In this document: piece by piece, positions 1-43,230 of the stretch | Layout of the letters: each line of letters begins with the position of its first letter | How positions within the stretch are numbered: the first letter of the stretch is position 1 | Program-made: the position numbers and the translations under genes | The notes under the pieces: model-generated | The model's input: only the letters and a program-made list of their open reading frames with translations | What the model was told of the DNA's origin: nothing | Database searches by the model: none | Source of the DNA: Candidatus Uhrbacteria bacterium RIFCSPHIGHO2_02_FULL_46_47 | GTDB lineage: Bacteria > Patescibacteriota > Patescibacteriia > GWA2-47-26 | Direction of reading: 5' to 3' | Assembly: GCA_001790815.1 (NCBI GenBank) | Contig: MGDU01000011.1 | Span: forward strand, 1 to 43,230 | Length of the DNA: 43,230 nucleotides

Positions 1-68
1 TTTTCATAAATAAAAAATCCTCCAATGAAAAAACTCAAAACTAGCGGAATGATTAAATTTTTTTTCAT
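1..68 (-). CDS. N-terminus of a membrane/secreted protein, truncated by the window edge (MKKNLIIPLVLSFFIGGFFIYE...)
   Basis: ATG on minus strand at 66-68 followed by a hydrophobic stretch to the window edge. Confidence 0.4.
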   Translation of the reverse strand, partial: MKKNLIIPLVLSFFIGGFFIYE

Positions 69-73
69 AGTAT

Positions 74-193
74 TTATTTAAACAATTCTGCCGTCGACAC
101 ACCGAGGGCTTTGGCTATTTTTTCTAATGTGTCCACAGTAGGATTGCGGCGGCGGAACCCCAGAAGCAATCCCGCGTCCGCGGGACGCTACCG
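74..193 (-). pseudogene. Remnant of a Cro/C1 (XRE) HTH regulator
   Basis: Frame not in the ORF track reads ...AGLLLGFRRRNPTVDTLEKIAKALGVSTAELFK*, a typical XRE HTH C-terminus; an in-frame TAG lies just upstream and no start was found. Confidence 0.5.
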
Positions 194-219
194 TTATCTT
201 CATTAAAATCAGCTTATAA

Positions 220-293
220 GCTCCGGGGGAGGGATTCGAACCCTCGACCAAAGGATTAACAGTCCTCTGCGCTACCGCTGCGCTACCCCGGAG
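220..293 (-). tRNA. tRNA-Asn (GTT anticodon)
   Basis: Reverse complement CTCCGGGGTAGCGCAGCGGTAGCGCAGAGGACTGTTAATCCTTTGGTCGAGGGTTCGAATCCCTCCCCCGGAGC folds as a cloverleaf with GTT anticodon and GGTTCGAATCC T-arm. Confidence 0.93.
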
Positions 294-339
294 TTTATAC
301 GCCAATTCTAATAATGCTTTTTAAGACATCATAACTTTA

Positions 340-1515
340 CTAGTAATCCCTCAATTTTTCAATAGCCGTGTGCGCGCGGATCTTGTCCAGCGCTTTTGCC
401 TCAATTTGACGAATGCGCTCGCGAGTTACATCAAACTCCCGCCCAACCTCTTCAAGCGTATGTGTTACGCCATCCATAAGCCCAAATCGCATTTCAAGAA
501 TCTTCTGTTCACGAGCGCTTAAATCCTTAATCGCATCGCGAACATACTCGCGCAATAATTGCTGTGCCGCGGCGCGATCCGGCGCCACTGTTCGAATATC
601 CTCAATGAAGTCCAGAAGCGTAGAATCTTCTTCATCATCTCCAACCGAAGTTTCCAGTGAAACTGTATCTTGTGAAATTTTAATAATGTAATTTATTTTT
701 TCCAATGTCTCGCCCATTTCCGCCGCAATTTCTTCAGGAAGCGGTTCGCGTCCCAAATCCTGAATCAGCTGGCGTTCCACGGTTTGAAAACGATTAATGG
801 TTTCCACCATGTGCACCGGAATGCGAATTGTGCGCGACTGATCCGCAAGCGCGCGGGTAATTGCTTGTCTAATCCACCAAGTCGCGTATGTGGAAAACTT
901 ATACCCTTTGCGAAACTCAAATTTCTTAACGGCGCGGAAAAGTCCTACATTGCCTTCTTGAATTAAATCCAAAAGCGACAAACTCTTTCCCACAAATTTC
1001 TTCGCAATCGAAACTACAAGGCGAAGGTTTGCCTCAATAAGCCGTTGTTCCGCCTCTTTATCATCCCGTTCCTTGCGTTTTGCAAGTGAGAGTTCCTCCT
1101 CCGGAGTAAGCAAAGAAATTTTTCCAATCTCGCGCAAATACATCTGTACAGAATCAGCGGAAAATTCTCCAGTCTCAGGCACTGTAATCTTCCTTGCGGG
1201 AGCCGCGCGCACTTTTTCAAGTGTCTTTTCATGCGCTGGACGCGCGCCAAGGAGCGTTTCACGCGTTTCCGCGATCACAATTCCCTGCCGATCAAGTAAA
1301 TCTAAAAATTGCTCATACTCATCCGGGTAATCCTCAAGGTCCGTAAAGGTATAGAGAATCTCATTTTCAGTAATAAACCCTCGCATGCGCCCTTTCTTGA
1401 AGAGCGCCTCCAGCGCCTCCGGAGGGGGCGGAATTGATTTTACCTTTTTAAAAGAACGCTTCCTGGCTATTTTCTTCGCGGACTTTTTTACTTTTGTTTT
1501 CTTTTTTTCAGACAT
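340..1515 (-). CDS. rpoD: RNA polymerase primary sigma factor
   Basis: Sigma regions 1.2-4.2: [67 protein letters not shown]. Confidence 0.97.
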
Positions 1516-1532
1516 TGATGAAATTAAAAAAT

Positions 1533-3386
1533 TTAATCTAACAAGGCAAACTCACGCGTAAGCTCTTGCACGCGCGCTTGATCCCCTTCTTTTTCAGCGC
1601 GGCGCATTGCTTGGGCAAGCTCTAAACGACGCGTTTTTGAATATTCGCGCCGCAACTCTTGTATGAGAAATTGCGCTTCACGCTTATATTGAGCATTATC
1701 CCAGCCCTCAAACTCTTTGTCTCCAAAAAGCTCAAGAACATCGGCTGTGGATAAAATTTCGGTGGCTCCGACCTGAGTCGGAGACCAAGTGTGCCAAAAT
1801 TGGCCAAAATTAGCGTCCGCCGTGGCGGACCCCATTGAATTATATGCAGTATAACACGCAACCAATTGCGTGTAAAGAGTCTGATTTAGTACCGGACTGA
1901 GCATTTCCGGAAGAATCGTAGAAATTATCTCTTCCGCGTATGATGGGGCAGTAAAAAATAACGCGAGAAGACGTTCCGCAATAAGTTCGGTACGGGAACG
2001 CGCACCCTCACCCTGCCCTCTCCCTAAGGGAGAGGATGGCTGGAGGCCAGGTGAGGGAATTCTGGTGGGGTTATGAATTTTTCTCATTTGTTCCCTTATC
2101 AATTTCTCTTCCACGCTTAAAATCTCAGCAATCCGCTTTATCCAGAAATCTTGTTCAATTGCATCTGGGAGTTTTATAAGCTCCGTGAGCAGAGTATGGA
2201 CAAACTGTGACCGTCCTTGCGCGGTAGCCACATTAAATTTCTTTTGCGCCTGCTGAAGGTGATATTCCATGATTTCCTGCGCGCCGCGTACGGCGCCTTC
2301 CCAGGCCTTAATATTTTTTCGCACACACTCATCCGCGTCTTTTCCACATCCCTCCGGAATCGTAATTACTTTAATGCGTATGCCTTCTAAAAGAGCTACA
2401 TCAATTCCGCGCTTAGCCGCATGCTCCCCGGCCGCATCAGCATCAAATGATATCATGAGATTATTCGTGTAGCGTTTAAGCAAGCGCGCTTGATCAAGCG
2501 TAAGTGCGGTACCGGATGCTGCAATGACGTTAACCATACCGAATTGATGGCAGGCAATAACATCCATATTCCCCTCAACGATCACTGCGTAATCCCGCGC
2601 GCGAATTTCTTGCCGCGCAAGATCAAGACCATATAGCACACGCCCTTTATTATAAATCATCGTCTCCGGCGTATTCACATATTTCCCTCCCGCCCATTGC
2701 GATGGGCGAGGCTCGCCTCCTTCGGAGGCGGCCGCGCGTGTCTCATCAAGCAAGCGGCTTGTAAATCCAACGGAATTGCCATGTACATCGCGAATTGGAA
2801 ACATGATACGATGACGAAAACGATCATAAAATCCTTGATTGCGTTCACTGCGAATCAAAAGTCCGGCGGCAAAAACATCTTCTGCCTTAAATTTGTCGCG
2901 AAGCGCTGTGGCAAGCGTGTCCCATGAATCTGGCGCATAACCAAGACCAAATTGTTTAATGATCACATCTGATAATCCTCGTTTTGCCAAATATTCTTGC
3001 GCCACTTGGCCGCGCGGCGAATTGAACTGCGTCGCGTAAAATTCGGCCGCGGTTTTTACAATTTCCAAAAGTGTATTGCGCTGACTTTGCGCGCGCGCGT
3101 CATATTTTGGAAGCGTAACACCAGCTTTGTCCGCGAGAATTTTTAGCGCCTCTGGAAAATCCAACCCCTCTATTTTCATGATAAATTTAAAAATATCGCC
3201 GCCCTCATTACAACCAAAACAATGCCAAATCTGCTTTGGCTTGGAAACCATAAATGACGGCGTTTTTTCCTGATGAAATGGGCAGTTTGCCTTAAAATTG
3301 GCACCGGCGCGCTTTAATTGCACATAGGTGCCAACAAAATCCACTAGATCCAGTCTTGCTTTTATTTCATCAACAGGAGATAACAT
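1533..3386 (-). CDS. dnaG: DNA primase with several apparent in-frame repeat-derived inserts
   Basis: CHC2 zinc finger ([30 protein letters not shown]) and Toprim domain ([11 protein letters not shown]...[11 protein letters not shown]). Confidence 0.97.
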
Positions 3387-3463
3387 ATTCTGCTCGCATC
3401 ATAGCCCATTGACATAAGCTTGTAAATATGGTAGTTTTAGTGTTGCCAAGAAAGGAGACGACA

Positions 3464-3991
3464 ATGCCGAAAATCAGCGCGATTGTCGCCGTCGACGGCG
3501 ACAATCTCTCCTACGCTCTTGCGGAACTTCCCAATCGCTTTGATCCCCAGCGCATCACCGCGATTCTCTGCGAGATCAGCGGTGTGGCTCAAAAAGATGC
3601 AGCCCTCTGCTACTTCAGCACCGCTGGTATCGACCGCTCAACGCGATCAATGCGAGGACACGGTTGGATAAATTCCATGCGCGTGAACGGCTGGACGGTT
3701 ATCACCGTACCACCGAGCATTCGCCAAGTAAAAGGTGGGGAGTACCGAAGAAGCGGGATGCCGGATTCTCACATCCAAAGGCATATCAATCACCTCCTTG
3801 CCGCTCCAACAAGTACCGGGGTCAAGACCATCGTACTCTACACCGGAGATCGCGCATTTCAGGATCTCCTCAGCCGCGCAAAACAGCGCGGAATTTACAC
3901 GGTTGTTGTATCAACTCGTCATGCGCTTTCCCGCACACTTCGCGAGGTTGCGAATCGTGTAGTACTTCTCGATACATATGCACCACAATGA
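3464..3991 (+). CDS. NYN/LabA-like (PIN-fold) putative nuclease domain protein
   Basis: VAVDGDNLSYAL N-terminus and TIVLYTGDRAFQDLLSRAKQRGIYTVVV motif; ATG at 3464 preceded by AAAGGAG. Confidence 0.7.
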   Translation: MPKISAIVAVDGDNLSYALAELPNRFDPQRITAILCEISGVAQKDAALCYFSTAGIDRSTRSMRGHGWINSMRVNGWTVITVPPSIRQVKGGEYRRSGMPDSHIQRHINHLLAAPTSTGVKTIVLYTGDRAFQDLLSRAKQRGIYTVVVSTRHALSRTLREVANRVVLLDTYAPQ

Positions 3992-4010
3992 CCCCCCAGC
4001 CGCTCCTAGA

Positions 4011-4050
4011 CGACCCCCGGCCACGCGCGCCTGCGGGGTCGCTTATATTT
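4011..4050 (+). terminator. Hairpin downstream of the NYN gene
   Basis: CGACCCC...GGGGTCG inverted repeat (4011-4017 / 4035-4041) followed by a T-rich stretch. Confidence 0.5.
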
Positions 4051-4110
4051 TAGAAGCGCAGCGCCGCAATAACTATGCTTTAATCTCAACAAAAGGTGGC
4101 ACTAAATCAT

Positions 4111-4140
4111 CATACTTACAAACTCCAGTTTGTTAGTATG
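4111..4140. repeat. 30-bp palindrome A1
   Basis: CATACTTACAAACTCCAGTTTGTTAGTATG; 14-nt arms with one mismatch. Confidence 0.8.
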
Positions 4141-4156
4141 AATTTATATGATGGAA

Positions 4157-4444
4157 TTATGTTGTTTGGAATAACTGCAGGAAACGGACAAATATTTTTC
4201 CGTATGGTGAAAGCGAGTGTTCTACAAATTTGCCGCGATATTTTTTGTTTACCAATCCGGCATGATGCAAGCGGCGCGTATGCTCTCCGATTGTTTTCGC
4301 ATTTGCGCCCAGAGTATCAATAATATCCTCAAGGGTCAGTTTATCACGTGACGCAATAAGCAAAAGAATTTCAATTCGATAATGATTCGCCATACCCTTC
4401 AGATGCCGCTCCATCTGTTTTGATGTTTTTATCTGCTTTCCCAT
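4157..4444 (-). CDS. ArsR-like winged-helix transcriptional regulator
   Basis: MERHLKGMANHYRIEILLLIASRDKLTLEDIIDTLGANAKTIGEHTRRLHHAGLVNKKYRGKFVEHSLSPYG. Confidence 0.75.
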   Translation of the reverse strand: MGKQIKTSKQMERHLKGMANHYRIEILLLIASRDKLTLEDIIDTLGANAKTIGEHTRRLHHAGLVNKKYRGKFVEHSLSPYGKIFVRFLQLFQTT

Positions 4445-4464
4445 ATATCACAGTATAGCACACT

Positions 4465-4494
4465 CATACCTACAAACTCCAGTTTGTAGGTATG
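4465..4494. promoter_or_regulatory. 30-bp palindrome A2, putative operator upstream of the ArsR-like gene
   Basis: CATACCTACAAACTCCAGTTTGTAGGTATG, perfect 14-nt arms; TATACT -10-like hexamer between it and the ATG. Confidence 0.6.
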
Positions 4495-4536
4495 AATTTT
4501 AATATAGTACCAGGGAGGTATTCTTCTTTTTCTGCA

Positions 4537-5007
4537 TCATTTGTATACACGCGCTGGGTATACTTTCTTTACTTTTCGATCATCAAGTATGGCCCCCGAA
4601 AATATTAGAATATGCGCGTTTGAGTATTTTTTATACTTTGCATACTTTTTCACGACTGCGTGTGGCACCTTCCAAACTTCCTTCAATGTAAAATCCTCTG
4701 CGAATAAAACAATAATCAAAAAATCGAATTGCTTCTTCTGGAGATCTCTAATCATCCCCATTTGAGATGTTGAGTTTTCAGGAGTATGTCTCCTTGATTT
4801 AACTTCGTATCTTTTTCCATCTTTCCCAATCGCATCGTAGCCCCTTGCATTCATTGGGGCTCGCTTGAGCTCTAAAACTTCACATGCGACATATTCACCC
4901 AAATCTGCCACCGGATTATTACTGGAACGAATAATCCCCTGGATACGGAGCTGTCGCATTATTGTAGAATATTGTCGCAACAACATTTCTGTTTTCTTTG
5001 AAATCAT
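4537..5007 (-). CDS. Putative PD-(D/E)XK-fold nuclease
   Basis: GYDAIGKDGKRYEVKSRR (D-x(7)-ExK arrangement); family assignment is by motif only. Confidence 0.55.
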   Translation of the reverse strand: MISKKTEMLLRQYSTIMRQLRIQGIIRSSNNPVADLGEYVACEVLELKRAPMNARGYDAIGKDGKRYEVKSRRHTPENSTSQMGMIRDLQKKQFDFLIIVLFAEDFTLKEVWKVPHAVVKKYAKYKKYSNAHILIFSGAILDDRKVKKVYPARVYK

Positions 5008-5022
5008 AGTTCTTATTTATAA

Positions 5023-5052
5023 CATACCAATATACTCCAGTTTATTGGTTTG
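5023..5052. promoter_or_regulatory. Palindrome A3, putative operator upstream of the nuclease-like gene
   Basis: ACCAATATACTCCAGTTTATTGGT shares the ACTCCAGT core with A1 and A2. Confidence 0.5.
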
Positions 5053-5089
5053 TCATAGTATTGGTATCGGACCCTTTTCGCGTCTATTT

Positions 5090-7447
5090 TTACAATCGCA
5101 GACGACGCAAGAGTTGGGCGTTGAAGGCAACGATTACAGTGGAAAGCGACATAAATATGGCACCCAGTGCTGGGGAAAGAATAATGCCCCAGGCGGCAAA
5201 CGCGCCGGCCGCGGCTGGAATAGCAAAGGCATTGTAGCCAGTTGCCCAAATTAAATTTTGCACCATTTTGCGATAAGTCGCGCGTGCCAATTTAATAATG
5301 CGCACAATATCGCGCGGATCATTTTTAATTAAAATAATCCCGGCAGATTCTATTGCCACATCCGTACCCGCGCCAATCGCAATTCCCACATCTGCCGCGG
5401 TTAGCGCTGGCGCGTCATTAATTCCGTCCCCTACCATGGCCACACGCATGCCGCGCTTTTGTAATTCTTGCACTTTTTCAACTTTTTGCGCTGGCAAAAC
5501 TTGCGCAAAATACTCATCTATTCCTATTTCCTTTGCAACCCACTGCGCCACTGGTTTTGCATCACCGGTTACCATTGCAACCTTTACTCCCATGTTATGG
5601 AGCGCCTTGACGGCCTCGCGCGATTCTTCGCGAATAATATCGGCAACTCCAAATGCGGCTAGAATTTTCCCCTCACCCTCCCCTCTCCCAGCCGCGGGCG
5701 AGGGATTGTGTCTTACTTCCTCTCCCCGTGTGGGAGAGGATTGAGGTGATGGGGCAATGATATACACGACAGTTTTGCCTTGTGCCGCCGCAGTTTGCGC
5801 AGATGAAGCGATATCACTTGGAATTTGCGCGCCCAGTTCCTGAATTAAACTTTCCCCTCCGATCATGATTTCTTGATTATCAACTTTTCCCATTACGCCG
5901 CGACCGGGCAAAGCTTTAACATCCGTCGCTTTTGGCATGGCTACGCCACGCGCCTGTGCCGCTTTTACAATTGCCTTGGCTACTGGATGCTCTGATCCGG
6001 ACTCCACTGCCGCCGCAAGCGCCAAAATATTAAGGGCTAAGCCCTCTGCGAGTTCAGGGCTTAGCCCTGTCGCTCCTTGCACCATTATATCCGTCACTCC
6101 ATATTCCCCTTTCGTAAGTGTTCCAGTTTTATCAAAAAGCACCATATCAATTTTGCGTGCAAGTTCAAGCGCTAATTTTTCACGCACCAGCACGCCACTG
6201 CGCGCAGAAAGCGTGGTTGAAATTGAGGAGACAAGCGGAACTGCCACTCCCAAAGCATGCGGGCACGCAATAACAAGCACGGCAACAACGCGTGTAAGCG
6301 CTACTGCAATCCCCGCGTCCAAATAAAGCCACGCAAACGCGGTAATCGCGCCAACTGTTACCGCAATCACAGTAAGCGCAAGCGCGGCTTTATCCGCAAG
6401 AACTTGCGTGCGTGAACGTGAGGCCTGAGCTTGCGCAACAAGACGCATAATTCCGGCCAGCGCGGTTTGTTCCCCTACTTTTGTCACGCGCACTTTAAGC
6501 ACGCCTTCGCCATTTACTGTTCCAGCAATCACCTGACTGCCCGGTTTTTTATCAACCGGTTTTGATTCGCCGGTAATCATGGATTCATTAACTGCCGAAA
6601 TTCCTTCAACAATTTCGCCATCAGCCGGCACTTTTGCTCCGGGACGAACCAGGACCAGATCCCCTATCCGCAACGTACTCACTGGCACTATTTCAATTCC
6701 CTCACCCTCCCCTCTCCCTAGGGGAGAGGGGAATTGGGCAGATGTCCCCTCTCCCGCACCGGGAGAGGGTGGCCGTAGGCCGGGTGAGGGTGTAATTCTT
6801 TCCGCTGTATCCGGCAATAATTTTGCAAGCTCGCGAAGCGCGCCGCTGGCGTGACCTACCGCGGCCATTTCAATCCAATGTCCCAAAAGCATGATAGTTA
6901 TAAGCGTAGCGATTTCCCAAAAAAGTGGCTCGCCAACCGGTACAAATACCGCTATTACGCTATATACATATGCAGTTGCAATTGCAAGCGCAATTAATGT
7001 CATCATGCCGGGCAGGCGATGTTTAAGTTCAGCCAGCGCGCCCTTGATAAACACCCAACCGCCATAAAAGAAAATAATACTGGCCAGCGCAAGCGTGACA
7101 TATTCATGACCGGGAAATTCCGGAAGGCTAAATCGGAATAGACGCTGTACGACCTCTGCATACGCAAGAACCGGTAAAGTTAATGCAAAACAAATCCAAA
7201 ATCGCGTTTTAAACATGTTCACACTATGCCCCGCATGCTTGTCAACGGATGCGAATTGCGAATTTGACCCGAATTTGCGAAACTGCGAATTCGAAATTCG
7301 TAAATTCGCTTGCGATTCGTTATTCGCACCCCGTGGAATATGATGCGAACAATAATAATGCAGAGCGCCAGCCGCGTCTTTTTCCGCGTATTCCGCGAGC
7401 ATTCCGCAAAACTCACACTTTGTTCCTTTGGGTATATTTAATTTCAT
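5090..7447 (-). CDS. P1B-type heavy-metal (copper-like) translocating ATPase with N-terminal Cys-rich domain and in-frame repeat inserts
   Basis: CPH transmembrane motif (VIACPHALGVAVPLV), DKTGTLTKG, HPVAKAIV, MVGDGINDAPAL; N-terminal CEFCGMLAEY...HYYCSHHIP. Confidence 0.95.
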   Translation of the reverse strand: MKLNIPKGTKCEFCGMLAEYAEKDAAGALHYYCSHHIPRGANNESQANLRISNSQFRKFGSNSQFASVDKHAGHSVNMFKTRFWICFALTLPVLAYAEVVQRLFRFSLPEFPGHEYVTLALASIIFFYGGWVFIKGALAELKHRLPGMMTLIALAIATAYVYSVIAVFVPVGEPLFWEIATLITIMLLGHWIEMAAVGHASGALRELAKLLPDTAERITPSPGLRPPSPGAGEGTSAQFPSPLGRGEGEGIEIVPVSTLRIGDLVLVRPGAKVPADGEIVEGISAVNESMITGESKPVDKKPGSQVIAGTVNGEGVLKVRVTKVGEQTALAGIMRLVAQAQASRSRTQVLADKAALALTVIAVTVGAITAFAWLYLDAGIAVALTRVVAVLVIACPHALGVAVPLVSSISTTLSARSGVLVREKLALELARKIDMVLFDKTGTLTKGEYGVTDIMVQGATGLSPELAEGLALNILALAAAVESGSEHPVAKAIVKAAQARGVAMPKATDVKALPGRGVMGKVDNQEIMIGGESLIQELGAQIPSDIASSAQTAAAQGKTVVYIIAPSPQSSPTRGEEVRHNPSPAAGRGEGEGKILAAFGVADIIREESREAVKALHNMGVKVAMVTGDAKPVAQWVAKEIGIDEYFAQVLPAQKVEKVQELQKRGMRVAMVGDGINDAPALTAADVGIAIGAGTDVAIESAGIILIKNDPRDIVRIIKLARATYRKMVQNLIWATGYNAFAIPAAAGAFAAWGIILSPALGAIFMSLSTVIVAFNAQLLRRLRL
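5669..5754. repeat. GC-rich palindromic repeat in frame within the P1B ATPase
   Basis: CCCCTCACCCTCCCCTCTCCCAGCCGCGGG...TGGGAGAGGATTGAGGTGATGGGG; encodes [27 protein letters not shown]. Confidence 0.85.
6700..6791. repeat. GC-rich palindromic repeat in frame within the P1B ATPase
   Basis: CCCTCACCCTCCCCTCTCCCTAGGGG...GGCCGTAGGCCGGGTGAGGG; encodes SPGLRPPSPGAGEGTSAQFPSPLGRGEGEG. Confidence 0.85.
7243..7328. repeat. AT-rich palindromic repeat in frame within the N-terminus of the P1B ATPase
   Basis: GCGAATTGCGAATTTGACCCGAATTTGCGAAACTGCGAATTCGAAATTCGTAAATTCGC...; encodes NNESQANLRISNSQFRKFGSNSQFAS. Confidence 0.6.
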
Positions 7448-8997
7448 ATATTTTTATTGCGCGAACACGCAACAGCTTTTATCCATTGCGATCGCTTTTG
7501 ATCGCGCGCGATTTTATTCATTATTGGCGTGAATACTCGCGCCGTGTTTGTAATATGTTGCAATTCGGATATTTTCCAAAATTTTACCGCCAGTCCGGCA
7601 AGCATTGCGGCGCCAAGCGCGGTACTTTCCGTTTGCGCACTGCGATGAATGCGCACGCGCGAAAAATCCGCTTGTGACTGTAGTACCAGATCACTTTTTG
7701 CCACTCCCCCATCAGCTTTGACTTTTTGAAGTATAATATACCGCGCTTCTTTATGCAAAACATCAATAACATCCGCAACTTGATGCGCGATTGCTTCAAG
7801 TGTGGCATACACAATGCGCTCCTTGCGAGTATGCTGTGTTAAACCGGAAATCACTCCGCGCGCTTGTGGATCCCAATATGGCGCGCCCAAGCCGGAAAAT
7901 GCCGGTACAACAGTAACGCCACCGCTGTCCGAAACGCAACTAGCTAATTTATCCGCGTCCGGCCCATTTTTAATAATTCCAAGATTATTTTGCAACCAAT
8001 TAATTGCCGCCCCACAGGAAAACACACTCCCCTCCAGCGCGTAGGTTATTTCATTTCCGATTTGCCAAGCAATAGTGGCAATTAGCGGCTCCTTTGGAAT
8101 TATTGGTTTTTTGCCAACATTAAGCAAAAGAAACGCGCCAGTGCCATAAGTAATTTTCAAATCGCCGCGGTTAAAACAAGTTTGGCCAAAAAGCGCGGCT
8201 TGCTGATCCCCGCACATACCGGTTATTGGAATTGGCGCGCCTAAAATATTTGAATCAAGTGTGCCAAACTCATTGCTGGATGGCAAAACTTGCGGCAAAA
8301 TTTCTCGCGGCACTTTAAACAGCTTTAACAGCTCATCATCCCACTGACGCGTGTGGATATTAAACAACATTGTACGCGAGGCATTGGACACATCTGTGGC
8401 ATGCATTTTTCCACCGGTTAGATTCCAAAGTACCCAGCTATCAATCGTACCAAATTTTAATTCACCCCCTCTAACTCCCCCTCCAAGAGGGGGAGAGAAG
8501 ATTTTTCCTCCCCTGCCCGAGGGGAGGATTAAGGAGGGGTGGGAGGGGTTACGAACCACATTCTTTAAAATCCAACTCAACTTTGTCGCAGAAAAATACG
8601 GATCCAATACCAGCCCAGTTTTCTGTCTAATCATTGATTCCTTCCCTGCATGCTTCAATTGCTCACATACATCCGCAGTGCGCCGATCCTGCCATACAAT
8701 CGCGCGATACACCGGCTTGCCTGTGCGGCCGTTCCACACCACTGTTGTTTCGCGCTGATTAGTGATACCGATGGCCGCGATTTGCGCCGGCTTAATACGC
8801 GCTTTTTTCACTGCCGCGCGCGTTACATAAAGCACTCCGCGCCAAATCTCTTCCGCATCATGCTCCACCCACCCGGGCTTGGGATAATATTGGCGAAACT
8901 CGCGATAAGCCGAAGCCACTGCTTTCCCGTCATGATCAAACAAAATCGCTCGATTCCCCGTAGTCCCCAAATCCAATGCTAAAACATATTTCCTCAT
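7444..8997 (-). CDS. glpK: Glycerol kinase with in-frame repeat insert
   Basis: FGGY kinase: LALDLGTTGNRAILFD, GITNQRETTVVWN, GMCGDQQAALFGQ, KADGGVAKSDLVLQSQAD. Confidence 0.95.
   Translation of the reverse strand: MRKYVLALDLGTTGNRAILFDHDGKAVASAYREFRQYYPKPGWVEHDAEEIWRGVLYVTRAAVKKARIKPAQIAAIGITNQRETTVVWNGRTGKPVYRAIVWQDRRTADVCEQLKHAGKESMIRQKTGLVLDPYFSATKLSWILKNVVRNPSHPSLILPSGRGGKIFSPPLGGGVRGGELKFGTIDSWVLWNLTGGKMHATDVSNASRTMLFNIHTRQWDDELLKLFKVPREILPQVLPSSNEFGTLDSNILGAPIPITGMCGDQQAALFGQTCFNRGDLKITYGTGAFLLLNVGKKPIIPKEPLIATIAWQIGNEITYALEGSVFSCGAAINWLQNNLGIIKNGPDADKLASCVSDSGGVTVVPAFSGLGAPYWDPQARGVISGLTQHTRKERIVYATLEAIAHQVADVIDVLHKEARYIILQKVKADGGVAKSDLVLQSQADFSRVRIHRSAQTESTALGAAMLAGLAVKFWKISELQHITNTARVFTPIMNKIARDQKRSQWIKAVACSRNKNI
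8464..8549. repeat. GC-rich palindromic repeat in frame within glpK
   Basis: CACCCCCTCTAACTCCCCCTCCAAGAGGGGGAG...CCCGAGGGGAGGATTAAGGAGGGGTGGGAGGGG; encodes NPSHPSLILPSGRGGKIFSPPLGGGVRGGEL. Confidence 0.85.
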
Positions 8998-9040
8998 AGT
9001 TCTAAAATTTCACATTCTATTTTCTATGCCACTTTGTGCC

Positions 9041-9066
9041 ATTTCACGATTGCGCAATCGTGAAAT
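9041..9066. repeat. Palindrome B1 (26 bp)
   Basis: ATTTCACGATTGCGCAATCGTGAAAT, perfect palindrome. Confidence 0.9.
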
Positions 9067-9094
9067 GATCTAGCGGCGCGCAAATGTGCGCATT

Positions 9095-9388
9095 TTATAA
9101 ATCTAGCAACTCCAGCATTTTCCGATGCGCGACAATGCGCGGATCAATAATAGAATACAACGCTTGGTTATTCAGGTACCGCACGCGCACTATACCGGCC
9201 AAACGCATAAGCCCAAGATGCTGTACTGCATTGGTCTTACGCGCGCCAAGCATTTCTTCCAACTCCTTAAGCGAGCACTCCCCCTCGCACAAGCGATACA
9301 AAATCTCCAACCGCTTAGGATTGCCCAGCATCTTATAGATGAGCGCGTGTTTCTTTACTGTATGTTTTGATGCGTTTGCCATATTCAT
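9095..9388 (-). CDS. ArsR-family transcriptional regulator
   Basis: YKMLGNPKRLEILYRLCEGECSLKELEEMLGARKTNAVQHLGLMRLAGIVRVRYLNNQALYSI. Confidence 0.9.
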   Translation of the reverse strand: MNMANASKHTVKKHALIYKMLGNPKRLEILYRLCEGECSLKELEEMLGARKTNAVQHLGLMRLAGIVRVRYLNNQALYSIIDPRIVAHRKMLELLDL

Positions 9389-9426
9389 TAATTATAGCAC
9401 GAACCGTACTTTTCCCCTACTGCTTG

Positions 9427-9460
9427 ATTTCACGATTGCGCAATTGCGCAATCGTGAAAT
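9427..9460. repeat. Palindrome B2 (34 bp)
   Basis: ATTTCACGATTGCGCAATTGCGCAATCGTGAAAT, perfect palindrome; followed by GGCAC. Confidence 0.9.
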
Positions 9461-9609
9461 GGCACTGTGTCATAAGTTAATCTTGTAGTACATCCACCCG
9501 TCTGATATGATGTATCCATAAGGGGTACCGATTACACATTATCCACACTTATTATAGCATGGTTAAGGGCTAATCCCCACCCCTGCGGATAATAGTAGTT
9601 CCGCGGAAA

Positions 9610-9670
9610 TAATTAAAAGTTTTTATCCGCTTCGCGGATATATAATTTGGGGGCTATTTTAAAAATAATT
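9610..9670 (+). repeat. Left 61-bp inverted end of the plus-strand cassette
   Basis: TAATTAAAAG + TTTT[ATCCGC-TTC-GCGGAT]A + TATAATTTGGGGGCTATTTTAAAAATAATT; outer 10 and inner 30 nt match the reverse complement of 13199-13259 exactly. Confidence 0.92.
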
Positions 9671-9680
9671 TGACCGAAAC

Positions 9681-10763
9681 ATGACAAAAAATGTTGTAAA
9701 ATTGATTGAAAAAAAAGAGTGGGTAAAAAGATGGGCTGGATCTTTTACTTTTATTTCAGCTTCATACTGGGGAAAACAATACAAGACGTCGCTTGAACGT
9801 GAACTTGGTGTTGGTTTTGATCATTCCCTATTTGTGCATAATAAAGGAACTATCTCTTTTTATTTAATAAAAAGAGAATTAGACAAACTTGGCAACACTT
9901 TGGCAAAACGGGCAACAAAAGATAACAAAATCGCGATTGCATGGTGTCAGGAATTGAAACGTAATACGGATGTAATAACTAAAATAATGAAAAAATTGCA
10001 CGGCACAATTCCCTCATGCGCCGAATATCAAAAATTTCTTGTTGCTTTTGACAGACACATTTCCTTTCACAACGCCATCAAAAAACCAATCGATTATTTT
10101 TCCGCAACTATTTTGAGTAAATTGCTCCCCTATTTTAAAGACGCGCGCCTTTATTCTGAACATGTATACAGCGATACCGAGAGCTTCTTTCGCGGTGTTA
10201 TGAAGAAAATAGGCAAAAAAGAAAAGTATAATTCCGATTACCTAACTTGCCTTACTCAATCGGAATTTGAAATCTATTTACAAACGAATAAGTTGCCAAA
10301 AGAAAAAATTCTGCAAACCCGTTTCGAGTCCAGTGTATTGTATTTTGAAAATGCCAAAGAAATTATAGCAACCGGGAAACAAACAAAAAACTTTGAAAAA
10401 ATAATATTTCGCAAATCCATTCAAGGTAAAAGAGAAATTAAAGGTGTTTCCGCATATAGCGGAACAGCAATCGGGATAGCGAGAATAGTACCTGACCCGC
10501 ACAAAGTCGGCACTTTCAGTAAAGGCGATATTCTAATAACAGGCATGACCCGTCCGGAGTTTTTGCCGATCATGAACAAGGCTTCCGCTGTTGTGACGGA
10601 TGCTGGCGGAATATTGTGCCATGCGGCCATATCCGCGCGTGAATTAAAAATTCCGTGCATAGTTGGGACACAACTTGCGTCATTTATTTTTCATGATGGT
10701 GATAAAATACGTGTAGACGCGGACAGTGGCATTATAAAAATAATAAAAAAATATGGCTGCTAA
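9681..10763 (+). CDS. PEP-utilizing-enzyme mobile (phosphohistidine swivel) domain protein, no recognisable ATP-grasp or PEP-binding barrel
   Basis: C-terminal SGTAIGIARIV...ASAVVTDAGGILCHAAISARELKIPCIVGT with predicted phospho-His in CHAA. Confidence 0.85.
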   Translation: MTKNVVKLIEKKEWVKRWAGSFTFISASYWGKQYKTSLERELGVGFDHSLFVHNKGTISFYLIKRELDKLGNTLAKRATKDNKIAIAWCQELKRNTDVITKIMKKLHGTIPSCAEYQKFLVAFDRHISFHNAIKKPIDYFSATILSKLLPYFKDARLYSEHVYSDTESFFRGVMKKIGKKEKYNSDYLTCLTQSEFEIYLQTNKLPKEKILQTRFESSVLYFENAKEIIATGKQTKNFEKIIFRKSIQGKREIKGVSAYSGTAIGIARIVPDPHKVGTFSKGDILITGMTRPEFLPIMNKASAVVTDAGGILCHAAISARELKIPCIVGTQLASFIFHDGDKIRVDADSGIIKIIKKYGC

Positions 10764-12207
10764 AACAGTTGAATATAGTTGGATTAAAAATGTCAAGTGG
10801 GTCAAGGTGAAAGAACGTGATATCGACATCGCTCTTGAGTCATTTTATACCAAAGGTTATGAAAAAAAATATTTCAAAAAAATAGGAATCAACTTTGGTA
10901 TTAGCAACCAACTGGTTTTTAGCGACGGCAGAATATACTTTGACCAACAAGACATAGATAGCACTACTCATTTGTTGTTAGAAAAAAAAGATAAATTGTC
11001 CAAGTATGCATTAAAGGTTACCAACCATTGCGTTAAACAGCTCAAGAAATGCGAGCAATTTTTAAAAAAACATAAAAAGACGAACTTTAGTAAAATTTCA
11101 GACGGCAGCTTTAAGAAAATATGCTCAGAATTTATAGAAGTAATCTATAGTCTTATTCCGCAGGCTTTTTTTGTCTCTGAGATCTTAGAAAAAGTAGCAT
11201 CAGAAAAAATTATAGCATCGCTAAAAAACCACACCAGTGATCCGGTATCGTTATACACAAAATTGGTCATACCAACTCAACCAAGCAGGTTGAGTCGGGA
11301 ATATGTAGAACGCCTTGCACTTGCGCTAAAATTACAGCAAAAAAATTCAATCGACCACGGGATCAAAAAATATTTGAATAAATTTGGCTGGGTGGCGCTA
11401 TACAGCCCAATAGACGATTTATATACAAAAGAAAAGATACTAACAGAAATTAAAAAATTGAGTGAAAAATCAAATTTGGCTGATGAATTGAAACAGGCAA
11501 AACGCAAAGAGATTGAATTAAAAAAAATAGCCGCTCAAGCATGGCGAACGGTCAAGCTACCCGCTCATGATCATTTGTTAATCAAAGTCATGCAAAAAAA
11601 CGCTTGGGTGAGAACGTATCGTCGCGAATTAATTAGCGAGATTTTTTTTCAAATGAGGCCGATGTATATAAAATGTGCACGGAAACTAAATTTAAAATTT
11701 TCCGATTTAAGACAGGTTGCGTGTTGGGAAATTATTGAACAATTGAACAATCCCGAGAAAAATTTTGATAATATGATTGAAGAGAGAAAATCTGGATATG
11801 TATTCCTACAACAAAAAAACGAGGTTCAAATTATCTCCGGCGAATCAATATCTAAAATTTTTGATCCGGAAAAAAATTCAACAATAAACGCTGAATTGAA
11901 AGGTTTGCCAGTATACCATGGACAGGCCGTTGGGCCAGTAAAAATTATTCATAAAAAAGAAGATCTTGCAAGCTTCAAAAAAGGAGAAGTTTTGGTAGCG
12001 CCCACAGTTGGCACATGGATGATGCCAGCCGTAGAAAAATGCATCGCTATCATAACTGATGCAGGTGGGGTGTTAAGCCATACCGCTATTGTGGCGCGCG
12101 AATTCAAGAAGCCTTGCATAGTTGCAACAAAACATGCTACAAAAATATTAAAAAACGGTCAAATAGTTACCATAGATACTCAACTTAATTTAATTAAGTT
12201 GAAATAA
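10753..12207 (+). CDS. Second PEP-utilizing-enzyme mobile domain protein, apparently paralogous to the preceding gene
   Basis: C-terminal GQAVGPVKIIHKKEDLASFKKGEVLVAPTVGTWMMPAVEKCIAIITDAGGVLSHTAIVAREFKKPCIVAT; 11-nt overlap with the upstream gene. Confidence 0.87.
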   Translation: MAAKTVEYSWIKNVKWVKVKERDIDIALESFYTKGYEKKYFKKIGINFGISNQLVFSDGRIYFDQQDIDSTTHLLLEKKDKLSKYALKVTNHCVKQLKKCEQFLKKHKKTNFSKISDGSFKKICSEFIEVIYSLIPQAFFVSEILEKVASEKIIASLKNHTSDPVSLYTKLVIPTQPSRLSREYVERLALALKLQQKNSIDHGIKKYLNKFGWVALYSPIDDLYTKEKILTEIKKLSEKSNLADELKQAKRKEIELKKIAAQAWRTVKLPAHDHLLIKVMQKNAWVRTYRRELISEIFFQMRPMYIKCARKLNLKFSDLRQVACWEIIEQLNNPEKNFDNMIEERKSGYVFLQQKNEVQIISGESISKIFDPEKNSTINAELKGLPVYHGQAVGPVKIIHKKEDLASFKKGEVLVAPTVGTWMMPAVEKCIAIITDAGGVLSHTAIVAREFKKPCIVATKHATKILKNGQIVTIDTQLNLIKLK

Positions 12208-12220
12208 AAATTTTAAATTT

Positions 12221-13198
12221 ATGACAAAAAATGAAGTAAACTTTTTAACTCGCCACGCACAATCAGAACGGCACGATCCCCTGCGTGCTTCAAAAGAATA
12301 TCCTAGTCTCACAATTGAAGGTGTAGAACAGTCAAAAGATACGGCAAAAGACAAGATATTGGAATTAATTAAAAGTGCACCGGAAGGAGCAGTTATATTT
12401 ATTGGCGGGGCTTCTGACCAAGCACGCACGGCACAAACAGGGGAAATTTATGGCGACGCCCTGGATGAGGTAATTTATGGACAGGCAAATAACGAAGAAA
12501 TTGAAGTTGTGACGAAAAAAAATATAGATGAATTAATTAAAGCATCAAATAAAAAACGAGCTACAGAAACTGCCGGACAAGATTACGACAGATCTCTTGA
12601 ACAAATTAAAAACAATACAGCAAAGACGCCGGATTATGAAGATGTCCTTCAACAAGTAACCGACTATTTGAGAAATGAAGAACCGGGAAAAAAGATAGTC
12701 ATAACTTTTCCTGTTCAACTCAAGGGTTTTGCTTATAGATTTAATGACCGCTGGACGACTAAGGGCGGAAAAAAAACCGAATACTTCAGCGAAATTTTAA
12801 GGAAATACAACAACGATCACACACTGGCTGGTCTTGATTGGTTGGAGAATCAAGGAGTCCTAACCACTAAAGATGGAAGAGAAATTCAAGGACCAAACCC
12901 AACACAGGTGGCAAAAGATTATTTGGAAAGTTTGAGAAGATTAAGAGAGTTTGCGGGCAAACATACAGATAGGCCAATAGTTATTGGCGGAGTAGGACAT
13001 CAGTGGGATTTAGACGCAGTTGTAACCTATTTAGCCAGTGGCGGTAAGGATGTAACTATTGAAAATTTTAGACAATTAGTGGGCGACCCGGAAAAACCGC
13101 TGATTGGCGAGGCAGAAATGTTTGGCTTTAGCATAAGTGAAGAAAAAACTACTGTTGATTATCGAGGTAAACAACTAACGATTGATAAAAACGATTGA
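12221..13198 (+). CDS. Histidine phosphatase superfamily (RHG)-like protein
   Basis: NFLTRHAQSE (RHG motif) and distal GGVGHQWDLDAV. Confidence 0.7.
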   Translation: MTKNEVNFLTRHAQSERHDPLRASKEYPSLTIEGVEQSKDTAKDKILELIKSAPEGAVIFIGGASDQARTAQTGEIYGDALDEVIYGQANNEEIEVVTKKNIDELIKASNKKRATETAGQDYDRSLEQIKNNTAKTPDYEDVLQQVTDYLRNEEPGKKIVITFPVQLKGFAYRFNDRWTTKGGKKTEYFSEILRKYNNDHTLAGLDWLENQGVLTTKDGREIQGPNPTQVAKDYLESLRRLREFAGKHTDRPIVIGGVGHQWDLDAVVTYLASGGKDVTIENFRQLVGDPEKPLIGEAEMFGFSISEEKTTVDYRGKQLTIDKND

Positions 13199-13259
13199 AA
13201 TTATTTTTAAAATAGCCCCCAAATTATAGTTTTGCTTCGCAAAACAAAGCTTTTAATTA
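13199..13259 (-). repeat. Right 61-bp inverted end of the cassette
   Basis: Reverse complement: TAATTAAAAG + CTTT[GTTTTGC-GAA-GCAAAAC] + TATAATTTGGGGGCTATTTTAAAAATAATT. Confidence 0.92.
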
Positions 13260-13311
13260 CATCCGATAACTAATTATATCCCCGTCAACCCCCCCAGCTG
13301 TGGATAATCAA

Positions 13312-13328
13312 GAGGCCGTTTCGGCCTC
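13312..13328. terminator. Terminator-like hairpin
   Basis: GAGGCCG-TTT-CGGCCTC followed by ATTTGTGTT. Confidence 0.45.
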
Positions 13329-13380
13329 ATTTGTGTTGTTGACGGTGCAGTCCACAAACGGCTTGTTGTGAGTCCAGGCC

Positions 13381-13414
13381 ATTTCACGATTGCGCAATTG
13401 CGCAATCGTGAAAT
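13381..13414. repeat. Palindrome B3 (34 bp, identical to B2)
   Basis: ATTTCACGATTGCGCAATTGCGCAATCGTGAAAT followed by GGCACAGAGTGG. Confidence 0.9.
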
Positions 13415-13446
13415 GGCACAGAGTGGGGATGATTAGGGTTTTTTAG

Positions 13447-14535
13447 TTATAGCTTAACTGTTGCGAAAAATTTGGTGATGGAGACGCAAGGGTCGGCGGA
13501 TTTATAAAGCACGCGGTACACCAGATTGATAAGTGGCGTGGCAAGTTTTTTGTGACGCGTTAGTTCATAAAATGCTTTTGTCGCCGCCACGCCTTCAACA
13601 GTTGGCGTATCTTTTTGCCAAATAAACTTGCAATGCCCGTCTTTGCAAATGCGCTCCCCTAACGCGCGGTTGCGGCCATTTCCAAAACCGGTTACGATCA
13701 TATCGCCAATGCCGGCAAGTCCATATACGGTTTCACGCTTTCCACCCAAAGCACTCACAACCTTTTCCATTTCATGAAGCGCAACAGTCAACATGAATGC
13801 CTTCATATTCATTGGCAAACCTCTTTCGTGATCTTTTGTATCCGGCCGCAGGCCGTTTTTCGTGTTATTTCGTGTATAACCATCGCACATTCCCAGCGCG
13901 ATGGCATAGACATTTTTCAGCGCGCCGCACACGCTAACCCCGCGATAATCCGTGGAAAGCGCGACTTTAAAAGTTGGGGAATTAAATGCTGATTGCACAA
14001 ATCCCGACGCTTGCTTATTTTGACTTGCGGCCACGACAGCAGTAGGAATGTCGCGTACTAATTCGCTCGCGATAGATGGCCCGGAAATTGTAACCACATT
14101 TTTACGAAACGCCGGAGGAAGTTCAGATTGCACAACTTCGTGCATGGTTAAAAATGTTTTCTCCTCCAGGCCTTTGGCAACATGGGCGATAATGGGACCA
14201 GTCATAACTCCCCCATCCCCTCTTATCTTAAGAGGGGGGCTCCCAAGGCAATGCGCAAGGTGCTTGGTTGTTGCGCGAATATACGGCGAGGCGCAGGCAA
14301 TAATTATAAGTCGCGCTCCCTCAATCGCATTTTGCATGCTTGCTTCCGGCGCAACGCGCTTTGACAATTTAATGCCGGGTAAAAACTCCTCATTTTTTCG
14401 GGTTCGTGTCATTATTTCAATAGTTCGTGGTTGATAATCCCAAAGCGCAACACGATGGCCGCGCTTTGCCAAAATTTGCGCGAGCGCAGTGCCCATATTC
14501 CCCGCGCCAAGAATTGCAACTTTAATGCTCATCAT
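13447..14535 (-). CDS. gpsA: NAD(P)-dependent glycerol-3-phosphate dehydrogenase with in-frame repeat insert
   Basis: VAILGAGNMGTALAQILAKRGHRVALWD, HVAKGLEE, SGPSIASELVRDIPTAVV, GLAGIGDMIVTGFGNGRNRALGE. Confidence 0.95.
   Translation of the reverse strand: MMSIKVAILGAGNMGTALAQILAKRGHRVALWDYQPRTIEIMTRTRKNEEFLPGIKLSKRVAPEASMQNAIEGARLIIIACASPYIRATTKHLAHCLGSPPLKIRGDGGVMTGPIIAHVAKGLEEKTFLTMHEVVQSELPPAFRKNVVTISGPSIASELVRDIPTAVVAASQNKQASGFVQSAFNSPTFKVALSTDYRGVSVCGALKNVYAIALGMCDGYTRNNTKNGLRPDTKDHERGLPMNMKAFMLTVALHEMEKVVSALGGKRETVYGLAGIGDMIVTGFGNGRNRALGERICKDGHCKFIWQKDTPTVEGVAATKAFYELTRHKKLATPLINLVYRVLYKSADPCVSITKFFATVKL
14207..14243. repeat. Short GC-rich palindromic repeat in frame within gpsA
   Basis: CCCCCATCCCCTCTTATCTTAAGAGGGGGGCTCC; encodes SPPLKIRGDGGVM. 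Confidence 0.75.
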
Positions 14536-14547
14536 ACAGTTTGTTAC

Positions 14548-14874
14548 TTAGCAAAGGGTAACTATTTTATCACTTTCCTCAGTTAACCGCACTAAATCTT
14601 CCATCGTACCCACCGGACAGACTTTGCTTTCCTGTTTATCGCGAGCATGCAAACAGGTTTTGCACGCACGCATAACTCCGCCCTGTGCCTTGAATTCTTG
14701 AAGTTTAGCGCGCAAATCAAATACTTCAGTATCTTCAATATCTTCAAGCTCTACTCCTTCATTAAAAAGCATAATAGTCACCGCATGGCCGGCTTTCAAC
14801 AACGCTATACTATATCGCAGCGCATTCCAAACATGCTCTGGATTGTTGGACTGTAGGATTATGCCTATTTTCAT
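14548..14874 (-). CDS. DsrE-like family protein
   Basis: MKIGIILQSNNPEHVWNALRYSIALLKAGHAVTIMLFNEGVE, MRACKTCLHARDKQE. Confidence 0.75.
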   Translation of the reverse strand: MKIGIILQSNNPEHVWNALRYSIALLKAGHAVTIMLFNEGVELEDIEDTEVFDLRAKLQEFKAQGGVMRACKTCLHARDKQESKVCPVGTMEDLVRLTEESDKIVTLC

Positions 14875-14918
14875 ACCTTTAATAACTGTACAAAGTTTAG
14901 CTTTGTATACAAATCGTA

Positions 14919-15566
14919 TTATGATTTCTGACTCACTGCAATAAAAATACTTCCACTATTGAAAGAATCAATCCGCGCATTGCCAAATACTTTGTTAAGC
15001 GTCAATGGTATATTTTTACGATAATCCCAATTGGTCGTGTACACAAATAAAAAACGCAACAATGGATTAAATATACGCCAAAATCCATCAAACTTTTTGG
15101 CATCTAGTACTGCAAATCGCGCACCATCTTTCAGTGCCGTAGCTACACGCAAAATAGCTGATTCATGATCTGGCATTGCGCTCAATCCTAAAGTACATAG
15201 CGCCCCATCAAGCCGGTTGGCTGGTAAATTCAACTTTGCCGCATCGCCTTGTGCAAATTCAATGTTGTGCCAGTTATGCGCGTTTGTGCGAGAGCGCGCC
15301 GCATCCAGCATACCTACACTATAATCAAAGGCAATGATTTGGCCTTCTGCACCAACTGCATTTTCCAGTAGCGCAAAATTTTTTCCATTACCGCAGGCAA
15401 GATCAAGTACAGTGTCACCTTTCTTGATTCCCATCGCCTCAACAGCACGCTGGCGCAATTTTTGTTCTTTTCCCAAAAACACCAACCATGAACCTGCCGC
15501 ATAAACCAGCGCGTGTTTTCCATACCAATTGTAAATACGCGCGCCAAACCCAAGTTTCCATCGCAT
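14919..15566 (-). CDS. Class I SAM-dependent methyltransferase
   Basis: GDTVLDLACGNGKNFALLENAVGAEGQIIAFDYSVGMLDAAR; start placed at MRWKLGF, ORF could extend to 15611. Confidence 0.85.
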   Translation of the reverse strand: MRWKLGFGARIYNWYGKHALVYAAGSWLVFLGKEQKLRQRAVEAMGIKKGDTVLDLACGNGKNFALLENAVGAEGQIIAFDYSVGMLDAARSRTNAHNWHNIEFAQGDAAKLNLPANRLDGALCTLGLSAMPDHESAILRVATALKDGARFAVLDAKKFDGFWRIFNPLLRFLFVYTTNWDYRKNIPLTLNKVFGNARIDSFNSGSIFIAVSQKS

Positions 15567-15570
15567 ACCC

Positions 15571-15840
15571 TTAGCGCACTCTTGCTCCAAACCAATTCCA
15601 AAGCGCGGCAAAAACCCATCCTACTGCATAACCGCTAATCCACGCTAAGATCACCCCCACAACTGCCATACCTAACTGAAATTGGCCAAGTACATGCCCA
15701 TCAGTCAAGAAATGTTTTGCATGCCAATAGTTTGCAAGACTCTGGCCCATTCCTAATCCAACCACTACAACCCATAACAGATGCATAAGTCCAAAAAGCG
15801 TGCCCAGTGTCAAACCCGCCTGATTTTTATTGAAAGTCAT
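15571..15840 (-). CDS. Small membrane protein
   Basis: Start MTFNKNQAG preceded by AGGAGGTGGGAAT; two predicted TM segments. Confidence 0.6.
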   Translation of the reverse strand: MTFNKNQAGLTLGTLFGLMHLLWVVVVGLGMGQSLANYWHAKHFLTDGHVLGQFQLGMAVVGVILAWISGYAVGWVFAALWNWFGARVR

Positions 15841-15892
15841 ATTCCCACCTCCTTTCTGGTAGTAACTCCATATATTATACACCAATGACGCA

Positions 15893-16042
15893 TTAATGAC
15901 AGCAACTATGATCTTCCTTGTCTTTCGTATTATGTGAAGTATCTCCATGACCTTCTGGATTGTGATTTGATTGTTTACGCGTAATTTCCTTTACGATCCA
16001 AACCACAAGCCCAATGCCTAAAACCCAATATAATATCATCAT
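15893..16042 (-). CDS. 49-aa single-TM protein with His/Cys-rich tail (not in the ORF track)
   Basis: MMILYWVLGIGLVVWIVKEITRKQSNHNPEGHGDTSHNTKDKEDHSCCH*. Confidence 0.5.
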   Translation of the reverse strand: MMILYWVLGIGLVVWIVKEITRKQSNHNPEGHGDTSHNTKDKEDHSCCH

Positions 16043-16052
16043 ATATGTATTT

Positions 16053-16134
16053 GTCACTGAGAGCTGTCAGCATTGACATCTCTCAGTGACGGAATCCGTC
16101 ACGCAGTGTTGTACTTCGCACGGCACTGAGTGAC
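16053..16134. repeat. 82-bp structured repeat, copy 1
   Basis: GTCACTGAGAGCTGTCAGCATTGACATCTCTCAGTGACGGAATCCGTCACGCAGTGTTG...GGCACTGAGTGAC. Confidence 0.9.
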
Positions 16135-16136
16135 AC

Positions 16137-16607
16137 TTACCATGAAAACTCGCGTGCCGGAATACCGGCAATGTCGCGCACAATGAGCTTCCATGGACCT
16201 TCGACCTTTGCAAATGAAACTTTAAGGGTTTGATGGTGTCCACTCCCTTCCGGCACAATATTATTTGGCACAGTATCTTTTCCCGCGGCGTCTTCCAACA
16301 CAATCTGCGTTTGCGGATTAAACGCGCTCATATCCACTGTGTGAGTATTTATAGCAATTTCAAATTTCCATATTGGTGCGCTTGGTCCGATATTCTGCGG
16401 CGTTACGCTCACTGTCACATCGCCTTCGCTGTTTTCTTTCGTGGGCGAATTTGCCGTCACTGAGTGATTTTGGCTCCCACCACTCCGTGACGAAGATGGT
16501 GTTAAAGCGGTCACTGTATCTTTGCGCGCAACCACAAAAAGAACAGCCCCGGCGGTAATTACTCCCAGCACCGTGTATAATAATGATTTTTCAATTTTGA
16601 TGACCAT
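16137..16607 (-). CDS. Membrane-anchored hypothetical protein
   Basis: N-terminal TM then extracytoplasmic domain (GDVTVSVTPQNIGPSAPIWKFEIAINTHTVDMSAFNPQTQIVLED...). Confidence 0.65.
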   Translation of the reverse strand: MVIKIEKSLLYTVLGVITAGAVLFVVARKDTVTALTPSSSRSGGSQNHSVTANSPTKENSEGDVTVSVTPQNIGPSAPIWKFEIAINTHTVDMSAFNPQTQIVLEDAAGKDTVPNNIVPEGSGHHQTLKVSFAKVEGPWKLIVRDIAGIPAREFSW

Positions 16608-16615
16608 ATTCTTAC

Positions 16616-16698
16616 GTCACTGAGAGCTGTCAGAATTGACATCTCTCAGTGACGGAATCCGTCACCCAGTGTTGTCGCGTACGACAGCACTGGGTGAC
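16616..16698. repeat. 83-bp structured repeat, copy 2 (direct repeat of 16053-16134)
   Basis: GTCACTGAGAGCTGTCAGAATTGACATCTCTCAGTGACGGAATCCGTCACCCAGTGTTG...GCACTGGGTGAC. Confidence 0.9.
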
Positions 16699-17113
16699 TC
16701 CCTGCTCTTAGTGACTTAATTAGATACCCGATTCCGGCCAGATTAAATACAACACCAACCGCGAAAATCCAAGTTTGATATTGCCCGACAAATGTTACAA
16801 GTCCGGTTACTCCCAAAATTGGCAGTACATTTACAAGATAATGCGTGCAACAGGCAAGCATTGCGCCGCCGGAGGTAGTGCCGGTAACTCCCAACATTTT
16901 CCCGGACATCCGCGCTTTGTGCAACGCGCGCGCGTAACTGAAAAGCCCAACCTGCACGCCAAATCCCACAGCAAGCGTAATAATCCAATACCAGTTCAAG
17001 GAAAACTGCGCTTTTGTGTATGCCCAGCCGGATATTTGTGACAGCACAATAAAGTAGACTGTCAGAAGTGCGCTGGTGCCAATAACTCCAAATATAATTG
17101 CGCGATACCGCAT
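16646..17113 (-). CDS. Multi-pass membrane protein with CCTHY motif; C-terminus read through a repeat
   Basis: SGGAMLACCTHYLVNVLPILGVTG; hydrophobic segments. Confidence 0.65.
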   Translation of the reverse strand: MRYRAIIFGVIGTSALLTVYFIVLSQISGWAYTKAQFSLNWYWIITLAVGFGVQVGLFSYARALHKARMSGKMLGVTGTTSGGAMLACCTHYLVNVLPILGVTGLVTFVGQYQTWIFAVGVVFNLAGIGYLIKSLRAGSHPVLSYATTLGDGFRH

Positions 17114-17127
17114 ATTATCATTTACCC

Positions 17128-17228
17128 GTAGCGCGGGGTTTTATGCCCCGCCAAGCGGCACACCTGCCTGCCGGCAAGGCAGGTAAAGTGCCGCGCTACC
17201 ATTGCGCAGGCTAAAGACCTGCGACTAC
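17128..17228. repeat. Composite inverted repeat GTAGCGCGG...CCGCGCTAC plus CGCAGGCTAAAGACCTGCGACTAC
   Basis: Inverted arms and internal ACCTGCCTGCCGGCAAGGCAGGT hairpin. Confidence 0.75.
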
Positions 17229-17596
17229 AATTCTTCATTCGGCAGTACGCATCCGCTTTCACGGGCAAGTTTTTCCAGACCCTGTTCCCCTACCAGTTTG
17301 CGCCCATCTTTAAATATCCATGTTGGATAACCATCCACTCCCATATCCAGACATTTTTTGGGATTTTGCGGACATTCCACATAGGGCACGTATTTGAACG
17401 CACTGCCAAACTCTTTTTTCTCCTTTTGGCAGTGCGGACACCAATCCGCGCCGTACATGGCAACTTCCTTTTCCGCTAAACACTGCGCAAACGGATCAAG
17501 CGGACTGGGAGCATCGTTTGACGAAAGACTTTCCAGCCACACTCCCCCGCTAATTATTACAGTAAGCGCGATTATTCCGTATAGATATTTTCTCAT
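17225..17596 (-). CDS. Thioredoxin-like membrane-anchored protein
   Basis: CLAEKEVAMYGADWCPHCQKEKKEFG, GVDGYPTWIFKDG. Confidence 0.85.
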   Translation of the reverse strand: MRKYLYGIIALTVIISGGVWLESLSSNDAPSPLDPFAQCLAEKEVAMYGADWCPHCQKEKKEFGSAFKYVPYVECPQNPKKCLDMGVDGYPTWIFKDGRKLVGEQGLEKLARESGCVLPNEEL

Positions 17597-17597
17597 A

Positions 17598-18068
17598 CTA
17601 GCAACATTTTTCCAATCCTTTTTCAATTTTCTGTACATCCGAATCATCACTGCGATGCGGGGTATGCGGTTCCGGTTTTGCCTTGCGTACAAAAAACGCA
17701 TACATCAGCAGACAAAGAGCAATCAATTCGCCAAACCACACGCTCCAGTTCAAGCGCAGTACTACATTATACACCAGCGGAAAACCAATGCTCATCACAA
17801 TCAATTTCCAGATAACCGGATTTTGCGCGGGCCAACGATATGATTTTTCGCCTTGATAACCAATGCCAACAACCGATCCACCCATAAGTATAGCAATAGG
17901 CAAAAGATAAGTTGCCTCTGGTAATCGCCCGGCAAGCATAAGAGCGCCAAGCACAAGCCATGTGCCGGAAACCCCGGCGCAAACCGGGCAAATCTTATAC
18001 GGCAATAATTGACTTATTCCCCAAGCAATGCCGGTAATAACTATAATAGAGATAACTGCGATTATCAT
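17598..18068 (-). CDS. Membrane protein with CPVC motif
   Basis: PYKICPVCAGVSGTWLVLG, several TM segments. Confidence 0.65.
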   Translation of the reverse strand: MIIAVISIIVITGIAWGISQLLPYKICPVCAGVSGTWLVLGALMLAGRLPEATYLLPIAILMGGSVVGIGYQGEKSYRWPAQNPVIWKLIVMSIGFPLVYNVVLRLNWSVWFGELIALCLLMYAFFVRKAKPEPHTPHRSDDSDVQKIEKGLEKCC

Positions 18069-18072
18069 ATGA

Positions 18073-18858
18073 TTAAAGAAGGAAAAATATTATGCCAAGA
18101 ATTATCATCGCTATACCTCCCCAAAGCCGCATACCCCTGCGCTCCTGCTGTTGCCAGGATTGCATTTTACCAATCAAACTTTTATCCGCGGCAATACCAA
18201 GAATAATCACAAGCGGCAGGACAAAAAGAATATTGTAATATAGTAAATACGCCAGACCTTTCGCATATGTTGCTTTATCATGTAAAAGCCCGAGTACCAT
18301 CAGGTACGGCCCACCGGTGCAAGGAAACTCGCATAACCCAACCAACACACCCAGCACAAACGCGGTTGGAATTGATCCTTTTTCCATGAGTATCGCCATT
18401 TTGTGATGTGCCGCGTGCGGAATTTTGAGCTTAATCGGGAAGCGCGGGAAGAATTCATTGATAAGATTTATTCCGCCCAGCACAACCAGAAGCCCGGCCC
18501 CTACTTTTGCCATAAAGTGCGGGGTATTGAAGATGTGCAACGCATGCAAAAGTCCCAGGCCAATTGCAATATATACAGTGAATAATCCAAGAATATACAC
18601 ACCGCCGATTTTCCATATTCCCGAGCGCAATTTTCCAATGCTTAAAAGAAACGCAATAGTAAGCAAAAGCACGGAAAACGCGCACGGATTAATACTGTCA
18701 ATGAGTGCCGCCACGGTAACCAGCGGAAACATCCATTGGCCGCTATTGCTCATTTTCCACAGCGCGGTTGTGCCAATGTTTTGTGATTGGAGTATGGCAA
18801 CCGCGCTAAAGAGTAAAACAGCAACTGCAATAAGCGTAATGAGTTTTTTGTATTTCAT
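18073..18858 (-). CDS. CcdA/DsbD-like cytochrome c biogenesis transmembrane protein
   Basis: DSINPCAFSVLLLTIAFLLSIG and LCEFPCTGGPYLMVLGLL Cys motifs. Confidence 0.85.
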   Translation of the reverse strand: MKYKKLITLIAVAVLLFSAVAILQSQNIGTTALWKMSNSGQWMFPLVTVAALIDSINPCAFSVLLLTIAFLLSIGKLRSGIWKIGGVYILGLFTVYIAIGLGLLHALHIFNTPHFMAKVGAGLLVVLGGINLINEFFPRFPIKLKIPHAAHHKMAILMEKGSIPTAFVLGVLVGLCEFPCTGGPYLMVLGLLHDKATYAKGLAYLLYYNILFVLPLVIILGIAADKSLIGKMQSWQQQERRGMRLWGGIAMIILGIIFFLL

Positions 18859-18905
18859 AATTTTCAGGGCTAAGTCCTACAGTAGGGCTTAGCCCTTCAC
18901 AATTT

Positions 18906-19433
18906 TTAAGGCGTAACAAATGCGGAAAATTTAAGTTCAAACGGCTTGCCGGCGTTATTATCAAGATAGACCACGCGGCTTATTTTGCCCACTCCGGCCG
19001 GCCCATGCGCCGACGGATCAAAAGTAACCGCAATTTCAACTTCCTGACCAGAATTTAATGTTTGATCAATGCTGGGAACAACTCCGTGTCCGGGCATGCC
19101 AAACGGACCGTAAGTTTGCCCGTCCTTCATCATTGAGGCGGTTGTGCACATGCAAGAAGTATACATCTTCTTTACAATAACCGGATCCGCACTGGTGTTT
19201 TTTACTTTGAATATGTGCGTTACTTTTCCCGCGGCCATGGAAATTGTGCCAAAATCAAATGACGGCTCGTCCGCGACAAGCATTCCAACATTGGCATTTG
19301 CGGTCTCCTGCGATGCTGTTTCAGAGGGCGGGGTTGCTGACCAAACTAACAGCCAAATCGCTAGCACAAGCACGCCCGCGCCCAATATCTTGCTTTTATG
19401 TTTTTTGATAGCTAATTTTGTTGAGAGTTTCAT
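18906..19433 (-). CDS. DUF1573 domain protein
   Basis: EPSFDFGTISMAAGKVTHIFKVKNTSADPVIVKKMYTSCMCTTA. Confidence 0.85.
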   Translation of the reverse strand: MKLSTKLAIKKHKSKILGAGVLVLAIWLLVWSATPPSETASQETANANVGMLVADEPSFDFGTISMAAGKVTHIFKVKNTSADPVIVKKMYTSCMCTTASMMKDGQTYGPFGMPGHGVVPSIDQTLNSGQEVEIAVTFDPSAHGPAGVGKISRVVYLDNNAGKPFELKFSAFVTP

Positions 19434-19496
19434 ATTCTGTCCAAATAAATAATAATACACCCGGTTATTTGGGTGCATGATCCTTTTCTAATCTCT

Positions 19497-19549
19497 GTAG
19501 TCGCAGCTCTTTAGGCTGCGTCTGCGCCGGCTAAAGACCGGCGGCTACA
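19497..19549. repeat. GTAGTCGCAG-type inverted repeat
   Basis: GTAGTCGCAGCTCTTTAGGCTGCGTCTGCGCCGGCTAAAGACCGGCGGCTAC. Confidence 0.85.
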
Positions 19550-19977
19550 AATTCAATGCCATGCACCCATTGTGGTGCATAATTTTCACTTGACTCGTGA
19601 AGCGCGAGCCAGCGTGTAAAACGTCCGCGTGCGCGCATCCATATTTGCGCATTCATAATCGTAAAAAATGAAATGCTTTGGCCTTTTGTAGTGTCTATCT
19701 CGTTTGCGTTAAAGTACATTACGCGTCCGAGCAAAATAAAACTGGCGATCAAGGCCAAAAGTGCGCTCGTAATTAATGCCTGAGAAAATGACTTAAATAT
19801 CTTCAGATGAAAAAATACTGATCCTGTACCGGTGCCCTGTTCCATGCATCCATTCATGCCCTGCGCGGCAGATGCAATACAACCACCATGCGTTAAAGTA
19901 TGCCCCATTGCGATAAAACCAAACACCGCAATCCCAATAAAGCTAGAAAGCAATAGTATGCCAATGACTTTTCGCAT
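19531..19977 (-). CDS. Hypothetical membrane protein
   Basis: Start MRKVIGILLLSS; two to three TM segments; C-terminus overlaps a repeat. Confidence 0.6.
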   Translation of the reverse strand: MRKVIGILLLSSFIGIAVFGFIAMGHTLTHGGCIASAAQGMNGCMEQGTGTGSVFFHLKIFKSFSQALITSALLALIASFILLGRVMYFNANEIDTTKGQSISFFTIMNAQIWMRARGRFTRWLALHESSENYAPQWVHGIEFVAAGL

Positions 19978-20018
19978 ATTATCCGATAATATCAACAATT
20001 ACATTTCATGTCAATCTT

Positions 20019-20051
20019 GGCTAGGCCACGGGGCTTCCTTGTGACCTAGCC
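20019..20051. other. Hairpin-forming inverted repeat
   Basis: GGCTAGGCCAC-(11 nt)-GTGACCTAGCC. Confidence 0.6.
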
Positions 20052-20066
20052 ACAAAAATTTACAAT

Positions 20067-20444
20067 TTACCGCCACCACTCCTTAAACGACTTTGGCCAG
20101 CCAAGCATGAGCAAGAGCGCAAGCGGCGCGCCCCAGTTAGCCCATCGTTCTACAAAATCCCAAACCGGCTCTCCTGCAATCGGGCGAAGAAGCGCGGTCC
20201 AAAAACCCCAAACTGCCGCCCATAAAAGCGCTATACGAATCGGACGCGCAAGCACAATAAGCGCCACCAAAAGATCCATAATGCCAATCAGCGGCATAAG
20301 AGTGAGCGCCTGATCCGCGGAAAACCCCACGGCTTCAAAATACTTAATCCAGCCCGCTTTTTGCTGAAGCGCAAATACTCCATGGCCGAGGAATTCTCCA
20401 GCCACGGCAATACGCAAAATCCACTGAACAAATTTTCCATTCAT
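20067..20444 (-). CDS. DoxX-like membrane protein
   Basis: RIAVAGEFLGHGVFALQQKAGWIKYFEAVGFSADQALTLMPLIGIMDLLVALIVL. Confidence 0.6.
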   Translation of the reverse strand: MNGKFVQWILRIAVAGEFLGHGVFALQQKAGWIKYFEAVGFSADQALTLMPLIGIMDLLVALIVLARPIRIALLWAAVWGFWTALLRPIAGEPVWDFVERWANWGAPLALLLMLGWPKSFKEWWR

Positions 20445-20469
20445 ATTGCGAATATTCTATATTTTAATT

Positions 20470-20739
20470 CTACTGCCCTTTTGACATGAATGCGTTATAG
20501 AGCAAGACAAAAATTGCGGAAAGTACCCAACCGTAAACAAACGCCTCAGCCAGCATAATAACTGCGCCGGATACATTCAACATTGAAAACCCCGGATGCC
20601 CAAGCCCGGCAAGTTGCTCCATAAACGCGCGCGCCTGACCAGTGAGCGTTGCCATGCGCACCATAGCAATCACATGCATAACTATCGCAAAAACGGAAAC
20701 CGTCCATCCAACGCGCGTGAAATTTAATTTGTGATCCAT
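20470..20739 (-). CDS. Small membrane protein
   Basis: Two TM segments, AAGGAGGTGACC upstream of the ATG. Confidence 0.65.
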   Translation of the reverse strand: MDHKLNFTRVGWTVSVFAIVMHVIAMVRMATLTGQARAFMEQLAGLGHPGFSMLNVSGAVIMLAEAFVYGWVLSAIFVLLYNAFMSKGQ

Positions 20740-20791
20740 ACGGTCACCTCCTTTCGTTATTATTTAAGTGTACTCCTTACTTATCCACAGG

Positions 20792-22495
20792 TCAATCCGC
20801 CTGTGAATCATGGTGAAGTTCAATATATTGATGCAAAAAATTGTGTACCATGTCGTTGGCCGCGTGAAGTCCTTGCTCCAGCAAATGCGCTATCGGCCTG
20901 GCTTCCGGCGCGTACTCCACATGCGCCCGCACTTCGCCGTCGTCAAAAAATCTTATATGGCATTGCTTTTCATGATCAAGTAATTTGCGCAACCCTGTAA
21001 TCTCGCCATAATCAATCCATTCCGGACGCACCACTTCAAAACCTTGCATTTTAAGATGCGCTATCGCAGTCTCGGGCGCAATATCCGGCTTTAGCCATCC
21101 GGCTGGAAAGCGTTGGCGGCTGGTTAATTTTCGCACCATTCTAAACCGTAAAAGAAAATCCCGCGCATGCGGTACAACTACATCCAAAAAATGCCAGACA
21201 AAACGCGTCCAGAATGAGCGCTGAGGCAGCATGACCGGGTATAAATAACGCACACGTTTGTCCGCCAAAATCGCATCCCAAAGCGCGCCGGCGGCATCTT
21301 GCGGTATGCCTTGCGCCGGATAATGGTGAAAATCAATCATAGGAATTGAATTGGCTTCAATAATTCCGCATTGCTGATCCGTATATGGCCGACTCAAATC
21401 ATCCGCAATTACATCAAACCCAACCAGATCCGCTCCAAACAACCGTGCCGCTCGCCGAAACATTTCCCGATTTTCCGGATGAAGTTTTGGCGTTTCTTCG
21501 TAAATGTCGCCGCCGGAACCGATAGAGATTTTGCTGTGAAGGACAATTTTCTCACCTTTAAGAGGAGTATACCCTGGCGTAAGTCCCGCATGGGCAAGCG
21601 CGACATCAGTTGTGGTCATTGCCCCCTCACCCTCCCCTCTCCCTAAGGGAGAGGATGGCCGTAGACCAGGTGAGGGTAGCGGAATTTTGTGCAAAGTTGT
21701 ATCTTTTTGTCCAGTATCGCCCCGGCGCGGATCCGTATTTTTCAGCTCAATCAATTCACGCACAGTATGTAAGCCATCGCCTAAAACATTTGGCGCTTCG
21801 CGGCGCGCGGTATAAACTTGATTGAAATTTATAACTGACACGCGGTAAAGCTGGCCTACGCAATATCGCTCCACAATAAACCTTGGCTGATATTGTTTGG
21901 CAAGCGCGATTGCTTTCCGCAATTCTTCTTCATTTTGCACCGGCGCAGTCACATGATAAGCATGCGTTCCGCGCGCCGGCTTTACCGCAAGCGGAAATCC
22001 CAGTTTTTTGCCGTAATGCAAAGCATGAAATTTGCTCCAAAACATTTTTCCCTCCGATGCGGGAAAGCCGTGCTTAAGAAGTTTTTTCTTCACATACGCT
22101 TTCTCATCTAAACGAAAATGCAAAAAACGACTTGGCAAAGCGTCAAAGTAGTAGTGCTTGCTTCCAAATTTTGCGCGGTAATAAGTTGAGACTCGCCCTA
22201 AAATACGCACAGACTCAATCGGGATGCCGCACCGCTTTGCCGCCTCAATTATAGACCAACTGCGCGGATAGTGATCTTTTTTATCAAACTGCTCACTAAA
22301 GTGCACAATATGGCAAAGCTCCATCAGCTTGTACCAACCATGCGTTACGGAAAACCACCAAGGAAAACGCGGAAGTTGCGACCGCGGTTTATTGCTCCAG
22401 AATCCGCCAAGCAAAATATCAACAAAATCACCGAGGTAAATCCCTCGGTGCGAGTGGACTTTATTGGGATAGCATGCGGCGCAATAATTCGGCAT
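20792..22495 (-). CDS. ATP-grasp ligase-like protein with in-frame repeat insert
   Basis: GFPASEGKMFW...LGFPLAVKPARGTHAYHVTAPVQNEEELRKAIALAKQYQPRFIVERYCVGQLYRVSVI; VGFDVIADDL...IIEANSIPMIDFHHYP. Confidence 0.85.
   Translation of the reverse strand: MPNYCAACYPNKVHSHRGIYLGDFVDILLGGFWSNKPRSQLPRFPWWFSVTHGWYKLMELCHIVHFSEQFDKKDHYPRSWSIIEAAKRCGIPIESVRILGRVSTYYRAKFGSKHYYFDALPSRFLHFRLDEKAYVKKKLLKHGFPASEGKMFWSKFHALHYGKKLGFPLAVKPARGTHAYHVTAPVQNEEELRKAIALAKQYQPRFIVERYCVGQLYRVSVINFNQVYTARREAPNVLGDGLHTVRELIELKNTDPRRGDTGQKDTTLHKIPLPSPGLRPSSPLGRGEGEGAMTTTDVALAHAGLTPGYTPLKGEKIVLHSKISIGSGGDIYEETPKLHPENREMFRRAARLFGADLVGFDVIADDLSRPYTDQQCGIIEANSIPMIDFHHYPAQGIPQDAAGALWDAILADKRVRYLYPVMLPQRSFWTRFVWHFLDVVVPHARDFLLRFRMVRKLTSRQRFPAGWLKPDIAPETAIAHLKMQGFEVVRPEWIDYGEITGLRKLLDHEKQCHIRFFDDGEVRAHVEYAPEARPIAHLLEQGLHAANDMVHNFLHQYIELHHDSQAD
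21622..21676. repeat. GC-rich palindromic repeat in frame within the ATP-grasp gene
   Basis: CCCCTCACCCTCCCCTCTCCCTAAGGGAGAGGATGGCCGTAGACCAGGTGAGGG; encodes [17 protein letters not shown]. Confidence 0.88.
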
Positions 22496-22502
22496 AAATC
22501 AG

Positions 22503-22955
22503 TTATTCTTGCCCGGTTTCAGTACTGGAAATGGTCGGACCGCCGCGATGATGGCGCTTACGCGCGACTTTAAGACGCGCAAGTTCGCGCTCTAACGCCG
22601 CCGCGGCAAGCGCAAAGGATTCTTCGTCAAGCACACGTTTTTCTTTAAGTACTTTTTCCGCATCAGCTCGCGCTTTTTCAATTGCCGCAAGTGTCAATTC
22701 TTCCGCGCGCTCCGCAGTATCTGCCAGCACCACCACGCGATTGCCCGGTTGTACCTCAATAAATCCGCCGGAAGTTGCCATATAAATTTCTTGCCCGCCT
22801 TTGCGCACTGTTATCGCACCCGGTTGAAGTGCTGACACCAAGGGAATATGATTTGTCAAAACCGTAATCTCCCCGTCTTTTGTAGGCAACGTTAAACTAT
22901 CCACTGTATCCTTGTACACAATCCGCTCTGGTGTGGCGATTTCAAATGTAATCAT
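22503..22955 (-). CDS. atpC: ATP synthase epsilon subunit
   Basis: MITFEIATPERIVYKDTVDSLTLPTKDGEITVLTNHIPLVSALQPGAITVRK. Confidence 0.92.
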   Translation of the reverse strand: MITFEIATPERIVYKDTVDSLTLPTKDGEITVLTNHIPLVSALQPGAITVRKGGQEIYMATSGGFIEVQPGNRVVVLADTAERAEELTLAAIEKARADAEKVLKEKRVLDEESFALAAAALERELARLKVARKRHHRGGPTISSTETGQE

Positions 22956-22966
22956 AGTCCGCTGAT

Positions 22967-23413
22967 TTACTTCGCTGATTGCGCTGATTTTGTATTCACA
23001 ATGCGTTTTACTTTGATTCCACTCTTCGTGATAAGTACAAGTAAACCTACTTTGCAACCGATTGCTTTAAGATAACCGAGTACTTGCTTTGCGTGTTGGA
23101 GATAGAAATCGTTCGCTACCTTAAATTCCACCACTACTGAATTTTTTACTAGAAAGTCAATAAAATATCTCCCAATCTTCTTCTGTCCAAACTGGATAAT
23201 CGCCATTTGTTCTCGTCTATAGGATAAACCAGCTCCATTAAGCAACTCTGAGTATGCTCGATGGTAATACTTTTCCTGATACCCATACCCAAGCCGGTTG
23301 TACATTTGAAACGCTAGGCCAATTAACATCTCGGTAAGTTCACTTTCTGGATAGTCCAAATTATCGCGATATATCCTCCTTTCAATTATCATATCAGCGT
23401 TATCAGCGCTCAA
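22967..23413 (-). CDS. GxxExxY family protein
   Basis: LTEMLIGLAFQMYNRLGYGYQEKYYHRAYSELLNGAGLSYRREQ...IDFLVKNSVVVEFKVANDFYLQHAKQVLGYLKAIGCKVGLLV; bounded by ATCAGCG-type short repeats. Confidence 0.9.
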   Translation of the reverse strand: MSADNADMIIERRIYRDNLDYPESELTEMLIGLAFQMYNRLGYGYQEKYYHRAYSELLNGAGLSYRREQMAIIQFGQKKIGRYFIDFLVKNSVVVEFKVANDFYLQHAKQVLGYLKAIGCKVGLLVLITKSGIKVKRIVNTKSAQSAK

Positions 23414-23423
23414 TATCAGCGGG

Positions 23424-24866
<1,443 letters not shown>

Positions 24867-24886
24867 TTATCTCCATTATCATTTAA

Positions 24887-25255
24887 TCATTCCTGTTTTG
24901 TTTCAACTATGCTCCACAATCCCTTTTCTTCTGACCAAATATATCGTATCGGACGTGCAATCATTTTTCTTTTGCCCCATGCTTTATACTGTGACTCTGA
25001 CACCGCTTCCAGCACTGGTTGCTCTCCTATTCGGGACGTTACATAATGTGCTTCTAAAGGTGCTCCTTCTTTCCTTAGCACTAATTGATAGAAAGAAAAT
25101 CCATTTTGCACCTCCCCTGGTGTTCCTTGTCGATGTGGAATTGGTTGTTTCTTCTTATTTAACACCACTATCGCTGACACATCTCTGGGTAATTCTTTAT
25201 ATGCATTGGCACTTTCCTCATCAAATTGTGACTGGTCACTTCCACGTTCTGGCAT
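24887..25255 (-). CDS. Hypothetical protein (122 aa)
   Basis: Start MPERGSDQ placed 5 nt after the upstream 52-aa ORF; alternative GTG start at 25324. Confidence 0.55.
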   Translation of the reverse strand: MPERGSDQSQFDEESANAYKELPRDVSAIVVLNKKKQPIPHRQGTPGEVQNGFSFYQLVLRKEGAPLEAHYVTSRIGEQPVLEAVSESQYKAWGKRKMIARPIRYIWSEEKGLWSIVETKQE

Positions 25256-25259
25256 ATAA

Positions 25260-25418
25260 TTATTCCAATCCCGCCTTACCGGCGGAAATTTCCGCCCACT
25301 GTTTTTCAAGCATTTTTCGGGCACGCTTTAGTTGAGCATCCGTAAGTTTCACCTTTGACTGAAGCGAACCGGATAATGACCAAAACTCATGCTTCTTAAT
25401 TCTTAGTTTATCATTCAT
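25260..25418 (-). CDS. 52-aa small protein whose C-terminus matches the atpG tail (not in the ORF track)
   Basis: MNDKLRIKKHEFWSLSGSLQSKVKLTDAQLKRARKMLEKQWAEISAGKAGLE*. Confidence 0.6.
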   Translation of the reverse strand: MNDKLRIKKHEFWSLSGSLQSKVKLTDAQLKRARKMLEKQWAEISAGKAGLE

Positions 25419-25421
25419 AAC

Positions 25422-25814
25422 TTACACCGCCTCTCGAAATTCAATCCGGCGACGAGTTTCATCAAAGGTAATCCGAAATTCAGGAAATATATCACGTCGC
25501 CCAAGCAGTGGCGGGACTTCTTCAATCAATGCCCAGGCAATAGTAACCAGATACCACTGCGCACCAAATTTCATTTTTACCTTTCGTTCCACATAGGGAA
25601 CGCCAGCACCGCTGACTCCATGGATTTCTTTAATTTCATTTTGCGCATGTTTGAATCCGAGCGCACGGCCAAATTGCAAAGGAATGAGTGTAATATCAGC
25701 ACCAGAATCAATATAAAAAGAAACCTCAACTTGCTGCTTCCCAATGGCCAGTATTACATCTGCCACTGGCCGCAATGTGCCATCATCTCCGCGCTTATAA
25801 CGATACACGATCAT
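25422..25814 (-). CDS. Retropepsin-like aspartic protease
   Basis: VEVSFYIDSGADITLIPLQFGRALGF (DSGAD) and PPLLGRRDIFPEFRITFDE. Confidence 0.8.
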   Translation of the reverse strand: MIVYRYKRGDDGTLRPVADVILAIGKQQVEVSFYIDSGADITLIPLQFGRALGFKHAQNEIKEIHGVSGAGVPYVERKVKMKFGAQWYLVTIAWALIEEVPPLLGRRDIFPEFRITFDETRRRIEFREAV

Positions 25815-26032
25815 ACACCAAAAAGTACCAGCACGCCACGTTTTGGCACTTTTGCGACAAACGGCAGCTTATTGGGATATACTTTACGCACCTCTTTCAA
25901 AAGTCGCTCAATATCTTTTCCTGCCCTTACCACTTTCCCGCCGATCATAACTACATACTGATCAACATACTTACGAGTATCAAGTCGCAGAAATGCGCTG
26001 TAATTTTTAGATTTTACTGTGGTGTGTGGCAT
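25811..26032 (-). CDS. DUF5678-like small protein
   Basis: YVDQYVVMIGGKVVRAGKDIERLLKEVRKVYPNKLPFVAKVPKRG; overlaps the start of the retropepsin-like gene. Confidence 0.65.
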   Translation of the reverse strand: MPHTTVKSKNYSAFLRLDTRKYVDQYVVMIGGKVVRAGKDIERLLKEVRKVYPNKLPFVAKVPKRGVLVLFGV

Positions 26033-26063
26033 ATACGTATACTTTATCATCCAGGTGCTAAAA

Positions 26064-26142
26064 GTCAAATCTTATTCCAACGCCGCTTTGCCGGCGGAAA
26101 TTTCCGCGATCTCGCGGGTAATTGCCGACTGGCGGGCTTGGT
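26064..26142 (-). pseudogene. Detached duplicate of the atpG 3' end
   Basis: Encodes NQARQSAITREIAEISAGKAALE*, identical in protein to the atpG C-terminus, with only synonymous codon differences and no start. Confidence 0.9.
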
Positions 26143-26409
26143 TTATGATTCTTTTAATACTCCCTGTGCAATATACTTTTTAATCAGCGATTGGTATGGC
26201 ACATTAAGTTCATTGGCATGCTCCTTGATGCGCAAAAGCAGATAGTCAGGAATGCGCAGTGAGATCGCGTGTGATGACGGTTTGAGATTGGAAAATGAGG
26301 CATGCTCAAAATCACTGGCCTCAAAAAATTCGGCCAAATTTGCTTTTGCCCAAAAGGCGCGCTCTTGCGCTTCATTGCGGAATTTAGGAACATTAAGTTG
26401 TTTCTTCAT
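26143..26409 (-). CDS. BrnA/CopG-like antitoxin
   Basis: MKKQLNVPKFRNEAQERAFWAKANLAEFFEASDFEHASF...SLRIPDYLLLRIKEHANELNVPYQSLIKKYI. Confidence 0.8.
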   Translation of the reverse strand: MKKQLNVPKFRNEAQERAFWAKANLAEFFEASDFEHASFSNLKPSSHAISLRIPDYLLLRIKEHANELNVPYQSLIKKYIAQGVLKES

Positions 26410-26689
26410 ATAGGTATTGCTCTTTACGATTTAGATTACGGGCAGAGATGATACGCACCTTATGTTTCCGCATAGTAAATACTACGAATAATACTCGTCC
26501 AATTTTTGTCTTTCCAATAAGTATGTAGCGCTCCTCTTGATCGCAGTGGAATATATCCTTTGCAAGCTTTTTAGTATGGTCAAAAAATACTTCCTCGCAT
26601 TCCGCATCGGATACTCGATGCTTCAACCAATTCTTGCCCTTATTCCCTTTATCCCATTCAAACTCTGATGGCATTCGGAAAACCCTCAT
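26393..26689 (-). CDS. BrnT-family toxin
   Basis: FEWDKGNKGKNWLKHRVSDAECEEVFFD...EERYILIGKTKIGRVLFVVFTMRKHKVRIISARNLNRKE. Confidence 0.85.
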   Translation of the reverse strand: MRVFRMPSEFEWDKGNKGKNWLKHRVSDAECEEVFFDHTKKLAKDIFHCDQEERYILIGKTKIGRVLFVVFTMRKHKVRIISARNLNRKEQYLYEETT

Positions 26690-26727
26690 ATTTATATTGT
26701 ATATACTATCTTATACACTGTCAAGTC

Positions 26728-27810
26728 CTATTCCAACGCCGCTTTGCCGGCGCTGATCTCAGCGATCTCGCGCGTAATGGCCGACTGGCGGGCTTGGTTA
26801 AAGGTAAAAGTTAAATCATCAATCATGTCGCGCGCGGCGTCCGAGGCGTTTTTCATGGCCACCATGCGCGCGGAATGTTCTGATGCAGAGGATTCCAGAA
26901 TTGCTTGATATACTTGTACTTCCACCAGTCGCGGGAGCATGTCATTAAGTACAACCTCTGGTGTGGGTTCAAAAATATACTCATAATTCATAACCCCCCT
27001 AGCCCCCCTTATCTTAAGGGGGGTATTTGCTTTTTCTCCCTCCCTTAAGTCCGACGCTTCGGTCGGACTCCGACCCCGCAGGGCGTCGGAGGTAAGGGAG
27101 GGTTGGGGAGGGTTATGGATTCCTTTCACTTCCCCCAACATCATATCCTTTGTCAATGGCAACAGTTGTTTCATATTCGGTACTTGCCGGATGGACGAAA
27201 TAAAATCCGTATACGCAAGATAGACCGCGTCGTATTTACCTGCCACAAAATCACTAATCGCAAGCTGTGCAACTGGCCGCACATCAAGAATAGTAGGGTT
27301 GTTGCTCAAATTATTAAAGGTGGCCACGATATTCCATCCCAGACGCCGAGCAAGATCAGTCCCTTTTTTGCCAATGGTGACAAAATCAATTGCGAGTTGT
27401 CCCCCTCCCCCAACCCCTCCCACCAGGGGAGGGGCACTAATTGTTGCTTCCTCCCCCCTTGTGGGGGAGGATTGAGGTGGGGGGACGATGTGTTTCACAA
27501 ACTCCGCCACCTTCTTTGCCATCTGCGCGTTAAAGCCGCCGCAAAGTCCGCGATCAGACGAAACAAGTACCGCGAGCACCCGTTCCATTTTTTCCGGCTG
27601 GCGCAAAAGCGCGTGATGGCTAGAATCTGTAACCTTGGCCAGCTCTGCAACTGTTTCCCACCCAAGCGATGCGTACGGCCGCGTGCCCAAAGTAGCGGAA
27701 ACTGCCCGCCGCATTTTAGACGCCGAAACCAACTCCATAGCTTTGGTAATTTTTTTCGTGTTGCCAATGGATTTGATTCGTCGTTTGATGATTCGAGTTG
27801 ATACAGCCAT
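26728..27810 (-). CDS. atpG: ATP synthase gamma subunit with two in-frame repeat inserts
   Basis: STRIIKRRIKSIGNTKKITKAMELVSASKMRRA; SSDRGLCGGFNAQ; EHSARMVAMKNASDAARDMIDDLTFTFNQARQSAITREIAEISAGKAALE. Confidence 0.96.
   Translation of the reverse strand: MAVSTRIIKRRIKSIGNTKKITKAMELVSASKMRRAVSATLGTRPYASLGWETVAELAKVTDSSHHALLRQPEKMERVLAVLVSSDRGLCGGFNAQMAKKVAEFVKHIVPPPQSSPTRGEEATISAPPLVGGVGGGGQLAIDFVTIGKKGTDLARRLGWNIVATFNNLSNNPTILDVRPVAQLAISDFVAGKYDAVYLAYTDFISSIRQVPNMKQLLPLTKDMMLGEVKGIHNPPQPSLTSDALRGRSPTEASDLREGEKANTPLKIRGARGVMNYEYIFEPTPEVVLNDMLPRLVEVQVYQAILESSASEHSARMVAMKNASDAARDMIDDLTFTFNQARQSAITREIAEISAGKAALE
26992..27115. repeat. Composite GC-rich palindromic repeat in frame within atpG
   Basis: ACCCCCCTAGCCCCCCTTATCTTAAGGGGGG...GACGCTTCGGTCGGACTCCGACC...GTAAGGGAGGGTTGGGGAGGGTT; encodes NPPQPSLTSDALRGRSPTEASDLREGEKANTPLKIRGARGVM. 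Confidence 0.88.
27400..27484. repeat. GC-rich palindromic repeat in frame within atpG
   Basis: CCCCCTCCCCCAACCCCTCCCACCAGGGGAGGGG...GTGGGGGAGGATTGAGGTGGGGGG; encodes [28 protein letters not shown]. Confidence 0.88.
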
Positions 27811-27819
27811 ATTATAGTA

Positions 27820-27918
27820 TGATACGAATCTACAAATTATATGCGAATCAACAAATATGCGAATCTACAAATTCGTATTTTCGTAGATTCGTCACGCATT
27901 CGCTGATTCGTATCATAT
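27820..27918. repeat. AT-rich inverted repeat between atpG and atpA
   Basis: ATGATACGAATCTACAAAT...ATTCGTATTTTCGTAGATTCG...GATTCGTATCAT. Confidence 0.8.
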
Positions 27919-29409
27919 TTTCTTAAACTCCTCAATCGCCCCTTTTAACTTTTTTTCCACATCCGCTGTCAATTCTTTCGCTTTATGAATCGCTTGAATT
28001 ACATCTTTACGCGCTGTGGCAAAGTATTTATGAAAACGCTCTTCAAAATCCGCGACTTTTTCCACTGGTACATCATCAAGGTGGCCATTTACTGCCGCGT
28101 ACAAGATTGCCACTTGATTTTCTACCGCCAAAGGCGCGTATTGCAACTGTTTCAGAATTTCCACAAGTCGTCGGCCGCGTTCAATTTGCGCGCGGGTTTG
28201 CGGATCAAGCTCGGATGCGAATTGCGCAAACGCTTCAAGCTCGCGAAATTGCGCCAGATCAAGCCGCAGTCGTCCGGCCACTTTTTTCATGGCTTTAATT
28301 TGCGCCGCGCCGCCGACACGAGATACAGAAAGTCCAACATTCAGCGCCGGCCGAATACCACGATAAAATAAATCCGTTTCCAGATAAATTTGTCCATCCG
28401 TAATTGAAATGACATTGGTCGGAATGTAAGCCGACACATCTCCGGCTTGCGTTTCAATAATCGGAAGCGCAGTAAGCGATCCCCCGCCTTTTTCCTTGGA
28501 TACCTTGGCCGCGCGCTCCAAAAGGCGCGAGTGCAAGTAAAAAATATCACCCGGATAGGCCTCGCGTCCCGGCGGTCGGCGAAGCAAGAGCGAAATCTGA
28601 CGATAAGCCCACGCATGCTTGGAAAGATCATCATAAACAATCAGTGCATCTTTGCCTTTGTCCATAAAATATTCGCCCAGTGCGCATCCAGCGTACGGTG
28701 CAATAAAAGAAAGCGCGGCCGGAGCTGACGCGCCGGACACTACCACAATGGTGTGTTCCATAGCACCCGCCTCTTCCAGTTTCGCCACGATTTTCGCCAC
28801 TTTGGATTCTTTCTGACCAATGGCTACATAGATACAAACCACATCCTGGCCTTTTTGATTGATAATCGCATCAATCGCTACGGCAGTTTTTCCCACTTGC
28901 CGATCGCCAATAATAAGTTCGCGCTGTCCGCGGCCAACCGGAATCATGGAATCAATGGCTTTAATGCCGGTCTGCAACGGGGTATTTACCGGCGCGCGAT
29001 AAATAACTCCGGGCGCGATTTTTTCAACCGGAGAGCTTGTGGACGACTTGATTACGCCCTTGCCATCAAGCGGACGGCCAAGAGGATCAACTGCACGACC
29101 CACAAACGCATCGCCTACCGGGATTGAAAATACTTTGCCAGTGCTTTTTACCGTGTCGCCTTCTTTAATATGCGTATAGTCGCCTAAAATCATGGCGCCG
29201 ATCATGCCTTCTTCAAGGTTGAGCGCCACGCCGTAAATATTATTTCCAAAATCTAACATCTCCGAGGCCATGACTTCGGAAAGACCGGAAATGCGCGCGA
29301 TACCATCCCCTACTTCAAGGACGTCTCCCACATGCTCCATTTTCGCCTCGCTTTTAAATTCTTGGATTTGCTTTTTAAGTGTTTCAATAACTGTTGACTT
29401 ATCGGACAT
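27913..29409 (-). CDS. atpA: ATP synthase alpha subunit
   Basis: [64 protein letters not shown]. Confidence 0.98.
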
Positions 29410-29424
29410 AGTAATTGAATATTG

Positions 29425-29507
29425 TCATCCACGAATTTTTCGACACGAATCGCACGAAAAATTTAGTGTTATTCGTGTTCAATTTTTAGTGGATGTCAAA
29501 TCTAATT
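29425..29507. repeat. Inverted repeat between atpA and atpH
   Basis: CATCCACGAATTTTTCGACACGAAT...ATTCGTGTTCAATTTTTAGTGGATG. Confidence 0.7.
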
Positions 29508-29886
29508 TTAATCGTGTTAATCTTGCCTTTAACGTATCGTCAATCATATAATCACCCACTTTAATGCGCGCGCCTCCCAGCAATTTTTCATCCTCGCAAA
29601 CTTTCATTTCAATATTTTTTTCTCCTAATTGCTTGCCGATATCAATCATAACTTTTTTCGCGACTTCACGCGCTGCGGTAACTTCCACATCTACTACTTT
29701 TTCTTGCACATTATAATAATCCTTATACATACGCTCAATGCGCGGCATAGTATGCAAAGCACGATTTTTTATCAAAAGTTGAATAAAAGTTTTTACAACT
29801 TTTGTCAGTCCGACACCTTTTTCATCTTTGGTCATCTCATACAAAAGCTGCGCGTATTGTTTTGGTGATATTCTCATAAATTGCAA
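29479..29886 (-). CDS. atpH: ATP synthase delta subunit
   Basis: Position in operon; C-terminal VTAAREVAKKVMIDIGKQLGEKNIEMKVCEDEKLLGGARIKVGDYMIDDTLKARLTRLK. Confidence 0.85.
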   Translation of the reverse strand: MQFMRISPKQYAQLLYEMTKDEKGVGLTKVVKTFIQLLIKNRALHTMPRIERMYKDYYNVQEKVVDVEVTAAREVAKKVMIDIGKQLGEKNIEMKVCEDEKLLGGARIKVGDYMIDDTLKARLTRLKLDLTSTKN

Positions 29887-29980
29887 TATGATAATGCAAA
29901 TCTACGAATCTTATGCCAATCTACAAATTGCGAATTCGTATTTGTAGATTTGAATGACATTTGTATATTGGCATTATAAT

Positions 29981-30487
29981 TTATGCTCTCCCCATGCGTA
30001 CTTTTTTCACTGCCTCATCAATCAACTTTCTATCCATCTCAGGGGTTAACACACTTCCAAGCACATGTTCTGTTGCCTGCGCCACCAAATCCGCCAATTC
30101 ATGCTCGGCTTCATGCATAATCTTCTCCTTTTCCACGGTCAAACGCGCGCGCCCGGAGGACACAATCTTTTCCGCCTCCTTCTGCGCCTGCACAGCCAGC
30201 TCGGCTTTCATTGTGTCGGCTTCTTTTTTGGTGGCTTCCAGAATTTTAGCTGCTTCCGCGCGCGCTTCGCGTGTTTTAGTTTCATAAAGCGCCGCAACTT
30301 CTTTCAGCCGAACTTCCACATTTTCGGCATTTTTTATACCTTGTTCAATTTTCTGTGAACGATCATGAAGCAATTTCAAAACTGGCTTGTACAAAAATTT
30401 ATAAAGCACTGCGAGCAAAATCGTAAAATTTACAAGCTGGGCGATAAGCAGCCGCCAATCAATTCCGAGATTTGTGAATAGTTCCAT
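29981..30487 (-). CDS. atpF: ATP synthase b subunit
   Basis: LGIDWRLLIAQLVNFTILLAVLYKFLYKPVLKLLHDRSQKIEQGIKNAENVE. Confidence 0.94.
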   Translation of the reverse strand: MELFTNLGIDWRLLIAQLVNFTILLAVLYKFLYKPVLKLLHDRSQKIEQGIKNAENVEVRLKEVAALYETKTREARAEAAKILEATKKEADTMKAELAVQAQKEAEKIVSSGRARLTVEKEKIMHEAEHELADLVAQATEHVLGSVLTPEMDRKLIDEAVKKVRMGRA

Positions 30488-30512
30488 ATTTTATATTTTT
30501 ATTTTCTTATAA

Positions 30513-30668
30513 GTCGTCCTACGGCGATAGGTCGCCGCAAAAATGTTGCGGAAGTCTCGCGGGCACGGTTTCCGCCGTAGACGGAAGAGCAAGACTGAGC
30601 ACAAGTGCCGGTTTTCACGCTGGGAAAACCGAGCACGGTTTTTGCGCGAGCTGTCGTCGGGGGACGAC
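30513..30668. other. Structured intergenic element between atpE and atpF
   Basis: Outer GTCGTCC/GGACGAC, internal CTCGCG/CGCGAG and CGGTTTTC/GAAAACCG pairings. Confidence 0.5.
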
Positions 30669-30681
30669 CGTCCCCCACCTT

Positions 30682-30954
<273 letters not shown>

Positions 30955-31066
30955 TCAGCGTACGGCTCACGACGGTGATAATTTATTTAACGTCGGCCTT
31001 CGGCTGTTTTTAGTATTTAGTACCTAGAACCTAATTCACTACAAACTACGTCCTACATACTACATA

Positions 31067-31828
31067 CTAATGCGCGTGTTCTTCATGTTCAGTTACTGCC
31101 ATTTTCATGAAAACAAGCGTCAACATTGAAAATACCACTGCCTGCACCAGTCCTACGAAAATCTCCAAAAACAGAAATGGCAACGGTACAATATATGGTA
31201 CCAGAAATAGCGCAACTGTCAACAAAACTTCTCCGGCAAAGATATTACCAAACAACCTAAATGAGAAGGAAACAATCTTTGCAACTTCTGCCACAAGTTC
31301 AAGAAGCCCAACAAAGGTTCCGACAACATAAGGCGATTTCCATGGCGGCACAATAAACTTTCCCGCATACTTGAAAAAACCAAGCGCGGCAATCCCAAGA
31401 ATCTGAGTTGCGAGCACTGAAACAAGCGCAATAGCCAGTGTAACATTAAGATCCGCCGAAGAAGATCGAATAAATGGCACCAGTATCGTTTTCCCCTCAT
31501 GTGCTTCCCAAAGGCCTATTGTGCCAAGCCCGGGCACTATTTCAATCAAATTTGAAAAAAACACAAAAATAAAAATGGTCATGACTACCGGAAAAAATTT
31601 ATAAGAAAGCGCGCGGTTGCCAGTTACGCTATCCATCATATTGAGCGCAAATTCAAAAATTGACTCAAAAAAATTCTGCAACCCTTTTGGGATCATGGAA
31701 AATTTTCGGCGAATTAAAAACACCAACAGCAAAATAACCGCAATCACCACCCAGGCCATAATCAGCGTGTTGGTAAATGGAAATGTTCCGATATGGAATA
31801 GTGGTTCCGCGGCTAAGGATATGTTCAT
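31067..31828 (-). CDS. atpB: ATP synthase a subunit
   Basis: VFFSNLIEIVPG, LNVTLAIALVSV, ELVAEVAKIVSFSFRLFGNIFAGEVLL. Confidence 0.96.
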   Translation of the reverse strand: MNISLAAEPLFHIGTFPFTNTLIMAWVVIAVILLLVFLIRRKFSMIPKGLQNFFESIFEFALNMMDSVTGNRALSYKFFPVVMTIFIFVFFSNLIEIVPGLGTIGLWEAHEGKTILVPFIRSSSADLNVTLAIALVSVLATQILGIAALGFFKYAGKFIVPPWKSPYVVGTFVGLLELVAEVAKIVSFSFRLFGNIFAGEVLLTVALFLVPYIVPLPFLFLEIFVGLVQAVVFSMLTLVFMKMAVTEHEEHAH

Positions 31829-31910
31829 TGCATTGTGGTAAATCAAGTAAAGCAGGTAAATCAGGCAAGTCAAGCAGCTTGATTCACTTGATTTACTTGT
31901 CTCGCATGAT

Positions 31911-32234
31911 TTACTTATTTATGATCTTCATCATCTTTATATAAATTATTGCGGTACTAATTGGAATTGAGATAAATATACCTGTGAGTAACAGCCATGG
32001 ACTGGTGTCAAATCGTCTATCCAGCCACCGTCCGCCCAGCGCAAATACCACAATCGGCACCGCAATAGTATACCCCAGCTCCCATGCCAGCGACAGCGCG
32101 CTCCAAGTGTTACCCTCATCCGGCCTACGGCCACCCTCTCCCATAGAGGGCGAGGGAACGCGATTTACTACCTCTCCCCGTGTGGGAGAGGGCTGGGGTG
32201 AGGGGTTGTCCGCATTTGCCTTCGCATCATCCAT
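31911..32234 (-). CDS. AtpI/AtpZ-like ATP synthase accessory protein with N-terminal in-frame repeat insert
   Basis: LAWELGYTIAVPIVVFALGGRWLDRRFDTSPWLLLTGIFISIPISTAIIYIKMMK upstream of atpB. Confidence 0.8.
   Translation of the reverse strand: MDDAKANADNPSPQPSPTRGEVVNRVPSPSMGEGGRRPDEGNTWSALSLAWELGYTIAVPIVVFALGGRWLDRRFDTSPWLLLTGIFISIPISTAIIYIKMMKIINK
32113..32205. repeat. GC-rich palindromic repeat in frame within the AtpI/Z-like gene
   Basis: CCCTCATCCGGCCTACGGCCACCCTCTCCCATAGAGGGCGAGGG...GTGGGAGAGGGCTGGGGTGAGGGG; encodes NPSPQPSPTRGEVVNRVPSPSMGEGGRRPDEG. Confidence 0.88.
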
Positions 32235-32334
32235 AATTTTGAAAATTTAGCTAGTATACCCCGCCGCCTGATTCTGGTCAACTCTTTTTATCAACAGGCC
32301 GGCAAACTTCCCTTATTTTAGCATAAATCGTCAC

Positions 32335-32405
32335 CCTTCCCAACCTCCCCTTATCTCCGACGCTACGGTACGGAGTCCGACTGAAACGTCGGACCTAAGG
32401 GGAGG
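32335..32405. repeat. GC-rich palindromic repeat at the 3' end of the GT4 gene
   Basis: CCCTTCCCAACCTCCCCTTATCTCCGACGCTACGGTACGGAGTCCGACTGAAACGTCGGACCTAAGGGGAGG; supplies the stop codon. Confidence 0.8.
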
Positions 32406-33618
32406 AAAGTGCGTTGATAAATTTCTCAATTTGCTTCTCCCACCTAAACTCATACATTGCCCGCGCTTTGGCGTTCTGGCCAAGTTCTGCACGCAGTGCG
32501 TCATTGCGCAATAATTGCACGGCAATACGTGCCAAAGCAGAGGGATCGCTGGGATCTACCAGCGCACCCGTCTTGCCATCAAGGATTGCTTCGCCCTGCC
32601 CTCCACTTGCGCCGCCAACTGATGGCTTTCCAAAAACCGCGGCTTCTAAAAATGCAAGTCCAAATCCCTCCACATCCGTTTTGATCTGCCGCGATGGCAT
32701 CACAAATAAATCACACAGCGCATAATATGCCGGCCGTTCCTCGGCGGGCACCACGCCTACAAACCGAACATATGGTTGCAACCCCTCACCCGGCCTTCGG
32801 CTTCCCTCTCCCACAAGGGGCGAGGGAAATTGTTTTCCTTCCTCTCCCTTCATGGGAGAGGATTGAGGTGAGGGCTGCCCAACCATCTTCTGCAACCTTC
32901 CCAAATTCGGCCCACCGCCGGCCACCACATATACCACCTCAGGTACATGCTGTAAAATTTCCGGCATGGCACGCAATACCATATCATGCCCCTTGCGCTC
33001 CACCACCCGCCCAAGCGTAAGCAACACTTTTTTTCCAGTCAGTCCCAACTTCCTCCGCAGTGCCTCAACTTCTTCTTGTTTCACCTCTGCCTCCATATTC
33101 GGACATGGATATACTACAATTACCGGCACACGATTCTTCACGATCGTGAGTTTTAAGGTGTCCGACATATTTGTTACGAGTGCTTTAGTGTACTCGCTAT
33201 TTACGATTATAAGTTTTGCGCTTTCTAAAATCTTCTGGCCCAGCTTGCGTTTGCGCCATGACTTTTGAGGGCGCAGTAAATCAAGACCATGCAAAAATAC
33301 TCCGTAGGGCACTTGCTTTCGCAATAAATAAGCGATTGTTCCAAGCGGAAGAATATGTCCGGCAAGCACAATATCCGGCTTTTCTTTTTTAATTGCCTTA
33401 CGCACGGTAAAATAACCAATTAACCACCGCGGCCAAAACCATCCCAATAATTCTCCTCCCCTTACCTTAAGGGGAGGTTGGGAGGGGTTACGAGTATTTG
33501 TAATTACCTTCACTTCATACCCCTGCCTCTCCAATTCCCCCACCAGCCCGGCATAATACGACGCCACCCCACCCTTCTGCGGCGAATACTCCAACGTAAT
33601 GAGCAAAATTTTTTTCAT
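32395..33618 (-). CDS. Glycosyltransferase family 4 protein with in-frame repeat inserts
   Basis: MKKILLITLEYSPQKGGVASYYAGLVGELERQGYEVKVIT; VLLTLGRVVERKGHDMVLRAMPEI; VMPSRQIKTDVEGFGLAFLEAAVFGKPSVGGASGGQGEAI. Confidence 0.95.
   Translation of the reverse strand: MKKILLITLEYSPQKGGVASYYAGLVGELERQGYEVKVITNTRNPSQPPLKVRGGELLGWFWPRWLIGYFTVRKAIKKEKPDIVLAGHILPLGTIAYLLRKQVPYGVFLHGLDLLRPQKSWRKRKLGQKILESAKLIIVNSEYTKALVTNMSDTLKLTIVKNRVPVIVVYPCPNMEAEVKQEEVEALRRKLGLTGKKVLLTLGRVVERKGHDMVLRAMPEILQHVPEVVYVVAGGGPNLGRLQKMVGQPSPQSSPMKGEEGKQFPSPLVGEGSRRPGEGLQPYVRFVGVVPAEERPAYYALCDLFVMPSRQIKTDVEGFGLAFLEAAVFGKPSVGGASGGQGEAILDGKTGALVDPSDPSALARIAVQLLRNDALRAELGQNAKARAMYEFRWEKQIEKFINALSSP
32782..32874. repeat. GC-rich palindromic repeat in frame within the GT4 gene
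   Basis: CCCCTCACCCGGCCTTCGGCTTCCCTCTCCCACAAGGGG...CATGGGAGAGGATTGAGGTGAGGG; encodes SPQSSPMKGEEGKQFPSPLVGEGSRRPGEG. Confidence 0.88.
33453..33489. repeat. Short GC-rich palindromic repeat in frame within the GT4 gene
   Basis: CTCCTCCCCTTACCTTAAGGGGAGGTTGGGAGGGG; encodes NPSQPPLKVRGGEL. Confidence 0.8.
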
Positions 33619-34022
33619 AAAACTCCGCTGTCAAGCAACTCTTTAAAATAACTATCCAACTGCTCGCGTGAAAATGCTCGCATCTCTTCGCGTGTGAACC
33701 ATTTATATTCAGTATGGTCGCCATCAAGCACTGGCTCGCCATCAATTGCCCCAACATACGTAAGCCGCACCACGTGTCGGCCCGGCACTCGAAGAATGTC
33801 CTGTGCAGCAATAAGACGTGTATCATCAACCAAATCTAGACCTACTTCCTCCTTTATCTCCCGCTTCAAATTATCCAAAAGCGGCGAACCCGGCTCAATC
33901 CGCCCGCCAACAATATCCCATTTTGCCCCGACCTCTGGATATTTGTCAGAAGATCGCCGGATGAGCAAAAACTTTCCATCCGGATTTTTGAGTAATACTT
34001 TAACGCCAACTTGCAATTCCAT
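33615..34022 (-). CDS. NUDIX hydrolase
   Basis: GGRIEPGSPLLDNLKREIKEEVGLDL Nudix box. Confidence 0.92.
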   Translation of the reverse strand: MELQVGVKVLLKNPDGKFLLIRRSSDKYPEVGAKWDIVGGRIEPGSPLLDNLKREIKEEVGLDLVDDTRLIAAQDILRVPGRHVVRLTYVGAIDGEPVLDGDHTEYKWFTREEMRAFSREQLDSYFKELLDSGVL

Positions 34023-34025
34023 ATA

Positions 34026-34916
34026 TTATTTCTCTGCTACAATCATTACCTGTCTCCCTTGCGTCATTGTTGCATCGGATCCGGTCCAGTCATGAATGGC
34101 ATTCAAAAGCACTTCGGGTTTGTACAAAAATCCTTCTCCACGTTTTGTACCCGGATCATTGGTGATAATCATACCATCTTTAGTCCATCCGCGGATAACC
34201 AGCATATGATATACCGGCCCGGGCTGGCGGAAATAACGATTCCCAAGCAGTTGTCCTGCGGCAGGCAAAATCACTGGACGCCCTTGTGCCACTTCACGCT
34301 TTATCATTTCAATAGTTGGATTTTCCACTAACCGCACATTTACATATCCATATCGCTCCCGTAAAATCTGCGCTGTCTCTTCTGCTGTCGTATCTTCCCA
34401 GTGTCCAAGCATATTTGTTTCCCAATCCACAATCGCATATATTTCATCATCCGCCGATTGTGTAGTCAAAGTTCTCCCGCGATAAAACGCATCCAACATA
34501 ATAATTGAAGCCTCTTCACAAGCATCCTCGTGCACAGCATCCCAGTTTGCAAATGGTGCTTGGCTCGTAAACGGCACGGCAAGATTAAATTCCGCGGGTA
34601 ATTCATTTTCTTCGTTTTTTACCTCCGTGGCGGCAATGGGTGACACAATTTCCGTACGAGGACTGTCTGAGCCAGTGCGAGGAGCCGAGGTCGCTTCAGG
34701 CAGTGGGCGACGAGCACGGTCCGCCTCTGGCGGAGGCGAGTTCCGCAGAAGGAAATTGTCGTCACTTGTTGCCGCTACTTCCTCATACGTCACCGCCTCG
34801 GGCAACTTCCTCTGCGCCACTTTCTCCGCCACATATCCAACGATTCTGCCCCGATATGCCAAAAGTCCTGCCGCAATCGCAATCAATGCTACCCCTATCC
34901 AAAATCGCATTTTCAT
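34026..34916 (-). CDS. Membrane-anchored C39-like peptidase domain protein
   Basis: NLAVPFTSQAPFANWDAVHEDACEEASIIMLDAFYRG...GRPVILPAAGQLLGNRYFRQPGPVYHMLVIRGWTKDGMIITNDPGTKRGEGFLY. Confidence 0.82.
   Translation of the reverse strand: MKMRFWIGVALIAIAAGLLAYRGRIVGYVAEKVAQRKLPEAVTYEEVAATSDDNFLLRNSPPPEADRARRPLPEATSAPRTGSDSPRTEIVSPIAATEVKNEENELPAEFNLAVPFTSQAPFANWDAVHEDACEEASIIMLDAFYRGRTLTTQSADDEIYAIVDWETNMLGHWEDTTAEETAQILRERYGYVNVRLVENPTIEMIKREVAQGRPVILPAAGQLLGNRYFRQPGPVYHMLVIRGWTKDGMIITNDPGTKRGEGFLYKPEVLLNAIHDWTGSDATMTQGRQVMIVAEK
34640..34765. repeat. 126-bp element with inverted ends, in frame within the C39-like gene
   Basis: GTGACACAATTTCC...GGAAATTGTCGTCAC; 42 codons. Confidence 0.65.
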
Positions 34917-36364
34917 ATATTTGTTTCTATTGATGTTGCTGGTTGCTTGCGAAATAGTTTGGTAAATGTGTGCAGATCTTCGACAGTAAGAGCGCGCAGA
35001 GCATAGAGCACTCCGCCATATACTACTCCACCAATAAGTATGGTAAGCGGCCAAAATATGATTTGCTTAAGCGTAAGTACTGCGGTAGACATAATCATGA
35101 CAGCAATGAGCGCTTTTGCCAAAGTGCGTGCAACATATCCAGAAGGTTTTGCAGTGCGCATTGACCAAAGCATGGTTCCAAACCAAAGAAACGCATTGGT
35201 TGAGACTGCGGCAATTGAGGCGCCAACCGCGCCATACTTTGGAATAAGCAAGAGATTCATTATAATATTTAGCGCCATTGTCAACCCCATAAATGTCGTA
35301 TTAACCGTTTGCCGATCAGTGGCATTAAGCAGTGCCCCAACTGGAAAATACAAAAAGATAAATACCAATCCGAAAATAGAAATTTCAAGCGGCAAAATTG
35401 AATTTGCAAAATCAGCGCCATAAATCGTGAGGATAATTTCCGGGGCAAGCGCGGCAATACCAAACGCAATCGGCAAGGAAAGAAGAATGCTATACCGCAA
35501 TGCTTTTTCAAAAATCCACCTCATCCGCTCCTTATCATCATGCCACGCGGCCGAAAGTGCGGGGTACACTGCCGCGGAAAGCGCGAGCGGCAAAAATTGG
35601 AATGCATAGGTAATTTTATAGGGCACGCTATACCAGCCCACAACCAAATCCCCTTTCATGCTTTGCAGGAGCACAGTATCAATATACGAATATACTTTTA
35701 CAAAAATTCCGGAAAGCGCGAATGGAATGGCCACGCGCGCAAGAGTGCGCGCTATTTTTCCTTCAATTCGCGGCGCAAGGGAAATTCCATGACGGCGCAG
35801 AATTCGCAAAGAAAAAATAACATTCCACGCGCTGCCAAACGCAAGCGACGCAAGAAACGCGTGGAGTGGCAAATGTAATACAAGCGCGCAGATACCAAGC
35901 GTAAGAGTAATTCCCTGACCAACAACCATCCCGACTGATTCATACTTGAGTATTTGCATGCCACGCAAAACGCTGTAGAATGTAAGATGAAACGCATCAA
36001 GTAACATTACAACCCCAGCAATGGCAATGAGTTCAAGGGTTAGTGGCGAATGGCCAAGCAATTTTGCGCTTATAATCACGCCTCCGTATGCAACAAGCGT
36101 AAGGGCAAACTTTATGCCAAGCACAGTCCGTATATATTCCTGAGCACGATCCCTTGCGCGTGCAACTTCGCGTATAAGAACCGGGGTCAGTCCAAGGTCT
36201 GTTATGATCGAAAAAATTGTCGTAAATGCAAGCGCAAAAGTGTACTTTCCAATCATTTCTGCGCCTAAAAATCGCGCCAGTAGAGTAAAATAAACAAAGG
36301 ACAGCATTTTCTGTCCAATGAGCGCGGAAGTCAAGTAGAATGTATTGCGAGCAACTGATAGCAT
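34913..36364 (-). CDS. Polysaccharide flippase (Wzx/MATE-like)
   Basis: MLSVARNTFYLTSALIGQKMLSFVYFTLLARFLGAEMIGKYTFALAF; ~12-14 TM segments. Confidence 0.9.
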   Translation of the reverse strand: MLSVARNTFYLTSALIGQKMLSFVYFTLLARFLGAEMIGKYTFALAFTTIFSIITDLGLTPVLIREVARARDRAQEYIRTVLGIKFALTLVAYGGVIISAKLLGHSPLTLELIAIAGVVMLLDAFHLTFYSVLRGMQILKYESVGMVVGQGITLTLGICALVLHLPLHAFLASLAFGSAWNVIFSLRILRRHGISLAPRIEGKIARTLARVAIPFALSGIFVKVYSYIDTVLLQSMKGDLVVGWYSVPYKITYAFQFLPLALSAAVYPALSAAWHDDKERMRWIFEKALRYSILLSLPIAFGIAALAPEIILTIYGADFANSILPLEISIFGLVFIFLYFPVGALLNATDRQTVNTTFMGLTMALNIIMNLLLIPKYGAVGASIAAVSTNAFLWFGTMLWSMRTAKPSGYVARTLAKALIAVMIMSTAVLTLKQIIFWPLTILIGGVVYGGVLYALRALTVEDLHTFTKLFRKQPATSIETNI

Positions 36365-36382
36365 AAATACAAAACCACAGAT

Positions 36383-36452
36383 TATTATACCACAGATCAC
36401 ACGGATTTTATAACGATCTGTGCTATCTGTGCGATTAAATCTGTGGTTTCGC
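36383..36452. repeat. CCACAGAT...ATCTGTGG intergenic inverted repeat
   Basis: CCACAGATCACACGGATTTTATAACGATCTGTGCTATCTGTGCGATTAAATCTGTGG. Confidence 0.7.
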
Positions 36453-36454
36453 GC

Positions 36455-37051
36455 TTAGCGCTTCTGCCACTGCGGGGCTTTGCGGGCTTTTTTCAAACCA
36501 GGCTTTTTTCTTTCTTTCTCGCGCGAATCGCGAGTCAAAAATCCGCGAGCGCGAAAAATAGGACGAAGTGTTTCATCAAGTTTTATAAGCGCACGCGTGA
36601 TTCCGTGCTGAACTGCCACGGCTTGACCGGGAATTCCACCACCGCTTACCTTTACCACTACGCGCACGGAATTGCGAAATGGAGATTGGTTAAGCGCGGC
36701 CAAAACAGTTTGCTGTAAAAGCTCAGATGGAAAATATACCTCAAGCGGCTTGCCATTGATCTCCACTTCGCCTTTTCCATCGCGATAAAAGAAAACCTTC
36801 GCAACCGCACGCTTGCGCCGCCCTACAGTAAAAATATAGTTGAGCGGGGTTACCGCTTTTGCCGGATGCGCTGCGGATATTGGCATTTCCACCTTTGCGG
36901 GGGCAACTGCGCGTATACGCTTTGGCGCGGCTTTTGCCGCCGGCGTACTTCCCGGCATTACAACTTTTCGCGGCCGCCCTCTTGGGCGAGCCTCGACTCC
37001 GGCGGGCCGTCCGCGCGGTTTTTTTGGAGTTTGGATTGCTGTCTCTGTCAT
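36455..37051 (-). CDS. rpsI: 30S ribosomal protein S9 with basic N-terminal extension
   Basis: FTVGRRKRAVAKVFFYRDGKGEVEINGKPLEVYF...GITRALIKLDETLRPIFRARGFLTRDSREKERKKPGLKKARKAPQWQKR. Confidence 0.97.
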   Translation of the reverse strand: MTETAIQTPKKPRGRPAGVEARPRGRPRKVVMPGSTPAAKAAPKRIRAVAPAKVEMPISAAHPAKAVTPLNYIFTVGRRKRAVAKVFFYRDGKGEVEINGKPLEVYFPSELLQQTVLAALNQSPFRNSVRVVVKVSGGGIPGQAVAVQHGITRALIKLDETLRPIFRARGFLTRDSREKERKKPGLKKARKAPQWQKR

Positions 37052-37055
37052 AATA

Positions 37056-37415
37056 TTATTCAATAGTAAGTCGCCTTATACGATCTTTTCGTAGTCGATT
37101 TTTAGGTAGCATCCGATAGACCGAGAGCCAAAGAAGCTTTTTGGGATTGGTTGCAAGCATAATGCTCCACTTAGTTTTTTTAAGCCCACCCGGATATCCG
37201 CTAAAATGCTTGTACTCTTTTTGGTCTATTTTTGCGCCGGAAGTTTTGATATTTTTTATATTGCTAACTACAACATAATCTCCGCCATCAACATTTGGCG
37301 CATACGTACGCTTGCCTTTGCCGGAAAGCAAAAGCGCTATACGCGTTGCAAGCCGGCCGACAATTTTGTCAGTTGCGTCAATATTGTGCGTTTTTCTATT
37401 GGTCTTATCGGTCAT
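37056..37415 (-). CDS. rplM: 50S ribosomal protein L13
   Basis: NIDATDKIVGRLATRIALLLSGKGKRTYAPNVDGGDYVVVSNIKNIKTSGAKIDQKEYKHFSGYPGGLK. Confidence 0.97.
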   Translation of the reverse strand: MTDKTNRKTHNIDATDKIVGRLATRIALLLSGKGKRTYAPNVDGGDYVVVSNIKNIKTSGAKIDQKEYKHFSGYPGGLKKTKWSIMLATNPKKLLWLSVYRMLPKNRLRKDRIRRLTIE

Positions 37416-37425
37416 ATAGTTCTTA

Positions 37426-37776
37426 TCACACGAATTCAATCCTCACCATTTCAGCCGCATCGCCAGCGCGGCGTTTGAGTGGGATAATCCTTAAATAACC
37501 GCCGGGCCTCTCCTTATAGCGAGCGCCAAGAACTTCAAATAATTTTCTGCGCGCGCCGGAAGTAAAAATACGTGCGGCAACATATCTCTTCGCCGCAAGA
37601 TCAGTGCGCTTTCCAACTGTTACTAAATGCTCCACGATTGGACGAATTGCTTTTGCTTTGGCCTTTGTGGTGTTCATCTTTTCGTACAATACTAAATTCG
37701 TAACAAGCCCGCGTAGTAACGCCTTACGCGCTCCTTTTCTTCTATCAAGTGTGTATCCTTTCTTTCGATGCCGCAT
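37426..37776 (-). CDS. rplQ: 50S ribosomal protein L17
   Basis: MRHRKKGYTLDRRKGARKALLRGLVTNLVLYEKMNTTKAKAKAIRPIVEHLVTVGK. Confidence 0.97.
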   Translation of the reverse strand: MRHRKKGYTLDRRKGARKALLRGLVTNLVLYEKMNTTKAKAKAIRPIVEHLVTVGKRTDLAAKRYVAARIFTSGARRKLFEVLGARYKERPGGYLRIIPLKRRAGDAAEMVRIEFV

Positions 37777-37779
37777 ATG

Positions 37780-38562
37780 CTAGACTGCTGTCTCGGTTAT
37801 CGCTGACTCATTTGCCGCTTCGGGCTCCTCTTTCTCTGCCTTCTTTGCGCGCTTCTTGCCAGCGCCGCCAGTCACTTCCATTCCTTTAACTAAATTAAAG
37901 TGATCAAGCAAAATCTGGGTTGCCTGGCTTACGGCCCCCGCAGGATCAATAGTGCCGTCGGTTTCAATGGACAGCATTAATTTATCATAGTTTGTTTTTT
38001 GTCCAACGCGCACATCTTCTACCCGATATCCAACGCTGCGCATTGGAGTAAATACTGAGTCAATTGCAATTACGCCAATCTCTTTTTTCTCTTCATCGCG
38101 CTCCTCAATCGGCACATATCCGCGCCCTTGTCGCACAAAAAGTTCCATGGAAAATTTCCCATCTTTGTTGGTCAGTGTTGCAATATGAAGATCTGGATTT
38201 GAAATCTCAACATCCGCGTTTGGCGCGATATCGGCTGCAGTTACTTCACGCTCGCCGTCAGCTGTAAGTGTAAGCCGTACAGGTTCTGCAGAAAATACTT
38301 TGAGCCGGAGTTGCTTAATATTCAAAATGATCTGTACCACATCTTCTTTTACGTTTGGCACTGCTCCAAATTCATGATCCGTGCCGTGAATTTTTATAGC
38401 CGTAACAGCTGCGCCCGGAAGAGACGATAAAAGTACGCGGCGAAGCGCGTTTCCAACAGTTGTTCCATAACCAGGATGACACGGCTCAACCACAAGAGTT
38501 GCCTTGCGCGGATCCTTATCTTTTATAACTTCTACGTGGGTGGGAAGCAAAAGTTGCTCCAT
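37780..38562 (-). CDS. rpoA: RNA polymerase alpha subunit (alpha-CTD not apparent)
   Basis: KATLVVEPCHPGYGTTVGNALRRVLLSSLPGAAVTAIKI; PMRSVGYRVEDVRVGQKTNYDKLMLSIETDGTIDPAGAVSQATQILLDHF. Confidence 0.97.
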   Translation of the reverse strand: MEQLLLPTHVEVIKDKDPRKATLVVEPCHPGYGTTVGNALRRVLLSSLPGAAVTAIKIHGTDHEFGAVPNVKEDVVQIILNIKQLRLKVFSAEPVRLTLTADGEREVTAADIAPNADVEISNPDLHIATLTNKDGKFSMELFVRQGRGYVPIEERDEEKKEIGVIAIDSVFTPMRSVGYRVEDVRVGQKTNYDKLMLSIETDGTIDPAGAVSQATQILLDHFNLVKGMEVTGGAGKKRAKKAEKEEPEAANESAITETAV

Positions 38563-38581
38563 ATTTGAGTATATTTAAAGA

Positions 38582-39217
38582 TTAGCGCGAATAAAACTCA
38601 ATAATCATTTTGCGATTGAAATTTTGTGGAATGTCATCCTCCTCCGGCAAAGCAATGACCCGTCCTTTAAGTTCTGCTGGATCAAATGTTAACCATTTTT
38701 GAAGATCATGTTTTTCAAGTCGCGGTAAGATTGCTTCTTTAAAAAATTTATTTCCCGTGCTCTTTGGACGCACCTCAATCGTATCGCCAACACGCACCTG
38801 GTAGGAAGGCACGTTTACTTTTTTGCCGTTCACCAAAAAATGACCGTGCGACACATGCTGCCGCGCCTCACCGCGTGAACGCGCAAATCCCAAGCGATAT
38901 ACAACATTATTCAACCGCAATTCTAAAAGTCGCCCTAGAAACAATCCCGTATCACCGCGCTTTGCGGTTGCTTTTGTGACATAATTTCGAAATTGCCGCT
39001 CCGCAAGACCGTATATCAAGCGGGCTTTCTGTTTTTCACGAAGCTGTAATCCAAAGCTGGTAAGCCTACTGCGGCCTCCTGCCGGGCCATGCACGCCCGG
39101 AGGATATGCGCGGCGCACCGCGGCACATTTTGGTCCGGCACAGCGATCGCCTTTAAGCCCAAGGCGCTCGCCCATCCGGCGTTCTTTTTTCTCTTTTGGT
39201 CCAAGTGTAATTCTCAT
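38582..39217 (-). CDS. rpsD: 30S ribosomal protein S4
   Basis: S4 RNA-binding domain: ELRLNNVVYRLGFARSRGEARQHVSHGHFLVNGKKVNVPSYQVRVGDTIEV. Confidence 0.97.
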   Translation of the reverse strand: MRITLGPKEKKERRMGERLGLKGDRCAGPKCAAVRRAYPPGVHGPAGGRSRLTSFGLQLREKQKARLIYGLAERQFRNYVTKATAKRGDTGLFLGRLLELRLNNVVYRLGFARSRGEARQHVSHGHFLVNGKKVNVPSYQVRVGDTIEVRPKSTGNKFFKEAILPRLEKHDLQKWLTFDPAELKGRVIALPEEDDIPQNFNRKMIIEFYSR

Positions 39218-39220
39218 ATC

Positions 39221-39643
39221 TTATACACGTCTCGGCTTTGGAGCGCGAGGTCCGTTATGTGGAATCGGAGTAATATCTTTTATTGCCAAAATTTGAAATC
39301 CTGCGGCATTGAGCGTTCGCACTGCTGACTCGCGTCCACTTCCAAGCCCATTCACAAATACATATACTTCACGCACTCCATACGGTTGGGCTTTTTGCGC
39401 TACCTCGCGCACGATCTGCGCGGCGGCATATGGCGTTGCTTTTTTGGGTCCCGAGAAACCCATGTGCCCAGCTGAGGACCAGGCCAGCACATCGCCATTT
39501 AAATCCGTGATTGTCACAATCGTATTATTATAAGTTGCTTGAATGTAGGCGCGACCACGCGGAACCTGCCGCCGCAATTTTTCTTTTGTGCGGGTCACTT
39601 TCTTCACCGGTGTAATTTTTTCTTGTGTAATTTCTTCCGACAT
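39221..39643 (-). CDS. rpsK: 30S ribosomal protein S11
   Basis: RGRAYIQATYNNTIVTITDLNGDVLAWSSAGHMGFSGPKKATPYAAAQ. Confidence 0.97.
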   Translation of the reverse strand: MSEEITQEKITPVKKVTRTKEKLRRQVPRGRAYIQATYNNTIVTITDLNGDVLAWSSAGHMGFSGPKKATPYAAAQIVREVAQKAQPYGVREVYVFVNGLGSGRESAVRTLNAAGFQILAIKDITPIPHNGPRAPKPRRV

Positions 39644-39721
39644 AATATTACTACTAATCTACGGATGGGCTACTGATACTACAGATCCGTAGAATCCGTA
39701 GCAAATCAGTAGATCCGTAGA

Positions 39722-40108
39722 CTATGTTTTTTCCGCCGCGGATTTGCGTCCGCTTCCCATAGTCTTGCGCACGTTTCCGCGAGTTGTGCGTGAATTCGTC
39801 TTGGTGCGGCCATGAATCGGAAGCCGACGCGTATGGCGCATCCCGCGCCACGTACCAATCTCTTTGAGGCGCTTAATATTGCTTCCGACATCACGGCGCA
39901 ACTCACCCTCCACCCGATACTGTTTTTCAATGGTCTCGCGCAGCACCGCAACTTCTTGTTCGCTTAAATCTTTTGGCTTCTTTCTCAAATCAATTTTTGT
40001 CTGACTCAGAATTTTTTTTGCAAGCGGGACTCCAATGCCATAAATATAGGTCAGCGAGACCTCAAGTTGTTTTTCTGGAAGTACTACTCCTGCGATGCGA
40101 ATTGCCAT
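39722..40108 (-). CDS. rpsM: 30S ribosomal protein S13
   Basis: MAIRIAGVVLPEKQLEVSLTYIYGIGVPLAKKIL...TWRGMRHTRRLPIHGRTKTNSRTTRG. Confidence 0.97.
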   Translation of the reverse strand: MAIRIAGVVLPEKQLEVSLTYIYGIGVPLAKKILSQTKIDLRKKPKDLSEQEVAVLRETIEKQYRVEGELRRDVGSNIKRLKEIGTWRGMRHTRRLPIHGRTKTNSRTTRGNVRKTMGSGRKSAAEKT

Positions 40109-40109
40109 A

Positions 40110-40206
40110 TAAGTGTGATACGAATCTACAAATGTTATGCGAATCTTCGAATATACGAATTCGCATATTTGTTGATTCGCCAGTTCATTCGTTGATTCGT
40201 ATCATA
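40110..40206. repeat. AT-rich inverted repeat between rpsM and rpmJ
   Basis: GTGATACGAATCTACAAATG...ATTCGTTGATTCGTATCAT, same family as 27820-27918. Confidence 0.8.
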
Positions 40207-40207
40207 T

Positions 40208-40321
40208 TTATCCTTGCCGCTGCTTATGGCGCGGATTCTTGCAAATCACAAACAATCGGCGCTGGCGCTTTACCATTTTACAATCTTTACAACGTGGCTT
40301 TACTGATGCTTGAACCTTCAT
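40208..40321 (-). CDS. rpmJ: 50S ribosomal protein L36 (not in the ORF track)
   Basis: [37 protein letters not shown]. Confidence 0.96.
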
Positions 40322-40335
40322 AAGAATGCAAAATC

Positions 40336-40412
40336 ACAGAATAAAAAATCCACAGATCTCACAGAAATTAAATATTTATCTGTGGTATCTGTGTTTCAAT
40401 GTCTGTGGTTTC
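40336..40412. repeat. CCACAGAT...CTGTGG intergenic inverted repeat
   Basis: ATCCACAGATCTCACAGAAATTAAATATTTATCTGTGGTATCTGTGTTTCAATGTCTGTGG, same family as 36383-36452. Confidence 0.7.
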
Positions 40413-40499
40413 GAAGTACTGCCCAAAATCGTGTAATTCAGCCATTTTTGTAGTTGACTCTAGTCTATCAAATCCCCTAAAATGTGTCAACACACCCCA

Positions 40500-40742
40500 C
40501 TAATACCTATAGGTAATGCGCCCTTTTGTTAGATCGTACGGACTAATTTCCAGCTTTACCTTGTCCCCAGGCAATATTCGAATGTGATGAAGCCGCAATT
40601 TCCCTGCCAAATGCGCTAAAATTTCCTGTCCATTGAGTAGTTTCACGCGGAATTTAGCGGCTGGCAAAAGCTCCTCAACAACCCCATCAGTTATGATAAA
40701 GTCTTTGGGAGAAGGTGTTGCGGTTTGTCCTGTTTGTTCCAT
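40500..40742 (-). CDS. infA: Translation initiation factor IF-1
   Basis: [62 protein letters not shown]. Confidence 0.97.
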
Positions 40743-40802
40743 GCAATATAATCTAATTAGAACAGCATACCATACCAGGCGTACCCGTCAAATGACGCAG
40801 TG

Positions 40803-40831
40803 TTGACAAAATACAAGTCTGCGCATATACT
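40803..40831 (+). promoter_or_regulatory. Sigma70-type promoter of the candidate ncRNA
   Basis: TTGACA - 17 nt - TATACT. Confidence 0.75.
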
Positions 40832-40837
40832 ATCTTT

Positions 40838-41177
40838 TGCCGCAAATAGTCTGATCTTTTCGGTACCCTTACCACAGCGTGGCAGTCTGGGCAGTAGGCA
40901 CTCCAAACTATAAGTCCGACCGGTAACAGCTGGACCCTAAAAAGTCCAGGCCTGCGCCACGGCGTGTTGGGCGTGCGCACTTGCGGCGCGCGTCTTAAAG
41001 AAGGCCGCTCAACTAAGGTGTGCGGAAACATCTGAGCACATCAGCCATAAAGTGAGTAAGGTTCTGAGTGTGTTGTGATGACCTGCGCAAAAAAGTTCCT
41101 CCACCAGAGGGCATTCCGTGGGCACACGCACATCGCCTTCTCCGACCATCAGCCTGTGGTCGGGGCAGGCGTTTTTT
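40838..41177 (+). ncRNA. Candidate structured ncRNA (~340 nt), family unknown
   Basis: Good promoter immediately upstream, CTGGAC-loop-GTCCAG and GGTGTGC-loop-GCACATC hairpins, terminal hairpin plus T6, no convincing ORF. Confidence 0.6.
41134..41177 (+). terminator. Intrinsic terminator of the candidate ncRNA
   Basis: CGCCT-tct-CCGACCA-loop-TGGTCGG-ggc-AGGCG-TTTTTT. Confidence 0.8.
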
Positions 41178-41179
41178 AA

Positions 41180-43132
41180 TTATTCCACTACTGCCCGAAT
41201 GCGACGAACGCCGGCGGCGCTTGATTCTTCTTTCACGATTTTGAAATGCCCGATCTCTCCGGAATGTGTTACATGCGGACCGCCGCAAATTTCTTTACTA
41301 AAATTGCCCACCGAGTATACTTTCACGCGCGGCGGATATTTTTGTTTAAAAAACGCCAACGCGCCCTCCGCAATCGCCTCTTCGTATGTTTCTTCCTTTG
41401 AAGTTACCGGCAAATCCTCTTTAATCTTCTCATTAACTAATTCGCTAATCTGCTTAATCTCTAATTCGCTCAACTTCTTCGGATGCGTAAAATCAAACCT
41501 CAAACGCTGCGCCGTAATATCTGATCCTTGCTGGCGCACATGTAAACCAAGCACCCCGCGCAGCGCTTTGTGGAGCATATGTGTTGCGGTATGCAGGCGC
41601 GTTACAATTTTTACTTCTACCTCATTGGCGGCTTTAAGCTCTCCTGTATCCAATATAAGTCCATGTCCGCCAAATTTTCCTGTTATTCCTGCTCGACTTT
41701 TTTCTTGATGTTCTTCAAATGCCTTTTTAAATCCCTCTTCATCTACCTTAAGCCCGCGTTCGTGAGCCATTTCAACCGTAAGCTCAAGCGGAAAACCATA
41801 AGTGTCGTAAAGGTGAAAGGCATTAATCCCGGAGATAACTCCCGGTTGACCCTCACCCTCCCCTCTCCCTCGGGGAGAGGATGGCCGTAGGCCATGTGAG
41901 GGGGCGTTATGCACAATTTTCTCAAATTCCGCCATTCCCCGTTCAATCGTGCGCGCGAATTTTCTCTCTTCATCATCAAACGCGGCCAAAATATTATTGC
42001 GCTCACGCACAAGTTCCGGATATGCCGCGCCATAAAGATCAACTACCTTTCCAATAAGTTGCGCAAGCAAACCATGGGGCAATTTTAAAAGCGAGGCATG
42101 TCGAATGGCGCGGCGAATTACCCGTCTTAAAACATATCCTTGCTCAACATTTGAAGGCCGCACGCCGTCGGCCATAAGAAAAACCGCGCCACGCAAATGG
42201 TCAACAATGATGCGAATAGAGCGCATGCTGATCTCTCCCTCACCCTCCCCTCTCCCCGCAGTACTGCGGGGAGAGGGTGCTCCGACCCCGATCGGAGCAG
42301 GTGAGGGCGACACTATCATTCCAATCAACGGCCTAAACAAATCCGTATCAAAAATTGTGGCAACCTTTTGCGCAATCATTGCCAATCGCTCCAAGCCCAT
42401 ACCCGTATCTACTCCGGGGATCGCAATCTTCTGTAATTTCTTGGTAGTCGCAGGCTTTAGCCTGCGTTCCGTATTGTCCGCCGGCTGAAGACCGGCGACT
42501 ACATCTTTTTGTAATAGTTCCTCACGCGAACCATTGAAGAAAAACTGATTGAATACGATATTCCACACCTCAATATCTTCCCCGGCGGCATTTTTGCAAT
42601 AGATTTCGGTAGTTGGTCCGCATGGCCCGGAAGATCCGGTTGGCCCCCAAAATACATCCTCCATCCCCTGCTCCACTATCTTAATCCTAGGATCAAGTGC
42701 TTTCCAAATGTCCCGCGATTCAGTATCCTTTGGCACGCCAATGGTTTCCTCACCTTCAAATATCGTCACACATGAAATTGGCAATCCCATTTCTTTGGTA
42801 ATGAACTCATGCGCCCAGGCAATCGCTTCTTTTTTAAAATATCCGCCAAAGGAAAAATTGCCCAGCATTTCAAAAAATGTCAGATGCGCCTCATCCCCTA
42901 TCTCATCAATATCCGAGGTGCGAAAGGCCTTCTGCACTGAAGTAGCATTTTTTGAACCAAAATCACGCATTGGATCTGCCAGCCCAACATAGTATTTTTT
43001 AAACTGCTGCATTCCCGCAGTAGTCAAAAGCACGGACGGATCATCCGGCAAAAGCGAAGACGAAGGCACGATAACATGCCCGCGCTCCTTAAAAAATGTT
43101 AGGAAACGTGTGCGAATTTCTGCGCCTGACAT
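41180..43132 (-). CDS. alaS: Alanyl-tRNA synthetase, short form, with three in-frame repeat inserts
   Basis: IRTRFLTFFKERGHVIVPSSSLLPDDPSVLLTTAGMQQFKKYY; ATHMLHKALRGVLG; ICGGPHVTHSGEIGHFKIVKEESSAAGVRRIRAV. Confidence 0.97.
   Translation of the reverse strand: MSGAEIRTRFLTFFKERGHVIVPSSSLLPDDPSVLLTTAGMQQFKKYYVGLADPMRDFGSKNATSVQKAFRTSDIDEIGDEAHLTFFEMLGNFSFGGYFKKEAIAWAHEFITKEMGLPISCVTIFEGEETIGVPKDTESRDIWKALDPRIKIVEQGMEDVFWGPTGSSGPCGPTTEIYCKNAAGEDIEVWNIVFNQFFFNGSREELLQKDVVAGLQPADNTERRLKPATTKKLQKIAIPGVDTGMGLERLAMIAQKVATIFDTDLFRPLIGMIVSPSPAPIGVGAPSPRSTAGRGEGEGEISMRSIRIIVDHLRGAVFLMADGVRPSNVEQGYVLRRVIRRAIRHASLLKLPHGLLAQLIGKVVDLYGAAYPELVRERNNILAAFDDEERKFARTIERGMAEFEKIVHNAPSHGLRPSSPRGRGEGEGQPGVISGINAFHLYDTYGFPLELTVEMAHERGLKVDEEGFKKAFEEHQEKSRAGITGKFGGHGLILDTGELKAANEVEVKIVTRLHTATHMLHKALRGVLGLHVRQQGSDITAQRLRFDFTHPKKLSELEIKQISELVNEKIKEDLPVTSKEETYEEAIAEGALAFFKQKYPPRVKVYSVGNFSKEICGGPHVTHSGEIGHFKIVKEESSAAGVRRIRAVVE
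41849..41903. repeat. GC-rich palindromic repeat in frame within alaS
   Basis: CCCTCACCCTCCCCTCTCCCTCGGGGAGAGGATGGCCGTAGGCCATGTGAGGGGG; encodes SHGLRPSSPRGRGEGEG. Confidence 0.88.
42237..42307. repeat. GC-rich palindromic repeat in frame within alaS
   Basis: CCCTCACCCTCCCCTCTCCCCGCAGTACTGCGGGGAGAGGGTGCTCCGACCCCGATCGGAGCAGGTGAGGG; encodes [25 protein letters not shown]. Confidence 0.88.
42447..42502. repeat. GTAGTCGCAGGC-type inverted repeat in frame within alaS
   Basis: GTAGTCGCAGGCTTTAGCCTGCGTTCCGTATTGTCCGCCGGCTGAAGACCGGCGACTAC; encodes VVAGLQPADNTERRLKPATT. Confidence 0.88.
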
Positions 43133-43158
43133 AATATCTTTGTGCTATCAAATCAACA

Positions 43159-43180
43159 ACCCCGCGGCAAGCCGCGGGGT
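43159..43180. other. Strong hairpin upstream of alaS
   Basis: ACCCCGCGGC-AA-GCCGCGGGGT. Confidence 0.7.
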
Positions 43181-43230
43181 ATGACCAACGGCATGGCCCT
43201 AGGTGAATAAACGAAGCTGAGGCGGGGTAT

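Follow-up and report, generated by a model that had tools for sequence, protein, structure and literature searches.

In this study, a three-gene element was characterized in a 43,230-nt stretch of DNA (the window) from contig MGDU01000011.1 of Candidatus Uhrbacteria bacterium RIFCSPHIGHO2_02_FULL_46_47. The element is very probably an integron-type gene cassette that is now an orphan in its own genome. This assignment follows from the ends, which are shared with cassettes abutting attC sites in related genomes, and from one of these genomes (G104), in which a gene pair of the same kind is itself bounded by attC sites. The cassette was presumably mobilised in trans by an integron integrase. An earlier reading made from the letters alone (the sequence-only reading) had proposed a trans-mobilised, non-autonomous cassette; this stands in that the ends bound other cargo and occur at several unrelated sites, but the class of the element, integron gene cassettes with attC, had not been recognised.

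Mirrored ends of the window cassette

Features of the cassette are listed in Table 1. Direct comparison bore out that the inner arms of the two ends are exact reverse complements, and the outer blocks TAATTAAAAG and CTTTTAATTA do lie at the same distance from them. Without gaps, the inverted arms extend over 9604-9671 and 13198-13265 and are 79% complementary over 68 nt; with up to 3 mismatches allowed, chance alone would give a 20-nt core piece 0.01 occurrences in the window. The hairpin of each end has a perfect 7-bp stem, TATCCGC-TTC-GCGGATA on the left and GTTTTGC-TTC-GCAAAAC on the right, the two differing in sequence. The two 61-bp ends described earlier are inverted as claimed, but their extent had been set too short: homology with relatives reaches outward to GTTCCGCGG and CCGATAAC, and the unit, as judged from these alignments, is slightly longer than 61-bp ends imply.

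The interior has a GC content of 36% versus 47% in the remaining window, in agreement with the GC-richer neighbourhood noted before. It is occupied by three tightly enclosed plus-strand ORFs with no recombinase among them, and the right arm begins directly 3' of the last stop codon, all as previously read. The core 30-mer is not a repeat scattered singly in the genome, which the sequence-only reading had named as a finding that would speak against it: the own genome (1.02 Mb) contains it as this end pair only, and with up to 3 mismatches allowed it was absent from 190 other genomes of the class. A core match at 42831-42850 in the window (2 mismatches) was rejected as an end, the rest of the end being absent.

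Table 1. The window cassette, its mirrored ends and the putative attC remnants that flank it
Feature	Position	Strand	Remarks
Residual attC L' half-site, GGATAATAGTA	9587..9597	+	Aligned locally with the complement of L'' on the right, GGATAATAGTAGTT / GGATATAATTAGTT
Residual attC R' box, GTTCCGCGG (in relatives GTTATCGG); left cassette boundary	9598..9606	+	End alignment with relatives
Left (5'-type) mirrored end	9610..9670	+	Outer block TAATTAAAAG 9610-9619, hairpin 9624-9640, inner arm 9641-9670 including TATAAT
Gene 1, 360 aa	9681..10763	+	N-terminal domain of unknown function and phosphohistidine swivel domain (PEP-utilizers); motif TDAGGILCHAAISAR intact
Gene 2, 484 aa	10753..12207	+	Architecture of gene 1, motif TDAGGVLSHTAIVAR; absent from the G390 copy
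Gene 3, 325 aa	12221..13198	+	Histidine-phosphatase-like; RH motif near the N-terminus
Right (3'-type) mirrored end	13199..13259	-	Inner arm 13199-13228, hairpin 13229-13245, outer block CTTTTAATTA 13250-13259
attC R'' box, CCGATAAC, intact; right cassette boundary	13263..13270	+	Identical to R'' of attC sites of relatives
attC L'' box, TAATTATATCC	13271..13281	+	Via the match of ATAACTAATTATATCC to the G145 attC

Residual attC half-sites in the window

The left flank (9587-9606) corresponds to a degenerate L'-R' and the right flank (13263-13281) to R''-L''. The letters that bound an integron cassette, GTT (5') and AAC (3'), were found in GTTCCGCGG, starting at 9598, and in CCGATAAC, ending at 13270. 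On the right, ATAACTAATTATATCC (13266-13281) was identical in 15 of 16 letters to R''-L'' of the attC at the same place in G145. Pairing of L' with L'' in the window flanks gave P values from 0.003 (shuffled) to 0.02 (random window pairs), which are weak when taken alone.

A complete attC (R''-L''-variable loop-L'-R') was not found at the 3' end of the window cassette; covariance model R1 (described below) had no match in the window with filters on or off, and it detected no intact attC beside the copies in G352 and G390. The window copy was therefore classed as derived from a cassette and not as a functional cassette; judging from its flanks, it is an integron-type cassette that has been orphaned or has decayed. 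The array around it may have decayed, or the cassette may have been inserted outside an array at an ordinary chromosomal site, leaving the half-sites. The attC scan of the own genome covered 425 kb (42%) and yielded one attC-like site elsewhere (C20:73-201, E 0.009 over 425 kb); an integron integrase was not found in these 425 kb by a weak test.

Copies of the cassette at other sites

A protein search of 380 genomes of the class detected gene 2 at 93% identity in G352, which belongs to the Magasanikbacteria and to a different family; by match, this copy lies on Candidatus Magasanikbacteria contig PFPK01000018.1. Contigs of metagenome-assembled genomes are fragmentary, and that of G352 stops within gene 3. 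The DNA of this copy is 86% identical to the window cassette, with an abrupt start at about 9607 and unrelated flanks outside. The identity is mosaic: most of gene 1 is about 74% identical, the stretch 11000-12350 about 96%, and the part further into gene 3 about 78%; related cassettes therefore seem to recombine with each other. The copy in G390 consists of genes 1 and 3, without gene 2, and has an endonuclease-III-like gene on one side and a gene for a TRAM-domain methyltransferase on the other. A cargo gene has thus been lost or gained among the copies. Flanks at the three sites (window, G352, and G390) are mutually unrelated, and in all three copies the genes follow one order and point the same way with respect to the two end types. 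No copy of the element or its ends was found in the viral contigs, plasmids, and phages searched.

Homologous ends around unrelated cargo

When the two ends alone were used as queries against the 380 class genomes, homologous ends were found around unrelated cargo in about a dozen other genomes, often as inverted pairs. Such pairs were present in G306, G058, G015, G133, G242, and G070, with three pairs in G031, and single ends occurred elsewhere. The left ends of G306 and G133 matched the window left end (E about 1e-7), and the right end of G306 was 91% identical to the window right end over 58 nt (E 2e-12). The sequence-only reading had proposed, as support, that the ends should bound different gene content elsewhere; this is the case in G390, which lacks gene 2, and in G306, G058, G133, G242, G070, G031, and others, which carry unrelated genes. 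The cargo included radical-SAM proteins (one with a transglutaminase-like protein), an M16 peptidase, an APH-type kinase, a PH-domain protein, a DUF2268 protease, a Fic protein, and unknowns. The relatives thus exhibit the promiscuous cargo of integron gene cassettes.

Two end types were distinguished. The 5' type reads GTTATCGG-AAA-TAATTAAAAGTTTTT-hairpin-ATTATTTGGGGCTAT, followed in some cassettes by a TTGACA-like motif; in the 3' type, read inward, ATG replaces AAA and the hairpin is GTTTTGC..GCAAAAC. G015 has a 3'-type end on each side, with attC sites outward. Inner-core matches in G171, G271, a Clostridia MAG, and a Bacteroides MAG were regarded as chance, lying in coding sequence where checked, and the end matches in G006 and G156 also look like chance.

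Cassette ends of relatives adjoin putative attC sites

Beyond the 3' ends of the relatives, sites of 79-197 nt were observed, in which the outer boxes (CCGATAAC / GTTAT...) are complementary to each other, as are the inner ones (GCGTATATCTG / CAGATATACGC). By its box order, this layout is that of R''-L''...L'-R' of an integron attC. In 15 aligned sites, 19 pairs form in 83% of the cells, compared with 27-41% when the alignment was slid by 1-3 columns, and changes on both sides (compensatory) occurred in 10 of the 19 pairs; the relatives thus have the covarying R and L stem of an attC. These 15 sites, chosen by eye, were used to build covariance model R1, the E-values of which are rough. R1 detected arrays of 4-7 attC sites in one orientation in G133, G058, G242, G070, G031, and G104, and about 24 sites outside its building set had E < 1e-4. 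Rfam reported no attC family in the loci scoring high with R1.

Of 25 type-A ends (ends homologous to those of the window cassette) outside the three-gene family, 19 adjoin an attC, mostly in arrays. One further type-A end, in G100, is next to where a truncated tyrosine recombinase starts, a 67-residue N-terminal piece with weak matches to PF13495 and to integron/Xer models; a complete integron integrase was not found in any array. In G104 (L068 1389-3866), two attC sites enclose a swivel-domain gene together with a gene 3 relative, indicating that such cargo is itself cassette-borne there.

Mobile insertion cassettes and non-autonomous transposons carry passenger genes between inverted ends and are mobilised in trans. 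A transposon-like element of this kind, with terminal inverted repeats, a DDE transposase elsewhere, and an insertion preference for integron arrays, would account for inverted ends at several sites with no internal recombinase and for three cassette copies without intact attC; the TA beside each end would suit a TA duplication. This reading is nevertheless unlikely. Homology stops exactly at the attC R boxes at both ends, the cassette ends coinciding with the boundaries of attC, and almost every related end adjoins an attC. In other cassettes of these arrays, the mirrored ends are unrelated in sequence. No matching transposase was seen: no transposase-bearing relative with the exact core 20-mer was found in 84,980 species genomes or viral contigs. 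Apart from the possible TA, there is no target-site duplication, as integron insertion predicts.

The same coincidence of the boundaries with attC, together with the pairing of the ends as inverted repeats around unrelated cargo at unrelated places, makes it very improbable that a three-gene genomic island was transferred once by homologous or illegitimate recombination and that its ends are regulatory hairpins (promoter or terminator), even though the left arm contains TATAAT, hairpins are present, and the genes are under purifying selection. A dif (Xer) module, with inverted dif-like sites acted on by host XerC/XerD recombinases, is still harder to credit. TTATCGGAAAT resembles the XerD arm of dif, and the outer flank can accommodate a 28-bp layout, but these bases belong to a longer attC hairpin with covariation, in which they make up the R' and L' boxes, and the sites occur once per cassette in one orientation, whereas dif sites are paired and inverted. 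The phase-variable invertible segment offered as an alternative by the sequence-only reading is equally remote: inverted repeats do flank the operon and the two 3'-type ends of G015 imply conversion or inversion in that one relative, yet no invertase or other recombinase is encoded inside, the copies in the three genomes share one orientation relative to the end types, and these types stay distinct (AAA versus ATG) in relatives.

Mirroring of the ends within single cassettes

For the integron-type cassette, the mirrored ends sit just inside the attC R boxes. In 10 cassettes of the window's end type, inner arms matched better within than between cassettes (summed score 294 versus 223 +/- 13 when permuted, P = 1e-4). 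For 26 cassettes with an attC on each side, the first 45 bp were compared with the last 45 bp in mirrored form; the score was 290 versus 192 +/- 12 (P = 5e-5, the lowest value that this test can give). Taken by themselves, the 19 of these cassettes with other end types gave 194 versus 127 +/- 10 (P = 5e-5). The 7 cassettes of the window's end type showed no excess in this 45-bp test because the outer block is common to them. The sequences GAACAATACATTCTT and AAAATTTAATTTGAC were each found at both ends of a single cassette only. Mirroring is not universal, about ten of the 19 other-type cassettes showing none above background.

The bottom strand of one junction between two cassettes of the window's type was predicted to fold into an extended stem, two side hairpins at a four-way junction, and then the R and L boxes (z = -7.6). 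In an array, such a stem extension would form only between neighbours of the same type; in an excised circle, the mirrored arms would extend the attC stem of every mirrored cassette. Complementarity of the core boxes is known for integron cassettes, and no earlier case of an attC extension this long is known to us.

In the working model, IntI acting in trans would excise the cassette as a circle via the folded attC hairpin, and attI, another attC, or an ordinary chromosomal site would then receive the circle, with neither a transposase nor a target duplication involved. We further propose, tentatively and as a conjecture that we would sooner expect to fail than to hold, that the recombination site of ABY1 integrons includes the ends of the cassette: in many cassettes, some 12-60 bp of the cassette's own mirror-image sequence inside the R boxes would extend the attC hairpin in the circle or where two like cassettes meet, and in the window subtype the extended hairpin would contain a four-way junction. 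The mirrored sequence might be selected for, aiding folding, recognition, or replication of the circle. Alternatively, it might record the origin of the attC, as the footprint of an inverted duplication in which the R and L boxes were copied along with flanking sequence; if true, this footprint would be direct evidence on cassette genesis.

Comparison with known systems

Cassettes with mutually mirroring, often cassette-specific ends make the question of how a free gene acquires an attC and becomes a cassette, for which the term 'cassette genesis' is used in PMC8352920, testable by comparison.

The relatives resemble integron gene cassettes, including those of chromosomal and CALIN arrays, in 1) ORF(s) followed by an attC with R''-L''...L'-R'; 2) arrays in one orientation; 3) varied cargo; and 4) the lack of an internal recombinase and of target duplication. 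What sets them apart is the mirror-image sequence at the cassette ends, which lies inside the R boxes and is about 12-60 bp long; in the window subtype it measures about 60 bp, and each arm has a hairpin. The cargo is multi-gene, and the window copy is without an intact attC. Insertions at attG, as described in PMC12901181 with reference to Loot et al. 2024, are integron cassettes at chromosomal sites outside integrons. On that description, single cassettes at ordinary intergenic sites are comparable to the three copies here, but a full attC would be expected at the 3' side, where R''-L'' alone is recognisable in our case. Archaeal integrons (PMC9668308) are likewise attC arrays from non-classical hosts; they were found in metagenome-assembled genomes, and most have no integrase nearby. 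The host here is different, belonging to the Patescibacteria (ABY1 class), and the text of PMC9668308 mentions neither Patescibacteria nor CPR. This work points to integron arrays in ultra-small Patescibacteria, with radical-SAM, peptidase, restriction-modification, Fic, and phosphotransfer cargo. No report of such arrays was found in the open-access papers searched, and an earlier one may exist elsewhere.

Cargo genes

The cassette probably encodes two phosphohistidine phosphotransfer proteins and a histidine-family phosphatase. The swivel domain of gene 1 matched Pfam PF00391 (4.6e-22), its sequence matches in the PDB were the swivel domains of PEP synthase and rifampin phosphotransferase, and its motif was checked by a motif scan on the G352 copy. 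Gene 2 also matched PF00391 (1.9e-20). The AlphaFold model of its product (pLDDT 91) had rifampin phosphotransferase 5fbu as the best PDB fold (E 1.4e-14, TM 0.59); the predicted fold resembles the substrate-plus-swivel part of the Listeria enzyme, without the ATP-binding domain. Genes 1 and 2 thus share with the rifampin phosphotransferase / PEP synthase family the swivel domain and its catalytic motif. They differ from it in having no ATP-binding domain and in the presence of two such proteins and a phosphatase in one operon.

The product of gene 3 matched Pfam His_Phos_1 at 0.019, which is below the cut-off, and its fold matches were phosphoglycerate mutases and histidine phosphatases (E about 1e-4, TM about 0.4-0.5). 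Relatives of gene 3 adjoin swivel genes in G223, G179, G104, G281, and G291. Most likely, the cargo functions in phosphotransfer, and the phosphatase has a resetting role. PADLOC gave no match to a defence system, and matches in phages were of the generic swivel-domain kind only.

Genes 1-3 are under purifying selection, with dN/dS of about 0.08-0.2. In the own genome, C25 and C23 carry clusters of swivel genes without such ends and without an attC match. Relatives of gene 2 are present in 280 of the 380 class genomes, often in clusters.

Mosaic identity and variant ends of cassettes

Alignment of window positions 9607-12700 with contig C18 of the Magasanikbacteria genome G352, which carries a second copy of the three-gene cassette, showed a mosaic of identity between the two copies (74%, 96%, and 78%). 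This mosaic suggests that related cassettes recombine with each other.

Cassette ends varied among relatives of the same class, ABY1 (Table). The G015 cassette looks as though one of its arms had been overwritten by conversion from the opposite arm. Mirrored ends of a second type, reading TATTCCTTTTCTTT inward on either side, bounded one cassette in G133 and several in G104. In G100, the start of a recombinase reads away from a 5′-type end, the arrangement expected in an integron platform.

Table. Repeats, cassettes and genes in the window, its own genome (G000) and class relatives (C, contig; L, locus)
Feature	Location	Remarks
TTTCACGATTGCGCAATTGCGCAATCGTGAAA palindrome	window 9428-9459; window 13382-13413; G000 C10:88573-88604
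Shorter form of TTTCACGATTGCGCAATTGCGCAATCGTGAAA	window 9041-9066
CCCTCACCCTCCCCTCTCCC/ACGAATCTACAAAT repeats	window 2005, 5670, 6699, 21624, 24679, 27401, 32122, 41850; also 27816, 40112
Cassette	G015 L162 6196-8805	both ends 3′-type; two outward-pointing attC sites
Cassette, TATTCCTTTTCTTT ends	G133 L165 1597-4423	DNA-methylase-like cargo (apparent restriction-modification)
Several cassettes, TATTCCTTTTCTTT ends	G104 L068
Truncated tyrosine recombinase	G100 L164 6717-6941	start only; transcribed away from 5′-type end
Swivel-domain genes	G000 C25 (L061, L062); C23 (L063)

Dispersed repeats and swivel-domain proteins

The perfect palindrome TTTCACGATTGCGCAATTGCGCAATCGTGAAA occurred 3 times in G000, and two of these copies flank the window cassette, 113-150 bp off its ends. 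Many further dispersed palindromic repeats, of the CCCTCACCCTCCCCTCTCCC and ACGAATCTACAAAT families, were found in the window, several of them within long ORFs.

Swivel-domain (PEP-utilizer) proteins lacking the ATP-binding domain were matched in 280 of the 380 class genomes, their genes frequently lying several together in tandem clusters.

Follow-up and report, generated by a model that had tools for sequence, protein, structure and literature searches.

The window analysed here (43,230 nt, contig 11 of a 1.02 Mb genome that comprises 27 contigs and is rated 100% complete) appears to carry a discrete noncoding transcription unit on its plus strand, between infA and alaS. This reading is well supported by a promoter, a terminator and a lack of open reading frames (ORFs). 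Promoter and terminator are genuine sequence features, and they bound about 340 nt. By its signals the unit would be a free-standing noncoding RNA (ncRNA) gene; by comparison it is an orphan, matching no known RNA family and found in no second genome among those searched. We think it probable that the gene is autonomous, and that its predicted product is a lineage-restricted regulatory RNA acting in trans.

We favor an autonomous gene because the two signals are strong and jointly rare; because they sit in a spacer of 437 nt, far longer than the gap of 60 nt (between ORF borders) at the same place in a relative of the same family, G002, which has no such RNA; because there is no credible coding potential; because the excess of folding energy is found on the plus strand and not on the minus; and because Rfam is negative, with RNase P RNA and tmRNA encoded elsewhere in the genome. 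Several considerations count against it: no homologue turned up in the genomes searched; the interior of the RNA, once the terminator is set aside, is not significantly structured; and a promoter and terminator pair can drive an inconsequential RNA.

Signals and coding potential

Table 1. Features in and around the alaS–infA spacer (window coordinates)
Feature	Position	Strand	Remarks
infA (IF-1)	40500..40742	-	flanking gene; Pfam eIF-1a, 5e-24
Weak promoter-like site for infA	40764..40791	-	9/12, TTGACG-16-TATGCT
Sigma-70-type promoter, TTGACA-17-TATACT	40803..40831	+	11/12 consensus
Predicted noncoding RNA, about 340 nt	40838..41177	+	between promoter and terminator; start (~40838) inferred
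Predicted multibranch domain	40866..41064	+	fold; borders chosen after folding
Predicted long 3' hairpin, A-rich internal loop (CAAAAAA), CCTC/GAGG cap	41068..41133	+	fold only
Intrinsic terminator	41134..41177	+	5+10 bp stem, one mismatch, 6-nt loop, T6
alaS	41180..43132	-	flanking gene, convergent with RNA; closest tblastn relative 56% identical, from an Azambacteria MAG

The promoter boxes, TTGACA at 40803-40808 and TATACT at 40826-40831, stand 17 nt apart and form the top-scoring site of the region 38000-43230 (Table 1). Across the whole window this is the only plus-strand site to score at least 11/12; the minus strand has two. Back to back with it stands the promoter-like site for infA, whose score of 9/12 is close to chance expectation. 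The terminator is in two parts. Its outer stem is CGCCT/AGGCG (41134-41138 paired with 41167-41171) and its inner stem CTCCGACCAT/GTGGTCGGGG (41140-41149 paired with 41156-41165), and it ends in six Ts at 41172-41177, a run present on the plus strand only. Its energy of -25.4 kcal/mol is unmatched by any other terminator-like site on either strand of the window. Both signals had been picked out in an earlier note on this DNA, together with the discrete transcript that they would define; the signals have held up, and the transcript is a well-supported prediction.

Signals of this quality seldom arise by chance. When the 437-nt spacer was dinucleotide-shuffled 2000 times and either strand scored, an equally good promoter occurred in 6 shuffles, a terminator at -20 kcal/mol or below in 1, and the two together in none. 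The locus has one mark of a stand-alone ncRNA gene, in that a promoter and a terminator of its own enclose the noncoding DNA. A housekeeping-type sigma factor would transcribe such a gene, and RNA polymerase would halt at the T6.

No credible ORF lies between infA and alaS. The longest in the spacer, two minus-strand frames of 92 and 91 aa, lack any Pfam match, and those on the plus strand are short (23 to 58 aa). The mere presence of these short plus-strand frames is what would suggest that the transcript is the mRNA of a small protein, a reading we consider highly improbable: the two ORFs in the 3' half stop at or past the terminator, the 37-aa ORF begins upstream of the predicted RNA start, no Shine-Dalgarno sequence is evident for the 23-aa ORF, and the region resembles ORFs at related loci no more than chance allows. 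A decayed protein gene in the spacer is likewise unsupported, there being no Pfam match and no similar ORF at related loci.

Comparison with known RNAs

The free-standing gene resembles the small regulatory RNAs found between bacterial genes: it has a sigma-70-like promoter, an intrinsic terminator and no ORF, and the protein genes on either side of it are encoded on the other strand. It differs in its length of about 340 nt, greater than that of most. A search of Rfam, set beforehand as the test able to refute a new RNA, was negative. Cmscan gave no match at the gathering threshold, and none at E<=10 when 551 bases were searched with permissive filters; the candidate is not recognizable as RNase P RNA, tmRNA, SRP RNA or any other Rfam family.

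RNase P RNA (RF00010) is similar in length and presumably shares the 8-mer GGTAACAG, but the candidate does not match the model even at E<=10, and the genome's true copy is on another contig (G000:C22:59734-60318, 147 bits). The faint P RNA resemblance remarked on earlier therefore does not amount to identity. tmRNA (RF00023), also similar in length, again gives no match at E<=10; ARAGORN finds neither tRNA-like ends nor a tag ORF in the candidate, and the genome's own tmRNA is elsewhere (C18:3290-3669, 122 bits). Could the candidate be a very diverged relative of P RNA, SRP RNA or 6S RNA, beyond the reach of the Rfam models? Its size is within the range of such RNAs, it has the 8-mer that we take to occur in P RNA, and no 6S RNA was found elsewhere in the genome; but RNase P RNA and tmRNA have their own copies elsewhere in the genome, the permissive Rfam search was empty, and one would expect to meet a housekeeping RNA again in relatives, where none was found. 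We regard this as very unlikely.

SRP RNA (RF00169 and RF01854; helix 8 domain) adds to the case against such divergence. The candidate is unmatched at E<=10, and small SRP RNA went undetected in 39 genomes, this one and 38 relatives, in a search that recovered 13 of 14 controls; the RF01854 search was weak, B. subtilis being missed among the controls. This is consistent with, and extends, the published absence from Parcubacteria, in which neither ffh nor ffs (4.5S RNA) was found (PMC4508563). Since SRP is also reported to be absent from Parcubacteria, the missing SRP RNA is no ground for suspecting the candidate. Nor does the candidate match 6S RNA (RF00013; a long hairpin with a central bubble) at E<=10. 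A search of the three genomes of the family, this one included, turned up no 6S RNA, but detected only 6 of 14 controls.

Homologues and synteny

For comparison there were two genomes of the same family (G001 and G002) and none of the same genus; the window's nearest kin by alaS are MAGs of the Parcubacteria type (Azambacteria, Sungbacteria and others). No DNA homologue was found in 145 genomes or in 382 genomes of the phylum, and G001 and G002, searched at E<=10, gave chance matches only. Inspected by ORF, the matches in rpoC of G002, fusA of G001 and coding DNA of G631 lie inside coding sequence and are attributed to chance. A covariance model built from the one available sequence of the multibranch domain, a first pass that may miss distant homologues, found only itself in 383 genomes of the class, and nothing in 38 selected genomes—family members, G001 and G002 among them, or carriers of the closest alaS. 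These sets overlap, and together they hold more than 600 distinct Patescibacteria genomes. Exact 16- and 20-mer searches of viral contigs returned chance matches or none, and plasmids and phages gave nothing but chance matches of 35 nt. Conservation, which the earlier note had proposed to look for in related spacers, was thus not shown, and function is left without support from conservation or covariation.

The adjacency of alaS and infA recurs in the class, with spacers that differ in content; some hold a minus-strand ORF of ~230 aa. The alaS of the window is only 39.5% identical to its syntenic counterpart in G002, against 72-75% for rpoA, rpsD, rpsK and rpsM, which suggests replacement. It is likely that alaS was replaced in one of the two lineages, the window's or that of G002, and the spacer possibly arrived together with it.

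These comparisons bear on the thought that the two signals are real but enclose a functionless RNA, a product of recent or decaying intergenic DNA that came in, perhaps, with alaS. In favor of it, no homologue was found in the genomes searched, the interior folds like shuffled sequence, the spacer of G002 is short, and the divergence of alaS from that of G002 makes a replacement on the alaS side of the junction possible. Against it, a single spacer holds a pair of strong signals that agree in orientation, and the fold excess is confined to the plus strand; we hold this reading to be unlikely.

Folding of the predicted RNA

The full transcript folds better than its shuffles on the plus strand (z -2.3 to -2.6; minus strand, -0.5). 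Without the terminator it folds no better than they do (z -0.5), so that the earlier description of the region as stem-rich was overstated. What little support there is for 'structured' comes from the multibranch domain, for which two plus-strand runs gave z of -2.9 and -2.35, against -0.8 on the minus strand; its borders were taken from the fold, and these values are therefore a lead only. The domain is closed by a long-range, interrupted helix of 14 bp (CCTTAC.CAC...GTGGC / GCCAT...GTG.GTAAGG, 40867-40883 with 41044-41061), with pair probabilities of 0.98-1.00. The region of the 3' hairpin is not significant (z -0.5). Elsewhere in the window, the intergenic gaps at 9389-9680, 13199-13446, 15949-16136, 30488-30691 and 40109-40499, probably palindromic repeats, fold far better than their shuffles on both strands (z -3 to -7), and of 200 control tiles 13 score -2.9 or below; folding energy, therefore, cannot carry the claim of an ncRNA.

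We would entertain only tentatively the stronger proposal that the RNA is a new, lineage-restricted, large structured RNA, built on the multibranch core and dedicated to some function in a lineage of Parcubacteria that appears to be without SRP RNA and 6S. It shares with the large orphan structured RNAs, at least as these are outlined in PMC2864571, great length, a function that is not known and a predicted multibranch fold, but those rest on comparison of many genomes whereas this one is known from a single genome.

Possible roles

The RNA lies wholly within the spacer and ends 3 nt before the stop codon of alaS. The earlier description 'antisense to all neighbours' needs correcting: alaS and infA do both lie on the minus strand, but the RNA overlaps neither gene. 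Meeting alaS tail-to-tail and diverging from infA, it would be antisense only to a transcript that might read through from the one to the other. Of the roles we can picture, regulation in trans is the most likely; a cis-acting antisense RNA or transcriptional divider at this junction is less likely and, taken by itself, rather doubtful. Such an RNA would uncouple infA from alaS, either by pairing full-length with the read-through mRNA or because its transcription opposes read-through. The arrangement suits it: the RNA converges on alaS and diverges from infA, no strong minus-strand terminator separates the two, and their adjacency is recurrent. But the RNA touches neither coding sequence and stays clear of the region where infA starts, relatives have the two genes adjacent with no such RNA between them, and an elaborate terminator fits a free-standing RNA equally well. 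Unless we are mistaken in preferring a regulator that acts in trans, the RNA would do so through its single-stranded loops, within its own lineage.

The noncoding RNAs of Patescibacteria have been charted only sparsely. Known from one genome, and so giving no conservation, the candidate RNA alone answers no open question; but a clean unit of promoter, RNA and terminator, in a genome of 1.02 Mb with few known RNAs, makes a good candidate for metatranscriptome checks.

Other sequence elements

Upstream of infA, the motif TTTTATTTT occurs in 8 of 30 loci (the window's own and 29 from relatives), where Markov-sampled copies lead one to expect 1.4. The window lacks it; the eight loci are L016, L017, L024, L026, L027, L029, L030 and L038, none of them with an Rfam match. 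In several it directly follows a stem such as AAATTCTgGGC...GCCaAGAATTT, and it is possible that this leader element is an attenuator or leader RNA of IF-1.

The window itself has seven copies of CCCTCACCCTCCCCTCTCCC on the plus strand, where none is expected (2005, 5670, 6699, 21624, 24679, 41850 and 42237), as part of palindromic repeats. Three lie within open frames, two in alaS and one in the ORF at 23424-24860, where the in-frame repeats add stretches of protein (26 letters, for example), in a manner that we take to resemble the Rickettsia palindromic elements.
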